In this document: positions 1 through 64,000 of the stretch, piece after piece
Position numbering within the stretch: position 1 is the first letter of the stretch
How the letters are laid out: every line of letters starts with the position of its first letter
Assembly (NCBI RefSeq): GCF_030158815.1
Contig: NZ_BPFZ01000004.1
Location: 1-64,000 of the forward strand
DNA from: Candidatus Phycosocius spiralis
GTDB taxonomy: Bacteria > Pseudomonadota > Alphaproteobacteria > Caulobacterales > Aquidulcibacteraceae
Direction: 5' to 3'
Length of the DNA stretch: 64,000 nucleotides
Notes under the pieces: model-generated
The model's input: the letters and a program-made list of their open reading frames with translations, nothing else
What the model was told of the DNA's origin: nothing
Databases searched by the model: none
Position numbers and translations under genes: made by a program

Positions 1-74
1 GGCCAAGCCGCCCATGATTTTGATCCCTGCTTGAAGTTCTTGATCCTACACGCACGCTCAGTCACACGATAAGC

Positions 75-896
75 ATGCGCCCTTCAACTTTTCTTAATGT
101 GCATTTGGTCTCAGACTCAACGGGTGAGACTTTAAATGCGATTGTTCGCGCGGTCGCACCCTTGTTTGAGGGCGTAACGCCTTTAGAACATTCCTATTAT
201 TTGGTGCGGTCACGGCGCCAATTAGATCGGGTTTTGGCTGAGATTGAATCCTTTCCAGGTGTGGTGCTTTTCACCATTGCAGCTCATGAATTACGTGATG
301 TTTTGGAGGATCATTGTAAGTTATTGGGCATACCCACTTTGCCAGTGCTCGATCAGGTGTTAACAATGTGGGAACATCATTTAAAAATACGCGCAGGTGA
401 AAAAACGGGCTCCAAACAAACACTGGATGAGAATTATTTTCGCCGGATCGATGCCCTTAATTTTACTATGGCCCATGATGATGGCCAAATGACCCATGAG
501 TTTAATCAAGCCGAGGTTATACTGGTTGGTGTTAGCCGGACCTCCAAAACACCCACCTCAATTTATCTGGCTAATCGGGGAATACGTACAGCTAATTTTC
601 CTCTGGTCCCCAAAGCACCCATTTCGCAGGCCTTATTAGATCTTACAAAGCCTTTGGTGGTGGGACTGCGCATTTCTCCTGATCGCCTAATCGCCATTCG
701 CCGCAATCGCCTCCTATCCTTACATGCGGATGCAGAAAGCGATTATGTGGATGAGGATGCAGTACGTGAAGAAATTACCGATGCTAACCGCCTATTTGAG
801 CGACAAAACTGGCCCGTGATCGATGTCACACGCCGCTCGATTGAAGAAACCTCAGCTGCGATTTTAAACCTGTTGGCAGAGCGGGCGGCTAAATAG
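75..896 (+). CDS. ppsR: PEP synthase / PPDK regulatory protein (DUF299 kinase-pyrophosphorylase)
   Basis: Bifunctional Ser/Thr kinase and phosphorylase that switches PEP synthase or pyruvate phosphate dikinase off (ADP-dependent phosphorylation) and on (Pi-dependent dephosphorylation), so it acts at the pyruvate/PEP node in the cytosol. The 273-residue length is usual for the family. The nucleotide-binding loop GVSRTSKTP is at about residues 152-160, and the N-terminal SDSTGET motif is at 13-19. It is the first complete gene of the window and is followed after 2 bp by maf, the usual alphaproteobacterial order. Which of the two targets it regulates cannot be read from the sequence. The ppsR here is unrelated to the photosynthesis repressor of the same name. 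Confidence 0.93.
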   Translation: MRPSTFLNVHLVSDSTGETLNAIVRAVAPLFEGVTPLEHSYYLVRSRRQLDRVLAEIESFPGVVLFTIAAHELRDVLEDHCKLLGIPTLPVLDQVLTMWEHHLKIRAGEKTGSKQTLDENYFRRIDALNFTMAHDDGQMTHEFNQAEVILVGVSRTSKTPTSIYLANRGIRTANFPLVPKAPISQALLDLTKPLVVGLRISPDRLIAIRRNRLLSLHADAESDYVDEDAVREEITDANRLFERQNWPVIDVTRRSIEETSAAILNLLAERAAK

Positions 897-898
897 CT

Positions 899-1486
899 AT
901 GCTGATCCTTGCCTCCACCAGTGCGATACGCCGCCAGCTTTTAGCCCAGGCCGGCATTCGCTTTGAAGTCATCGGTGCTGGCGTGGATGAAGAAGCGGTC
1001 AAGCTTGCCCTGCGGGCAGAGGGGGCAAGCCCCCGGCAACAAGCCGGTAAATTGGCTGAACTCAAGGCCACCAAAGTCTCTCAACAACACAAAGGCTTTG
1101 TATTGGGATGTGATCAGATCCTCGCTTTAAACCATCAATCTATTGACAAGGCGGAAACGCTTGAAGAAGCCTATGCTCGGTTAAATTTGCTTCGCGGGAA
1201 AACCCACACGTTGGAATGTGCTGCGGTTATTGCAAAAGATGGAAAGCCCATTTGGCGGTTGGTCAAGAGCCCAAAACTCAGCATGCGCTCATTTTCGGAT
1301 GCTTTTTTAGAATCTTATCTTAAGGAACACGGCGAACAAGTGCTATCAAGTGTAGGCTGTTATCAGTTTGAGGGGGCGGGTGCACAACTCTTTTCTCAAG
1401 TTGAAGGGGATTATTTTTCAATTTTAGGTCTACCATTATTGGAAATCATGGATTTTTTACGTCAACATGGCGAAATTGAAACATGA
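899..1486 (+). CDS. maf: Maf-family nucleoside triphosphate pyrophosphatase
   Basis: Maf/YhdE-type house-cleaning enzyme that hydrolyses non-canonical or excess nucleoside triphosphates to monophosphates. The N-terminal signature LASTSAIRRQLL is at residues 4-15, and the conserved GCDQIL segment with the likely catalytic Asp is near residue 72. The length of 195 residues is normal. It begins 2 bp after ppsR and its stop overlaps the aroE start by 4 bp (ATGA), so the three are probably cotranscribed and coupled. Whether it prefers dTTP/UTP or m7GTP cannot be decided by eye. Confidence 0.92.
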   Translation: MLILASTSAIRRQLLAQAGIRFEVIGAGVDEEAVKLALRAEGASPRQQAGKLAELKATKVSQQHKGFVLGCDQILALNHQSIDKAETLEEAYARLNLLRGKTHTLECAAVIAKDGKPIWRLVKSPKLSMRSFSDAFLESYLKEHGEQVLSSVGCYQFEGAGAQLFSQVEGDYFSILGLPLLEIMDFLRQHGEIET

Positions 1487-2328
1487 TGATCAAAGCATCC
1501 ACCGCGCTATATGGGGTTTTGGGCCACCCTGTCCGCCATTCCTTATCGCCGATTTTGCACAATGCTTGGATCGAGAGCCACGGTTTTGATGCTGCCTATG
1601 TGGCACTTGAAATTGCACCAGAGCGCTTTGAGGTAGCTTTAGCAGGCCTTGCCGCTAGCGATTTTCGCGGTCTTAATGTCACCACCCCCTTTAAGGAGCG
1701 CGCGGCTGCCGCTTCTTCGACTCAATCGGAAATTGTTGCGCGCATCAAAGCCGCCAATTGCTTGACTTTAAAAACAGGCCAAGTGCATGGGGATAATACC
1801 GATGGCGCAGGCTTGGTCGCGGATTTAGACGCCCGAGCCCCAGATTGGCGCGATCTTGATGGCCCTGTGATCGTGTTAGGTTCGGGTGGTGCCGCGCGGT
1901 CCATCCTTTCTGCCCTGACAACAATACTCAAGCGCCCCATCATTGTGATCAACCGCGATCAGGTGCGCGCTGAAGAGACTGCTCAGGCATTTCAGCCCTA
2001 TCCGATCCAAATCGGGTCGTGGGCCGACCTTCCGAGTTTTTTGGCTGGGGCAAGTCTTGTAATTAATGCCACCAGCCAAGGCCTGAATGGGCTCTCGCCC
2101 TTCAGCCCTGATTTTGCTCAGCTTGCGCCAGAGGCCATCATTTATGATACGATTTATGCGCCAGCAAAGACTGCGTTTATAGAAGCTGCAGAAGCCGTTA
2201 AAAGACGCAGCTTTAACGGCATTGGCATGTTGGTGGGACAAGGTGCATTGTCGTTTGAGATTTGGTTTGGAGTGCGGCCCGATCTTCATTCGGGACTAAC
2301 GACGCTCGAAGGGGCGATGAAGTTATGA
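1483..2328 (+). CDS. aroE: shikimate dehydrogenase
   Basis: Reduces 3-dehydroshikimate to shikimate with NADPH in aromatic amino acid synthesis. Seen: substrate-binding HSLSP at 19-23, the catalytic Lys in the GLNVTTPFK segment (about residue 71), NTDG near 105-108 with the catalytic Asp, and the dinucleotide-binding VLGSGGAARS at 131-140. Length is 281 residues. The ATG overlaps the maf stop, and the gene's own stop overlaps the coaE ATG by 4 bp. A second ATG follows immediately (1486) and could equally be used. Confidence 0.95.
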   Translation: MMIKASTALYGVLGHPVRHSLSPILHNAWIESHGFDAAYVALEIAPERFEVALAGLAASDFRGLNVTTPFKERAAAASSTQSEIVARIKAANCLTLKTGQVHGDNTDGAGLVADLDARAPDWRDLDGPVIVLGSGGAARSILSALTTILKRPIIVINRDQVRAEETAQAFQPYPIQIGSWADLPSFLAGASLVINATSQGLNGLSPFSPDFAQLAPEAIIYDTIYAPAKTAFIEAAEAVKRRSFNGIGMLVGQGALSFEIWFGVRPDLHSGLTTLEGAMKL

Positions 2329-2945
2329 AAATCGTCGCGCTTACTGGCTCAATCGGCATGGGTAAGTCATCAACGGCTTTAATGTTTAAAGCACTAGGGG
2401 TGCCTGTTTGGGATGCCGATGAAGTGGTCCACAAGCTCTATAGTCCTGGTGGCGCGGCCATATCGCCGCTTAAAGCCTTGTTTCCAGATGTGATCGATGA
2501 AAACGGCGTCAATCGCGTCCTCCTTGCGAATACGCTTTCCAAGCACCCTGATAGACTGAAAAAGCTTGAATCAATTGTACATCCCTTAGTGGGGGAGGAT
2601 CGCGCGCAGTTTCTAGATCAAGCCCGCCAAAATGGTGTCCCAATGGTTCTGTTAGATATTCCCCTCTTGTTTGAAACGGGTCAGGATCAGCAAATGGACG
2701 CGATTGTCGTTGTCACCTGCCCGCCAGATGTTCAAAAAGCGCGTGTCTTGGCCCGCCAGAGCATGAGTCATCAGACATTTAATTTTATAGTGGCGCGCCA
2801 GATGCCCGACTCAGAGAAGGTTGCGCGCGCAGATTTTGTCATCGATACCAGTGTAGGTCTTGAAGAAGCGCGCAAACAAGTTGGCAAAGTCTATCAAGCT
2901 TTGGTGCAAAGCCCGCAAACCAATTCTGAGCCCGATCATGCGTGA
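2325..2945 (+). CDS. coaE: dephospho-CoA kinase
   Basis: Last step of coenzyme A synthesis, phosphorylating the 3'-OH of dephospho-CoA. The P-loop GSIGMGKSS is at residues 8-16 and WDADEVVH, with the conserved Asp, follows. The open frame extends upstream, but the ATG at 2325 overlaps the aroE stop and puts the P-loop at its usual distance from the N-terminus, giving the normal 206 residues. The end overlaps dnaQ by 8 bp. Confidence 0.94.
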   Translation: MKIVALTGSIGMGKSSTALMFKALGVPVWDADEVVHKLYSPGGAAISPLKALFPDVIDENGVNRVLLANTLSKHPDRLKKLESIVHPLVGEDRAQFLDQARQNGVPMVLLDIPLLFETGQDQQMDAIVVVTCPPDVQKARVLARQSMSHQTFNFIVARQMPDSEKVARADFVIDTSVGLEEARKQVGKVYQALVQSPQTNSEPDHA

Positions 2946-3672
2946 AATCGTTTTTGATACCGAAACCACCGGAACAGATCCAGAGCGTGGTGATCGCATC
3001 GTTGAAATCGGATGCGTTGAATTAATAGATCTGGTGCCAACCGGGCTTACGTTTCACCGTTATGTTAATCCTGAACGCGATATCCCGGCCGAAGTTGTGC
3101 GTGTGCATGGTCTGACGGCTGAGCTTCTGGCCGATAAACCAGTGTTTGGGGCACCAGAAGTCGTCGATGAATTGTTAGATTTTATTGGTGATGCGCCCTT
3201 GGTTGCTCACAATGCTGAATTTGACCGTCGGTTTTTAAACGGTGAGCTAGCGCGCTTGGGTCGTCCGACCATTGCCAAAGAGCGCTGTGTTGATACGCTT
3301 TTAATTGCACGCAAAAAATATCCTGGCGCGCCCGCCTCTTTGGACGCTTTATGTCGGCGTTTAAACATCGATCTATCCAGTCGCGACAAGCATGGCGCTT
3401 TACTCGATGCCCAATTATTGGCCGCTGTCTATTTGGAATTAAAGGGGGGCCGCGAGCGGCGTCTCAACTTTCTCGATCCCATCGAAGCAGCAAAGCCGTC
3501 GCAGACGCGCCAAAACAGCCCGCTGGAAGCCCCCCAACCCCGCCAGACCCGGGTGCGGCCCAAACCGCTAGAACCGCTATCGACGCCTGAAGAGCACCAA
3601 GCCCATGCCGCTTTCCTACTCAGCATTGGCCCAGAGACTGTATGGAGCAGACTTCGTGTAACACCTGATTAG
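2938..3672 (+). CDS. dnaQ: DNA polymerase III epsilon subunit (3'-5' proofreading exonuclease)
   Basis: DEDDh exonuclease that proofreads for the replicative polymerase. The catalytic residues are visible: Asp7/Glu9 in FDTETTG, Asp96 in HNAEFD, and His152/Asp157 in HGALLDA. Length is 244 residues with a Pro/Gln-rich linker and C-terminal tail, where epsilon normally contacts the clamp and the alpha subunit. The start at 2938 overlaps the coaE stop; a longer in-frame start would run deep into coaE. It ends the ppsR-dnaQ operon. Confidence 0.95.
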   Translation: MREIVFDTETTGTDPERGDRIVEIGCVELIDLVPTGLTFHRYVNPERDIPAEVVRVHGLTAELLADKPVFGAPEVVDELLDFIGDAPLVAHNAEFDRRFLNGELARLGRPTIAKERCVDTLLIARKKYPGAPASLDALCRRLNIDLSSRDKHGALLDAQLLAAVYLELKGGRERRLNFLDPIEAAKPSQTRQNSPLEAPQPRQTRVRPKPLEPLSTPEEHQAHAAFLLSIGPETVWSRLRVTPD

Positions 3673-3938
3673 GCCAGGATAGATGATTATATGCCCAGCG
3701 TGACAAATGGTTTGATAAATCAAGACCAAATCACGATATTGTTTAGAATGGCACCCCCAAATTACGCTTTCACTGGCAAATAGGGGGTGATGGTGAGCTT
3801 GGGGAATCTGTACCTTTGGCCAGATATCTATAGATTAAACCTATAGAAAATAATCTGTAAATCAATTAGCCATTTTGAATTTCGCACTCTATTTAGTCTG
3901 AATCTGCAGAAATGGTTCTTGCAGTTATGGAGATCATC
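3673..3938. other. dnaQ-ahpC intergenic region
   Basis: Non-coding stretch of 266 bp. It holds a 7-bp inverted repeat, CACCCCC (3752-3758) with GGGGGTG (3783-3789), 24 nt apart and without a T-tract, and the OxyR-like site at 3827-3847 that probably controls ahpC. No small gene is supported here. Confidence 0.5.
3827..3847 (+). promoter_or_regulatory. OxyR-type operator upstream of ahpC
   Basis: Perfect inverted repeat TCTATAG-N7-CTATAGA. Its core, ATAG-N7-CTAT with T at spacer position 2 and A at position 6, matches the half-operator described for OxyR (ATAGnTnnnAnCTAT). It lies about 90 bp before the ahpC start. The second half-operator expected 7 bp downstream is poorly conserved (AATC instead of ATAG). 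Inference: hydrogen-peroxide-responsive activation of ahpC. Confidence 0.6.
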
Positions 3939-4487
3939 ATGCTCACCGTTGGCGATACACTTCCTGAATTCACTGTAACCGGAGTAAAACCAGGTTTTAG
4001 AACCCATGAAGAAAATGGCGATAGCGCTTTCTTTGACATTACCGACAAGAGCTTTGAAGGTAAGTGGAAGCTGATTTATTTTTATCCAAAAGACTTCACT
4101 TTCGTTTGTCCAACAGAAATTGTGGGTTTTGACAGATTGGTCAACGAATTTAGCGACCGCGATTGTGTTGTCATGGGCGGTTCTACCGACAATGAGTTTT
4201 GTAAGCTCGCTTGGCGGCGTGAACATGCTGATTTGTCCAACATGAAGCAATATGCATTTGCGGATACTACTGGCGCATTGGTAGATGGTCTTGGTGTACG
4301 CGACAAAGTTGCTGGCGTTGCATTGCGCGCGACTTTCTTGGTTGATCCCAATAATGTGATCCAACATGCTTCAGTGAATAATCTAAATGTCGGGCGTAAT
4401 CCTGATGAGATTTTGCGCTTGTTAGATGGTTTTCAAACCGATGAATTATGCCCCTGCAACCGCCCTGCAGGTGGCGCGGTCCTTTAA
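3939..4487 (+). CDS. ahpC: peroxiredoxin AhpC
   Basis: Two-cysteine peroxiredoxin that reduces hydrogen peroxide and organic hydroperoxides. The peroxidatic Cys57 is in FTFVCPTE; Cys171 and Cys173 (DELCPCNRP) provide the resolving thiol. Length is 182 residues. ATG 3939 is preferred because GGAG sits 6 nt before it; upstream in-frame ATGs at 3912 and 3927 lack this. The partner ahpD follows 119 bp downstream, so electrons probably come through AhpD rather than AhpF. A GC-rich hairpin lies just after the stop. Confidence 0.94.
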   Translation: MLTVGDTLPEFTVTGVKPGFRTHEENGDSAFFDITDKSFEGKWKLIYFYPKDFTFVCPTEIVGFDRLVNEFSDRDCVVMGGSTDNEFCKLAWRREHADLSNMKQYAFADTTGALVDGLGVRDKVAGVALRATFLVDPNNVIQHASVNNLNVGRNPDEILRLLDGFQTDELCPCNRPAGGAVL

Positions 4488-4493
4488 GAATTA

Positions 4494-4526
4494 TGGCGCG
4501 CTATAGGCCATTTCTGTGGCGCGCCA
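4494..4526 (+). other. hairpin between ahpC and ahpD
   Basis: TGGCGCGC (4494-4501) can pair with GCGCGCCA (4519-4526) over a 17-nt loop, starting 6 nt after the ahpC stop. There is no T-run after it, so it is not a classical terminator. It may protect the ahpC 3' end or lower read-through into ahpD. Confidence 0.4.
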
Positions 4527-4606
4527 CCCATGACTATCATGACAGACAAATATGTTATGGACCGTTAGTTTCCATCGAAGCTTATGAATGATAAAAGGAA
4601 ATTGTG

Positions 4607-5134
4607 ATGTCACTTGAAGCCTTGCGCGAACAAATTCCAGAATTCGCCAAAGATATCCGCCTCAATCTGGGCTCACTTGCCAATGAAACCACCTTGAACG
4701 ACCAACAAAAGTGGGGCTGCTTTTTAGCCAGTGCGCTGGCTGTCGGCGAACCTTCCGTCGTCAAAGCGTTTGAAGCAGAGGCTACAATACATCTGAGCGA
4801 CGCGGCGATCAGCGCAGCTCGCTCAGCCGCAGCGATTATGGCGATGAATAATGTCTATTATCGTGCGCTGCATCTGTTGACAAATTCAGAATATCAGACG
4901 CTTCGCGCGGGCCTGCGCATGAATGTGCTCGCCAACCCCGGTGTTGATAAAGCCGACTTTGAGCTATGGAGCTTAGCGGTCTCCGCGATCAACGGCTGTG
5001 GCATGTGTTTGGATAGCCATGAAGTTGAACTGAAAAAACACGCGGTTCCAGCCCTCTCTATTCAAGCGGCCTTGCGGATCGCTGCGGTTGTGGCAGCTGC
5101 TAGTGCCATCCTGCGCGCTCAAGCGGGGGCATAA
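4607..5134 (+). CDS. ahpD: alkylhydroperoxidase AhpD
   Basis: Carboxymuconolactone decarboxylase-fold protein that re-reduces AhpC. The thioredoxin-like CGMC motif (Cys131, Cys134) with His138, and Glu119 ahead of it, reproduces the catalytic relay of the characterised AhpD. Length is 175 residues. ATG 4607 has AAAAGGAA about 8 nt upstream; a GTG lies one codon earlier. Its position behind ahpC supports the AhpC/AhpD system. Confidence 0.92.
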   Translation: MSLEALREQIPEFAKDIRLNLGSLANETTLNDQQKWGCFLASALAVGEPSVVKAFEAEATIHLSDAAISAARSAAAIMAMNNVYYRALHLLTNSEYQTLRAGLRMNVLANPGVDKADFELWSLAVSAINGCGMCLDSHEVELKKHAVPALSIQAALRIAAVVAAASAILRAQAGA

Positions 5135-5198
5135 ATGCATGGATGAGCCGCAAGGCATGCTGGTTGTGTTGTCGGACAAAATTGATTAAAATTGCGCT

Positions 5199-5669
5199 AT
5201 GTCTGATACCACAACCCTCACCATATACCGCCAGCTAAAGGCCAGCCGTGACAAGGTTTGGCGCTGTTGGAGTGAGGGTGACTTGTTGAAGCAATGGTAT
5301 TGTCCTAAGCCTTGGTGGGTAAGTTTGGCTACCATTGATGTGCGGCCAGGTGGTAAATCGACTATTGTCATGAATGGCCCCAATGGGGAGGAAAACCAAA
5401 TCCACGGCCAATATTTAGAAGTTAGAGACGGAGTATCTCAAGTCTTTAGCGATGCCTATGTGGGTGATTGGATTCCAAGCTCAAAACCACCCTTTATGAC
5501 GGGCTATGTCCTGTTAAGCGATGCGCCGGATGGGGGCACATTAATGGAATGGGGTGCAAGGCATTGGAGTGTGGAGGCCGCACAGCAACATCGCGCCATG
5601 GGGTTTGAAGCAGGCTGGAATGCTGCGGCCGATCAACTCGACGGTTTGGCCGCCAGTCTTGGTTCGTAA
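5199..5669 (+). CDS. SRPBCC (START-like, AHSA1-type) domain protein
   Basis: A 156-residue single-domain protein of the Hsp90-ATPase-activator-homologue type. The N-terminal YRQLKASRDKVWRCWSE, the LLKQWYCP segment and a Trp-rich C-terminal helix are typical. Such proteins bind hydrophobic ligands; the ligand is unknown here. It lies 64 bp after ahpD on the same strand and could be read with it. Confidence 0.8.
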   Translation: MSDTTTLTIYRQLKASRDKVWRCWSEGDLLKQWYCPKPWWVSLATIDVRPGGKSTIVMNGPNGEENQIHGQYLEVRDGVSQVFSDAYVGDWIPSSKPPFMTGYVLLSDAPDGGTLMEWGARHWSVEAAQQHRAMGFEAGWNAAADQLDGLAASLGS

Positions 5670-5859
5670 CACCCTAAGCACTTGTCTTGCGACGGCTAAA
5701 TTCATTTGGGTCTTTCTTGCAAAATTGGCCTGCAAGCCTGAAGGAAACCAGTCTAGGCATTGAGTGCAAGTCAACTTCATGGATTGATCTAAGCGTGATC
5801 TAGACACCACAGCTTTATTGCTTAGGCATAGACGAGAAATCAAAGTCCCAATTCAGCTA

Positions 5860-6417
5860 TCACTTGACGATACTGGGTGGCTTTGGTGCACTCAAACGTG
5901 CGCGCATGGCACTTTCATTGATTGCATTGAGTTTCCAACCCGTGGGATAACGGCCAAAAAACAGAATACAGACGTTTGTTTTACGGTCTGGAGCGCAGAC
6001 GCGACCATCCGCCAATTTCTTGATCCCTAAAGCGGTCGCTGTGCGGCTAGGTAAAACGGTTTCTGGGGTTAAGCCTGTGCGGCGCGCAAGGTCAGCCAGA
6101 ACAGCCGGCTCTAAAGCCTGATTGGCTATGTTTTCTAAGAGCGGATTGGCTAGATCTGCACCCATAAGTCCTAACACATTTCCAGCAGCACCACCGCCGG
6201 TTCGTTCAGAGATTTCCTTCGCGGCCATTGCCCGCACGATTCCGGTGATCTGTGCCTTAAGGGCGGGTCGGTCAATACGAGCTTCTATGGCTGGAAGATC
6301 GCGATCGCGTAGCGCAGTGGTTAAGGCGAGCACATCTGCTCCAGCGCCAGTGGGATCAGAAATGCTGGCACATGATCCCAACAAAAGCCCAAGTCCCATT
6401 CTTGCAAAAAGCCGCAT
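5860..6417 (-). CDS. putative lipoprotein, DUF2939-like
   Basis: A 185-residue exported protein with a short signal sequence ending in the lipobox-like LGSC (Cys near residue 16), so probably a membrane lipoprotein. The segment ALRDRDLPAIEARIDRPALKAQI resembles the DUF2939 family, which has no known function. An AAGGGA ribosome site lies about 8 nt before the ATG. It faces the START-like gene tail to tail and is divergent from kefF. Confidence 0.72.
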   Translation of the reverse strand: MRLFARMGLGLLLGSCASISDPTGAGADVLALTTALRDRDLPAIEARIDRPALKAQITGIVRAMAAKEISERTGGGAAGNVLGLMGADLANPLLENIANQALEPAVLADLARRTGLTPETVLPSRTATALGIKKLADGRVCAPDRKTNVCILFFGRYPTGWKLNAINESAMRARLSAPKPPSIVK

Positions 6418-6675
6418 GTCAAAGTCCCTTTCTCACGATAAGCCTTTTGATGTCTCTCATACCACGAAAAGACAACTAGACCTTTGTGCGTGCCCGAACT
6501 AGGGTCAAATGAGAATGTAAAGCACCTAACCACAGCGGGCTAGCTATATCCATTCTCTACTGTTCAAACACGCCAAACTAGTCATGGCAAGCTTACTTGG
6601 TTGTTTATCTTGTCTAATGGGCTAGGTATTCACATGACTTATCCTGCTGCCGATCAGCGATGATAGAGGGAATGA

Positions 6676-7212
6676 GTGCTAGATACTATTTTGATCCTTT
6701 TTGCTCATCCATCTTATGCGCGATCCCGCGCGAACCGAGCGTTACGTACAGTCGCAGAAAGTATGGAACAAGTAACCCTGCACGATCTTTACGAAGCATA
6801 TCCAAACTTTTTGATCGATGTGGAGGCAGAGCAAGATTTATTGGTGACCCATGATCATATTGTGATGATGCACCCGTTTTTTTGGTATTCGGCCCCTTCC
6901 TTGGTCAAAGAATGGCTTGATGTTGTGTTGGATTATGGTTGGGCCTATGGCGAAGGGGGTAAGGCTTTAGCAGGCAAAACCTGGACGCAAGCGATCACCA
7001 CTGGCGGGCCAGCGACTTCTTATTGTTCTGATGGTCGCAATAGATTTTCCATGGATGAATTGTTACGCCCGTTCCAAGCCACCGCCCTTTTATGTCATTG
7101 TGTATGGCAGCCACCTTTCGTTTTTCATGCCAGTAGGCAAGCGTCCGAACAGACCTTGGAAGAGGCGGCGACCAGGTTTTGCGATCGATTAAAGGGGCTC
7201 ACCCATGGCTGA
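6676..7212 (+). CDS. kefF: KefF-like NAD(P)H oxidoreductase, ancillary subunit of K+ efflux
   Basis: Flavodoxin-fold quinone reductase family, 178 residues. The N-terminal ILFAHP, the HPFFWYSAPSLVKEWLDVV block and ITTGGPATSY are characteristic of KefF/MdaB-type enzymes. The GTG start at 6676 is chosen because GAGGG lies 5 nt before it and no ATG gives this frame. The stop overlaps the kefC start by 8 bp, which fits a KefF subunit activating its KefC channel. Confidence 0.88.
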   Translation: MLDTILILFAHPSYARSRANRALRTVAESMEQVTLHDLYEAYPNFLIDVEAEQDLLVTHDHIVMMHPFFWYSAPSLVKEWLDVVLDYGWAYGEGGKALAGKTWTQAITTGGPATSYCSDGRNRFSMDELLRPFQATALLCHCVWQPPFVFHASRQASEQTLEEAATRFCDRLKGLTHG

Positions 7213-9109
7213 TGCTCATGTTTTGCAATCAGCCTTTGTCTATTTGACTGCGACGGTGGTATCGGTTCCGATTGCTAAGCGGATTGGGTTAGGTTCGGTG
7301 TTGGGATATCTCATCGCAGGCGCGGTGATTGGACCTTATGTCCTAAATCTGGTGGGAGATCCTGAAAACATGATGCATACCGCCGAGTTTGGCGTGGTGA
7401 TCATGTTGTTTTTGATCGGGCTGGAATTGCAGCCAAGCTTGTTATGGCGATTGCGTATCGCGATTTTGGGCATGGGCGGTTTACAAGTTGTGGCGACTGC
7501 GACCGCGATCACAGGTCTTGGCATAGCAATTGGGCTTAAGTGGCAAGTCGCCTTTGCTATTGGTTTAACGCTTTCGCTTTCTTCCACCGCGATTGTTCTC
7601 CAGTCATTACGTGAAAAAGGCATTGCTGGAACCCAAGCCGGACGAGCTAGTTTCTCAGTCCTTTTGTTTCAAGACATTGCCATCATTCCGATGTTGGCAC
7701 TCTTTCCACTGTTGGCAACTTTCGCTCTTGATGGGAACCAAGTTGGAGCAAAAGGCGCATTGGCGGCCTATCCAAACTGGGTTCAAGGATTGGCTGTTGT
7801 GTTGGCGGTTGGCGCGATTGTTGTGGCAGGTCGATTGTTGTTGCGGCCAATGTTTCGTTGGGTTGCCACGTCTGGCATGCATGAAATTCTGACAGCATTT
7901 GCGCTTTTGTTGGTCGTGGGTGTCGCGCTCTTGATGCAATTGGTCGGTATCTCGCCAGCTCTAGGGGCTTTTGTCGCGGGCGTTGTCCTCGCGGATAGTG
8001 AGTTTCGCCACCAAATTGAAAGCGATATCGACCCGTTTCGCGGCTTACTCTTGGGCCTTTTTTTCATTTCGGTCGGGGCCGGGATCAATTTCGCCCTCTT
8101 ATTAGCCAAACCCCTATTGATTTTAGGTTTGGTGGCGGCCTTGATTGTGGTCAAGGCCATGGTGATGTTTGGAGTCGCACGCATTTTTCGGCATAAATTT
8201 GGTGATGCTGCGCTGATAGGGTTGGGTTTGGCGCAAGGGGGTGAGTTTGCCTTTGTGCTCTTTGCTTTTGCGCAAGGGGTAGGGGTTATTCCAGCATCGG
8301 TGAGTGCGCCCCTAATATTAGTAGTTGCGCTTTCTATGGCGCTGACACCACTGTTGTTGATAGCCGGTGATTGGGCGATGACGCACGTGGAGGCAGGAAC
8401 GCATGAGCCGCGTGTGCCTGAAATTGAAGAAGGCCATCCCGATATTATTGTCGCTGGTTATGGCCGATTTGGCCAAATTGTAGGGCGTATGCTCAGTGCT
8501 TATGGCTATAAAATCAGCGTGTTGGAACATGATGCCGATCAAGTTGATGTATTACGCGGTTTTGGCCGAAAGGTGAATTTTGGCGATGCCACACGTCTTG
8601 ACCTCCTGCGCTTAGCCGGCGCTCACGATGCCAAGCTCCTGATTATTGCCATTGATCAAGATGAAAAGGCTTTAGAGCTTGTTGAAACGGCGCGCCAAGC
8701 TTTTCCCAATTTAAAAATCTTAGCGCGCGCGATTGATCGACGTCACGCCTTTCAATTGATGGCCAAAAAAGTTGATGGGTTGGAGCGTGAGACATTTGCG
8801 GCCGCTGTACGCCTAGGTGTGAAATCCTTAATGATGATGGGCAAATCCGCCTTTGCGGCAGAGCGCGCGGGCCAAATTTTCACCCGCTATGATGAGCGCG
8901 TCTTGAAATTGATGTTTGAAGACTGGCAACGGGTTGAGTTTGCCGATTATCAGCGCATCGTTCGCGATCGAACAGCGCTGGAGGAAGAATTACTCAAGCG
9001 GGATATGGTTGCTTTGCTGGGAAAAAGCGATGGCGATGAATGGGGTGAAGAAACGTTGGAGCGTGAAGCCTTTGAACGTGCCTTAGCTGCTAAAGCAAAG
9101 TCTGATTGA
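7205..9109 (+). CDS. kefC: glutathione-regulated K+ efflux protein KefB/KefC-type (CPA2 antiporter)
   Basis: A 634-residue membrane protein. Roughly residues 1-400 are the hydrophobic Na+/H+-exchanger (CPA2) domain with many transmembrane helices. From about residue 411 an RCK (KTN) domain starts with the nucleotide-binding motif VAGYGRFGQIVG. The short charged C-terminal tail is as in Kef proteins. Such systems extrude potassium to acidify the cell during electrophile stress and are held shut by glutathione. It is coupled to kefF by an 8-bp overlap. KefB and KefC cannot be separated by eye. Confidence 0.9.
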   Translation: MADAHVLQSAFVYLTATVVSVPIAKRIGLGSVLGYLIAGAVIGPYVLNLVGDPENMMHTAEFGVVIMLFLIGLELQPSLLWRLRIAILGMGGLQVVATATAITGLGIAIGLKWQVAFAIGLTLSLSSTAIVLQSLREKGIAGTQAGRASFSVLLFQDIAIIPMLALFPLLATFALDGNQVGAKGALAAYPNWVQGLAVVLAVGAIVVAGRLLLRPMFRWVATSGMHEILTAFALLLVVGVALLMQLVGISPALGAFVAGVVLADSEFRHQIESDIDPFRGLLLGLFFISVGAGINFALLLAKPLLILGLVAALIVVKAMVMFGVARIFRHKFGDAALIGLGLAQGGEFAFVLFAFAQGVGVIPASVSAPLILVVALSMALTPLLLIAGDWAMTHVEAGTHEPRVPEIEEGHPDIIVAGYGRFGQIVGRMLSAYGYKISVLEHDADQVDVLRGFGRKVNFGDATRLDLLRLAGAHDAKLLIIAIDQDEKALELVETARQAFPNLKILARAIDRRHAFQLMAKKVDGLERETFAAAVRLGVKSLMMMGKSAFAAERAGQIFTRYDERVLKLMFEDWQRVEFADYQRIVRDRTALEEELLKRDMVALLGKSDGDEWGEETLEREAFERALAAKAKSD

Positions 9110-9182
9110 TCCTAAGCCATCTCCAGCCTAAAGACGCTGCACCCCAATTTGGCGGTACATTTCTTAAAGGTCTTATATCCTC

Positions 9183-10391
9183 ATGCTGGTCACATTAGAT
9201 ACCATCACCGCTGCTGCCGCCCGCATAGAAGGCCGAATTGTTCGTACACCGCTTTTAATGTCGAAAACATTGTCCGAAATAACCGGCGCGGAGGTGTGGG
9301 TTAAATTCGAGAATTTTCAATTTACCGCAGCCTTTAAAGAGCGCGGTGCCCTCAATAAGCTTTTGCTTCTAACCGAGACGGAACAACGCAATGGCGTAAT
9401 CGCCATGTCTGCAGGCAACCACGCTCAAGGGGTCGCTTATCACGCGGCACGTTTAAACATTCCTGCCACCATCGTGATGCCTTTGGGTACACCATTTACC
9501 AAGGTGGAACATACCAGAAAGCATGGCGCACGGGTGATCCTGCATGGGGAAAGCCTGTCTGAAGCCACCACCTTTGCCTATCAATTGAAGGATCGCGAAG
9601 GCCTAACTTTCGTGCATCCTTATGACGATGCGGATGTGATTTCAGGCCAAGGCACGATTGGGATAGAAATGCTCCAAGATGCGCCGCATTTGGAAACCTT
9701 GGTGGTGCCCATTGGCGGTGGTGGCTTGATCGGCGGAATTGCCGTTGCTGCACGCGCCATGAAAAATGACATAGAGCTTGTTGGCGTTCAAACCCGGATG
9801 TTTCCGTCTATGCAGGCAGAGCTTGCGGGCAAAGAGCCTGGCCCGCTGTGTGGTGGGCAAACCATCGCTGAAGGTATAGCGGTTAAACAGGCTGGCCGCT
9901 TGGGTCTTGAGATTGCCAAGGAATTGGTCCGCGATGTTCTCTTGGTAGATGAAGATGATCTAGAGCAAGCCATCACCCTTTTTTGTAATGTTGAAAAGAC
10001 CGTAGCTGAAGGGGCGGGAGCCGCTGGCCTAGCCGCATTGTTAGCGTATCCGGAACGCTTTAGCGGTAAAAAAGTCGGAATCGTGCTCTGTGGTGGCAAT
10101 ATTGACTCACGCCTTCTCGCCTCGGTGCTCACCCGGGCCTTGGTGCGCGAGAAGCGTATCGTGAGTTTGCGCATCGTTGGCGATGATCGGCCGGGCCTGT
10201 TGGCGTTGGTGTCCAAAATCATTGGGGATTTGGGTGGGAATATATTAGAAGTGGCCCATAATCGTTTGGCGTTGGATGTGCCTGCAAAAGGTGCTGAGTT
10301 TGATATTTTGATGGAGACACGCGACCTGCGTCATACCCAAGAAATCATTGATGCGCTGATTGCCTCTGGCTATCCGCCAAGGTCAATTTAG
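9183..10391 (+). CDS. ilvA: threonine ammonia-lyase (threonine dehydratase)
   Basis: PLP enzyme that deaminates threonine to 2-oxobutanoate, the first step of isoleucine synthesis or threonine catabolism. The PLP lysine is Lys52 in TAAFKERGA, and the phosphate-binding glycine loop GGGGLIGG is near residue 178. An ACT-type regulatory domain begins near residue 325 (SLRIVGDDRPGLLALV). At 402 residues with one ACT domain it belongs to the shorter class common in alphaproteobacteria, between biosynthetic IlvA (two ACT-like domains) and catabolic TdcB (none). Confidence 0.9.
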   Translation: MLVTLDTITAAAARIEGRIVRTPLLMSKTLSEITGAEVWVKFENFQFTAAFKERGALNKLLLLTETEQRNGVIAMSAGNHAQGVAYHAARLNIPATIVMPLGTPFTKVEHTRKHGARVILHGESLSEATTFAYQLKDREGLTFVHPYDDADVISGQGTIGIEMLQDAPHLETLVVPIGGGGLIGGIAVAARAMKNDIELVGVQTRMFPSMQAELAGKEPGPLCGGQTIAEGIAVKQAGRLGLEIAKELVRDVLLVDEDDLEQAITLFCNVEKTVAEGAGAAGLAALLAYPERFSGKKVGIVLCGGNIDSRLLASVLTRALVREKRIVSLRIVGDDRPGLLALVSKIIGDLGGNILEVAHNRLALDVPAKGAEFDILMETRDLRHTQEIIDALIASGYPPRSI

Positions 10392-10428
10392 CATCATCCG
10401 AGGCGCATTTTTTCATTGGAACTCAATC

Positions 10429-11097
10429 ATGACATTGCCGACTTTAACCATCGGGAACAAGAATTATTCAAGTTGGTCGATGCGCCCATGGCTTGCCTTG
10501 CGCTGGGCCGATATTCGCTTTGAGGAACAAATCATTCCTTTAGGCCCGCGTGGGCTTGGGCCAAATCCTGACATTCTAGCGGTCAGCCCAACAGGCACTG
10601 TGCCAGTTTTGGAATTGGCGTCAGGTGAGCGGATTTGGGACTCCGTGTCCATTTGTGAATGGGCCCATGAACAAGCGCCAGAGGCCAAGCTTTGGCCAGA
10701 AGTTAGCATCGCACGCGCTTTAGCGCGCTCTGCGGTCGCGGAAATGCATTCAGGCTTTAGTGCCCTTCGAAAAGCCTTGCCGATGAATATCAAAAGGGTG
10801 AAGCGCGATCATAGCATTAGCGCGGAAACCCAAGTCCAAATCGACCGGTTCGACGCCCTGCTCCAAAGTCTGATTACTCGATTTGGCGGCGGGCAAGCGT
10901 CTTGGATCTTTGGCCATCCCACGATTGTGGACGCATTTTTTGCTCCAATAGCCACGCGTGTGCGCACCTATAATGTCAAGGTTTCCGCCCCGGTTGAAGC
11001 TTGGTGCCAAACGGTTTTCAGCGACTCTGCCTTTCGCGCGTGGGAAGCTGCGGCGCGCAAAGAGACTTGGATAATCACAGAAACCGACGAAGCCTGA
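10429..11097 (+). CDS. glutathione S-transferase family protein
   Basis: A 222-residue cytosolic GST with the N-terminal thioredoxin fold. The segment IGNKNYSSWSMRPWLALR resembles the Ser-containing active-site region of the zeta/maleylacetoacetate-isomerase-like branch, and VSPTGTVPVLE is the glutathione-binding cis-Pro strand. The ATG at 10429 begins the conserved region; the upstream in-frame start overlaps ilvA and is less likely. The substrate is unknown. Confidence 0.87.
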   Translation: MTLPTLTIGNKNYSSWSMRPWLALRWADIRFEEQIIPLGPRGLGPNPDILAVSPTGTVPVLELASGERIWDSVSICEWAHEQAPEAKLWPEVSIARALARSAVAEMHSGFSALRKALPMNIKRVKRDHSISAETQVQIDRFDALLQSLITRFGGGQASWIFGHPTIVDAFFAPIATRVRTYNVKVSAPVEAWCQTVFSDSAFRAWEAAARKETWIITETDEA

Positions 11098-11143
11098 TGA
11101 TTAGCGCTTGCAACCAATCAGTGATGGCCTGCGTATCAAGGGG

Positions 11144-11719
11144 ATGATGAAAAGACGCACCCTGGTTTTTGCGTTACCCTTCGCTCTCCTGTCCGCTTGC
11201 GCGAAGGCCAAAACGCCTGCTGCTTCCGGTGATTTGGGTGGGGTCTCCACATCGGCTTTAGCGCCTCTTTTTTCGGCAGGTGAGGATGTGGTTTGGCTGC
11301 GGTTAGAAGGTTGTGTGCGCACCAGCAATGACTTGGCTGTTGTGCGGCCAGCCCAGCTTTACCGGGCTATCGCTTTACCCGCCAAAGGGGTCGAACCAGT
11401 TGAACTTCCCCAATTAGGGGTAAAAATCTTCGATATTTGGCAGATCGGGTCACAATATCCAAAGAGCGGGCCTTCAAGAACTCTTGTTCTGCGCACCAAA
11501 CGGCTTGATCCATCAGGCATGTGGTTGGAACGCGAGTTTACCCACTTAGGAGTAGAAAATGGTGTTGAATCAAGCCGTTTGGCCAAAAATCAGGCCAATA
11601 TCATTGCGATTTCTGACCGTTATATTTGGATTTTAAGTGGAGGTATCACACCCCCGCCCCGCCTTGATGACCGACAGCAGGATGTGTTCAATCAATGGCG
11701 TTTAATGGAGGAGATATAG
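11144..11719 (+). CDS. putative lipoprotein of unknown function
   Basis: A protein of about 191 residues with the N-terminal MMKRRTLVFALPFALLSAC, a classical lipoprotein signal with lipobox LSAC. No domain was recognised in the mature part, which is soluble-looking with several Trp residues. The start is uncertain: ATG 11144 and ATG 11147 are adjacent and an AAGGGG lies directly before them; a TTG at 11108 would add 12 residues and place the signal too deep. It is convergent with cysN. Confidence 0.65.
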   Translation: MMKRRTLVFALPFALLSACAKAKTPAASGDLGGVSTSALAPLFSAGEDVVWLRLEGCVRTSNDLAVVRPAQLYRAIALPAKGVEPVELPQLGVKIFDIWQIGSQYPKSGPSRTLVLRTKRLDPSGMWLEREFTHLGVENGVESSRLAKNQANIIAISDRYIWILSGGITPPPRLDDRQQDVFNQWRLMEEI

Positions 11720-11824
11720 TTAGCACCTTTCAGGCTCGGTTTTGGTTTGATATGCAGCCAGCCCATACATTAGAATGCCGATTGATGACCCATTGCCGTC
11801 AGGTTTACCCGAAAACAGCCTAGG

Positions 11825-13093
11825 TCAACTGTTTCGTATCATACCTGCTGCAACGGTTTGATTGGTATCGACATTAATCAGAATAAAGGCCCCAAGTTTA
11901 GGATTGGTGGCAAATTCGTCTGCTATAATTGGGCTCTGGGTTTGTAACTTAACCAAAGCGATGTCATTTTGCGCCAAGGCCTGCTCACCTCGAACTTGTG
12001 AGAGATCGTGCATATCTCGCACGTGCAGAACAGTTTGGATACGCACAGGTGTGGACGCTGTACCTTGTCGCAGAATATAGCGTTGCTGATCCTGCCAAGC
12101 TTGATCATCCAGCCAGCATAAGTCTGCAACGACAAGATTGGTGACCCGCGCATCAGATGAGGTCAAGCAATCACCGCGCGCAATATCCAAATCATCTTGA
12201 GTGTAAAGCGTGATCGATTGGCCGGCTTGCGCATGCGTCAGGATCTGATCATAGGTTTCGATCTTTGCGATGCGGGAGCATTGTTGACTGGTCGCAACAC
12301 ATACTTCATCTCCCAGTCTAATTTGGCCTGAAGCAATGCGTCCAGCATAACCGCGCTTGGCGGCCAAGGTGTGGCCATTGGTTCGCACAACCCTTTGTAC
12401 CGGAAAGCGAAACGGTAGATCAGCAAAGTCGGTTGCTTTATCTTGCTGTTCAAGAATTTGAAGTAAGCAAGGGCCCTGATACCAAGATGGGACAGCGCTT
12501 TGATGCACCACATTGTCACCAGAACGCGCGTTGATAGGAACGATATCAATATCTTCAATTCCCAACGTCCTGGATAGGCGGATGAGGCTGGCTTCAACTT
12601 GCTGATAATGACTATGGGACCAATCAATCAAATCCATTTTGTTGACGGCAAAAACAATTTTTAGGCCTAAAATGTGAGCAATCGTGGCGTGGCGGCGGGT
12701 TTGTACCTTTAAATGCCCTTGATGAATCCGGGAGGCATCAACCAAAACCACGGCTATATCCGCATTACTGGCCCCTGTGACCATATTGCGTGTGTATTGC
12801 TCATGCCCCGGCGCATCAATGACAATGAAAGACGCCCGTTGCGTGGTGAAATAGCGGTAAGCAACATCAATGGTAATGCCTTGTTCGCGCTCACTTTCCA
12901 GCCCATCCGTCAAGAAGGCTAGGTCCATTTCTCCCGCATCCGCGCGCCCGAAGCGCGCATTAACGATGGATTGGACTTGATCAGACAAGAGTGCTTTGGA
13001 ATCATGCAAAATCCTGCCAATCAAAGTCGATTTTCCATCATCGACATTCCCTGCCGTTACGAAGCGAACAAGTTTGGATTGGCTCATTGACAT
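11825..13093 (-). CDS. cysN: sulfate adenylyltransferase subunit 1 (GTPase)
   Basis: GTP-hydrolysing regulatory subunit of ATP sulfurylase, which makes adenosine 5'-phosphosulfate (APS). An elongation-factor-like G domain shows GNVDDGKST near residue 15, DAPGHEQYTRNM and NKMD. Length is 422 residues, ending after the beta-barrel domains, so there is no fused APS kinase (CysC). The start overlaps the cysD stop by 1 bp (TAATG), so the two subunits are coupled. Confidence 0.95.
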   Translation of the reverse strand: MSMSQSKLVRFVTAGNVDDGKSTLIGRILHDSKALLSDQVQSIVNARFGRADAGEMDLAFLTDGLESEREQGITIDVAYRYFTTQRASFIVIDAPGHEQYTRNMVTGASNADIAVVLVDASRIHQGHLKVQTRRHATIAHILGLKIVFAVNKMDLIDWSHSHYQQVEASLIRLSRTLGIEDIDIVPINARSGDNVVHQSAVPSWYQGPCLLQILEQQDKATDFADLPFRFPVQRVVRTNGHTLAAKRGYAGRIASGQIRLGDEVCVATSQQCSRIAKIETYDQILTHAQAGQSITLYTQDDLDIARGDCLTSSDARVTNLVVADLCWLDDQAWQDQQRYILRQGTASTPVRIQTVLHVRDMHDLSQVRGEQALAQNDIALVKLQTQSPIIADEFATNPKLGAFILINVDTNQTVAAGMIRNS

Positions 13094-14001
13094 TAAAAAT
13101 ACCCCTCTTTTTTGCGACGCTCCATAGCGGCATCATTCACTTTATCATCCATCCTTGTGGCTCCGCGCTCCGAGAGTGTGCAAAGTCGCGTTTCAGCCAA
13201 AATGGCGGCGGCATCGCTTGCTTCGCTCTCTACCGGGCAGGTGCAGGTCATGTCTCCAACAGTGCGAAAGCGCACGCTGAGTGTTTCAGCCTTTTTGCCC
13301 AATGGAAGAGGGGTTAGCGGTGTTACAGGGCGCCAGAGCGGACCATCCTTGAACACGGCTCGCTTGTGGGCAAAGTACAAATCGGGCAAGGCAATTTGTT
13401 CGCAAACTATATAGGACCAAATATCTATTTCTGTCCAATTAGAGAGAGGAAATACGCGAAAATTCTCGCCAGCATGGAGCCGACCATTATAGATGTCCCA
13501 CAATTCAGGCCTTTGGGATTTGGGTGTCCAAGCCCCAAAGGTATCACGGTGACTAAAAACACGTTCCTTGGCCCGGGCTTTATCTTCATCCCGCCGCGCC
13601 CCGCCTAAAAGCATGTCAAATCCATATTGTTTAATCGCTTCAAGCAAGGTAACGGCTTGCGCCCCATTGCGACTCGCCATTGGGGATGGCAATCTGACGC
13701 TGCCACAGGCAATTGACTCCTCAACATAAGCAATAATCAGCTGATCTTGGAACGAGCGTGCCACTTTATCCCTAAAGCTGATGACCTCTTCAAAGTTATG
13801 GCCTGTATCAATGTGTAAAAGCGGGATGGACAATTTCTCAGGATAAAAGGCCTTCCTGGCTAAATGCACCAAGACCGCACTGTCCTTGCCACCTGAAAAC
13901 AATAACGCAGGACGCTCGCTTTGGGCTGCAGCCTCACGCAAGATATAAATGGCTTCTGATTCTAAGCGGTCTAAATGCGATAAACGCCAAGCATGGGTCA
14001 T
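13093..14001 (-). CDS. cysD: sulfate adenylyltransferase subunit 2
   Basis: Catalytic subunit of ATP sulfurylase, 302 residues, PP-loop (adenine nucleotide alpha hydrolase) fold with the SGGKDSAVL motif near residue 36. It pairs with CysN to activate sulfate. It begins with a TAATG overlap on cysH and ends with the same overlap on cysN, giving a tight cysH-cysD-cysN operon. Confidence 0.95.
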   Translation of the reverse strand: MTHAWRLSHLDRLESEAIYILREAAAQSERPALLFSGGKDSAVLVHLARKAFYPEKLSIPLLHIDTGHNFEEVISFRDKVARSFQDQLIIAYVEESIACGSVRLPSPMASRNGAQAVTLLEAIKQYGFDMLLGGARRDEDKARAKERVFSHRDTFGAWTPKSQRPELWDIYNGRLHAGENFRVFPLSNWTEIDIWSYIVCEQIALPDLYFAHKRAVFKDGPLWRPVTPLTPLPLGKKAETLSVRFRTVGDMTCTCPVESEASDAAAILAETRLCTLSERGATRMDDKVNDAAMERRKKEGYF

Positions 14002-14771
14002 TATTCAGTGTCCACCGGGCTAAGATTTTGATGAAGGCCACATTCTTTGGTGGTCGCGCTTTCCCACCACCAGCGACCAGCGCGTGGGTGCTCGCCGGGA
14101 CGCAGCGCTCTCGTGCACGGCTCACAACCGATGGAGACATAGCCACGGGCATAAAGTGGATTGATGGGCAGGCGATATAGTTCAACATAATCTAAAACAT
14201 CCGTCCAAAGCCATTCTACTAAGGGGTTGTATTTGATCATGTTATGGGTGGCATCGATTTCGCGTTCAGCCAGTTGGCGTCGTGTTAGGGATTGTTCGCG
14301 GCGCTGCCCGGTTATCCAGGCTGAACGACCAATTAAAGCGCGTCTAAGGGGCTGAGATTTGCGAAAATCGCAACACGCGCGCCGCGCCTCCAAACTGTCA
14401 TAAAAGCCATTTAGACCGTAGGTTGTGACATATTCATCCACAGCATTAGGCTCAGGCTCATAAACATCGACTTTAATACCATAATGTTCCTGTGTGCGCG
14501 CGATCATGGTCTGGGTTTCAGGGTGAAGTCGTTTGGTTTCAAGCGAGATTAATCCAATTGGCAAATCCCAGCGCACCAAGGCGTCTGTCAGCACCATGTC
14601 TTCGGCGGAAAAAGAAGTTGCCAAGACCACATTGCCACCATCATATTCACATATGGAACGCAAACTTGCCTCAAGCTTTGTAATTTTGCTTGCAAGTATT
14701 TCGGGCAATTCAACGTGATGGCGCACTCTGTCGTGGTGTGATGGCGCACGAGTGATTGACTGCTGTACCAC
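14001..14771 (-). CDS. cysH: adenylyl-sulfate (APS) reductase, assimilatory CysH type
   Basis: Reduces APS to sulfite with thioredoxin or a similar donor. The PP-loop fold region is followed by ARRACCDFRK and about 80 residues later by GCEPCTRAL. This CC...CxxC pattern ligates the [4Fe-4S] cluster that distinguishes APS reductases from PAPS reductases. The C-terminal KECGLH carries the catalytic Cys. APS use agrees with the lack of any cysC here. The start is uncertain: GTG 14771 has GGGG 7 nt upstream; TTG 14774 is one codon earlier. No ATG is available nearby. Confidence 0.92.
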   Translation of the reverse strand: MVQQSITRAPSHHDRVRHHVELPEILASKITKLEASLRSICEYDGGNVVLATSFSAEDMVLTDALVRWDLPIGLISLETKRLHPETQTMIARTQEHYGIKVDVYEPEPNAVDEYVTTYGLNGFYDSLEARRACCDFRKSQPLRRALIGRSAWITGQRREQSLTRRQLAEREIDATHNMIKYNPLVEWLWTDVLDYVELYRLPINPLYARGYVSIGCEPCTRALRPGEHPRAGRWWWESATTKECGLHQNLSPVDTE

Positions 14772-14892
14772 CAATTAACCCCTATGCAATACGCCAATCA
14801 TCAAGTTGCTATAGATGAGACGCTAAAGACAATGCTTTCGGGGCTTGCCCCTACAAGGACTTGGGATTTAATGCGACGGATTGTAGCTGAGG

Positions 14893-14907
14893 TTTGCTAT
14901 TAGCAAA
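14893..14907. promoter_or_regulatory. 15-bp perfect palindrome, candidate operator 1
   Basis: TTTGCTA-T-TAGCAAA. Perfect 7-bp arms around one base, in the cysH-cysI control region. The regulator is not identified. Confidence 0.45.
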
Positions 14908-14943
14908 TCTATATTTCCCCTCTGAATTGCCAAAGCTTCGGAC

Positions 14944-14958
14944 GTTCTTCAGAAGAAC
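14944..14958. promoter_or_regulatory. 15-bp perfect palindrome, candidate operator 2
   Basis: GTTCTTC-A-GAAGAAC. Perfect 7-bp arms around one base, centre 51 bp from the first palindrome and about 85 bp before the cysI start. Its sequence differs from the first, so two regulators, or an operator plus another structure, are possible. Confidence 0.45.
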
Positions 14959-15034
14959 TAATAAATATCTTAAGACGATTGGCATTGTTCATGCCTGCAC
15001 CAAACCAGATAGATTGTGACTTTTAAGGGATCAC

Positions 15035-16708
15035 ATGTATCTATATAATGCGATCGACCAAAGCATCGTCGATGCTAGGGTACGCCAGTTCGCGGATCAA
15101 ACTGGGCGTTACGTGCAGGGTTACTTATCGGAAGATGAGTTTAAGCCACTACGATTACAAAATGGTGTTTATATTGAACGCCATTCCCCCTTGTTGAGGG
15201 TTGCAATTCCTTACGGCCTGTTATCCTCACAGCAATTGCGCATGCTTGCCACCATTGGCCGCAGATATGATCGTGGGTTCGGTCACTTTACCACACGACA
15301 AAACATCCAATTCAATTGGGTAAAGCTGGAACAGATACCAGAGATTTTAGCCGATTTGGCGCGCGTTCACATGCATGCCATTCAAACCAGTGGCAGCTGC
15401 ATTCGCAATGTGACCACTGATCATTTTGCAGGTGTTGCCCCCGATGAACGGGTGGACCCACGCCCTTTGGCCGAGCTGATGCGTCAATGGTCGACGCTTA
15501 ATCCGGAATTTGCCTTTCTACCCCGCAAATTCAAAGTCGCCTTTAATGGCGCAGCTGAAGATCGGGCCGCCAGTGAAGTCCATGACTTAGCCTTTGATGT
15601 GTATCGCGATGAAGCAGGCGAAGTTCGCTTAACGGTCAAGGTCGGCGGTGGTCAAGGCCGCACCCCCCGCATCGCCCAAGTGATCAAGTCTGGTCTGCAT
15701 TGGCGTGACATGTTGACCTACACCGAAGCTATTTTGAGAACTTATAATCGCTGGGGTCGGCGCGATAACATCTATAAAGCACGTATCAAGATTTTGGTGG
15801 ACGCTCTTGGTGCAAAAACATTTGGTGAAGAAGTAGAGGCGGAGTTTATCCACCTCCAAGGTGGTCCTGCGACCCTGCCTGCCGCAGAATTAGATCGGAT
15901 GACGGCCTTTTTCGCGCCGCCACCTTATCAAAGCCACGCGGCCTCAGACCACGATGAAGCCAGCCAAAGGATTGCCGATCCCCGGTTCAATGCTTGGGTC
16001 AAGCGCAATGTTGCCAAGCACAAACACCCCCATTATGGCGCTGTCACCATTAGCCTTAAACCACAAGGCCAAGCGCCTGGCGACGCTACAAGCGATCAGA
16101 TGGACGCGATTGCACAGCTGGCCGATCTTTATTCCTTCGGACAAATTAGGGTCTCACACCACCAAAATCTGATTTTAGCCGATGTCGCGCGCGCCGACCT
16201 TTGGGCCCTCTGGCAAGCATTGGGCGAGTTGGGTTTAGCCGAAGCAAATGTCGGTCTTGCAACCGATATCATCTGTTGTCCAGGTGGTGATTATTGTGCC
16301 TTAGCCAATGCGAAATCCATCCCTGTTGCTGCGGCTGTGCAAGATAGACTTGCCGCCAAAGAGCGCGATATTGGTACACTTGCCATCAAAATTTCAGGCT
16401 GCATCAATGCATGCGGCCACCATCATGTTGGCCATATAGGCATCCTTGGCGTCGATAAAAATGACGAAGAATGGTACCAGATTTTATTGGGTGGCCGCAC
16501 GGATACCAAAACGTCTCTTGGCCAAATCATCGGCAAAGCCATTCCCCGTGAACAAGTGGCACCAACCCTAGAGCGCCTCACCGATTTTTATCTGAACAAA
16601 CGTCAAAATGGCGAGACTTTTATCGATGCCGTTGAGCGCCTCGGCAAATCTGCCTTTCACGATGCCGCTTTCAATCATGACCTAGACCATGAGCAACAGG
16701 TGATATGA
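15035..16708 (+). CDS. cysI: nitrite/sulfite reductase hemoprotein (siroheme, [4Fe-4S])
   Basis: Six-electron reduction of sulfite to sulfide. Length is 557 residues. Two ferredoxin-like half domains are visible, and the siroheme/[4Fe-4S] cysteines lie in CCPGGDYCALA and ISGCINACGHHHVG. The start ATG follows AAGGGA. The next gene (DUF934) overlaps by 4 bp and a siroheme-synthesis methyltransferase follows, so the product is very probably the assimilatory sulfite reductase. No flavoprotein cysJ is nearby, so ferredoxin may be the donor. A nitrite reductase role is less likely from context. Confidence 0.92.
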   Translation: MYLYNAIDQSIVDARVRQFADQTGRYVQGYLSEDEFKPLRLQNGVYIERHSPLLRVAIPYGLLSSQQLRMLATIGRRYDRGFGHFTTRQNIQFNWVKLEQIPEILADLARVHMHAIQTSGSCIRNVTTDHFAGVAPDERVDPRPLAELMRQWSTLNPEFAFLPRKFKVAFNGAAEDRAASEVHDLAFDVYRDEAGEVRLTVKVGGGQGRTPRIAQVIKSGLHWRDMLTYTEAILRTYNRWGRRDNIYKARIKILVDALGAKTFGEEVEAEFIHLQGGPATLPAAELDRMTAFFAPPPYQSHAASDHDEASQRIADPRFNAWVKRNVAKHKHPHYGAVTISLKPQGQAPGDATSDQMDAIAQLADLYSFGQIRVSHHQNLILADVARADLWALWQALGELGLAEANVGLATDIICCPGGDYCALANAKSIPVAAAVQDRLAAKERDIGTLAIKISGCINACGHHHVGHIGILGVDKNDEEWYQILLGGRTDTKTSLGQIIGKAIPREQVAPTLERLTDFYLNKRQNGETFIDAVERLGKSAFHDAAFNHDLDHEQQVI

Positions 16709-17337
16709 ACATGTTACTGAAGATCGTAAAAGGCCAAGAGGCGCACATTTTACCGCTTCCCAAAGGGGCATTTCGGTCTGCGCCACCTCCCAACCCATTA
16801 CCGGATATGGCGATTGTAAATGCGGGGCAGGGCGATGTGCGCAGTTTCATTCGCCCTAATGTCAAACAACCCGAAGCGCCCAGCGTCTCGATTTGGGAAC
16901 ATGGGCCATTAATATGTTTAGACCAATGGCTTGAGTTTAGCCCCTTTGAGCGTGATCAGCGTTTGACCCTGGGTCCGATTGGTTTGAACTTGATGCCGAC
17001 AGATGACCCCATGCGCTTAAAAGGAGCACTAGCAGGAGTAGCAATGATCGCGGTTGAGTTTGCAAAGTTTAGCGATGGTCGCGGCTATTCAATCGCCACG
17101 CTTCTGCGCACCCGCTTGGGCTTTAGCGGTGAAGTGCGCGCGGTTGGAGATGTGCTGATCGATCAAATCTTTGCCATGGCGCGGTGTGGGTTTGATGGCT
17201 TTGCCTTGCGCGGCGATCAGGATGGTGTGTGGGCGAAAACGGCGTTAAAATGCTTCCCTGCTGTTTATCAATGGGGGGCGGATGGTCGCGCCTTTGTGCT
17301 GGCCGATGGGGTGTTGCCTCATAGGGTGGCAGCGTGA
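16705..17337 (+). CDS. DUF934 protein of the sulfite reductase operon
   Basis: A 210-residue protein of the DUF934 family, typically found beside cysI in alpha- and betaproteobacteria. The conserved block is FAKFSDGRGYSIATLLRTRLG, followed by GEVRAVGDVLIDQI. The biochemical role is not established; an accessory part in sulfite reduction is inferred from constant linkage. It overlaps cysI (4 bp) and the methyltransferase (4 bp), so all three are translationally coupled. Confidence 0.88.
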   Translation: MNMLLKIVKGQEAHILPLPKGAFRSAPPPNPLPDMAIVNAGQGDVRSFIRPNVKQPEAPSVSIWEHGPLICLDQWLEFSPFERDQRLTLGPIGLNLMPTDDPMRLKGALAGVAMIAVEFAKFSDGRGYSIATLLRTRLGFSGEVRAVGDVLIDQIFAMARCGFDGFALRGDQDGVWAKTALKCFPAVYQWGADGRAFVLADGVLPHRVAA

Positions 17338-18092
17338 CGGGTCATGTCTATCTGGTGGGCGCTGGCCCTGGTGCCGCCGACCTCCTTACCCTGCGTGCCG
17401 CACGCTTACTCGAACAGGCTGACCTTATTGTCTATGACGCTTTGGTGGGTGCAGAGATTTTGGACCTAGCTCCACACGCAAAAAAGCTTAATGTCGGCAA
17501 GCGTGGCGGGCAGGTCTCGATGGATCAGGCCTTGATTAATCGTTTATTGGTTACTTCAGCTGCTAAGCATCGCATCGTTGTCAGACTTAAGGGCGGCGAC
17601 CCAATGTTGTTTGGTCGCGCGTATGAGGAAATACAAGCCTGCCAGAAAGCTGGCATTTCGCTGTCAATCGTACCTGGTATTTCTGCTGTATTTGGAGCGG
17701 CATCAGAACTGGGCATATCCTTAACCCAAAGGGGGCTTTCCCGTTCGGTCACCTTTGTGACCCCTAGCGTGGCTCGCGGTGGCAGGGCTACCAGTGATTG
17801 GGCGAAGGCCGCAGCAGCGGCTGATACTGCAGTTCTTTATATGGGTGCAGGGGACGCAGTAGCGGTTCGCGATACTTTGCTGGCCCATGGCCTCAATGCC
17901 AATTGCCCAGTCGCATTGGCCCAAGATGTTTCAAGGCCTGATAGCGTGCAGGTGTTTGGATGCTTACAGGATATGCCTGACCTCCGCGAAGGCTTGGGTG
18001 AAGGACCGATATTAGTCCTGTTGGGAGATGTCTTTGCGCAAAGGGATGTCGCTTATGTATCGGCACCACTTCAACGCCACCAGACTAAATAA
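17334..18092 (+). CDS. cobA: uroporphyrinogen-III C-methyltransferase (SUMT)
   Basis: Methylates uroporphyrinogen III to precorrin-2, the precursor of siroheme (and cobalamin). The N-terminal VYLVGAGPGAADLLTLRA and the following VRLKGGDPMLFGRAYEE and VPGISA motifs define the SUMT family. Length is 252 residues: only the methyltransferase domain, without the CysG dehydrogenase/chelatase half. The GTG start overlaps the DUF934 stop (GTGA). In this operon it most likely supplies siroheme to CysI. Confidence 0.92.
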   Translation: MTGHVYLVGAGPGAADLLTLRAARLLEQADLIVYDALVGAEILDLAPHAKKLNVGKRGGQVSMDQALINRLLVTSAAKHRIVVRLKGGDPMLFGRAYEEIQACQKAGISLSIVPGISAVFGAASELGISLTQRGLSRSVTFVTPSVARGGRATSDWAKAAAAADTAVLYMGAGDAVAVRDTLLAHGLNANCPVALAQDVSRPDSVQVFGCLQDMPDLREGLGEGPILVLLGDVFAQRDVAYVSAPLQRHQTK

Positions 18093-18176
18093 TGTATTCC
18101 TGTTGAGCTAAGATCCCAGTGCGGACATTTGTCCTGATACTGTTTTTTGGATTCCCAAAAGCTAAAATGGGCTCTA

Positions 18177-18193
18177 CATCATTCTAGATGATG
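18177..18193. promoter_or_regulatory. palindrome before the photolyase gene
   Basis: CATCAT-N5-ATGATG, a perfect 6-bp inverted repeat ending about 17 bp before the photolyase start. A shorter dyad GGACA-TT-TGTCC lies at 18123-18134. Either could be an operator; no regulator is identified. Confidence 0.3.
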
Positions 18194-18210
18194 CAGCGGT
18201 CCCCCCTGTG

Positions 18211-19746
18211 ATGAAAAACCTGCGCTTCGTTTTGGGCGATCAACTCACGCATAAGATATCTGTGCTTGCGGGTGCTGATCCAGAGACAGATGTCATTTTG
18301 ATGGTTGAGGTTGATTCTGAGACGCAAAGCGTCCGCCATCACAAAAAGAAGATTTCATTCATTCTCTCGGCGATGCGTGCTTTCGGCGATGAATTGGCGG
18401 CCCGTGGCTTCTTCGTTGATTATGTGAAGCTTGATAAACTGGGTAATTGTGGCACTTTCACGGGCGAGTTGATGCGCGCCTTAGAACGCCACAAGCCTGA
18501 TCATGTCGTGCTGACCGAGGCGTCCGAATGGCGAGTATTGGAGATGCAGCGCGGGTGGCTGGAAACGTGCGACGTTCCGATCCGACTTTTACCCGATAAC
18601 CGCTTCATCTGTGATCGGCCACGATTTGTCGCGTGGGCGCAGGGTCGCAAGAGCTTGGTGATGGAGTATTTTTATCGCGATATGCGCCGCTTAACCGGCC
18701 TTTTAATGGACGGTGATCAGCCTGCTGGAGGGCGTTGGAATTTTGATGCGGAAAATCGGCGGCCAGCTAAGCCCGATTTATGGATGACGGCACCTTTGCG
18801 GTTTCCCCCAAGTGCTCGGACAGAAGAAGTGCTGAAACTGGTGGATGCAAGATTTGGCGATCATTTTGGCGATAATGCGCCGTTTTGGTTTGCCACCACG
18901 GCAAAAGAGGCAGAGCAAGCTCGCGACCACTTTTTAAAGAACAATCTGCCCCAGTTTGGCTCGACCCAAGATGCGATGCAGCGAGATCAACCATTTATGA
19001 ACCACGCGGTTTTGGCTTTATATCTCAATGTCGGGCTGTTGGACCCTCTCGATTTGTGCCGCAGAGCTGAGCAAGAATGGATTTGCGGCCGCGCCCCACT
19101 TGCGGCAGTGGAAGGCTTTATCCGCCAGATCATTGGCTGGCGTGAGTTTGTTCGCGGTATTTATTGGCTGAACATGCCAAACTATACAAAGCTCAACCAT
19201 TTTGGTGCCTCGCGCCCTCTGCCGTCTTTTTATTGGAGCGGTGAAACCAAAATGGCCTGCATGCGGGCTGTCATTGGGCAAACCAAGATCCATGCTTATG
19301 CTCATCATATTCAAAGGCTGATGGTGACGGGAAATTTTGCTTTGTTGGCAGGGCTTGACCCTCATGAAGTTCATTTATGGTATTTGAGTGTCTATGCGGA
19401 TGCGTTTGAGTGGGTGGAAGCACCCAATACAATCGGCATGGCCCTGTTTGCCGATGGCGGCATCTTGGCGACAAAGCCTTATGCGGCCAGTGGATCTTAC
19501 ATTCATAAAATGGGGAATTATTGCGCCACTTGCGTCTATGATCCCAAGATAAAGTCCGGGCCGCATGCTTGCCCCTTTAACCCACTGTATTGGGACTTTA
19601 TAGGCCGGCACCAAGATCAACTTGGCCGAAATCCGCGTATGGGCCCAGTTTATGCTACGTGGCGGAAGATGGATAGCGCGCGCAAGGGGCACATCAGTCA
19701 GGATACAGAACAAATCATAGCTGCGATGACTGCGGGGACCTTATAG
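18211..19746 (+). CDS. FeS-containing cryptochrome/photolyase (CryPro / PhrB-type)
   Basis: A 511-residue photolyase-superfamily protein of the bacterial FeS-BCP branch, known for (6-4) photoproduct repair with FAD, a lumazine chromophore and a [4Fe-4S] cluster. The N-terminal LRFVLGDQLTH is typical. The C-terminal GNYCATCVYDPK with a later HACPF supplies three of the four cluster cysteines. The FAD-binding FIRQIIGWREFVRG block is present. ATG 18211 is chosen over GTG one codon earlier; no clear ribosome site is seen. It suits a light-exposed, pigmented organism. Repair versus signalling role is not decidable. Confidence 0.9.
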   Translation: MKNLRFVLGDQLTHKISVLAGADPETDVILMVEVDSETQSVRHHKKKISFILSAMRAFGDELAARGFFVDYVKLDKLGNCGTFTGELMRALERHKPDHVVLTEASEWRVLEMQRGWLETCDVPIRLLPDNRFICDRPRFVAWAQGRKSLVMEYFYRDMRRLTGLLMDGDQPAGGRWNFDAENRRPAKPDLWMTAPLRFPPSARTEEVLKLVDARFGDHFGDNAPFWFATTAKEAEQARDHFLKNNLPQFGSTQDAMQRDQPFMNHAVLALYLNVGLLDPLDLCRRAEQEWICGRAPLAAVEGFIRQIIGWREFVRGIYWLNMPNYTKLNHFGASRPLPSFYWSGETKMACMRAVIGQTKIHAYAHHIQRLMVTGNFALLAGLDPHEVHLWYLSVYADAFEWVEAPNTIGMALFADGGILATKPYAASGSYIHKMGNYCATCVYDPKIKSGPHACPFNPLYWDFIGRHQDQLGRNPRMGPVYATWRKMDSARKGHISQDTEQIIAAMTAGTL

Positions 19747-19917
19747 GGGTATGCATCTCGCACCCTAAATCTTTGTGTTACTTCATCGTCAAGGCTTAGC
19801 GTGATAATCTCAATTTTGAACAGATCTCTGGCTTGGGCCACGCTTTTCATCGCGTTGCCCGAATGGCTAAGCACTTTGAAGAGTGCCGCACTTATAACAT
19901 GCTCAAGTTAGTTGGCT

Positions 19918-20418
19918 CTAGCTAAGATGCGCACGTAGCATCCAAGCCGCTTTCTCGCCTGCTGCACATCTTTGCGTCATCAAATCAGCTGTTGCATCAT
20001 CCCCGAGCTCGGCGGACAATTTCAAAGCCGAGCGGGCAGAGCGCACCACTATTTCTTGGCCTTCTAACAGTGCTTTGAGCATGGCGTCTTCACTGACGCT
20101 GATATCATTGGGTGTTGGGATCTTTGTACGGGCGGCCAATTGCCCATGGCTCGGCGCGAAGACGCCTAGGGCACGTATACGCTCTGCCATCTCATCTAAA
20201 GCATTCCAAAGCTCTAAATATTGGTCCGAAAACAGCTGATGCAACGCGCTAAAGCGGGGGCCTTGCACATTCCAATGATACAAGTGGGTCTTTTGATAAA
20301 GACTATAGGAATCAGCTAATACTTGCGCCAGCGCATCTGCAATCGCATGCCGCCCCTCTCCTGCAATACCAGTATTTGGTTCCATTATCGTCTTTTCCAG
20401 TAAATTATCGCTATTCAT
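19918..20418 (-). CDS. dps: Dps-family ferritin-like DNA protection protein
   Basis: Forms a dodecameric shell that binds and oxidises Fe(II), limiting peroxide damage. The ferroxidase signature YHWNVQGPRFSALHQLFSDQ, with His/Asp ligands, and the following ELWNALDEMAERIRALG are clear. Length is 166 residues. The first ATG has no good ribosome site; an internal ATG at 20385 (residue 12) is the alternative start. Confidence 0.9.
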   Translation of the reverse strand: MNSDNLLEKTIMEPNTGIAGEGRHAIADALAQVLADSYSLYQKTHLYHWNVQGPRFSALHQLFSDQYLELWNALDEMAERIRALGVFAPSHGQLAARTKIPTPNDISVSEDAMLKALLEGQEIVVRSARSALKLSAELGDDATADLMTQRCAAGEKAAWMLRAHLS

Positions 20419-20537
20419 ACGTAGGGGGTGACCGGCAAAAAAGAAGGCATTTTAAGGGAATATATAAAGGATAGTTGGATTGGATAGCGATTTGTTAGTC
20501 AGAAAAAGCAGTAAGCACCATGTTTATACGAAAATAA
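20419..20537. other. dps to tRNA-Ser intergenic segment
   Basis: Upstream region of dps (leftward) and downstream of tRNA-Ser. It contains A+T-rich stretches but no hairpin or operator that I can support. Confidence 0.3.
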
Positions 20538-20627
20538 TGGCGGACAGAGAGGGATTCGAACCCTCGATGGGCTTGCACCCATACACGCGTTCCAGGCGTG
20601 CGCCTTCAACCACTCGGCCACCTGCCC
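20538..20627 (-). tRNA. tRNA-Ser (anticodon GGA)
   Basis: A 90-nt class II tRNA read on the minus strand, with the CCA encoded. The anticodon stem CACGC/GCGTG encloses the loop CTGGAAC, giving anticodon GGA (codons UCC and UCU). The long variable arm, the T arm GAGGG-TTCGAAT-CCCTC and the acceptor stem GGGCAGG with TCTGTCC (two G-U pairs) all fold. The D-arm is GGCCGAGTGGTTGAAGGC. Confidence 0.96.
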
Positions 20628-20640
20628 ATCCGAAGGCGCG

Positions 20641-20668
20641 GGTATAAACATCGTAGCGCACGAAGCAA
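20641..20668 (-). promoter_or_regulatory. candidate promoter of tRNA-Ser
   Basis: On the minus strand TTGCTT (20668-20663) and TATACC (20646-20641) are separated by 16 bp. The -10 hexamer ends 13 bp before the tRNA 5' end. This fits a housekeeping sigma-70-type promoter; no experiment supports it. Confidence 0.4.
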
Positions 20669-20734
20669 GCCATCAATGCATTTAGGCCAAGATGGATTAG
20701 TATTTATGAGGCAGTTGGTCTTACAGCTTAGGCG

Positions 20735-21664
20735 TTAGGTTAAAACCGTTTCAACCCACGTGTCGAAATGCCCCCAAAATTGCTGTTGCAAGGCATCGAT
20801 TTCTTGCATTAACTCATGCTTGGCACCTGGCACAATGTGCAATTGCGCATGGGGCAGCTGGCTTACAACCCGCACATGGGCATGATTATCGACTAAAGCT
20901 TCTGCTTGCGCACTCACCACCAAGATAGGGATAGCTAAGGTCGCCAATCGTTCAGGTGTGAAGCTTGCCAAAGTTTTGAGGGCTTGGTTGATCCAGCCAT
21001 TGGTTGGGCCAGCCAATTGTAAACAGGGTTCAGCCAGAAATAGAGCATTATTGCGGGCAAAACGCTTTTGATCATGGGTTAATGGGTTGGCTTCAAACGG
21101 CTCTGGATGCCAGACTTTTGGCAAAGTCGGCGCAACGTGTTTTCCAAGTCCTAAAGCGACCAGAGTTTGAGCGATTACGCCCATTACCGGTGGACCGATC
21201 AGTCCCCACATCGGTGCACAAAAGGCAGCACCCACAATATTGGAGATTGTGCCACTCAATAGCGCTTCTAAGCTAATGCAGCCCCCCATGGAGTGACTCA
21301 GCACAATCTTTTTGCCAGTCAAACGGTCGCTCACAGCCTCAATCGCACAATTGAGGTGGATACCAGCCTTAGCGAAACTATCCATATGCCCGGCGTACTG
21401 GTTGGCACCCAGTCGATCCGACCAACCTTGGCCGCGATGATCCACAACGAGAACATTGAACCCTCGTGTTTGCAAAGCTGCAAGGGTTTCGGCATATTTT
21501 TCAATATATTCGGATCTACCTGGTGCCAAAATGATCGATCCGCGCGGCTGCTTGCCTAGATAAGGCAGAAAAGCTGCACGGATTGTTAGATCATCAGGCC
21601 CTTTTACACGAAAGACCTCCAATTTTGTTAGGGCGTCAATGAATGCATCCCGAACCAATTGCAT
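20735..21664 (-). CDS. alpha/beta hydrolase (lysophospholipase-like)
   Basis: A 309-residue serine hydrolase of the PldB/monoglyceride-lipase type. The nucleophile elbow SHSMGG is visible. The likely acid lies in the SAQAEALVDN region and the catalytic His in PGAKHELMQE. The N-terminal segment ILAPGRSEYIEKY and VVDHRGQGWS are typical. The substrate is unknown; a lysophospholipid or acylglycerol is likely. Confidence 0.85.
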   Translation of the reverse strand: MQLVRDAFIDALTKLEVFRVKGPDDLTIRAAFLPYLGKQPRGSIILAPGRSEYIEKYAETLAALQTRGFNVLVVDHRGQGWSDRLGANQYAGHMDSFAKAGIHLNCAIEAVSDRLTGKKIVLSHSMGGCISLEALLSGTISNIVGAAFCAPMWGLIGPPVMGVIAQTLVALGLGKHVAPTLPKVWHPEPFEANPLTHDQKRFARNNALFLAEPCLQLAGPTNGWINQALKTLASFTPERLATLAIPILVVSAQAEALVDNHAHVRVVSQLPHAQLHIVPGAKHELMQEIDALQQQFWGHFDTWVETVLT

Positions 21665-21681
21665 GAAGTTAAATCCATGCT

Positions 21682-21978
21682 TTAACCGATAATCGATTGT
21701 AACTTCATGGCAATCGACATATCGCCATCAACTTTTAACTTGCCGCTCATGAAAGCATTCATACCGTTGAGGCGACCTTCGACCATATCCACAAAGTCGC
21801 TTAAAGCGATCTTCAAGGTACAATCCGCAGGACCATCGGTATTGGTCACATGGTTGTTGTTCTTGCCATCGATGTGAATTGTTCCGGCATCGCCAAAATC
21901 AAATTTTACAGTATTGCCAAATGCGGGTTTAGCTTCGACGCGTTCTTTCATGCCAGCAGTAATGGTTGCAAGATCCAT
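21682..21978 (-). CDS. SCP-2 sterol-transfer domain protein
   Basis: A small (98-residue) stand-alone SCP2 domain that binds lipids or acyl-CoA. The conserved ending is FMSGKLKVDGDMSIAMKLQSII. The ATG at 21978 is preferred because AGGGAG lies 6 nt upstream; a longer open frame upstream has no support. It precedes the hydrolase gene by 17 bp on the same strand, so the two may act in the same lipid process. Confidence 0.88.
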   Translation of the reverse strand: MDLATITAGMKERVEAKPAFGNTVKFDFGDAGTIHIDGKNNNHVTNTDGPADCTLKIALSDFVDMVEGRLNGMNAFMSGKLKVDGDMSIAMKLQSIIG

Positions 21979-22122
21979 GGTTTTCTCCCTAAGTGCGCCC
22001 CAAATCTGATGCGGAACACAAGTATAATCTGTTCTAGACTGTGATTGACAAGATAGGAAGCGCTTCGTAGCGTCAAACTCTGTCTTGAGCTCCTTGTAAA
22101 TGCAGATGACGCATGGCAACCC

Positions 22123-22962
22123 ATGAATATGTTCTATGATATGCCACCTTACGGGGTCTATGCTCCTACCCCCAACCAAGCACGCTTCATCCGCTGGTCA
22201 CGATCGTTTGACCCGGGCCCATTGAGTAAGCTTGCCGCTTCCTTCTGCAAGCGGCTTTTATTTCCAAGTCTTTCTGGACCGCTCGATATAGAAACGTGGG
22301 GACTTAAAACCAGGATTGATCCACGGAAAAATATAACCGAAAAACGGTTGATGTTTTCACCGTCAAGGTTTGAATTGGAAGAGCGGGAAATCTTGGCCAC
22401 ATGGCTTAAAAAAGGTGATGTTTTTGTTGATGTGGGGGCTAATGTTGGGGCGTATTCATTGTGGGCGGGTCAATTTATTGGCCAATCTGGCCGCATAGTC
22501 GCAATTGAACCCCAACCTGGCGTACTTGGACGATTAAGAGCGAATTTTGCCTTAAACCCGCATATGAATACGCAGGTCTTTGCCTGTGGTGCAGGCGCTG
22601 CGCATGGACTTATGTATTTATCAATTGGCAGCAATAATGAAGGGGGTGCATCGCTGGCTACCATTAGTGGGGGGAGGGATGAAATTGAGGTAATTGTCCG
22701 TCCACTCTTAAGCATTGTTGAAGAAGCAAGACTCTATCGCATCGACGCGCTTAAAATTGATATTGAAGGGTTTGAGGATCGTGCAATGATACCTTTCTAT
22801 GCCGAGGCCCCAAGTGCGCTGCACCCGCGATTATTGATTATCGAGCGGGGTGAAAAAGATTGGGTCCAAGATTTGATGGGTGTTATAGAAAAAATTGGAT
22901 ATCGACTGCTAGTCTCCACTAAACGCAATCATGTTTTTGAATTGGGCACCCGCAGCGATTAA
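22123..22962 (+). CDS. FkbM-family SAM-dependent methyltransferase
   Basis: A 279-residue protein with the class I methyltransferase fold. The SAM-binding VFVDVGANVGAYSLWAG starts near residue 103, and the FkbM-typical IDALKIDIEGFE follows near residue 207. Such enzymes O-methylate sugars or natural products; the substrate here is unknown. It is divergent from the SCP2 gene and stands alone. ATG 22129 is an alternative start. Confidence 0.85.
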   Translation: MNMFYDMPPYGVYAPTPNQARFIRWSRSFDPGPLSKLAASFCKRLLFPSLSGPLDIETWGLKTRIDPRKNITEKRLMFSPSRFELEEREILATWLKKGDVFVDVGANVGAYSLWAGQFIGQSGRIVAIEPQPGVLGRLRANFALNPHMNTQVFACGAGAAHGLMYLSIGSNNEGGASLATISGGRDEIEVIVRPLLSIVEEARLYRIDALKIDIEGFEDRAMIPFYAEAPSALHPRLLIIERGEKDWVQDLMGVIEKIGYRLLVSTKRNHVFELGTRSD

Positions 22963-22994
22963 AGGGTTTAAGGGCAGATCAATCCAGTATGCCC

Positions 22995-24473
22995 TTAGCG
23001 AAACGGCGGCTCGTCGAAACTGCGTAATTTGCGCGAATGAAGCACAACACCGTCAAGGCGCATTTTTTCAATCGCGGCGATACCGATTTTCAAATGCTCC
23101 CCTATGGCGCGCGCGTAGAAGACATTAGCGGAACCTGGCAATTTGATCTCGCCATGCAGGGGCTTGTCAGAAACGCACAAAAGCGTGCCATAAGGTACTC
23201 GGTGGCGAAAACCTTGCGCTGCGATCATGCAGCTTTCCATATCGACCCCGATCGCGCGTGAAATATTGATGAGGCGCCGCTCCCTACCCCAATAAAGTTC
23301 CCAATTTCGATCCGAGAAGCTAACCACGGTTCCGGTCCGCAACCGTCGCTTGAGCGCTTCTCTACTTTCTCCTGTGACTTCCATTGCCGCCTGTTGGATG
23401 GACATTTGGACTTCGGCAATCGGCGGTATGGGTACATCGGCAGGCAAGATACGATCCAGGACTTCGTCTTTACGTAAATAGGCATGTGCCAGCACATAGT
23501 CGCCAATGCGTTGGCTTTGGCGAAGCCCGCCACAATGGCCAACCATCAGCCAGCAATGGGGCCTCAAAACTGCCAAATGGTCCGTGATATTTTTAGCATT
23601 GGAAGGACCAACCCCGATATTGACTAAGGTTATGCCTTGGCCGTCGGCAGAGATGAGGTGATAGGCTGGCATCTGAAACTTACGCCAAGGGCTTGCGGCC
23701 ACTATGGCCTCTAGATCATCATTTAAGTTAGAAGCATCAATGGTGATACCACCTGAACAAATCAAACGAATATAGCGTCCGCCTATGCGGATTTGCTCAA
23801 TAGCCCAGCGCACAAACTCGTCGACATAGCGGGCGTAATTGGTGAACAAGATCCAAGGCTGAAACGCGCGCCACTCGGTGCCCGAATAATGGGTGAGGCG
23901 CTTTAGGGAATAATCAACACGCAAGCCGGTATAGAGGGCTAGCGGCCGTGATTGTCCTGTTATAAATTCAAACTCACCATCCACAATCTCATCGCCGACG
24001 GAAGTTAGTTGCGGGGTTGGAAACCAACGCGCTAATTCTTGTGGCGGCACATCGCCAAGACCAATGTCGGTGGCCCCATCGACAATGTAAGAATAGGGCA
24101 TTTCATCTTCCGATAATCCGACCTCAACCTGCGCGCCATATTCCTCCACCAAGGGAGTTAGATTCTCCAACAAATAGTTCTGAAACTCAGCCGGCTGGGT
24201 CACAGTTGTGGCATAGATACCCGGTGCATTGAACTTGGCATAAGCGCGCTGAGACACCGGGGGCGGGCCATCTGGCGCATAAATCACCCGGATCTCAGGA
24301 TAGCGAAACCTAAGCCGTTCTTCAGCTGTTGGTGGTGTGCGGGCTTGAACAAAGCGGGCCAAGGCATCACGCAATGCTTGCACCGAAGCGGCATGGATGT
24401 CTTGAAGCCGATCTATGGCTTCTTGGGGAGATTTGCATGGAATCATGACCGCATCAAACTGGTCGTATCGCAC
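22995..24473 (-). CDS. amn: AMP nucleosidase
   Basis: Hydrolyses AMP to adenine and ribose 5-phosphate. At 492 residues it has the usual N-terminal AMN domain and a C-terminal purine-nucleoside-phosphorylase-like domain. Segments such as ILFTNYARYVDEFVRWA, LMVGHCGGLRQSQRIGDYVLAHAYLR and VDMESCMIAAQGFRHRVPYGTLLCVSDKPLHGE are characteristic. The GTG at 24473 is the first possible start; ATG 24446 is an alternative. Neither has a strong ribosome site. Confidence 0.92.
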   Translation of the reverse strand: MRYDQFDAVMIPCKSPQEAIDRLQDIHAASVQALRDALARFVQARTPPTAEERLRFRYPEIRVIYAPDGPPPVSQRAYAKFNAPGIYATTVTQPAEFQNYLLENLTPLVEEYGAQVEVGLSEDEMPYSYIVDGATDIGLGDVPPQELARWFPTPQLTSVGDEIVDGEFEFITGQSRPLALYTGLRVDYSLKRLTHYSGTEWRAFQPWILFTNYARYVDEFVRWAIEQIRIGGRYIRLICSGGITIDASNLNDDLEAIVAASPWRKFQMPAYHLISADGQGITLVNIGVGPSNAKNITDHLAVLRPHCWLMVGHCGGLRQSQRIGDYVLAHAYLRKDEVLDRILPADVPIPPIAEVQMSIQQAAMEVTGESREALKRRLRTGTVVSFSDRNWELYWGRERRLINISRAIGVDMESCMIAAQGFRHRVPYGTLLCVSDKPLHGEIKLPGSANVFYARAIGEHLKIGIAAIEKMRLDGVVLHSRKLRSFDEPPFR

Positions 24474-24537
24474 TTGTCAATCGCCTCGGTGTGACATGAT
24501 GGCCATAAATCTAGCGGTCATATCTGCGACCTTAAGG

Positions 24538-24676
24538 GTTTGGGACGTGCTTTTAGGGCCAATTCTGGCACAACCCTTTTCTATGTTGTTCGGGCTGTGT
24601 GTCGCGTCAAATCGCCCACAACCTATTGAGTAAGGCCTTTGATGCAGATAGGGCCTGCACCAAAGCCGTCCCAGAC
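24538..24676. repeat. palindromic MITE-like repeat, copy 1 (collapsed, 139 bp)
   Basis: Terminal inverted repeats GTTTGGGACGTGCTTTT... and ...CAAAGCCGTCCCAGAC match those of the two longer copies at 32133 and 35982. The central hairpin is missing: the left arm GTCGCGTCAA joins directly to AATCGCCC. The junction lies on a CGTCAA motif that flanks the hairpin on both sides in the full copies, as expected for deletion between short direct repeats. It lies between the cysK 3' end and the amn start. Confidence 0.75.
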
Positions 24677-24729
24677 AAAAGGTGCTGATTGATATGACCA
24701 GTTTCGTTGTAAAGCCGATCGAAGACCAA

Positions 24730-25719
24730 CTAGCCAATGCCGTCAAAGAGCGCCGAAGAAATATAGCGTTCAGCAAAGCTTGGCACGATGAACACAATGC
24801 GCTTGCCGGCAAATTCTGTGCGCTGACCAAGCTTGATCGCGGCAGCAAGATTGGCACCGGTTGAAATACCTCCTGGTATTCCCTCGGTACGAGCAAGATC
24901 ACGGCTAAACTCAAACGCTTCTTCATTGGTGACGGTGATCACTTCATCAATGACCGAGCGGTCAAGCACTTCGGGTACAAAACCTGCACCAATCCCTTGA
25001 ATTTTGTGGGAGCCAGGTGCCCCGCCTGACAATACTGGGCTGCCTGATGGTTCTACGGCAACAATGCGGGTTTGAGGGCTCCGCTCCTTAAGTACCTGGC
25101 CAACCCCTGTGATCGTGCCCCCGGTTCCTACGCCCGCAACAAATGCATCCACTTTACCATCTGTATCGATCCAAATTTCTTCGGCAGTGGTCTTGCGGTG
25201 GATGGCGGGATTGGCGGGGTTAACAAACTGGCCTGGGATAAGTGCGTTTGGTGTTTCACTGACCAAAAGATTGGCGCGCGCAACTGCCCCCTTCATACCC
25301 TCGGCACCGGGGGTTAAGACCAATTCTGCGCCTAAAAAGACCAGCATCTTCCGTCGCTCTATGGACATGGTTTCAGGCATCACCAAGATCAAGCGATAGC
25401 CACGTTGGGCCGCAACAAAGGCTAAAGCAATACCTGTATTGCCCGATGTCGGCTCGATCAAAACGCTACCAGCTTGGATCAGGCCGCGCTTTTCAAGCTC
25501 TTCAATCATTGAAAAGCCAATGCGGTCTTTGACTGAGGCGATTGGGTTAAAAAACTCAAGTTTGCCTAATAACTCAGCTTGAATGTTGTATTTGTTGGCT
25601 ATTTTGGAAAGCCGAACAAGCGGGGTCGCCCCGACGGTTTCGGTTATGTTGGAAAAGATGCGGCCCTGTGCACGGGTCGTCAGAGCCCGTGGAGCTTGGG
25701 CAAACAATGCGTGAGACAT
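24730..25719 (-). CDS. cysK: cysteine synthase A
   Basis: PLP-dependent O-acetylserine sulfhydrylase joining sulfide to O-acetylserine; it consumes the product of the sulfate pathway at 11.8-18 kb. The PLP lysine lies in [11 protein letters not shown], the substrate loop is [11 protein letters not shown], and the phosphate-binding [12 protein letters not shown] and GISTGAN are present. Length is 329 residues. The ATG at 25719 has GGAGG 8 nt upstream; an upstream in-frame start adds five residues without support. Confidence 0.93.
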
Positions 25720-25872
25720 GCGGGTTTCCTCCATAAGCCAGTGCTTATATCACATTAGGTGCGCCTTAGATGCGTGACAAACAAGTTAGAATTTCTAATC
25801 CATGCATCTACCCCAACACTATGCTTGACGAAAATAGCGTAGCCCCACAAGACAGAGGTAAGAGGGTGCCGC

Positions 25873-27375
25873 GTGAAAACTTTAAAAGAAATACCTCTGC
25901 GGGACGGGATTGCGCGGTTGGTGGAAACTGGCAAAGGCTATTGCGCGCTATTCATACGTCAGGGAACCATCGTCGCGCAGGTCAACGACCCAGACGCCGC
26001 CACAGCGCTATGGCGACTAAAAAGGGGGGAAGGTCGCTTGATGGCATCGGCCGCACCTACAGCGCCTTCTCTAGATGATGGCCCTTATGGTGAAGTCGCG
26101 GAGCGCATTGAAGCAGCTGAGGGAGGGGTTTTTTTAACCGGGCGGGCAGGGACCGGGAAGACGACGTTTTTAAAGGCTTTTTTAGACACAACTCAGCTTA
26201 AAGCGGCGATTATTGCCCCATCAGGGATCGCAGCGCTCAATGCTGGTGGCCAAACCATCCATTCCTTGTTCAAATTTCCACCCGCCATCATTCAACCCCA
26301 TGACGTAAAGCGGGTTCGCGGGGGGCGCATGCTCAAATCCCTTGATTTATTGGTGATTGATGAGATTTCTATGGTGCGTTCGGACTTAATGGATGCCATT
26401 GATCGGTCGATGCGGCTACACCGAGGTGTTGCTAAGCCTTTTGGGGGGGTCCGGCTTTTATGTGTGGGTGATAGCGCCCAATTGCCCCCTGTTGTAAGCC
26501 GAGAAGAAGAGCCTTACTTGATGCAATGGTTCGGGGGTCCTTACTTTTTTGATGCGCCAGTGGTTAGATCGCTTGATTGGACGGCGATTGAATTACGTCA
26601 AGTTTTTCGCCAATCCGAAGCCGTTTTTCTGGGATTGTTAGACCGCGTGCGGCGTGGTCGGCCCAGTATCGAGGATGCGGCGCTGTTAGATTCCCGCGTC
26701 GTTTCATCCACGCCAGCTTTTGAAGGTGAGGGCGGTGGTGCTATTGTATTAACCACAACCAATGATGCGGCGCGCCGCATCAATGATGTGCAAATGACCA
26801 AACTGGTGGGTCCGAAGGCCAGTTTTACAGCCAAAGTCGAAGGTCAGTTCGACGACCGCCTTTTTCCAACAGATCATGAGCTAATACTGCGGGTGGGTGC
26901 GCGGGTCATGCTGTTGCGCAATGATGCAGACAAGCGCTGGGTTAATGGTACACTCTGCACAGTGGTTGATTTAGGTAAAACCACCGCCTTTGTGCGGATT
27001 GGCGCGCGCACATATGAGATCGAACCAACCGATTGGGAGCGTTATATCTATGAGCCCGATGCAGAAGGTGTGCCCCAGCGTAAGCCCGTTGGTCTATTTC
27101 GGCAATTGCCTCTACGTCCCGCCTGGGCCTTAACTGTCCATAAGGCGCAAGGCCTGACCTTTGATCAGGTTCATGTCGATTTCGGCAGCGGGTCATTTGC
27201 CCATGGCCAAACCTATGTGGCACTATCTCGTTGCCGCACAATTGAAGGGCTGACTTTATCGCGCCATTTACGCCGCGCTGATGTTCGCGTTGATGATGCG
27301 GCCTTTGCCTTTGCGGACAAGGCGGTTTATGCTGATTTAGGGGCATTTCGTGTGGGCCGGATCGACCAGACTTGA
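25873..27375 (+). CDS. PIF1-like / RecD-like superfamily 1 DNA helicase
   Basis: A 500-residue ATPase. Walker A GRAGTGKTT is at residues 90-98, Walker B LLVIDEISM near 157-165, and the Q-rich GDSAQLPPV motif near 197. The C-terminal UvrD/RecD-type box is ALTVHKAQGLTFDQVHVDFG followed by YVALSRCR. This layout fits PIF1-like 5'-3' helicases. The first ~65 residues form a small extra region with no recognised domain. The GTG start has GAGGG 5 nt upstream. Its cellular role is unknown; no phage or plasmid gene is near. Confidence 0.88.
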   Translation: MKTLKEIPLRDGIARLVETGKGYCALFIRQGTIVAQVNDPDAATALWRLKRGEGRLMASAAPTAPSLDDGPYGEVAERIEAAEGGVFLTGRAGTGKTTFLKAFLDTTQLKAAIIAPSGIAALNAGGQTIHSLFKFPPAIIQPHDVKRVRGGRMLKSLDLLVIDEISMVRSDLMDAIDRSMRLHRGVAKPFGGVRLLCVGDSAQLPPVVSREEEPYLMQWFGGPYFFDAPVVRSLDWTAIELRQVFRQSEAVFLGLLDRVRRGRPSIEDAALLDSRVVSSTPAFEGEGGGAIVLTTTNDAARRINDVQMTKLVGPKASFTAKVEGQFDDRLFPTDHELILRVGARVMLLRNDADKRWVNGTLCTVVDLGKTTAFVRIGARTYEIEPTDWERYIYEPDAEGVPQRKPVGLFRQLPLRPAWALTVHKAQGLTFDQVHVDFGSGSFAHGQTYVALSRCRTIEGLTLSRHLRRADVRVDDAAFAFADKAVYADLGAFRVGRIDQT

Positions 27376-27382
27376 GTTTGCA

Positions 27383-30064
27383 TCAGCCGGTATTGCGTAA
27401 ACCGGCAGAAATCCCATTGATGGTGAGCTGTATACCCTTGATGATTGTGGCGGCCGACGCGTCTGAAGGCTTGGCGCGTAACTTTCGGATCAAGCGAACT
27501 TGCAATAGATTGAGCGGATCAAGATAGGGCATGCGCAAGCTAATGGATTGGGCTAGGCTTGGATTATTGCTGATCAAGTCATATCGTCCTGTGACCTGGC
27601 TTATAGCGGTTCGGGTAAGACCCCACTCGACCTCAATCTTGGCAAAAATCGCCCGTGCCATCACTTGATCCTCAACAAGTTCGCTATAAAGCCGTGCAAT
27701 CTCGAGATCGGCTTTTGCCATGACCATCTCAACATTGGACACCAACGTCGCAAAATAGGGACTAATGTGATAGAGTTTGCGGAGATCTTCTTGCCCCTTT
27801 TTGCCCGCCACGGCGCAATAGCTATGGATGGCACTTCCAAACCCATACCAGCCGGGGAGATTCACACGTGCCTGCGACCAGCTAAATACCCATGGGATGG
27901 CGCGCAAATCCTCTATACGCCCGGAAGCCGAGCGCGCGGCGGGCCTACTACCAATCTTTAGCTCGACAATTTCTTTCAGGGGTGTGGATTGAAGGAAATA
28001 CTGGGCGAAGCCTTCTGTTTCATAAATGAGTTGTCGATAGGCCTTAAAAGCATGATCACTCAGCTGGGGCATAGTTGTGGCCAATAATTCGTCTTGAGCA
28101 GGGTCAGCAGGCATTAAGGCTGCTTCCAAACTGGCCCCCACCAAGGTTTCAAGAGAAGCTCGCGCACTTTCGGGGTGACCATATTTTGAAAAAATCACCT
28201 CGCCTTGCTCGGTAACCGAAAGCCCCGCTACCATACTGCCTGAAGGCAGGGCCCTGATGGCGTCGCGACTTGACCCGCCACCCCGCCCAATTGAGCCACC
28301 ACGGCCGTGGAAAAAGCGCATGGTCACGCCCAATTCATGCCCTAAAGCTACCAATCGTTCAATGGCGCGCCTTACTTCCCAATTGGCAGTCAAATAGCCT
28401 CCATCCTTATTGCTATCGGAATAGCCGATCATGATTTCTTGGACAAAATCCGCATTGGCACGCACCACTTGGATCTCTGGCAGCATTAACCAATGGCGCA
28501 TAATCGCTTCACTCGCTTGAAGATCGGCAATCGTTTCAAATAAAGGTGCGATGGCGATCATAGGTGCTTTGTTGGGCCTCAGGGTAAACAAACCGCCTTC
28601 CTTAAGCAGGAGGGCAACCTCCAACAAATCAGAAACATTACCGGTTTTAGATACAATGACGCGGCGCAAAACTTCAGGACCTACTTTGGCACGCATCGAG
28701 GCCGCACAGTCAAAGATCGCCAATTCCTTTTGGGTTTCTTCGCTATAGGTGGCAAATAATGTTTTGAGCTGGCGCGGAGATCGCCAGATCTCGCGCAAAA
28801 GTTCAACGCGCTCAGTTTCATGTAGGGCCGCATAATTCGCTTCAATCCCCGCCTTTTTAACGAGCTCACCAATGGTGCGTTCGTGGACTTCTGAATTTTG
28901 TCGCAACTCCATCTGGGCAAAGTGGAAACCAAATAGATGTACCGCGGTCTTCAAACGGGCCAGTCGCCCATCGGCTACATCGCTTGCACCATTGGCACGT
29001 AAGGATTCTCCGATAATATTGAGTGCTTCGATCAATTGGGATGGGCACTGGTATGTGCTTGCCTTGAGTTCAGTCGAACGCGGGGCCGATTGCCCAGTTA
29101 TTGACGTGTAAGTTGCGGCCAGTCGGGCATAAATGCCGCGAATTGCTTGCCGATAGGGCTCGTCGCGGCGATGGGGTGATGAATCTTGGCCAGACTGAGC
29201 TAAGTCGATCAATGCCTGACTGACCTGTGTTAACTCTACGGAGATGGATAATTCACTACCTAATTGATGCAGCTCTTCCAAGAATGAACCCAGCAAAAGG
29301 CTGGCATGGGTCATTATGGCGGTGCTTAAGGTTTGCGCATCGACGAATGGATTGCCATCGCGGTCACCCCCAACCCAAGATCCTACACGCAATAGATCGG
29401 GAAGCGGTTTTCCCAAGCGACGCTCTAATCTTCGAACCAGTTTCGGCATTTCCTTTAAAAATGACCGACCTAAAACGCTCGCGACATTGGTAATTTCATC
29501 GTTAACCCCAATCCGTTCGCTGCGTAAAACCCTTGTTTGCCACAGGAGTCGGATTTCTCGACGTAACCTATCTTTCTGTAGGTTGTCGCCTTCAATTGGA
29601 TCAATGGGCAAATCTAAAGTGTCAGAGATGGCCACTTCGCGGTCAAGTACGCTTTTACGTCGAACTTCTGTGGGATGAGCGGTTAAAACGGGGGCAATAA
29701 CCATTTGTGCCAAAATCGCATGCACCCTATTCTTGCTCAGATCGGCATCTGAGGTCAGGACTTCTAAAGGATCTCTATGAACATTCTGGACACGGTTAAC
29801 ATAATCATCGGCAAGATTGGCCAATTGTGAAAAGACGCAAAACCCATGGATAAAAATTAAGGTTTCGTCTAGGCTAAGTTGATCGAGCAGTTTAAGGGTG
29901 ACACCATGGGGTAATTTCCCTATGTGCTCGCGCACAGAAGCTGAGCGGATAGATTCAATGGCGTCAAATAGTATCTCGCCATGCTGGTCTCTGATGATAT
30001 CACCTAAATATGTGCCAAGATCTTTGATCAGCTTGCGCGCGGTGTCTGAACTTCGATAAGTCAT
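27383..30064 (-). CDS. ppc: phosphoenolpyruvate carboxylase
   Basis: Carboxylates PEP with bicarbonate to oxaloacetate (anaplerosis). Length is 893 residues. The active-site blocks are present: VLTAHPTEVRRKS with the catalytic His, GYSDSNKDGGYLTANWE, FHGRGGSIGRGGG, and the C-terminal end RNTG. It lies 111 bp downstream of the malyl-CoA lyase-type gene on the same strand; the two could form an operon linking C4 formation to malyl-CoA chemistry. Confidence 0.96.
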   Translation of the reverse strand: MTYRSSDTARKLIKDLGTYLGDIIRDQHGEILFDAIESIRSASVREHIGKLPHGVTLKLLDQLSLDETLIFIHGFCVFSQLANLADDYVNRVQNVHRDPLEVLTSDADLSKNRVHAILAQMVIAPVLTAHPTEVRRKSVLDREVAISDTLDLPIDPIEGDNLQKDRLRREIRLLWQTRVLRSERIGVNDEITNVASVLGRSFLKEMPKLVRRLERRLGKPLPDLLRVGSWVGGDRDGNPFVDAQTLSTAIMTHASLLLGSFLEELHQLGSELSISVELTQVSQALIDLAQSGQDSSPHRRDEPYRQAIRGIYARLAATYTSITGQSAPRSTELKASTYQCPSQLIEALNIIGESLRANGASDVADGRLARLKTAVHLFGFHFAQMELRQNSEVHERTIGELVKKAGIEANYAALHETERVELLREIWRSPRQLKTLFATYSEETQKELAIFDCAASMRAKVGPEVLRRVIVSKTGNVSDLLEVALLLKEGGLFTLRPNKAPMIAIAPLFETIADLQASEAIMRHWLMLPEIQVVRANADFVQEIMIGYSDSNKDGGYLTANWEVRRAIERLVALGHELGVTMRFFHGRGGSIGRGGGSSRDAIRALPSGSMVAGLSVTEQGEVIFSKYGHPESARASLETLVGASLEAALMPADPAQDELLATTMPQLSDHAFKAYRQLIYETEGFAQYFLQSTPLKEIVELKIGSRPAARSASGRIEDLRAIPWVFSWSQARVNLPGWYGFGSAIHSYCAVAGKKGQEDLRKLYHISPYFATLVSNVEMVMAKADLEIARLYSELVEDQVMARAIFAKIEVEWGLTRTAISQVTGRYDLISNNPSLAQSISLRMPYLDPLNLLQVRLIRKLRAKPSDASAATIIKGIQLTINGISAGLRNTG

Positions 30065-30175
30065 ACTTTATTTGGCCTCATGCCTAACTTTAAGACAAGG
30101 ACTTGACTGCGATCGAGTATTTGGGGACCTTGGCAAGAAGGAGACAATCCAGTCTAAGATAAGAGTGAAGGGTCT

Positions 30176-31225
30176 TTAGAAGCCATAGACCTTGGCCATG
30201 TCGGGATCTTTGTTGGCAATTAAACGCGCTTGATCGACCATCACTTTGGCCTGTTTCCAAGTAGCATCGTCTTGCATCTTCCCGTCCAGTATTGCCACAC
30301 CACTACCATTTGGCATGGCTTCTAAAATACGCCGTGCAAAGGCAATTTCTGTGGGATCGGGGCTGAATACACGCTTGGCGATCTCAATTTGGTCAGGGTG
30401 CAAGGTCCAAGCGCCCGCACAGCCCATGATAAAAGCGTTGCGAAACTGCTGCTCACACCCCTCAAGGTCTTTGATATCGCCGAATGGGCCGTAAAATGGC
30501 TTGATCCCGGCAGCTTGGCAAGCGTCAACCATCTTTGCGAACGTATAATGCCATAAATCTTGCTGAACGCTGGCGCGGGCGCGTCCGTCTGAGTGGGCGT
30601 CTTCTAACACACGATAGCCTGGATGCCCACCACCGACGCGGGTAGTCTTCATCGCGCGGCTGGCTGCTAAATCGGCAGGGCCTAAGCTGATCCCTTGCAT
30701 CCTTGGGCTGGCCAAAGCAATCGCATCAACATGAGCGACACCTTCTGCGGTTTCCAAAATCGCGTGAAGCTGAATCGGCCGGATCACCCCCGCTTTGGCT
30801 TCCAGTTGGGCCAGTAATTGATCAAGATAATGAATGTCCCACACGCCTTCGACCTTGGGAACCATGATGACATCCAGCTTGTCTCCCACCGCGGTGACGA
30901 TCTCGACCACATCGTCCAACATCCATGGGCTATTTAATCCATTGATCCTCACCCAAAGACCGGTACCAAGACTTTTAAAATCAGTGGCTTTGGCCATATC
31001 AATAAAGCCGTGACGGGCTGCTAATTTGGCATCTGATGGGATCGCGTCTTCCAGATTGCCCAAAATCACATCTATTCCTGCAGCCATTTCTTGAACTTTA
31101 GCGCGTACTTTTTCGAGATGTGGTGGCACAAAATGGATCATGCGCTCGACATTCACCGGCAATTCCCGGAATGGGGCAGGAGCACCAAGGGCGAGTGGTT
31201 TGAAGAAAGAGCGCGGGGTTTTCAT
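30176..31225 (-). CDS. mcl: HpcH/HpaI-family CoA-ester lyase, malyl-CoA lyase type
   Basis: A 349-residue citrate-lyase-beta/HpcH-fold enzyme. Seen: [15 protein letters not shown] near residue 53, [36 protein letters not shown] and [20 protein letters not shown]. These and the [19 protein letters not shown]-terminus recall the Chloroflexus-type L-malyl-CoA/beta-methylmalyl-CoA lyase rather than the shorter Rhodobacter Mcl1 (comparison from memory). It would interconvert malyl-CoA-type esters with acetyl- or propionyl-CoA plus glyoxylate. ATG 31225 has AAGGGA 7 nt upstream. The specific substrate is not decidable. Confidence 0.82.
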
Positions 31226-31345
31226 GACCAATCCCTTTAGGTCTCATCATAATGGTGAACCGGTCGCGCTATAAGCGGCCCCTGTTGCAGGGTCAACGCA
31301 GCAATGGGGTAGGCACTGGGTTAAATGCTGCGCTAAACGCGTTGC

Positions 31346-32098
31346 ATGCAACGCTGGAAACTAACCCTTGAATATGACGGCACAAACTTTTCGGGTTGGC
31401 AAAGTCAGGCTGACGGAAAGGGTATTCAAGATGTCGTGGAGCGCGCAATCGCCGCAATTGAAGGGCAAGCGCGACGGACCCATGCTGCTGGACGTACAGA
31501 CCGCGGTGTCCACGCGACTGGGCAGGTCATTCATGTTGATTTGGAAAAAAGTTGGGATGGGTTTCGATTGTGCGAAGCCCTCAATGCTTGGTTGCGATTT
31601 TCTGGCCCCGTTGCGATTGTGCTCGCAGAACCAGTGCCCGATACGTTTCATGCTCGATTTTCAGCACAGGCGCGTTGTTATGTGTACCGCATGGTTGAAC
31701 GGCGGACACCCCTAACCCTAAATCTTGGTCGTGTGTGGCGTGTGCCCCATCACCATGATGTGGGGGCCATGCAAGAAGCCGCCCACTTCTTGATTGGGAC
31801 GCATGATTTCACCACGTTTCGTCACTCCGATTGCCAAGCCAAAAGTCCGATCAAGACACTCAGTCAGTTAAGCTTGACCCGAGTACAGGGTGTTTTTGGC
31901 GATGAGATTCAAGCCTTTGTGCAGGCCAAATCCTTCCTACATCGTCAGGTGCGCTCTATGATGGGTACATTGTCCGAGGTTGGGCGTGGTCGTTGGCAAC
32001 CCGCCGATGTGAAGGCTGCACTTGAAGCGCGCGACAGAACAAAATGCGGCCCAGTCGCGCCCAGCGACGGCTTGTATTTGACCGACGTCTATTATTGA
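31346..32098 (+). CDS. truA: tRNA pseudouridine(38-40) synthase
   Basis: Isomerises uridines 38-40 in the tRNA anticodon arm. Length is 250 residues. The catalytic Asp is in AAGRTDRGVHATGQV (about residue 52). LEYDGTNFSGWQ at the N-terminus and FLHRQVRSMMGTL near the C-terminus are family signatures. The 3' end faces the chorismate mutase gene across repeat copy 2. Confidence 0.95.
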   Translation: MQRWKLTLEYDGTNFSGWQSQADGKGIQDVVERAIAAIEGQARRTHAAGRTDRGVHATGQVIHVDLEKSWDGFRLCEALNAWLRFSGPVAIVLAEPVPDTFHARFSAQARCYVYRMVERRTPLTLNLGRVWRVPHHHDVGAMQEAAHFLIGTHDFTTFRHSDCQAKSPIKTLSQLSLTRVQGVFGDEIQAFVQAKSFLHRQVRSMMGTLSEVGRGRWQPADVKAALEARDRTKCGPVAPSDGLYLTDVYY

Positions 32099-32132
32099 GG
32101 GTGGGTTTATTGGCGCTTTTTGAACTCAAAAG

Positions 32133-32334
32133 GTCTGGGACGCGCTTTTGGTGCCCATTCTGGCACAAAACCGCTTTTCGATGATGACCGGGCGTTTTGT
32201 CGCGTCAAGTCCAGATTTCTTAAAGAAATCTGCCGCGGTGCGGCGCAAGGCGGACTTGACTCGTCAAAATCGCCCACGAACAATAAAGTTAGGACTTTGG
32301 TGGAGGCACTGCCTGCACCAAAGCCGCCCCAGAC
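32133..32334. repeat. palindromic MITE-like repeat, copy 2 (202 bp)
   Basis: Imperfect terminal inverted repeats GTCTGGGACGCGCTTTTGG / CCAAAGCCGCCCCAGAC enclose a second long inverted repeat (32190-32275, GGGCG-TTTTG...CAAAAT-CGCCC). At the centre is the hairpin CAGATTTCTT-A-AAGAAATCTG. The whole element could fold as one long stem. It is closely related along its length to copy 3 at 35982. It lies between the convergent 3' ends of truA and the chorismate mutase gene and has no transposase. Confidence 0.85.
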
Positions 32335-32360
32335 AGAAGAAAGCTCAAGCATGCTTGGCC

Positions 32361-33152
32361 CTAAGCCAAGGCAAAACAGCCAATCCGCCGAACCCCGCTT
32401 GGCAGCACAATTTCCTCGCCGATAAAGCGGGGCACCTGAGTAAGGCATATCCCATCCATTGTGGCGACGATTTGGCCGTCAAAAGCTTGTAAGTCATGCA
32501 CCGAACCGGCCAAAAGGGTGAAGTCATCGCCCGAAGATTCAGGCAGATGGCGCGCCACCAATAAAGCCTCTGGCGCGCCTCGTTTTTGAACAGGTGGGCT
32601 TGCCGCACACACAAAAAGATCCGCGAAAGCGGCGTGCATCATATCGTGCCACCAATTGTGCGCACCATCTGGCCAAGGCAAACAGCCGATCCTGCGTTCA
32701 CCTTGGGTTAATGCTTCTAAAAGCGCGTGATCGGTTTTGATCAATTGATGGGTCTCGTCGGAGATGGAAAAGGCCAGCCGCGCCCAAGGAGCCGCTTCCA
32801 ATGTGGTGATAATCTCAAGTCCACCTTGGGCGGCTAAATTCGCGGCGATCAAGGCCCGCCAAATGGTTGTTACAAGATAGGGGTCCAAATCAGGTTCACG
32901 CGCTAGGATAGATCGAAGGATCTCAACTTCGCGTGCGGGGTGCCAGCCAAACCCTGTATCGCCAGCCATATGTTTGGCCATAGACATCGTGTGTGCAAGG
33001 CTAGAACGCTTGGCAATCAAACGAGCAAGTTCACCATCGATGGCATCAATTTCCCCGCGCAATGCGGCTACTGTATCGGCACCACTATCTACTGAGTGTT
33101 GAGACATGGTGATCAAGCTAGCAGGGCTTTTATCAGCATTGGGGTTATTCAT
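32361..33152 (-). CDS. chorismate mutase (AroQ-type domain) protein
   Basis: A 263-residue protein. The part around residues 28-115 shows the type II chorismate mutase pattern ALRGEIDAIDGELARLIAKRSSLA, with a following R-rich helix region (REVEILRSIL). The C-terminal ~140 residues are not recognised; this longer form is seen in other alphaproteobacteria. It would convert chorismate to prephenate for Phe/Tyr synthesis. The start is uncertain (33152 or ATG 33107). Confidence 0.78.
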   Translation of the reverse strand: MNNPNADKSPASLITMSQHSVDSGADTVAALRGEIDAIDGELARLIAKRSSLAHTMSMAKHMAGDTGFGWHPAREVEILRSILAREPDLDPYLVTTIWRALIAANLAAQGGLEIITTLEAAPWARLAFSISDETHQLIKTDHALLEALTQGERRIGCLPWPDGAHNWWHDMMHAAFADLFVCAASPPVQKRGAPEALLVARHLPESSGDDFTLLAGSVHDLQAFDGQIVATMDGICLTQVPRFIGEEIVLPSGVRRIGCFALA

Positions 33153-33291
33153 GGCTTAGACCATGAGGAAAAAACCTTAATTGTGCAAGATATTTGCCAG
33201 AGCTTAGCACGATCTCGATAATATCAGCGCCAACACTCCCCGAAAGGCGCGGCGCGAGCTAGAAGTGCGTCCAGCAGGAGCAAATCATTTG

Positions 33292-34896
33292 ATGTCACTG
33301 GCGCGTAACACTTTGGTACAGGCTGGCTTTACCCTACTGAGCCGACTTTTTGGCTATGCGCGCGATAGGGCGATCTCAAATCTTCTTGGGGCTGGTTGGG
33401 TTGGCGATGCATTTGCGACAGCGCAGAGTTTTCCTAACCTGTTTCGCCGCATTCTGGCTGAAGGTGCATTCAGCCAGGCCTTTGTCCCATTTTATGCTAA
33501 AACCCAAGCTGAATCTGGCAACGATCAAGCAGCTGAAATCGCCAGTCAGGCCTTTTCAGTTTTGACTTTGGCGGCGGCCACCGTGACGATTTTGGCACAA
33601 CTTGCCATGCCATGGATCATGTTGGTCCTACACGGTGGCTATGCGGATATACCCAAAGCATTTCACTTTGCTATTGTATTAACCCAAATCACCATGCCCT
33701 ATTTGGTGGGCATGGCTATGAGTTCTCTGTTCTCTGGTGTTTTAAATACGGCTGGGAAATTTGCCCTGTCGGCGGCGGCTCCCACGCTTTTGAATGTTAC
33801 GATTTTGGCCTTTATCATTTGGGAACGCGAGCCAACCCAAGTCGCTGTGAACGCGGCGGTGGCGATTACGGTCGCAGGCATGTTGCAGGCTGGCGCGCTT
33901 TATATCGGCTGTCGGCGGCTTGGCGTGCGCATCGGGTTTCGCCTGCCGCGCCTCACACCTGAAGTCAAAGCAATCATGGCGGTGATGGGGCCATCGGTGA
34001 TTGCGGGCAGCGCGACACATATTAATGTTGTGGTTAGCCAAGCCCTATCGAGTTATGAGATTGGTGCGAAATCCTGGCTTTATGCAGCGGATCGACTGTT
34101 TCAATTGCCTTTGGGCTTAATTGGTGTTGCTATTGGGGTTGCCCTGTTGCCCCGACTGGCGCGGGCGGTTGCAGAACCTGAAAAAGGGGGTGCGACTAAG
34201 GCATTGGATGAAGCTTTTGTGCTTTCCATGGCTTTTTGTTTACCTGCTGCTGCCGCTTTGGTGGTTGTACCATTTTTTTTAATGCAAGGCTTTTGGACGG
34301 GTGGAGACTTTAGGTCAAGCGATGCCCGTGCAACAGCAGATGCTTTGTTTCATTATGGCTGGGGCGTACCGGCCTTTGTCTTGATCCGCATCCTTGCCCC
34401 GCCATTTTTCGCAAGGGGCGATTCCAAGCGGCCGATGAATTTTGCGATTACGGGGGTTATGGTTAATGTGGCCCTAGGTGCCGGACTGTTTTTTGGGCTA
34501 AGGGCTTTGGGTAACCAAGGCTATGTCGGGTTGGCTATTGCCGCCAGTGTTGCGGGATGGGTGAATGCTTTATTGTTGGCCACAACATTGTTACGCGAGA
34601 AAATCTGGCATCCTAAGCCTCTCGTTCTGGGTAAATTGGCGCGCATCATGGTGGCAACCGGGACTATGGCGCTTGTGTTGGGTTTTGCCGGGTTAAACCG
34701 GGTACCAATTGAAGCAGCATTTGAAGCACGTTTTTTTTTCGGCAAGGAGCTAGCAACATTATTGGTTTGCTTTGTCGGTGCTATCGTCTATGCAGCCACG
34801 GCATTTCTGGTCAAAGCGGTAACGGTTTCAGACATCAAGCTGGCCATGCAAAGGCCAACTAACGCTGGGCCTATTGGCCCGGATGATACGCTCTAA
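33292..34896 (+). CDS. murJ: lipid II flippase MurJ (MviN)
   Basis: A 534-residue polytopic inner-membrane protein of the MOP exporter superfamily with about 14 hydrophobic segments. The N-terminal [64 protein letters not shown] is the MurJ hallmark. It moves the peptidoglycan precursor lipid II across the membrane. ATG 33292 begins the conserved part, with AGGAG 11 nt upstream. trpS starts 13 bp after its end. Confidence 0.95.
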
Positions 34897-34909
34897 GGCA
34901 GATCAATCG

Positions 34910-35923
34910 ATGACGACCAAACCACCTATGCGCGTTTTCTCTGGTGTTCAGCCAACCGCGAACCTTCATTTGGGCAATTATCTGGGCGCGATTAAGCGTT
35001 TCGTCGAATTGCAAAATAGTGGAGAATGCATTTATTGTGTCGTCGATCTGCACGCCATCACCGTGCCTCAGGACCCCAAAATGCTGGCCGCGCAAACCCG
35101 CGAAGTGGCTGCTGCCTATCTGGCCGCTGGTGTTGATCCCGCGCGCTCCATCATGTTTGTGCAATCGTGTGTTTCAGCCCATGCTGAACTGGCGTGGATT
35201 TTAAATTGCGTTGCCCGCATGGGGTGGCTGGAACGCATGACCCAGTTTAAGGATAAGGCCGGCAAAAATGCGGAGCGCAGCTCAGTCGGCTTGTTTAATT
35301 ATCCAGTTCTCATGGCCGCTGACATTCTCGCCTATAGAGCCACCCATGTACCTGTAGGTGAGGATCAAAAGCAGCATTTAGAGCTTTCGCGCGATATTGC
35401 CACGCGTTTCAACGCCGATTTCAAAGTTGAAGGTTTTTTCCCGCTGCCAGAGCCTATCATTGGCGGCCCAGCCGCGCGGGTGATGAATTTGCAAGATGGC
35501 TCAAAGAAAATGTCAAAATCAGAGCCTGCAGACAATTCAAGGATCAATTTGACCGATTCTAAGGATGATCTGGTTAGAAAAATCAAAAAAGCCAAAACCG
35601 ACACTCTGGCGATGCCCAGCCACATTGATGAGTTAAAGTCGCGGCCGGAGGTTGATAATCTCATCGGCATTTATGCGGCACTAGCCGGCCAAACTAAAGA
35701 GCAAGTGGTGACTGAGTTTAGTGGAGCAGGATTTGGCTTATTTAAGCCGCGTCTTGCAGAGCTTGCAGTTGAAACGCTGGGCCCAGTGATGGACAAGATG
35801 ATGCGCTATATGAATGATCCGGCGCAGATTGATGCTATCTTACGTGATGGTGCCGTCCGTGCGCACGCCATTGCGCAGCCGATCTTGGCTCAGACTAAAG
35901 AAGCGGTTGGCTTTTGGGGGTAG
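34910..35923 (+). CDS. trpS: tryptophanyl-tRNA synthetase
   Basis: Class I aminoacyl-tRNA synthetase, 337 residues. The HIGH-like motif is in [14 protein letters not shown] (about residues 14-27), and KMSKS is near residue 203. ATG 34910 has AAGG 11 nt upstream and lies just after the murJ stop; murJ-trpS order is common in alphaproteobacteria. An upstream start inside murJ is unlikely. Confidence 0.95.
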
Positions 35924-35981
35924 TTTTTCTATTTCGCCAGAACACCTCAGCTTTGCCCCCGGCGTAGGCAAAAGATTAAGG

Positions 35982-36184
35982 GTCTGGGATGCGGTTTTGC
36001 TGCCCTTTCTGGTCACAAAACCGCGTTTCAAGCATGAACGGGCGTTTTGTCGCGTCAAATCCAGATTTCTTGCAGAAATCTGCCGCGTTGCGGCGCGAAG
36101 CGGACTTGACCCGTCAAAATCGCCCAAGAACAATGAATTTAGGCCTTTGGGGCAGGCAGGGCCTGCACCAAAGCCGTCCCAGAC
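35982..36184. repeat. palindromic MITE-like repeat, copy 3 (203 bp)
   Basis: Same architecture as copy 2: outer inverted repeat starting GTCTGGGATGCGGTTTTG, an inner inverted repeat GGGCGTTTTG...CAAAATCGCCC, and the central near-perfect hairpin CAGATTTCT-TGC-AGAAATCTG. It lies between the convergent ends of trpS and bchD, at the edge of the pigment cluster. The flanks (TTAAGG before, GAAAG after) resemble those of copy 1. Confidence 0.85.
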
Positions 36185-36244
36185 GAAAGTTAGCTAGCTC
36201 ACTCACCCGATCTGGAAAGATAATTGGCCCACGGCCGCAACACG

Positions 36245-38065
36245 CTACCCCATAGCGCTGATCGCTTGTGCATTGAGATAGGGTAAAGGCGCATAGGTTG
36301 CACCCATGGCTTTGGCCAGATCTTTGGCTTCTGGCCTCGGAATGGGAGAGGTATCAAGATGGATCGTGGCAATCCCTGAATGCGCTATGGCGCGGGCAGC
36401 TGAAAACGCATGGGCCATCGCAGTCTTGCGCCCCGCCTTCCCATCGCGGTCAATATTAGCGCGCCCATCGGTTAGGAAGAGCAATCGTGGAGTGCGCCCT
36501 TTGGCTTTTTCACTTAAAGCCAAGGTCAAGGCAGTATCCATGCCAGCGGCCAAGGGTGTACCCCCGCCGCCTGCTAAATCGGCCAATTGCCGCCGTGCAC
36601 GGGCGAGCGACCTTGTTGGCGGCAGCAAGATTTGGGCACCCTCATTGCGAAAGGAGACCATCGCCACCCTGTTACGATCGACATAGGCTTGCGCCAACAA
36701 AAGCTCCACCGCCCCTTTGGCCTCAGCAAGGCGTTGAAACGCCGATGAACCCGATGCATCAACGACCAAAATGGTGGTCGCTTCTCTGGGCTGGGCAAAG
36801 CAGCGGATGCGAAAGTCGCTTTTGCGAACCTCAATCCGTTTGGGACCAGCTACTGATCTGGAGGCTTTCATCGTACTTTTGCGGATTTTTTGCCACGGAG
36901 CGGCCGCGCGCAGGGTATCAATCAGGTTAAGGCGCTCACCAGGCTTTAGAGTGCCAGCACGCGATCGGATCGGGCGCCCGCGTAAGGGTGACTTAGTATG
37001 CTGACCTGAACCCGCACCTATGGCCCCTCTCGGCGTGGGGCACTTGGCTTTGGTAGAAAGGGCGGCAATCACTTCGCTGGGCAGCGCCGATTTAACCGCC
37101 TCGATCAATTGCTCACTCAAATCTTGGCCCTCTGGAGGGGGTGTCGTATCGGTTTGCGGGTCGCTTGCTTCGGCTTGATCTGGGTTCGTGGGTTCTGCAG
37201 GCGGATTTTCTTGCTCGCTTTGTATTTCTGGTTCAGCTTGGGGCTGGACCTCATGCGTATCTTGGGGCAGTTGTAAGGCTTGGGGAGCAAGGACAAGACG
37301 TGCCGCCAATGTGATATCCGCCAACCCAGCCATTGAGCGCCCGTCCAATGCTGTTACCGCGCGTGCCACGTTCAAACAGGCCAATGCGGGACGCGCAGAT
37401 TCTAAACCAAATGCAGTCACAGCATCACAGATAGCATCTATTAAAGCGGGGTCCGATAAGGTGATCTGGTTACACTGCACACGCGCCTTTAAGATAAGTT
37501 CCAAACTTGGCCCGTCGTCAGATAAGTCGCTAAACTTCAAGACGTCGGTATCTATGCATAAGCTGCATCGCTCTAACAGGGCAGCAGGCGGGGCCTCTTC
37601 TGGCCCAAAGCTTTCATCGAAGAGGAGGACGCCAAACCGTGCTGGCAAAACCGAGGTGAGACCGTCGCGTTCAAGCTGAAATTGCCCGCTATCTAAGGCG
37701 CTCGTAATGCGCGAAGCCGTTGAAGCTTGCATGCGTTCAGCCATCGGCAAAACCAGCACACCGCCATCGGCCTCACTCAATAAGCCACGCTGAACCACAG
37801 GGCGACCCAGTGCCAGACTGGTTGCCAAATCAAGCCCGCCTAGCAGGCGATCATCGCCAATATGCAAGGGGCACCGGCGTATCGGTGTCGCTTCCGGCAA
37901 AAGATCTGTTAGGATTTCAAGCCAAGCGTCACTCAACGGGCCGTGGCGACCGCGCAGGACTACGCCGCCAAAAATGTGGGGATCGATAGCAAAAATGGCA
38001 GCAATAAGGAGTGCATCGGGCCAAGTTGCGCAGGGTTTACCTTTAGGTGTTGCAACTTGCCTCAT
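36245..38065 (-). CDS. bchD: magnesium chelatase subunit D
   Basis: AAA-like subunit that, with BchI and BchH, inserts Mg2+ into protoporphyrin IX. Length is 606 residues: a degenerate N-terminal AAA+ domain, an acidic Pro/Gln/Glu-rich linker around residues 275-330, and a C-terminal von Willebrand A domain with the MIDAS motif VDASGSS and later FLTDGRANIDRDG. It starts with an ATGA overlap on the bchI stop, so the two are coupled. The 3' end faces trpS across repeat copy 3. Confidence 0.95.
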   Translation of the reverse strand: MRQVATPKGKPCATWPDALLIAAIFAIDPHIFGGVVLRGRHGPLSDAWLEILTDLLPEATPIRRCPLHIGDDRLLGGLDLATSLALGRPVVQRGLLSEADGGVLVLPMAERMQASTASRITSALDSGQFQLERDGLTSVLPARFGVLLFDESFGPEEAPPAALLERCSLCIDTDVLKFSDLSDDGPSLELILKARVQCNQITLSDPALIDAICDAVTAFGLESARPALACLNVARAVTALDGRSMAGLADITLAARLVLAPQALQLPQDTHEVQPQAEPEIQSEQENPPAEPTNPDQAEASDPQTDTTPPPEGQDLSEQLIEAVKSALPSEVIAALSTKAKCPTPRGAIGAGSGQHTKSPLRGRPIRSRAGTLKPGERLNLIDTLRAAAPWQKIRKSTMKASRSVAGPKRIEVRKSDFRIRCFAQPREATTILVVDASGSSAFQRLAEAKGAVELLLAQAYVDRNRVAMVSFRNEGAQILLPPTRSLARARRQLADLAGGGGTPLAAGMDTALTLALSEKAKGRTPRLLFLTDGRANIDRDGKAGRKTAMAHAFSAARAIAHSGIATIHLDTSPIPRPEAKDLAKAMGATYAPLPYLNAQAISAMG

Positions 38066-39090
38066 GCACCAAACAAATCCGCAATCGCCCGCTCAATCCT
38101 TGTTGATGAGCCTGTCTCATCAAGGGGATTGCGCCGTAAGCGATGGCGCAGCGCCATAACCGCAACGCCCCTTAAATGACGTTCTTCGACCTTTGTGCCC
38201 CCTTTAAGGGCAGCAACGGCGCGCGCGGCGCGGATTAAGGTCAATTCACCGCGCAAACCATCAACACCCACAGCCATGCATAGTTTAGACGCCCATTCTA
38301 AAGCCGTATCTGGGGTTTCAATATCCATCAATCTAGCCCGGGCTGCAATGATTTGGTCGCGCACCTTCGCTTCCTCCCTGGCCTGACGTTTTGCAAAGCC
38401 AGCAGCATCGCGGTCAAAAGCATCGCGGCGGCGTACCACTTCGACCCGAAGCGCCAAGGTATCGGGGGTTTTAACATCAACGGAGAGTCCAAACCGATCG
38501 AGTAATTGGGGTCGAAGTTCACCTTCTTCGGGGTTGCCGCTACCGATCAGAACAAAGCGCGCCGGATGGCGTACGCTTAAGCCCTCACGCTCCACCACAT
38601 TTTCACCTGATGCTGCCACATCCAGCAATAAATCAACCAGATGATCTTCCAGTAGATTGATCTCATCGATATAGAGGAAGCCACGGTGGGCGCGCGCGAG
38701 AAGACCTGGCTCAAAATGCTTTTCGCCTTGAGTTAACGCGCGTTCGAGATCGAGTGCGCCAACCACCCTGTCCTCTGTCGCACCCAGCGGGAAATCCACA
38801 ACGGGTGTGGCAATGGTTTCAACTTGGGTGACTTTACCTGCGCCTCGATGCGTACAATCTGTCGCGCAGGCGCTTTTGTCGGCCAGGGGATCGCAATGAT
38901 AAAGGCAGGACTTGACCGCTTCCAAAGGTGGCAAGAGTGCGGCGAGACCACGTACAGCTGTGGATTTCCCTGTGCCGCGATCCCCAAAAACCATAACCCC
39001 GCTAATGCCTGGATCTATTGCAGCGATCAGCATCGCCAACTTCATGTCGTCTTGACCAACGATGGCAGAAAATGGAAAGGCAATGCGCAT
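38062..39090 (-). CDS. bchI: magnesium chelatase ATPase subunit I
   Basis: AAA+ ATPase of Mg-chelatase, 342 residues. Walker A GDRGTGKST is at residues 36-44, Walker B FLYIDEINLL at 138-147, and the family insert with Cys residues (CATDCTHRG) is near 75-83. A GGAG ribosome site lies about 9 nt before the ATG. It is downstream of bciB by 27 bp on the same strand, suggesting a bciB-bchI-bchD operon. Confidence 0.97.
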   Translation of the reverse strand: MRIAFPFSAIVGQDDMKLAMLIAAIDPGISGVMVFGDRGTGKSTAVRGLAALLPPLEAVKSCLYHCDPLADKSACATDCTHRGAGKVTQVETIATPVVDFPLGATEDRVVGALDLERALTQGEKHFEPGLLARAHRGFLYIDEINLLEDHLVDLLLDVAASGENVVEREGLSVRHPARFVLIGSGNPEEGELRPQLLDRFGLSVDVKTPDTLALRVEVVRRRDAFDRDAAGFAKRQAREEAKVRDQIIAARARLMDIETPDTALEWASKLCMAVGVDGLRGELTLIRAARAVAALKGGTKVEERHLRGVAVMALRHRLRRNPLDETGSSTRIERAIADLFGA

Positions 39091-39117
39091 ATAGGGGGCT
39101 CCAGGGGGGATTTGAAC

Positions 39118-40479
39118 TCAAAGCTGGTTAGGCCTGCTTGCCACATCCGCTGTCGGCAAGGAAGCGGGCAGCGCGCTTATGCGCTCATTAACGTCCGGTG
39201 ATAAACCCAAAGGTGCGACCAGTGCCCAGATATAGTTTGGAATCATCGACTTCATGCGCTGGGGTTGTTCGCGTCTTAAATGCACAATCGTCTCTATCGC
39301 TTTCATTTCAACCCGGGTGCGCGCAAATTCTAAGCCACGCGGTCCAATCTTGGGCATCAACCAGCCCACTAAGGGCCGCACCCAATTGGGCATAGCGCGC
39401 ACTGGAAGGCCGCCTGCAGCGCGTTCAACATTGGTCTTAAATCCTTGCACTGCACCGGCGCGCTTGCCTTTACTGAAAGGTTCTTTGAGCACCACTTCCT
39501 CGCCCAAAAGCGACAATAAGTCGCGTCCGCGATCATTACGTACGATCATCCATTGCTCGCCCTGCCCACCCATATAGCCAATCGTAATATCGGCCAAGGC
39601 ATTGGTATAATCGACACAGGTTCGACACGTGAGCGGAAAAAAGTCCCCCGGTAATTTTGAGATCGGCAATTGCAGGAAGGGGATAAGCTTGCTGCGCCCA
39701 TCATCAAAGCGCAACTCGACGTGATAATCGGCGCGAAACTCTAGGTATTTGATGGTATTGGGTTCGTCTGAGAGCAGGCTCAGAAACTGATGGAATTTTT
39801 CTGTCGTCGTATTATCAGAACAGGGCGTCCCGATTACATAAAGCGTATCAAATCCTAATTCTTGCTCTAAAGCCCGCAGCGCATAGACTTGGCAGGGAAT
39901 GCCAATGATCGCGAGGCGTCGATATCCTAGAGCGCGCGCCGGTTCTAATAGGGCTAAAAGGGGCGCATAGCCCATGCGCATCCCTCGGCAATGCGCCATA
40001 TCGGCAGCTTGTGTCACCAAGGTTGGGACCGGGCGCCAACGATCAAATGGGTCTGGCTTCATGGTCAAAACCGCATCGACACGCCCGGTTTCAAGTAAGC
40101 GCTCTGCCAAGCGGGTTGTGAGACCAGTCCATTGGGCACCTTCAAGACCTGTTTTAAGTTTGGCCTGATACATGTCCTGGATTGGGCCAAAAAAAAGCTC
40201 GTCTCCTTTGGCGAGATTGCGCGTGCGGCCGTGGGTTTGGGTTTCTAAGGACCCGTAATTGGGGGCGATGAACTGACAAGCTCGTCCACATCGCTTGGAG
40301 TCCTCAGTCCGCGAAATGCCGCAGTCGGTACATAAGGAACGCGGGGCCGCAGGCTGGGCGCAGGCTTTTGCCAGCATCTCTTGGATCTGCATTTGGTCTT
40401 GCGACCTACCAACCTTGGACCTCATATGTCCGGATATATGCGAATCTCGCGTATCGCTTAAGAATTTATCCATTAGCAT
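39118..40479 (-). CDS. bciB: 3,8-divinyl (proto)chlorophyllide reductase, BciB type
   Basis: Ferredoxin-dependent, FAD/[4Fe-4S] enzyme of the F420-hydrogenase beta-subunit (FrhB) superfamily that reduces the 8-vinyl group. Length is 453 residues. Cluster cysteines are Cys50 and Cys53 (LCTDC) with Cys64 and Cys68 (CGRAC). GIPCQVYALRALEQELGF and LTCRTCVDYTNALADITIGYMG are family-typical. FrhB-fold proteins have several functions, but linkage to bchI/bchD makes BciB by far the best call. Two in-frame ATGs (40479, 40473) exist; GGGA stands before the first. Confidence 0.88.
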   Translation of the reverse strand: MLMDKFLSDTRDSHISGHMRSKVGRSQDQMQIQEMLAKACAQPAAPRSLCTDCGISRTEDSKRCGRACQFIAPNYGSLETQTHGRTRNLAKGDELFFGPIQDMYQAKLKTGLEGAQWTGLTTRLAERLLETGRVDAVLTMKPDPFDRWRPVPTLVTQAADMAHCRGMRMGYAPLLALLEPARALGYRRLAIIGIPCQVYALRALEQELGFDTLYVIGTPCSDNTTTEKFHQFLSLLSDEPNTIKYLEFRADYHVELRFDDGRSKLIPFLQLPISKLPGDFFPLTCRTCVDYTNALADITIGYMGGQGEQWMIVRNDRGRDLLSLLGEEVVLKEPFSKGKRAGAVQGFKTNVERAAGGLPVRAMPNWVRPLVGWLMPKIGPRGLEFARTRVEMKAIETIVHLRREQPQRMKSMIPNYIWALVAPLGLSPDVNERISALPASLPTADVASRPNQL

Positions 40480-40527
40480 GACTGTCCCACTCTGGTTTTA
40501 AATTGCAAGAGCAATTGCCCATCTGAC

Positions 40528-40561
40528 TGTCAAAATATTTGGACGTCTATTTCTATTGACA
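40528..40561. promoter_or_regulatory. tandem PpsR/CrtJ-type boxes
   Basis: TGTC-N10-GACG (40528-40545) and CGTC-N10-GACA (40544-40561) share two bases, giving the symmetric arrangement TGTC-N10-GACGTC-N10-GACA. The consensus for the photosynthesis repressor PpsR/CrtJ is TGT-N12-ACA (TGTC-N10-GACA), so each box has one mismatch. The right box ends on TTGACA, a perfect -35, so binding would block the promoter. Confidence 0.6.
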
Positions 40562-40583
40562 AGAGAGTATTGAGAGGCATACC
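40556..40583 (+). promoter_or_regulatory. candidate promoter of the bchN operon
   Basis: TTGACA (40556-40561) followed after 16 bp by CATACC (40578-40583), a weak -10 with three of six consensus bases. The -35 overlaps the right PpsR-like box. The transcript would start about 40 bp before the 79-codon open frame. Confidence 0.4.
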
Positions 40584-40630
40584 TTGGCATTCGACCTGAT
40601 AATGGGTTCGGCTTATGCTGGAGAATTCCG

Positions 40631-42153
<1,523 letters not shown>

Positions 42154-42157
42154 TGCG

Positions 42158-43744
42158 ATGCAATTGACTGTCTGGACTTATGAAGGACCACCCCATGTCG
42201 GGGCCATGCGGATTGCTACTGCGATGAAGGGCGTTCACTTTGTATTGCACGCCCCTCAAGGCGATACTTATGCCGACCTGTTATTCACGATGATTGAGCG
42301 GCGCGGCGAACGTCCGCCCGTCACTTTTACGACATTCCAAGCCCGGGATTTGGGCACAGATACGGCAGAGATCTTCAAGACCGCTGCCTCTGACGCTTTT
42401 GCACGCTTTGCCCCTGAAGTGATGTTGGTTGGGGCCTCTTGCACGGCTGAGCTGATCCAAGATGATCCAGGCGGTTTGGCGCGCGCGCTTAATCTGCCGG
42501 TCCCGATCATTGCGCTGGAATTGCCTTCTTATCAGAAGAAGGAAAACTGGGGTGCTTCAGAAACCTTCTATCAATTGGTGCGTACGCTGGCGACAGCGCC
42601 AGCACAGCCAAAGGCCAAAGCCGCCAGCCCAAGCTGCAATATTTTAGGGGCTACGGCTTTGGGGTTCCGGCACCGCGATGATGTGATTGAAATCACAAAG
42701 CTTCTCGACCAATTGGGAATTGATGTGAATGTCGCGGCCCCCATGGGTGCCACGGTAGAGGATATCCGCCGCCTGCCTGAGGCTGATTTTAATGTGGTCT
42801 TATACCCTGAGATTGCCGATAGCGCGGCGCGTTGGCTTGAAAAGCAATATGGCCAAAAAGCTGTGCACACCATTCCTATGGGTTTTCAAGCCACGTGCGA
42901 TTTTATCGAAGAAGTGGCCGCATTAGCTGGCGTGGACCCCACGTCTGTTTTAACCCAACATGGCTCGCGCATGCCTTGGTGGGCGCGCTCGGTTGATTCT
43001 AATTATCTGACCGGAAAGCGGGTTTTTGTGTTTGGTGATGCCTCCCATGCAATCGCCGCAGCGCGAGTTGCCAAGGAAGAGATGGGCTTTGAGGTTGTGG
43101 GCCTTGGCTGTTACAACCGCGAATTCGCCCGTGAAATGCGCGCAGCAGCTGCCAATTATGGGCTCGAAGCCTTAATCACGGATGATTATCTTATGGTAGA
43201 ACAAACCATAGCGACGCTGCAGCCCGAACTTGTTTTGGGAACCCAAATGGAACGCCATATCGCTAAACGCCTTGGCGTGCCATGTGCTGTGATCTCTGCC
43301 CCCGTCCATGTTCAAGATTTTCCAGCGCGCTATGCCCCTGTCATGGGCTTTGAAGGGGCCAATGTGTTGTTTGATACCTGGGTCCACCCCCTGGTAATGG
43401 GTTTGGAGGAGCATCTGTTGACGATGTTCCGCGATGATTTTGAATTCAATGATGCGGCGGGTCCGTCCCATTTGGGCAGCAAAGGCCACGCCCCATCGGC
43501 CCAAACCCGTCAGAGCGAGTCCGAAACTCTGATCAGCGTTGCACCAGCTATGGCCGCCCAAGAGCCAAGCGACACCCTAAGCGGTTTGATCTGGTCGCCT
43601 GAGGCCAGCAAGGAATTGTCCAAAATACCCTTTTTTGTGCGCGGTAAAGCTAAGCGCAATACCGAACGTTACGCATCGGAGCAGGGACTAGAAATCATTA
43701 GTATCGAGGCTCTTTATGATGCCAAAAGCCACTTCGCACGATAA
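42158..43744 (+). CDS. bchB: light-independent protochlorophyllide reductase subunit B
   Basis: Second NB-component subunit, 528 residues. Asp36 (QGDTYAD), the unusual fourth ligand of the NB cluster, is present. The C-terminal PCP-reductase domain reads [25 protein letters not shown]. It starts 4 bp after bchN. Its end is close to bchH, whose upstream in-frame codons overlap it. Confidence 0.96.
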
Positions 43745-43757
43745 GGAAAGCCTCCAT

Positions 43758-48450
<4,693 letters not shown>

Positions 48451-48463
48451 GGAGGGTGAGCGT

Positions 48464-49165
48464 ATGTTTTCCACCACCTATGTTGAGAGACGTCAGCGTC
48501 TTGAGACTTATTTTGACAAAACCGCTTCTGATACCTGGGCGCAACTGACTTCAACCGCGCCGGTTAGTCGCATTCGGGCCACGGTTCGCGCAGGGCGCGA
48601 CCAAATGCGTGAGATTTTAGTGTCTTGGTTGCCGCAAAATCTGCAAGCCAAACGCGTCATGGACGCCGGTTGTGGAACGGGTGCTTTAGCCGTTCTTGCC
48701 GCGCACCGGGGTGCTGAAGTTGTGGCGGTTGATGTGGCCGCTAGCCTTGTTGGCGTCGCAGGTGAGCGGGCACCTGTTGACCCTGCGCCTGGCACTATTG
48801 ATTTTCGGGTCGGCGATATGCTTGCCAATGAGTATGGCCAGTTTGACCATGTGGTTTGTATGGATTCCCTGATCCATTATCCCCGCGCGGAGATTGTCAC
48901 AGCGCTTGCGGCCTTGGCCAGGCGGACTAAGCAATCCATCGTCTTCACTTTTGCACCTAAAACACCGCTCCTAACCTTGATGCACACAATTGGGCTTTTG
49001 TTTCCCCGCTCGGATCGCGCGCCCGCGATTGAGCCTGTCAGTGAAACATTTTTGCGCCGCGCGCTGGGATCGGATCCGCGTCTAGCTGGCTGGAAGATTG
49101 GCCGAAGTGCGCGTGTGGTTAGCGGATTTTATACCTCCCAAGCCATGGAGCTTGTTGCCCAATGA
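48464..49165 (+). CDS. bchM: Mg-protoporphyrin IX O-methyltransferase
   Basis: SAM-dependent methylation of the C13 propionate of Mg-protoporphyrin IX. Length is 233 residues. The SAM site is VMDAGCGTGALAVLAA near residue 65. The N-terminal YFDKTASDTWAQLTS and the FTFAPKTPLL segment are typical. ATG 48464 has GGAGG 8 nt upstream; the longer open frame into bchL is unlikely. The stop overlaps the next gene by 4 bp. Confidence 0.95.
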   Translation: MFSTTYVERRQRLETYFDKTASDTWAQLTSTAPVSRIRATVRAGRDQMREILVSWLPQNLQAKRVMDAGCGTGALAVLAAHRGAEVVAVDVAASLVGVAGERAPVDPAPGTIDFRVGDMLANEYGQFDHVVCMDSLIHYPRAEIVTALAALARRTKQSIVFTFAPKTPLLTLMHTIGLLFPRSDRAPAIEPVSETFLRRALGSDPRLAGWKIGRSARVVSGFYTSQAMELVAQ

Positions 49166-49512
49166 CGGACATGCACCTGCATCATTTGCATCCCGATTTT
49201 TGGATGCCCGCATGGCCTGAATTGTTGAAGCGCCGGTGCCATGTGACAACTTGCACTATCGACATTGAGCATAGTGAAGATAGCTTGCATGCCCATGTTA
49301 GTCTTGATGATGGATCTATTCTGGGCCCAGGCGACAAAATGTTGGTACAAGGTCCGCCCATTCGTCTTAGTTTTGGCGAAAAATGCACCATTTCAAGGCC
49401 CGTATCAATCGAGCGTGCTTTCCCGCTAGAACGACTTTGGATCCAATTGACCTCATACTTTGAACTCAGTGAACTTTATGACGTCAGCTTCACCTCAGGG
49501 AGACTGCCATGA
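49162..49512 (+). CDS. unrecognised 116-residue protein between bchM and acsF
   Basis: A soluble protein rich in His and Trp at the N-terminus ([14 protein letters not shown]), with a beta-rich middle ([17 protein letters not shown]) and a C-terminal [20 protein letters not shown] recognise no domain. It is locked by 4-bp overlaps (ATGA) to bchM and acsF, so it is translated with them. In purple bacteria lhaA and puhA/B/C often lie in this interval; this product looks like none of them. A role in the cyclase step is only inference from coupling. Confidence 0.75.
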
Positions 49513-50573
49513 ACGCTACAACCTTCACCACCGACTATCTTGACACCACCAGTCTCGCCAACACTGACACATTGTTGAGCCCGCGTTTCTATACGACAGA
49601 TTATGCTGAGATGGACAAAATTGATATTAGTTCTGTGCGCGCTGAATGGGACCAGATGCTCAGTGCGATGGCAGCCGATCCCCGCCGTGGCCATTTTAAG
49701 CGCGATGGTTCGTTCGATAATCGTTTAGAAGATCTGGACCCAGAATTACGACGCGAATTTGTCGATTTTTTGGTCAGCTCGATCACGTCAGAATTTTCAG
49801 GTTGTGTGCTTTATGCGGAGATAGTTAAGCGAGTCACCAATCCCGACATCAAGGCCTTGTTTAAGTATATGGCGCGCGATGAATCTCGCCATGCCGGCTT
49901 TATCAATGAAACACTTAAAGATTTCGGTATTGGGGTTGATCTTGGATTTTTAACTAAGACCAAAAAATATACATTCTTTAAGCCGAAATTTATCTTCTAT
50001 GCAGTCTATCTATCAGAAAAAATTGGCTATGCCCGTTACATTACGATCTTTCGGCAGCTGGAGCGTCATCCTGAGCATAAATTTCACCCAATATTCAATT
50101 GGTTCAAGGAATGGTGCAATGATGAGTTTAGCCATGGAGAGGCATTTGCCTTGATTTTGCGCTCCAACCCGCACTTGCTGGAAGGGGCTAATAAATGGTG
50201 GATCCGCTTCTTCATCCTATCGGTATATGCCACAATGTATGTGCGCGATCATGCCCGCCCAGCTTTTCACAAGGCCCTAGGTGTGAACCCTACCGATTAT
50301 GATTATCAGGTTTTTGCGCTCACGACTGAAATCTCAAAACAAGTATTTCCAGTCACACTCGACACCGATAATCCCAAGTTGCGCGCAGGGTTTGAACGGC
50401 TTCGCATGCTCTCCAACGCAATGGACGATGCAAAGGCTGCAGGTGGGTGGATAAATAAGTTCAGAAGAATAAGTTTAGGGCTGCAGATTGGGGCAACTTT
50501 TCTTAGTCTTTATCTGCTACCAACCCAGTCGAATACTTTGCCCAGCACAGTGCGGCTGCAACCAATTTGGTAA
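49509..50573 (+). CDS. acsF: aerobic Mg-protoporphyrin IX monomethyl ester oxidative cyclase
   Basis: Membrane-associated di-iron oxygenase forming the fifth (E) ring to give protochlorophyllide, using O2. Length is 354 residues. The di-iron ligands are seen as E95 (SSITSEFSG), E125xxH128 (RDESRHAG) and E206xxH209 (NDEFSHGEA). It starts with an ATGA overlap on the 116-residue gene. No anaerobic BchE is present in the window, so ring closure appears oxygen-dependent. Confidence 0.96.
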
Positions 50574-50647
50574 GTAGCTTGTTATTAGGATATCAAACGG
50601 TCAATTGGGCTACTCAGGGCCAAAAGGCTGGAGAAAAGGACAATACC

Positions 50648-51868
50648 ATGGACTACCAAGCCTATTTTAAAAGCCAGCTAGACGCCCTTAAACAAGAAGG
50701 CCGGTACCGGGTGTTTGCTGATTTAGAGCGCCATGCCGGGCACTTCCCCCGTGCCTCTCGCCATAATGATGGTGGCGTTCAAGAAGTGACGGTTTGGTGT
50801 TCTAATGATTATTTGGGTATGGGTCAAAATCCAAAGGTTTTGGCAGCGATGCACGAAGCAATCAACCGTTGCGGTGCTGGTGCTGGTGGAACACGTAATA
50901 TATCAGGTACCAATCATTATCATGTCTTGCTTGAGCAAGAGCTTGCTGATCTACATGCTAAAGAAGCCGCTTTGTTGTTTACGTCAGGATATGTCTCCAA
51001 TTGGGCGGCGCTGAGTACTTTAGCCAGCAAAATCCCAAATTGTATTGTTGTCTCTGATGAAGGCAATCATGCTTCAATGATTGAAGGTATCCGCCATAGC
51101 CGTGCCGAGGTCCGCATTTTCAAACACAATGATCCCGTTGATCTTGAGCGAATTTTGTCAGAGCTGCCCTTGGATCAGCCTAAATTGGTGGCATTTGAAT
51201 CTGTCTATTCGATGGATGGCGACATCGCTCCGATCGCGGCCATTTGTGATATTGCCGACAGATATGGCGCGATGACTTATCTTGATGAAGTACACGGCGT
51301 TGGCCTTTATGGCCCGCGTGGCGGCGGTGTGGCAGAGCGCGAAGGCCTGATGCATCGCTTAACCGTCATTGAAGGCACATTGGGTAAGGCTTTTGGTGTT
51401 TTTGGAGGCTATGTTGCGGCTTCAACCGCTTTATGTGACTTTATCCGCAGCTTTGCTTCGGGCTTTATTTTTACCACCGCCTTACCCCCCGCGGTTGCGG
51501 CGGGTGCTTGCGCCAGCATTCGGCATTTGAAGGCAAGCTCTCAAGAGCGGGAACGTCATCAAGACCGCGTGGCCCAGACGCGCCGCCGCCTAGAGGCCGC
51601 CGGTATTCCTTGTATGGCAAACGATAGCCACATCATCCCCGTGATGGTTGGAGATCCGGTTAAATGCAAAATGATCAGTGATTGGCTGCTTGAGCGATCG
51701 GGCATTTACATTCAGCCGATCAATTACCCAACTGTTCCACGAGGTACAGAGAGATTGCGTATTACGCCATCGCCCTTGCACACCAATGCCGATATTGAAC
51801 ACTTGGTCACCGCATTGTCAGATCTTTGGCAACAATGCGCTTTGGCCCGGATTTCAGCCGCAGCCTAG
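50648..51868 (+). CDS. hemA: 5-aminolevulinate synthase
   Basis: PLP enzyme condensing glycine and succinyl-CoA to ALA, the first tetrapyrrole precursor (Shemin pathway of alphaproteobacteria). Length is 406 residues. The PLP lysine is Lys247 in EGTLGKAFG, and [15 protein letters not shown] is the cofactor strand. AAGGA lies 7 nt before ATG 50648; an upstream in-frame start overlaps acsF. It is the last gene of the pigment operon and would raise ALA supply in step with Mg-branch enzymes. Confidence 0.95.
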
Positions 51869-52076
51869 GGTAAATCGACAAAACCAAATCATTTGAGACC
51901 CTTCTTATAGAAGAGGCTTCAACAGTTTGAAAAAATCCTTAAGGATGATTGGCGTGTTTCAAATTGGTACTCGATGAGCCAAACTGGCCCTCTTGGGGCT
52001 TAATCGAAGGAAATGTGGTGCGTCATCGGCATGTAAAAAGCCAGATAGGTAAATGCCTTAACTCTGGCGTCCTAAC

Positions 52077-53708
52077 CTAATTCCCCCGCCCAAATATGCA
52101 GCACGCCCATGGACCCAATTGATCGCCTTCGACATCGCCAAAAGCAGCGAGTAAGCGTCTGCCTTCTAGAAGATTGTGATCAAGGTCACACAAATGATAT
52201 GGCTGTGAGCCAAAATTAATGCTTACAAGGCCATACTCGCCGCGCTTAAACACGAACACATCGGGATGTTCAGGAGCGATATCTTCATACGCCCCAAAAA
52301 TCCAGGTAGCGGGGTCAGCTTCGCGCAGCTTTAGCGCGAACCGATAAAACGACCAGACAGAATTGGGGTCAGCCATTTGGGTCGCAAGGTCGACCCCACC
52401 TTTGTTTAGGGTTGGTTTAAGCCATGGTGTGCCAGTCGTAAAGCCACCAAGTGGCGTCCAGGGATAAGGTGTTCGCGCATGGTCACGCGTCATTGCGGCG
52501 GCTTTGGCTAGGGCTTGGGCTTCAGTGCCACCCACCTCAAGCTCCAATCGATAAGTGGTTTTCGCCCACACATCGTTTAGATCTTCAAAGCTGGTGATGA
52601 TAGTATCGCCCAGCCCAAGCTCATCGCCCTGGTAAATAAAAGGGGTAGCGCGCTGCAAAAGATAGGCCGCCGCCAGAGCTTTCGCCACTTGACCATCATT
52701 TACGTTTTGATCACCAAAACGGGAAATTAGTCTGCGAAGATCATGATTACCCAGCACACAAGTGTTCCAGCCACGGGGTCCTATAGCTTGATCCCAACGC
52801 GAAAACACAGATTTAAACCAAACTCGGTCCCATGGTTGATTGGCGCGCTGAGGTGGATCAACAAAATCAAAGTGGTAGATCATATCGAGCATTGGATCTG
52901 CAGGATCAACCAATTGGGCAGCACGCACCGGATTAAGTCCGGGCCCTTCACCAATCGCGACACAATCGTAATGATCAAAAACTTCCCTGCGCATCTCGCG
53001 TAGCCACGGATGCAGGTTCGGTCCAATTGCCAAAGCCTTATAGAGTGGCCCCGGACTTGGGTCAGCGACATCAGGCAAGCCAGCGGGCTTTGAAATAACG
53101 GTCACAACATCCAAGCGAAAACCTGAAACACCTTTGGTGAGCCAAAACCTCATCGCTTCATAAATGTGCTGACGTACGGTTGGATTATCCCAATTAAGAT
53201 CAGCTTGAGTTTTGTCAAACAAATGCAGATAATAGGCGCCGTCTGGAACCTGGGACCAAGCAGGGCCACCAAAAATCGAGTGCCAATTGTTGGGCTTTTC
53301 GCGCCAATGGTAAAAATCGCGATAGGGGCTCGTGGGGTCGCGGGCGGCAGCCACAAACCAAGGATGCTCTATGGAGGTATGGTTGAGCGCAATGTCTAAA
53401 ACTATCTTCAAATCGAGCAGAGCGGCCTGCGCCAAGAGGGCCTCAAAATCTGCCATTGTGCCAAAGCGGGGATCAATCCGGCAATAATCGGCCATATCAT
53501 AACCATTATCGGCCATGGGGGAGAAGAAAATAGGAGATAACCAGACAATTCCCGCGCCTAACGCTTTAAGCGCGGTGAGGCCTTGAGTGATGCCCACTAA
53601 ATCACCAACACCATCCCCATTGGTATCGAGAAAGGATCGAGGATAGATTTGATAGACGGGGCGGCGCTTCCACCAATCACGGTCAATAGGTGTGGCTTTA
53701 GCGTCCAT
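52077..53708 (-). CDS. GH13 alpha-glucosidase (oligo-1,6-glucosidase-like)
   Basis: Glycoside hydrolase family 13 enzyme of 543 residues. The N-terminal WWKRRPVYQIYPRSFLDTNGDGVGDL is typical of the oligo-1,6-glucosidase/alpha-glucosidase group. The nucleophile is Asp200 (GFRLDVV), the acid/base Glu254 (AIGEG), and His322/Asp323 lie in GNHDLRR. No signal peptide, so cytosolic. The ATG follows the smr stop directly, so it may be translated with the mltA-smr genes. The exact substrate is not decidable. Confidence 0.9.
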   Translation of the reverse strand: MDAKATPIDRDWWKRRPVYQIYPRSFLDTNGDGVGDLVGITQGLTALKALGAGIVWLSPIFFSPMADNGYDMADYCRIDPRFGTMADFEALLAQAALLDLKIVLDIALNHTSIEHPWFVAAARDPTSPYRDFYHWREKPNNWHSIFGGPAWSQVPDGAYYLHLFDKTQADLNWDNPTVRQHIYEAMRFWLTKGVSGFRLDVVTVISKPAGLPDVADPSPGPLYKALAIGPNLHPWLREMRREVFDHYDCVAIGEGPGLNPVRAAQLVDPADPMLDMIYHFDFVDPPQRANQPWDRVWFKSVFSRWDQAIGPRGWNTCVLGNHDLRRLISRFGDQNVNDGQVAKALAAAYLLQRATPFIYQGDELGLGDTIITSFEDLNDVWAKTTYRLELEVGGTEAQALAKAAAMTRDHARTPYPWTPLGGFTTGTPWLKPTLNKGGVDLATQMADPNSVWSFYRFALKLREADPATWIFGAYEDIAPEHPDVFVFKRGEYGLVSINFGSQPYHLCDLDHNLLEGRRLLAAFGDVEGDQLGPWACCIFGRGN

Positions 53709-54317
53709 TTAATCCCCGCTATATGCCTTTAAAAGCACATAATAAGCCCCACTACCGCCATGCTTGGGATGTGCGGAGGCAAAGCCAGAGACATGCTGGC
53801 GTATCATGGGACCTGCCAGCCATTCAGGCAAGCGCCGCCGAATAACCCCTAGCTTAGGCATCAGGTCATTATCGCCTTGCTGCGCGATCTTGCCTTTTCC
53901 CGTTATCACCAAAACGCACCTTGCCCCATCTTGACGCATACGCACCAGAAAGTTCGTCAATTCGATTTGGGCCTCAGCTTGGCGAAAGCCATGCAAATCG
54001 ATTCTACCATCAATATGGAGCTGGCCACGGCGGATTTTGCGGTGCCCAGTTGCATCGGCAATGTTATGATCCACCAGCCTTTGAGGCGAAGCAGGCGCAC
54101 GAGCTGGGACCTGTTGGGCAGGTGTATGCTTACGAACCAAGCGGGGCGTTGTGGGTTCCTTTTGGTGAATCATGGTCCTGGGGTGAGACCCTACAATCGG
54201 CTGGGGGTTGCTTGGCAGGATAACCATTTCGGCCAATGCCCGATAAGCGCGGGTTGTGCGTGCCACCTTGTTCCAAAGTATCGCCTCTTCAGGCTTAAGG
54301 TCGCGTCGATGGCTCAT
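53709..54317 (-). CDS. Smr-domain protein
   Basis: A 202-residue protein. The C-terminal Smr (small MutS-related) domain shows IDLHGFRQAEA, VLVITGKGK and the ending HGGSGAYYVLL. The N-terminal part is basic and Pro-rich. Smr domains have nuclease activity in other proteins; the role of this alphaproteobacterial form is unknown. ATG 54317 overlaps the mltA stop (ATGA), and the conserved SHRRDLKPEEAILWNKVARTTR follows immediately. Confidence 0.88.
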   Translation of the reverse strand: MSHRRDLKPEEAILWNKVARTTRAYRALAEMVILPSNPQPIVGSHPRTMIHQKEPTTPRLVRKHTPAQQVPARAPASPQRLVDHNIADATGHRKIRRGQLHIDGRIDLHGFRQAEAQIELTNFLVRMRQDGARCVLVITGKGKIAQQGDNDLMPKLGVIRRRLPEWLAGPMIRQHVSGFASAHPKHGGSGAYYVLLKAYSGD

Positions 54318-55654
54318 GATGGGGGTGCCACTGTTAGGGGGCTTGGAGTTAGTCCACGCGGCAGTAAAACCCAAAACCGAACGTCATGATTGATCCGGCC
54401 TGCACTTAATCCCGCCTCTGGCCCGGTTCCCCAATAAAGATCTCCGCGTATAGGACCCTTGATCGCACCCCCTGTATCTTGAGCAATCACAAGCCGTCGG
54501 AGGGTTGCATCAGCAGATAAAGTTACCCTTGGCGCGTCGGCGGCAAGAAAAATGGGCACTCCATAGGCATGATAAGTGGGGTCAATTGCGACTGAGCCAC
54601 CAGGTTCTAGGGGCACTTGTTGTGCGCCTTTAGGTCCGTCACTAGGGTCACGGATCGGCTCCAGCTTAAAGAAAACAGTGCGGGGGTTTGCATTTAATAC
54701 TTCACGAGCGACCTTTGGATCTGCGGATTTAAACCAAGTTTTGATCGCATCCATCGAGGCGCCACCAGGGGCAAGTATCCCACGCCTTATCAATTCTTGT
54801 GCATTAGAGCCAAAGCGATGGCCATTATGGGCCGCAAAAGCCGCGCGCATTTGTAACCCATCCTGAAATTGCAATCGGCCGGAGCCTTGAACTTGGAGCG
54901 ATAAAACCTCCGCAGGTTCTCCCCATGCTAAAACAGGCGCAGTCGCCTCCGTGATCTGTGCACGGGAATAATAAGGTACCACCATGCCTTTATCGAGTCT
55001 TGCCACGATAGTTCTGTTGCGCAGAGAGGGATCAAACTTGCCTAAATCAATCTCGATTAAGTCACTGGGCCTGGCTTGAATGGGCTCTGAATAAACTGGT
55101 GTTTTAGCCCAAGAGACCGTCATGATCGGCTCATAATAGCCCGTAAGTCGGCCAATTTGGGTGCTTTTGGTTTCCACACGCCAGGCTTGAAAGCTGTTTT
55201 CCCAGAATGTGCGATCATCTATGCTTGAATCTTGGGCTAAGCTGCAAGCTTGCAGCCAATCACCAACCCGGCCACTATAGGCCACAGCGCTCGACAACAT
55301 GTCTTGTATGGGTCTTTGCTGCATGATGGTGCACGAGCGCAAAAAAGCACGACGTGCTGCCGCCACATCCGTGGTTGACCAGTCGGGAAGAGTTTCAAAA
55401 CTTGCGGCGGAAAAGGTCAGCGGGTCCAGATCAGCAGCACCAGGGACAGGCCCAACGGGCAAGGCGGAAATTGGTGCAGGAAGTCTTGGTCTGATTGGCG
55501 GTTTGACTTCAACGGGCGTCGCTTGCTTCTCAGGCAGAATTTGTGGCGGACCTGACTGAGCCTTAGATGAATCAATCGAGTTTGATGGCGTCGCCACGGT
55601 CGCACAAGCACTCACCGCGAGCATAGCAAGTAGGGCATAAGCCGCTTTTGGCAT
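54314..55654 (-). CDS. mltA: membrane-bound lytic murein transglycosylase A
   Basis: Lipoprotein that cleaves peptidoglycan glycan strands, releasing 1,6-anhydro-muropeptides. Length is about 446 residues with a signal ending in the lipobox VSAC. The MltA domain and the 3D domain near the C-terminus (DTGGAIKGPIRGDLYWGTG) are present. The ATG at 55654 starts one base after the upstream gene's stop. The order timA-mltA-smr is common in alphaproteobacteria. Confidence 0.93.
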   Translation of the reverse strand: MPKAAYALLAMLAVSACATVATPSNSIDSSKAQSGPPQILPEKQATPVEVKPPIRPRLPAPISALPVGPVPGAADLDPLTFSAASFETLPDWSTTDVAAARRAFLRSCTIMQQRPIQDMLSSAVAYSGRVGDWLQACSLAQDSSIDDRTFWENSFQAWRVETKSTQIGRLTGYYEPIMTVSWAKTPVYSEPIQARPSDLIEIDLGKFDPSLRNRTIVARLDKGMVVPYYSRAQITEATAPVLAWGEPAEVLSLQVQGSGRLQFQDGLQMRAAFAAHNGHRFGSNAQELIRRGILAPGGASMDAIKTWFKSADPKVAREVLNANPRTVFFKLEPIRDPSDGPKGAQQVPLEPGGSVAIDPTYHAYGVPIFLAADAPRVTLSADATLRRLVIAQDTGGAIKGPIRGDLYWGTGPEAGLSAGRINHDVRFWVLLPRGLTPSPLTVAPPS

Positions 55655-55655
55655 T

Positions 55656-56276
55656 TTATGCAGTCCGAACGGCACTCAGTAGCCAATTGGGATCACGCGC
55701 GTCTACCGATTTTTCAAACGTCCAGATTTCATCTGCTGCGCGTAGACCGTCACCACCATCGGCAAGATCGGATGAAAATGCGACATCAATGCGGGCGATT
55801 TTCCCGTCGAGCTCAGCATCAAGGATTTTGGAGTCACCTAAGCGGATCACCTCGATCTTAGGGGCGTTTGCGGCGCGTCGTTCATCCATTGCAACTTGAT
55901 AAGCTGAAAAAACCTCCTGACTGAGCAAATCACGCAAAGTTTCCTCATCCCCTGATCCATAAGCTGTAACAATGATTTCATAAGCATTTCGGGCACCCGC
56001 CAAGAAGCTTGAAACATCAAACCCACGGACAGCAGACTGTATCGCTTTGAGACCTGCCTCAGTAGGGCCGTCATAGTCCCGAACAGGAAAGTCAGTAACT
56101 TTGGCTTCTTCATCGCCTATCGAACTTTCATCGACGCTTTGGGTAGCGGATTTTGACAAGCCAAAAGGAGGTGGCTGGCGCATTGGTGGTGGCTCTGCAC
56201 CACGATTTTGTCCAAGTACCTGATATAGTCGGCCTAAAATGAGAGCGGCTACAACGGCAAAAAAGAGTATTTCCAT
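55656..56276 (-). CDS. timA: Tim44/TimA-like inner-membrane protein
   Basis: A 206-residue protein with an N-terminal membrane helix (EILFFAVVAALILGRLYQVLG), a Pro-rich linker and a C-terminal Tim44-like domain (GARNAYEIIVTAYGSGDEETLRDLLSQEVF; DEIWTFEKSVDARDPNWLLSAV). This is the bacterial relative of mitochondrial Tim44; its function in bacteria is not settled. It is the first gene of the timA-mltA-smr operon, divergent from secB. Confidence 0.9.
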   Translation of the reverse strand: MEILFFAVVAALILGRLYQVLGQNRGAEPPPMRQPPPFGLSKSATQSVDESSIGDEEAKVTDFPVRDYDGPTEAGLKAIQSAVRGFDVSSFLAGARNAYEIIVTAYGSGDEETLRDLLSQEVFSAYQVAMDERRAANAPKIEVIRLGDSKILDAELDGKIARIDVAFSSDLADGGDGLRAADEIWTFEKSVDARDPNWLLSAVRTA

Positions 56277-56410
56277 GATGTTACAATCCAGTCCCGTATG
56301 GGTTTGGTATGACGTTTCGTCCCTATATAGAGCGCAATGAGGTGTAAGTCAGCCACTTGGTTGCCGAAAAGGGCTGTTGGTGCTAGCCCCTCAGCTTGTG
56401 GAGACAAAAA

Positions 56411-56911
56411 ATGACAGATGAAACGGCACAAATGCCAGTTGAAAACGGTGCTTTAACTAATGGTTCCGACGCAACATCCCCAGCCATTCGGGTATTAGCT
56501 CAATATGTAAAGGATTTTTCGTTTGAAAATCCCCACGCGCCAAATTCATTGCGCGAAGGGAGCCAGCCTAAAATTGATCTTCAATTAGATGTGAGCGCAC
56601 GTGCTATGGAAGAGGCTGGTGTATTTGAAGTTGATTTGAAGATTAATGCCCGTAGTGAACGCGACGGCCAATCTCAGTTTATCATTGAATTGGTCTATAG
56701 TGGCTTGTTCCAATTCGCCAATATTCCAGCTGATGCATTCGAACCCCTCCTGTTGGCCGAGTGCCCTAAGCTGTTATTCCCCTTTGCGCGTCATTTGATC
56801 GCCAACACCAGCCAAGCGGGTGGCTATCCGCCTTTAATGCTGGACCCAATGGACTTTGGGGCTCTCTATGCCAGTCAAAAACTAGAGAGCGCAAACGCCC
56901 AGCCTGCCTGA
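56411..56911 (+). CDS. secB: protein-export chaperone SecB
   Basis: Tetrameric cytosolic chaperone that keeps preproteins unfolded for SecA. The core IRVLAQYVKDFSFENPHAP and the end CPKLLFPFARHLIANTSQAGGYPPLMLDPMDF are family hallmarks. Length is 166 residues. ATG 56411 has GGAG about 8 nt before it. Confidence 0.95.
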   Translation: MTDETAQMPVENGALTNGSDATSPAIRVLAQYVKDFSFENPHAPNSLREGSQPKIDLQLDVSARAMEEAGVFEVDLKINARSERDGQSQFIIELVYSGLFQFANIPADAFEPLLLAECPKLLFPFARHLIANTSQAGGYPPLMLDPMDFGALYASQKLESANAQPA

Positions 56912-57267
56912 TCAGGGGCATTTGCATTTCATTCAAAGGTCTAAGGATGTTGGACATGATTGTCTCTGAGACTGTGCATCAGTGATCATACCATAAAGAA
57001 GCTTTGGCACAGCCTCTGCCCAAATAGGGAGAGTTAAGTTGATTTGGCATTTTAATGCCCACTCTGTAGGCATAATGCCCGTGCTGCATGCTTCCAAACC
57101 TGAATTCAGGACATGGGTTAATGGGGGGCCATGTATGTTAAGTGGTTTGGTCTTAAACAGGTCAAAAACTGTCATGACTTCGTGACGATTTCATTGCTCT
57201 TTAGCGCGATCAATAGGTCCTCATCAACTAGCACCGCGCCCCTAAAAGGAACGCGGTGCTGCGTTGA
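56912..57267. other. secB to EF-hand gene interval
   Basis: A 356-bp interval without a convincing gene. An 80-codon minus frame (56933-57175) has no strong ribosome site. The right end carries the strong two-part hairpin described at 57223-57268. Confidence 0.5.
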
Positions 57268-57268
57268 T
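57223..57268. terminator. strong hairpin between secB and the EF-hand gene
   Basis: AGCACCGCG (57230-57238) pairs perfectly with CGCGGTGCT (57252-57260), and ATCAAC (57223-57228) with GTTGAT (57263-57268), separated by a small internal loop. It touches the EF-hand stop codon. No T-run follows on either strand, so it is a terminator-like or mRNA-stabilising hairpin and not a textbook rho-independent terminator. Confidence 0.5.
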
Positions 57269-57762
57269 TAAACCCTCACCGAATGTTGAGTGCTTTGTTT
57301 TTCATGTTCTTTGAATTTGTCTAAAATGGACTGGAGCTGCTTGATTATGTCAGTCATCGCGGCATCTGTTGACGAATCAAGCGTCGGTTGCACATTTTGA
57401 TTGAAGCCTTGAAGAGAAAGTAAGGCGTTCATGGTGTCTTGGCCCATTTTGGGTTCAAAAGCTTCGTGTTCTTTGCTGGAGACCTGACCATCTCCATCCG
57501 TATCCATCGATGAAAACAGATCTTCTACAGTCATATCTATTTTTCCGTGCGCTGGGGGAGCTTTTTTTACCCCTTCTGAGCCACCAATCGCATCTGCATT
57601 GATAGCTTTAGCGCTATCATTAAGCGCTATTGCTGCTTTAAATTCGCTTAACGACAACTGGCCATCGCCATCGGTATCAGCTTTGGTGAAGAATTTTTGT
57701 CGTAATGCAGCCAGTGCAGTGGCGTCTGGCCGCTGCATTGGGTTTACACTCATCGATTGCAT
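57268..57762 (-). CDS. EF-hand calcium-binding protein
   Basis: A 164-residue acidic protein with two clear EF-hand loops, DTDGDGQLSLSE (about residues 29-40) and DTDGDGQVSSKE (about 86-97), and a Gln/Lys-rich C-terminal helix. No signal peptide is evident. AAGGAG lies 6 nt before the ATG. Such proteins bind Ca2+; target unknown. Confidence 0.88.
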   Translation of the reverse strand: MQSMSVNPMQRPDATALAALRQKFFTKADTDGDGQLSLSEFKAAIALNDSAKAINADAIGGSEGVKKAPPAHGKIDMTVEDLFSSMDTDGDGQVSSKEHEAFEPKMGQDTMNALLSLQGFNQNVQPTLDSSTDAAMTDIIKQLQSILDKFKEHEKQSTQHSVRV

Positions 57763-58295
57763 GTCACTCTCCTTTCAGACGTGCCTAGATCTTTCGCGTG
57801 ATCCAGCACGGATTTGGCACCGATCAACATGTGCCAAAACTATTTTAAATCATGATGTTAGAACTTGCTTTTGGCACTTATGAGCCAAGGTCATTGCAAC
57901 GATCGCTGCCCAATGGCTCTTTAGCCCAGGCGATGCGCCAAGGATGTGGGAAAATTGCCCTCACGATGGCTTTTGGTGATCGTATCGCTTTTGCAGAAAT
58001 CCCATTCCCGTAGTTTAAGGGGAATAAGGATCCCAAATCATCAAAAATGTGATGGTTTAGGATACCTATTGCTTAAAATAAGCACATTTAAATTAACGAA
58101 ATCATAATAAAAAAACGGTGCTATATATTAACTTATTGATTTATCTATATAAATAAGATACAACTCAAATGCATGAACCCTTATTCATACGATCCGTTTC
58201 AATGGCCTTATGGTTTGATGCCCAATGGCGGAGTGAATGGGCAGAAAGGTGAGGACAGAATAAAATCATCAGGCTTGAGATAATTTATCCTAAGC
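57763..58295. other. A+T-rich interval between EF-hand and udk genes
   Basis: A 533-bp interval. From about 58060 to 58170 it is much more A+T-rich than its surroundings, with TATATAT and TTATCTATATAAATAAG runs that could contain promoters. One 36-codon frame follows (58173-58283). No recognised RNA gene. Confidence 0.45.
58173..58283 (+). CDS. possible small protein (36 residues)
   Basis: A short frame beginning MNPYSYDPFQWPYGLMPNGG, directly after the A+T-rich segment and ending 12 bp before the convergent udk stop. It is rich in Tyr, Pro and Gly. No clear ribosome site lies before it, so translation is doubtful. I recognise no relative. Confidence 0.2.
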   Translation: MNPYSYDPFQWPYGLMPNGGVNGQKGEDRIKSSGLR

Positions 58296-58940
58296 TCAGT
58301 TTATTTTGTGGTCGAGTGCAGTGCGGATAGCTTGTGCGATTTGGCTGGCAGCACGCGTGGGTAGCGTCCCATCACCTTGCACCCCTGTCTCCCCGGAGAC
58401 AATCAGATCGGCACACGCTTTGCTGGGACCAATCCAGCGTTCATAGGCCGGGCGTACTGTTGATAGATATTGCGCAGCCACGCTTTCAGGCGTTCGCCCG
58501 CGCGTATGTATGTCACGTATAAAGCGACGCAGCAGGCGAATATCATCGGGTGTATCAATGAAAATCTTTAAATCACACAAATCAATAATCGACTTGTCAC
58601 ACAAGGTGTGGGTACCTTCTAGCAGGATGATATCACTCTTTGGTAATCTATGGGTCGCTTCAAGTCGCCCGTGAATGATGAAATCATAGATCGGCACTTC
58701 CACAATCTCATCGGCCTTAATAGCCTGAAGATGCGCGGCCAACAATGTATGATCGCGGGCTTCAGGGCTGTCAAAATTATAGGTTGCGGGGTCAAAGCCC
58801 GCTATGGTCCGGCTGTCTTTATAATAATCATCTTGCGCCAGAATATGCGCTTTCAAGGGGCGTAATAGCTCAACCAGTTGGAAAGCAGTTGTTGTCTTGC
58901 CTGAACCTGATCCCCCAGCAATGGCCACAAGAAAAGGCAT
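58296..58940 (-). CDS. udk: uridine kinase
   Basis: Phosphorylates uridine/cytidine for pyrimidine salvage. A P-loop kinase of the uridine kinase/phosphoribulokinase family, 214 residues. The P-loop GGSGSGKTT is at residues 9-17, AQDDYYKD with the catalytic Asp is near 35-42, and RFIRDIHTRGRTPESV is the conserved lid region. Phosphoribulokinase is less likely because of the short length. Confidence 0.9.
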   Translation of the reverse strand: MPFLVAIAGGSGSGKTTTAFQLVELLRPLKAHILAQDDYYKDSRTIAGFDPATYNFDSPEARDHTLLAAHLQAIKADEIVEVPIYDFIIHGRLEATHRLPKSDIILLEGTHTLCDKSIIDLCDLKIFIDTPDDIRLLRRFIRDIHTRGRTPESVAAQYLSTVRPAYERWIGPSKACADLIVSGETGVQGDGTLPTRAASQIAQAIRTALDHKIN

Positions 58941-58953
58941 GGATGAGCTGTTT

Positions 58954-59274
58954 TCAACTCAGTAGAACGGCTGTGCCGCTGGCCGCAACCATCATCATAG
59001 TTCCTTGTTGGACGCCACCTTCGAAATCTACGGAAACGCCAATAACCCCGTTTGCCCCTAAGGCTTTGGCTTCAAGGATCAGCTCATCAATGGCGGCTTG
59101 ACGCGCTTCTCGCAGGGTCTGCTCGTATGCGCCACTGCGTCCACCGATCACATCACGAATGCCTGCAAACAGATCGCGAAACACATTGGCCCCTATTACC
59201 GCTTCACCTGCGACAATGCCAAGATACTGGACGACCTTTCGTCCTTCAACAATATCGGTGGTGGTTACAATCAT
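58954..59274 (-). CDS. YbjQ-family (UPF0145, heavy-metal-binding domain) protein
   Basis: A 106-residue protein of the YbjQ family, which forms pentamers and has no settled function. Typical segments: [34 protein letters not shown] near the start and [15 protein letters not shown] near residue 74. ATG 59274 has AAAGGA 7 nt upstream. It precedes udk by 13 bp on the same strand. Confidence 0.9.
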
Positions 59275-59303
59275 AGTGCATCCTTTCTGAATGGCCAAAG
59301 CCC

Positions 59304-59672
59304 CTAATCCGCCGTTGGTTCTGTGAGTACTGCAGCAGGCATTGAGCCGACAAAATCTTGCACATTACAGCCATAGCCAGGCTTAAGCCTCGCTTCTGCT
59401 TGATCGAGGCCAGAGAAATTGACGATAACGCGCTCGTCGAGATAGACGATCTGGGCGCGGTCCATCTGGTTACCAATTTCAGCGCGACACGATTGCTCAT
59501 CGCGGTTTTGCACATAAAGACAGCTACACATTTGATGTGCAATATAGCCTGCACCAATTTGACCATATTTGCGCGCTTGATAACCTATGACCATGACGAT
59601 CGCAAAAATGGCGATTAAAAGGACGCCAATGATCGTGGAAAAAGAGGGCAGTTTGCGCACGAGCCACAGCAC
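59304..59672 (-). CDS. small membrane-anchored protein of unknown function
   Basis: A protein of about 122 residues with one N-terminal transmembrane helix (about residues 13-30) and a soluble, presumably periplasmic, part with four Cys residues ([22 protein letters not shown]). The [16 protein letters not shown] segment recalls, from memory, the N-terminal region of some alphaproteobacterial beta-lactamase-like serine hydrolases, and such a hydrolase gene stands directly beside it, divergently. The GTG start is uncertain. Confidence 0.6.
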
Positions 59673-59734
59673 CTTATAAGAGGGTTGATCGGTTCAGCTT
59701 AATCTGGTCCGACTTGATCATCTAGAGGCTAAAG

Positions 59735-60994
59735 ATGTGTCGCGCTATGCGTTTAGGCAGATTTTTTAACATATGTCCTAACCCTGTCGGGGTTGGCCTA
59801 TTGCTGACTGTGCTTTTGGGACTGGGGCTTGGCACTTTTGTGGTGGCACAAGATGGCACGAAGGTGCAAACGACCATTGTCGCAAATGACCCTTTGGTGC
59901 CTTTGCCAGCCCAACCTGATGGTGTCGTTTTCCCAACCAAGGATTGGCCACGGGGCCAGGTAGCAAGCGCCGCGCAAAAGGTGATTGATGCGCAATTTGA
60001 ACAGGCCTTTGGATCGTCGGATACACCTTTGGGAGAGACACGTGCAGTCATTATCGTCCAAGGCGGTAAGATTGTGGCAGAACGTTATGCCAAGGGTTTT
60101 GATGAGCGCTCTAAATTGATTTCCTGGTCAATGGCTAAAAGTGTCACCGCAAGTCTAGTTGGTATCGTGATCGGTGATGGTAAGATGGGTTTGGATCAGC
60201 CTTTGAACGAGCCATTATGGGCGGATGGTGATCCGCGCCGCGCCATTACAATCCGTCAAGCTTTGCAGATGACCGATGGGTTGCGGTGGCGTGAAGACGG
60301 CTATCATGATCCAGTTACCAACGATGCAGCAAAAATGTTGTTTGGGCCCGGGCGTGAAAATATTGTGGCCTATGTTGCCGATCGGCCATTAGAGTTCAAG
60401 CCAGGTGAGCATTGGCGCTATTCGTCTGGTACCACCAATCTTATATCTGCGGCTTTGGCGCGCGCGGTATCTACGCGTAATCTAAACGATCCCACCGGTC
60501 AGATCGCTTTGCGTAATTTTATGTATACTCGGTTATTTCGCCCGATTGGTATGAATACTGTCGCAGTTGAGTTTGATTTAGCTGGAAATTTTTATGCCTC
60601 ATCCTTCGTTCATGCCACCGCACAAGACTGGGCGCGCTTTGGCCTTTTGCACTTAAGGGATGGGGTCTGGGATGGAAAGCGCATCTTGCCAAAAGGTTAT
60701 GTCGACTTTTTGCGAACCCCAACAAAAGCGCAAAGGGCAACATCTTATGGTGCCCATTGGTGGCTAAGCCTGCCCAATCAGCAGGGCATTTTGAAAAAGG
60801 GTCCTTATGATGCGTTCGAAGCACATGGTTTTCAAGGCCAGTGGATTGGCGTCATTCCATCAAAAGATCTGGTGATTGTCCGTCTCGGGTTGATGCAAGA
60901 GGATGTGGGTTGGGATGCTTTAGGTCGCTGGCTGCAACCCCTTGTTGATGTTTTTCCAAGCCAAAGAATGCAAAAGCCACCTCATCAACGCTAA
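59735..60994 (+). CDS. beta-lactamase-family serine hydrolase
   Basis: A 419-residue class C beta-lactamase/PBP4B-like hydrolase. The nucleophile motif SMAKS (SxxK) lies near residue 131 and the Tyr-type motif YSSGTTN near 229. The N-terminus has a hydrophobic segment (VGVGLLLTVLLGLGLGTFVVA) indicating export or membrane anchoring. AGAGG stands 7 nt before the ATG. Such proteins are often esterases or peptidases, so antibiotic resistance should not be assumed. Confidence 0.88.
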   Translation: MCRAMRLGRFFNICPNPVGVGLLLTVLLGLGLGTFVVAQDGTKVQTTIVANDPLVPLPAQPDGVVFPTKDWPRGQVASAAQKVIDAQFEQAFGSSDTPLGETRAVIIVQGGKIVAERYAKGFDERSKLISWSMAKSVTASLVGIVIGDGKMGLDQPLNEPLWADGDPRRAITIRQALQMTDGLRWREDGYHDPVTNDAAKMLFGPGRENIVAYVADRPLEFKPGEHWRYSSGTTNLISAALARAVSTRNLNDPTGQIALRNFMYTRLFRPIGMNTVAVEFDLAGNFYASSFVHATAQDWARFGLLHLRDGVWDGKRILPKGYVDFLRTPTKAQRATSYGAHWWLSLPNQQGILKKGPYDAFEAHGFQGQWIGVIPSKDLVIVRLGLMQEDVGWDALGRWLQPLVDVFPSQRMQKPPHQR

Positions 60995-61009
60995 GTCGTG
61001 ATGGAGCGA

Positions 61010-61041
61010 GATGAAATGTTCATCTTCATGAAGATTTCATC
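61010..61041 (+). other. nested hairpin after the serine hydrolase gene
   Basis: GATGAAAT (61010-61017) pairs with ATTTCATC (61034-61041), enclosing the perfect palindrome CTTCATGAAG (61024-61033). It starts 15 nt after the stop codon. No T-tract follows. Confidence 0.4.
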
Positions 61042-61127
61042 CAACCATCATCACCGTGTTAAGAAGTCTTTAACTGAAAAATACATTTTCGGTGATTTAC
61101 CCCATTGACCGCCTAAGGGTGGCTCAT

Positions 61128-61143
61128 CCACTATATATGGTGT
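61128..61143. promoter_or_regulatory. NrdR box upstream of nrdA
   Basis: CCACTATATATGGTGT matches the NrdR consensus ACACTATATATAGTGT at 14 of 16 positions. NrdR represses ribonucleotide reductase genes when dATP is high. A clear second box at the usual spacing was not found, only a weak CTATAG around 61168. Confidence 0.65.
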
Positions 61144-61395
61144 CTTACTATGGGGGTGGGCGCAATCTATAGAAACCATCTGATTCGTTGGATTTTGATT
61201 GCGTAACTAGGTCACTATTTTGGGGCTGCAGATCTCGTGCTTTGGTGACAAACCGCGAGGCGGATATGGGCTAAGCTGTCTTGGATGATGTCTGCGCAAT
61301 GTGATGATTCGATCGCATGAGGGGCTGTTCAAAAGCGTGGGAATCGGATGTCTTGAACGGCTGTCTGGTCGGCAAAGAGTTGAGGAGCAAGAAGT

Positions 61396-63297
61396 ATGAT
61401 TGGGAAAGACGCAGCCACGGCACATGCCATCGAAGCTGTCGCCAGTACAGTGCCGGCGATCGCGCGGCGGGTGGTTCATCGCGGGAAGCCCAAGGCCGTC
61501 CAATTGCGTATTGTTGAGAGCGTTAAAGTCGACCGGTCGCGTGACGCACTGTTGACCGATTTTGGCAAAACGACGCTGGAAGATCGCTATTTATTACAAG
61601 GCGAAAGCTATCAGGACATGTTTGCCCGAGTTGCAACCGCTTATGCGGACGATATAGCCCATGCCCAGCGCCTCTATGATTATATATCCAAGCTCTGGTT
61701 CATGCCTGCAACCCCTGTCTTGTCCAATGGTGGCGCTGAGCGCGGCTTGCCAATTTCGTGTTTTTTAAATTCGGTCGACGATAGTCTTGATGGGATTGTT
61801 CAGTCTTGGAATGAGAATGTGTGGCTGGCTTCCAATGGCGGGGGCATCGGCACCTATTGGGGGGGCGTGCGGTCCATAGGGGAAAAGATTGGGGCTAATG
61901 GCCATACCAGCGGTATTATTCCCTTCATTCGGGTGATGGATTCGTTGACTCTCGCGATATCGCAAGGCTCTTTGCGTCGCGGTTCAGCGGCGGTATATCT
62001 CGATGTGCATCATCCAGAGATCGAAGAATTTCTGGAAATTCGCAAGCCATCGGGCGATTTCAACCGCAAGAGCCTAAATCTCCATCATGGTATTAATATC
62101 ACCGATGCATTTATGGAAGCGGTGCGCCATGATGGTGATTTTGATTTGATCAGCCCCAAAACCAACGAGGTTGTGCGCACAATTAAAGCGCGAAAAATTT
62201 GGCAGAAGATTTTAGATTTGCGCTTACAAACTGGCGAGCCATATCTCTTGTTTGTGGACACGGTCAATAAAGCCATGCCATCGCACCAGCGTAAAATGGG
62301 CTTTAAAGTGCGCCAATCCAATCTGTGCAGCGAAATCATGCTCCACACTGGCAAGGATCATTTGGGCAAGGATCGAACGGCAGTATGCTGCTTATCCTCG
62401 CTCAATGCCGAGACCTATATGGAATGGAAGGACGAGCCTGATTTTATTGAGGACATCTTCCGCTTCCTCGACAATGTGCTCGAAGACTTTATTCAGCGTG
62501 CACCGGATGAAATGGAGCGCGCAACCTATTCGGCTTTCCGCGAACGATCTGTTGGTCTTGGTATCATGGGGCTACATTCTTTTTTGCAAGCCCAAGGGGT
62601 GCCTTTTGAAAGCGCGATGGCCAAAAGCTGGAACTTGCGCATCTTTAAGCAGGTGCGCCAAGGGGCTGATGCGGCTTCCGTTAAGCTCGCGCAAGAGCGC
62701 GGGCCTTGCCCCGATGCTGCCGAACAAGGCGTTATGGCGCGCTTCACCCATAAATTAGCGATCGCGCCAACCGCGTCGATTTCCATCATTTGCGGCGGGA
62801 CAAGTGCTGGCATTGAGCCCATTCCCGCCAACATCTACACCCACAAGACGCTTTCGGGCTCATTCTCGGTTAAAAATCCCTATCTGGAAAAGGTGCTCGA
62901 GCAAAAGGGTCTCAACACGGATGCGATTTGGACATCGATTTTAGAAAATGAAGGTTCAGTTCAGCATTTAGAATGCTTAGATGCCACGGAAAAAGCCATT
63001 TTCAAAACAGCGTTTGAGCTCGATCAGCGTTGGGTGATTGAATTGGCAGCAGACCGCACCCCCTTTATCTGTCAAGGTCAAAGCTTGAATGTCTTTATTC
63101 CAGGTGATGTCGATAAATGGGATTTGCATATGCTGCATTGGTCGGCTTGGGAGAAGGGCATCAAGAGCTTGTATTATTGCCGCTCTAAATCGATCCAGCG
63201 CGCCCAGATTGCTGGCTCTGCCAATAAAGGTGACGAGGTTGTGGATATGACCAACAGTGCCCCGACCGATTATGAGGAATGCTTGGCGTGTCAGTAA
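61396..63297 (+). CDS. nrdA: ribonucleoside-diphosphate reductase alpha subunit (class I)
   Basis: Large catalytic subunit reducing ribonucleotides to deoxyribonucleotides. Length is 633 residues. The active-site region has Cys122 (GLPISCFLNS), SNLCSEI and TAVCCLSSLNAE. The C-terminal ECLACQ is the swinging-arm dithiol. No N-terminal ATP-cone is recognisable, so allosteric activity control may be absent or different. AGGAG precedes the ATG. The radical-providing subunit gene (nrdB) is not adjacent; the next gene lies on the other strand. Confidence 0.93.
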   Translation: MIGKDAATAHAIEAVASTVPAIARRVVHRGKPKAVQLRIVESVKVDRSRDALLTDFGKTTLEDRYLLQGESYQDMFARVATAYADDIAHAQRLYDYISKLWFMPATPVLSNGGAERGLPISCFLNSVDDSLDGIVQSWNENVWLASNGGGIGTYWGGVRSIGEKIGANGHTSGIIPFIRVMDSLTLAISQGSLRRGSAAVYLDVHHPEIEEFLEIRKPSGDFNRKSLNLHHGINITDAFMEAVRHDGDFDLISPKTNEVVRTIKARKIWQKILDLRLQTGEPYLLFVDTVNKAMPSHQRKMGFKVRQSNLCSEIMLHTGKDHLGKDRTAVCCLSSLNAETYMEWKDEPDFIEDIFRFLDNVLEDFIQRAPDEMERATYSAFRERSVGLGIMGLHSFLQAQGVPFESAMAKSWNLRIFKQVRQGADAASVKLAQERGPCPDAAEQGVMARFTHKLAIAPTASISIICGGTSAGIEPIPANIYTHKTLSGSFSVKNPYLEKVLEQKGLNTDAIWTSILENEGSVQHLECLDATEKAIFKTAFELDQRWVIELAADRTPFICQGQSLNVFIPGDVDKWDLHMLHWSAWEKGIKSLYYCRSKSIQRAQIAGSANKGDEVVDMTNSAPTDYEECLACQ

Positions 63298-63393
63298 CAA
63301 CGGCAGTATTCGCGAAAAAGGGGCTGGGCTAAGAGCGATTATGTTGAAATAAAGGGGCGGCTTGGGATTTCCGGAGGGACATGGGGGCTAACC

Positions 63394-64000
63394 TTAAGCG
63401 ACAGCACCATAGCCCATAACAGCCTTGACTTCTAAAAACTCCTCAAGGCCAAAATCACCCCATTCGCGGCCGTTGCCGGACTGCTTATAACCACCAAAGG
63501 GTGCGGCCGTATCGGTACTGGCACCATTAATATGGATCATGCCGGCACGGATTTGCTTGGCGACAGCGCGCGCATGATCCAAGTTTTCAGACTGCACATA
63601 ACCAGAGAGGCCATAGACCGTATCATTGGCCATCGCGATGGCGTCTGCTTCGGTGTCATAGGGAATGATGGTTAAAACCGGGCCGAAAATCTCTTCGCGT
63701 GCGATCGTGGTGTCATTGGTTTGGCTGACAAAAACGGTTGGGCGAACAAAATAGCCCTTGTTGAAGCCTTCAGGGCGACCCAAGCCGCCGGCAACTAAGT
63801 CCGCCTCTTTCATGCCGATTTCAATTAGGCCTTGGACCTTTTCAAATTGGCGACCATTGGCGAGCGGGCCTATCGCAAAGCGTTTGTCGCCAGCAGGGTC
63901 TGCAACCACCACGGATTCGGCGGTGGCTTTAGCAATCGCGCTGGCCTCATCCAATTTAGCGCGTGGCACAAACATGCGGGTTGGTGCATTACAGGATTGG
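63394..64000 (-). CDS. aldehyde dehydrogenase, partial (C-terminal part)
   Basis: The 3' part of an NAD(P)-dependent aldehyde dehydrogenase; the gene continues beyond the right edge. The frame at the edge reads QSCNAPTR, so the catalytic Cys is just inside the window. EEIFGPVLTIIPY near the middle, GLSGYVQSENLDHA and PFGGYKQSGNGREWGDFGLEEFLEVKAV at the end are typical. The substrate is unknown. It is convergent with nrdA. Confidence 0.92.
   Translation of the reverse strand, partial: QSCNAPTRMFVPRAKLDEASAIAKATAESVVVADPAGDKRFAIGPLANGRQFEKVQGLIEIGMKEADLVAGGLGRPEGFNKGYFVRPTVFVSQTNDTTIAREEIFGPVLTIIPYDTEADAIAMANDTVYGLSGYVQSENLDHARAVAKQIRAGMIHINGASTDTAAPFGGYKQSGNGREWGDFGLEEFLEVKAVMGYGAVA

What the first reader, a model, noticed from the sequence alone, without database searches (positions are those of the whole stretch)
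36245..51868. Pigment gene set that stops exactly at chlorophyllide a
The cluster encodes ALA synthase (hemA), all Mg-chelatase subunits (bchH, bchI, bchD), BchM, AcsF, a BciB-type vinyl reductase and BchN/B/L. That is every step from protoporphyrin IX to monovinyl chlorophyllide a, plus ALA supply. Absent are bchF, bchC and bchX/Y/Z, bchG/P, crt, puf and puh genes. In many purple bacteria the order is bchFNBHLM-lhaA-puhABC-(acsF)-puhE-hemA. Here the frame bchNBHLM-acsF-hemA is kept, while bchF, lhaA and the puh genes are missing from it, and ordinary genes (trpS, GH13) flank the cluster. Either the photosynthesis cluster is split, or this organism has an unusual or reduced pigment pathway.
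Basis: partly seen in the sequence, partly recalled or inferred. Interest (0 to 1): 0.75.

Follow-up and report, generated by a model that had tools for sequence, protein, structure and literature searches.

The report
Split but complete bacteriochlorophyll gene cluster
The window holds one of three pieces of an ordinary, complete set of genes for bacteriochlorophyll-based photosynthesis; the "missing" genes sit elsewhere in the same genome, so the pathway does not stop at chlorophyllide a.

Summary
The gene content at 36245-51868 is as described: hemA, bchHID, bchM, acsF, a BciB-like reductase and bchNBL, plus an overlooked 116-aa gene that fits BciE. But the finder's own refuter is met. The same genome (2.50 Mb, completeness 100%) carries bchP, bchG, ppsR, bchF, lhaA, puhABC and puhE 23.4 kb downstream on this contig, and bchO, crt, bchCXYZ, pufBALM and dxs on another. 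It is a complete BChl a cluster in three pieces. The genome matches the published 'Ca. Phycosocius spiralis', for which a complete gene set, a split cluster and BChl a absorption are in print. Of some remaining interest: the usual bchFNBHLM-lhaA-puhABC-bciE-acsF-puhE-hemA run was parted into two order-preserving halves. All 9 genus genomes searched show it, and one sister-genus genome shows one half; nearby outgroups keep the usual order. The sharp right-hand edge was seen only here: in three relatives the block runs on, with one gene detected between, into bchO-crt-bchCXYZ-puf.

The parts
36245..38065 (-). bchD, Mg-chelatase subunit D
   Evidence: NF009943 664 bits, cut-off 571
38062..39090 (-). 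bchI, Mg-chelatase ATPase subunit I
   Evidence: TIGR02030 493 bits, cut-off 467
39118..40479 (-). bciB-like, probable 8-vinyl reductase
   Evidence: Pfam FrhB_FdhB_N and FrhB_FdhB_C; beside bchN in 9 of 9 genomes of the genus and beside bchI in the 5 of these laid out; found in 11 of 22 bchF-bearing genomes searched
40873..42153 (+). bchN, DPOR subunit N
   Evidence: TIGR01279 506 bits, cut-off 420
42158..43744 (+). bchB, DPOR subunit B
   Evidence: TIGR01278 626 bits, cut-off 490
43716..47501 (+). bchH, Mg-chelatase subunit H
   Evidence: NF009942 2067 bits, cut-off 1166
47518..48450 (+). bchL, DPOR iron-sulfur ATP-binding protein
   Evidence: TIGR01281 444 bits, cut-off 345
48428..49165 (+). 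bchM, Mg-protoporphyrin IX methyltransferase
   Evidence: TIGR02021 257 bits, cut-off 159
   Evidence: Overlaps bchM and acsF by 4 bp; homologues on 9 bchB-bearing plasmids, 36-46% identical; in Thalassococcus pS3A the homologue lies between puhC and acsF; a paper gives the order puhBC-bciE-acsF; no Pfam match; no BciE reference sequence was compared
49509..50573 (+). acsF, oxygen-dependent Mg-protoporphyrin monomethyl ester cyclase
   Evidence: TIGR02029 495 bits, cut-off 192.5
50567..51868 (+). hemA, 5-aminolevulinate synthase
   Evidence: TIGR01821 677 bits, cut-off 339
52077..53708 (-). GH13 alpha-amylase, right-hand flank, not part of the system; marks a breakpoint seen in this genome only
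   Evidence: PF00128 374 bits; its best match in UKL13-1 (70% identical) lies at 3.263 Mb, about 96 kb from that genome's hemA

Best explanation
The block is one of three pieces of a complete alphaproteobacterial photosynthesis gene cluster in an aerobic anoxygenic phototroph. It makes chlorophyllide a: hemA supplies ALA; BchHID inserts Mg into protoporphyrin IX; BchM methylates; AcsF, probably with BciE, closes ring E using oxygen; the BciB-like protein probably reduces the 8-vinyl group; BchNBL reduces protochlorophyllide. The product is then handled by genes elsewhere in the genome: BchF, BchXYZ and BchC to bacteriochlorophyllide a, BchG and BchP to BChl a, then loading into PufBALM/PuhA with LhaA, PuhB, PuhC and PuhE. 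Gene identities and places are shown; enzyme activities are inferred from the families. The piece arose when bchNBHLM, bciE-acsF and hemA became separated from bchF, lhaA-puhABC and puhE, most simply on the stem of this genus and its sister lineage (inferred from trees). In this genome a later chromosomal break detached the crt-bchCXYZ-puf piece, so the block now appears to stop at chlorophyllide a.
For: Own genome: pufL and pufM, puhA, bchY; bchC, bchX, bchY over cut-off, crtB, crtC, crtE, crtF by best match below cut-offs; a bchZ-position nitrogenase-like subunit and dxs; bchF, lhaA, puhA, puhE; crtI-family, bchO, bchG, bchP, ppsR, bchF, puhB, puhC over cut-off; pufB and pufA ORFs. Split in the genus: bchF is followed by lhaA, bchN is flanked by bciB, and bchM is followed by bciE-acsF-hemA in 9 of 9 genomes, including UKL13-1, a single contig of 3,501,508 bases, so this is not an assembly gap. 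In G004, G005 and G006, the three relatives where I laid out the join on one contig, hemA is followed, with only a DUF3422 gene detected between, by bchO-crtI-...-bchCXYZ-puf-dxs. Among 80 bchB loci, bchN has bchF as neighbour in 69, bciB in 2 (an Aquidulcibacter MAG and UKL13-1), no query gene in the fetched stretch in 8, and bchN was not seen in 1. Trees of block 1 and block 2 both give the genus the same sister, L008 (support 0.993 and 1.0; 39 of 85 taxa had all genes), which argues against separate origins of the blocks. Published for 'Ca. P. spiralis': complete BChl a gene set, cluster split into at least two subclusters 20-40 kb apart, absorption peaks assigned to BChl a and spirilloxanthin (section read).
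Against: No expression or enzyme data here. The identity of the genome with 'Ca. P. spiralis' is inferred from size (2.50 Mb), contig number (48 held, 46 published), completeness 100% and contamination near 0, not from a name or 16S. The hemA/GH13 join and the place of the third block rest on one draft assembly. The same paper says that gene organisation is highly conserved in the clade, whereas I find block 3 on another contig, well inside both contigs, in this genome only. Deeper branching differs between the block-1 and block-2 trees (one block-1 node has support 0.114). No consensus PpsR palindrome was found between bciB and bchN in this genome, though one lies there in G004 and G006; three outgroups have none before bchF, so this says little either way.
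Confidence: 0.95

Rival explanations
1. Reduced or unusual pigment pathway: the organism makes chlorophyllide a or a chlorophyll-like pigment only.
For: Within 36245-51868 alone no gene acts after chlorophyllide a.
Against: bchF, bchC, bchX, bchY, a bchZ-position gene, bchG, bchP, puf, puh and crt genes are all in the same genome; BChl a absorption is published for the matching species.
Confidence: 0.01
2. On the origin of the split: the run bchF...hemA was duplicated in inverted orientation to the far (bchO) end of the cluster, and the two copies then lost complementary genes. One keeps bchNBHLM-bciE-acsF-hemA, the other bchF-lhaA-puhABC-puhE.
For: Both blocks keep the ancestral order and one orientation each, although the two gene sets are interleaved in outgroups. 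In G004, G005 and G006 idi and dxs still face each other as they do side by side in outgroup G017, so blocks 2 and 3 look to have stayed in place and block 1 is the moved piece. Both blocks have the same sister lineage. Moving three pieces (NBHLM, bciE-acsF, hemA) one by one would need them to land side by side in the right order.
Against: No second copy of any cluster gene in the stretches laid out; bchF and acsF have one match each in all 9 genus genomes. Junctions carry no visible relic: bchM/bciE overlap by 4 bp in 5 of 5, puhC/puhE are 43-46 bp apart in 5 of 5, bchF/lhaA overlap by 22 bp in 3 of 5 (in G005 the lhaA match starts later; in G004 the measure failed at a stop).
Confidence: 0.5
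3. On the origin of the split: stepwise transposition of bchNBHLM, bciE-acsF and hemA to the bchO end, or regathering after chromosomal inversions.
For: hemA already sits at different places in family members (beside puf in G024 and G030); lhaA-puhABC is also not found between bchM and acsF in L080 and L082, so such moves happen elsewhere.
Against: Needs several moves that each preserve order and orientation.
Confidence: 0.4
4. One block was acquired horizontally from another phototroph and replaced resident genes.
For: Movement of photosynthesis clusters between lineages is discussed for this order.
Against: Block 1 and block 2 trees give the same sister, and block 2 and block 3 trees both place G021 as sister of the genus.
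Confidence: 0.05

Closest known systems
Photosynthesis gene cluster of the 'Candidatus Phycosocius' (CaP) clade, ISME Commun 2023, PMC10008586 (section 12 read, passages elsewhere)
   Same: Complete BChl a, crt, puf and puh gene set; cluster divided into at least two subclusters 20-40 kb apart; no crtA; acsF present. The genome here matches its 'Ca. P. spiralis' assembly in size and quality.
   Different: The section read does not discuss that bchF is parted from bchNBHLM, nor the order-preserving separation, nor bciE. Figure 3A, which draws the organisation, could not be seen.
Canonical AAP photosynthesis gene cluster, PLoS One 2011, PMC3176799 (passages seen)
   Same: Same kinds of genes; crtF-bchCXYZ kept intact.
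   Different: bchFNBHLM-LhaA-puhABC, said there to be found in all ten clusters analysed, is broken here into two order-preserving halves.
Split clusters of Rhodovulum sulfidophilum W4 (PMC3738892, start of abstract in listing) and Blastomonas sp. AAP53 (PMC3622956, start of abstract in listing)
   Same: A photosynthesis cluster in more than one segment.
   Different: Their breakpoints were not compared here.

Membership tests
Complete BChl a photosynthesis gene cluster (type-II reaction centre) | pufL and pufM reaction-centre genes | tested here: met
   PF00124 346.6 and 315.8 bits on C3
Complete BChl a photosynthesis gene cluster (type-II reaction centre) | puhA | tested here: met
   PF03967 132.6 bits, cut-off 27, C4:83987
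Complete BChl a photosynthesis gene cluster (type-II reaction centre) | bchF, bchC, bchXYZ (chlorophyllide a to bacteriochlorophyllide a) | tested here: met
   bchF; bchC, bchX, bchY. bchZ: Pfam Oxidored_nitro, a PCP_red stretch below its cut-off, and position after bchY; no NCBIfam test of bchZ was run
Complete BChl a photosynthesis gene cluster (type-II reaction centre) | bchG and bchP | tested here: met
   TIGR01476 351.6 bits and TIGR02023 503 bits, both over cut-off
Complete BChl a photosynthesis gene cluster (type-II reaction centre) | All genes in one cluster | tested here: not met
   Three blocks on two contigs; 23.4 kb between hemA and bchP
Complete BChl a photosynthesis gene cluster (type-II reaction centre) | BChl a in cells | not testable with these tools
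   Published absorption for the matching species
BciE-dependent (alphaproteobacterial) AcsF cyclase | bciE gene beside acsF | tested here: inconclusive
   116-aa ORF homologous to the small gene before acsF in other clusters; bciE is placed there by PMC10576062 (one passage). No BciE reference sequence or model was compared
BciB 8-vinyl reductase | FrhB/FdhB domains and activity on divinyl substrates | tested here: inconclusive
   Domains met; no NCBIfam cut-off passed; activity not testable

The most novel reading that the evidence does not exclude
The separation has turned chlorophyllide a synthesis into a detachable module, and in the sister genus (G021) the module is really gone. G021 has part of bchG, ppsR, ppaA, bchF, lhaA, puhABC and puhE in the derived order, and bchC, bchX, part of bchY and crt genes, but no match to bchN or acsF. 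Such a phototroph would have to take chlorophyllide from algal or cyanobacterial neighbours.
Probability: 0.04. Interest if true: 0.8.

Novelty: already known. Interest (0 to 1): 0.2.

Why it matters
It closes a lead that looked like a truncated pigment pathway: the organism is an ordinary aerobic anoxygenic phototroph with a scattered gene set. The residue of value is evolutionary. The bchFNBHLM-lhaA-puhABC run, reported as conserved in many phototrophs, can be pulled apart into two order-preserving halves without losing phototrophy, in a lineage that lives with freshwater algae. The sister lineage G021 gives a cheap test of whether the detached half can also be lost.

Tried and rejected
BchF extension: the open frame around BchF is 252-312 aa in this genus against 164-261 in the 13 other genomes. 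I suspected a fused N-terminal domain; in G004 the upstream part is closed off by a stop, and the ranges overlap, so the extension is most likely an artefact of start choice. Rejected.

PpsR control: TGT-N12-ACA sites were counted in ten stretches. The total is below a base-composition expectation in 7 and above it in 3 (G005, G024, G008 C47). Sites recur between ppsR and bchG and between crtC and crtE in 5 of 5 genus genomes. Between bciB and bchN there is one in G004 and G006, none in this genome. G024, G030 and G042 have none before bchF. No conclusion on loss of control.

Empty site for block 3: a left-flank gene (DUF2189) and a right-flank gene (SAICAR synthetase) map to 1.41 and 2.60 Mb in UKL13-1, so no simple insertion site was found; the region has been shuffled.

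Operon relics at the junctions: none seen by gap length and overlap. Second copies of cluster genes: none in the stretches laid out.

Failed or partial: the script failed and was rerun changed. In one search IQ-TREE did not run (thread number); the trees are FastTree trees with its local support values. Before I dropped L007, L015 and L031 as the same genomes as G006, G030 and G024; 39 of the 85 remaining taxa had all genes and were used, 46 were dropped. In one search, 65 taxa (at least 5 of 7 genes) entered the block-2 tree and 12 (at least 4 of 9) the block-3 tree, of 89 offered; in the block-2 tree the place of G017 has support of only 0.683. G021: bchN, acsF and bciB were searched over its whole assembly (0 matches); bchH, bchI, bchD, bchL, bchM, hemA, bciE, pufL and pufM were sought only on the two contigs fetched (28.8 of about 2,600 kb).
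Full report
What is there. The window interval 36245-51868 holds bchD, bchI and a BciB-like gene on the minus strand and, divergently, bchN, bchB, bchH, bchL, bchM, acsF and hemA on the plus strand. Nine of these ten proteins pass at least one curated NCBIfam cut-off; the BciB-like protein has the FrhB/FdhB domains but passes none. An eleventh gene was missed: a 116-aa ORF at 49162-49512 that overlaps bchM and acsF by four bases each. It has homologues on nine bchB-bearing plasmids at 36-46% identity. In Thalassococcus pS3A the match falls on a hypothetical gene between puhC and acsF, and in outgroup genomes G024, G030 and G042 it also lies between puhC and acsF. A 2023 paper (PMC10576062, one passage seen) gives the order puhBC-bciE-acsF, so this is most likely bciE, the auxiliary cyclase subunit of alphaproteobacteria (class described in PMC7319587, passages seen). 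No BciE sequence was compared.

The refuter is met. The window is positions 1-64000 of contig C4 of a 2,502,038-base genome in 48 contigs, completeness 100 and contamination 0.01. Block 2 starts 23.4 kb after hemA, just outside the window: bchP, bch2, bchG, ppsR and ppaA on the minus strand, then bchF, lhaA, puhA, puhB, puhC, puhE and an idi-like gene on the plus strand, C4:75.3-87.6 kb. Evidence: puhA; bchF, lhaA, puhA, puhE (DUF3623); bchP, bchG, ppsR, bchF, puhB, puhC over cut-off and the idi-like protein below its cut-offs. The names bch2 and ppaA rest on position and, for ppaA, a B12-binding domain. Block 3 is at C3:116.1-137.9 kb: bchO, crtI, crtD, a P450, an ATP-grasp gene, crtB, crtC, crtE, crtF, bchC, bchX, bchY, bchZ, pufB, pufA, pufL, pufM and dxs. 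The crtB, crtC, crtE and crtF names rest on best matches below the curated cut-offs, on order, and on the same order in relatives; crtD rests on an amine-oxidase-type domain and position.

Who it is. The nearest bchB loci are an Aquidulcibacter MAG and Hyphomonadaceae bacterium UKL13-1 (85% and 84% identical). The 'Candidatus Phycosocius' clade, to which UKL13-1 and Aquidulcibacter belong by 16S, is described in PMC10008586 (passages). Its section 12, read whole, gives 'Ca. P. spiralis' 2.5 Mb in 46 contigs with 100% completeness and 0% contamination, the smallest of the clade, and reports a complete BChl a gene set. It also reports a cluster divided into at least two subclusters 20-40 kb apart, lack of crtA, and absorption peaks assigned to BChl a and spirilloxanthin. 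The size, contig number and quality match the genome here; the name is an inference. Nat Commun 2025 (PMC12700997, passages seen) also names Aquidulcibacter among Caulobacterales with phototrophic potential.

How the split looks. In 80 bchB loci from public genomes, bchN was seen in 79. Its neighbour was bchF in 69, bciB in 2 (L006, an Aquidulcibacter MAG, and L007, UKL13-1) and no query gene in the fetched stretch in 8. bchM was seen in 67: followed by lhaA in 63 and by acsF in 4, namely L006, L007 and two Burkholderiales MAG loci, L080 and L082. Of 61 genomes (own plus 60 relatives), 22 have bchF, among them 9 of 9 of the genus. In those 9, bchF is followed by lhaA, bchN is flanked by bciB, and bchM is followed by bciE-acsF-hemA. 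Of the 13 other bchF-bearing genomes, bchF is followed by bchN in 11 and by lhaA in one (G021); in G012 the fetched contig ends after bchF. UKL13-1 is one contig of 3,501,508 bases, so the arrangement is real.

In G004, G005 and G006 the order is block 1, a DUF3422 gene, block 3, a gap of 30.9-39.2 kb, block 2. Up to 1.4 kb between hemA and the DUF3422 gene was not examined for other genes. The idi and dxs genes at the gap edges face each other, as they do side by side in the canonical outgroup G017. So blocks 2 and 3 look to be in their old relation, now pushed apart, and block 1 is the piece that moved, in inverted orientation, to the bchO end. In the present genome block 3 is on a different contig, with both breakpoints well inside their contigs, and hemA is followed by a GH13 gene; none of the three relatives laid out across this join shows that. 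The best match of that GH13 gene in UKL13-1 lies at 3.263 Mb, about 96 kb from that genome's hemA. The sharp stop at chlorophyllide a is thus best read as the sum of an old separation and a recent break.

The two separated sets, bchNBHLM-bciE-acsF-hemA and bchF-lhaA-puhABC-puhE, are interleaved in outgroups yet each keeps its order. Trees of six block-1 and seven block-2 proteins (39 of 85 taxa complete) both put L008, which has the canonical order, as sister of the genus, support 0.993 and 1.0; deeper branching differs between the two trees. G021, of another genus of the family, is sister of the genus in the block-2 and block-3 trees (0.997 and 1.0). It has the same derived block 2, bchG-ppsR-ppaA-bchF-lhaA-puhABC-puhE, on one 8.8-kb contig. 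One event on their shared stem is the simplest reading. I favour duplication followed by complementary loss (about 0.5) over stepwise moves (about 0.4); no relic or second copy decides it.

What is left open. G021 (87% complete, about 290 contigs) has no match to bchN or acsF. It also lacks most of bchY and all of bchZ at a contig edge in what I fetched, so incompleteness is the likely reason, but true loss of the chlorophyllide module is not excluded. bciB was found in 11 of 22 bchF-bearing genomes: all 9 of the genus, G013 and G017.

Verdict. A real and correctly read gene set with an ordinary explanation that is largely in print. Text searches and the papers opened (PMC10008586, PMC12700997, PMC5248499, PMC10576062, PMC3176799, PMC7319587; passages, and one whole section of the first) showed no discussion of the order-preserving separation in what I saw. 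Figure 3A of PMC10008586 probably draws it and could not be seen, and the other papers listed were not opened apart from PMC12700997.

Noticed in passing
L244 and L245 (G021:C177 and first 20,000 bases of C187): A sister-genus MAG carries the same derived bchG-ppsR-ppaA-bchF-lhaA-puhABC-puhE piece and a bchO-crtI-crtD-crtB/crtC/crtEF-bchCXY piece with no bchI or bchD match in that stretch, while bchN and acsF are not found anywhere in its assembly.
   Followed up: partly
L200 and L201 (UKL13-1, about 3143.1-3145.5 kb): UKL13-1 is reported to lack pufB, but a short 50-aa pufB and a divergent pufA are readable there; its pufL and pufM are 88% and 91% identical to this genome's, against 94-98% in three other relatives, while bchX, bchY and bchZ are not lower. 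This suggests a replaced puf operon.
   Followed up: partly
L003:1362-3946 (C3:121.4-123.9 kb): A cytochrome P450 and an ATP-grasp gene sit between crtD and crtB in this genome and in G004, G005 and G006; no match was found in the stretches of G021, G024, G030 and G042. Possibly a carotenoid or pigment modification.
   Followed up: no
L005:9612-10910: A DUF3422 gene lies at or inside the photosynthesis cluster in this genus and in outgroups G024, G030 (partial match at the stretch's edge) and G042.
   Followed up: no
L080 and L082 (Oxalobacteraceae and Polynucleobacter MAGs): bchB is followed by bchL without a bchH match, and bchM by acsF-puhE without lhaA-puhABC matches; an apparently independent rearrangement of the same run.
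   Followed up: no
window 39118-40479: The bciB-like gene is patchy in the family: found in 11 of 22 bchF-bearing genomes, beside bchN in the 9 of this genus, beside bchO in G013, and in G017 on a contig with no other cluster match.
   Followed up: partly
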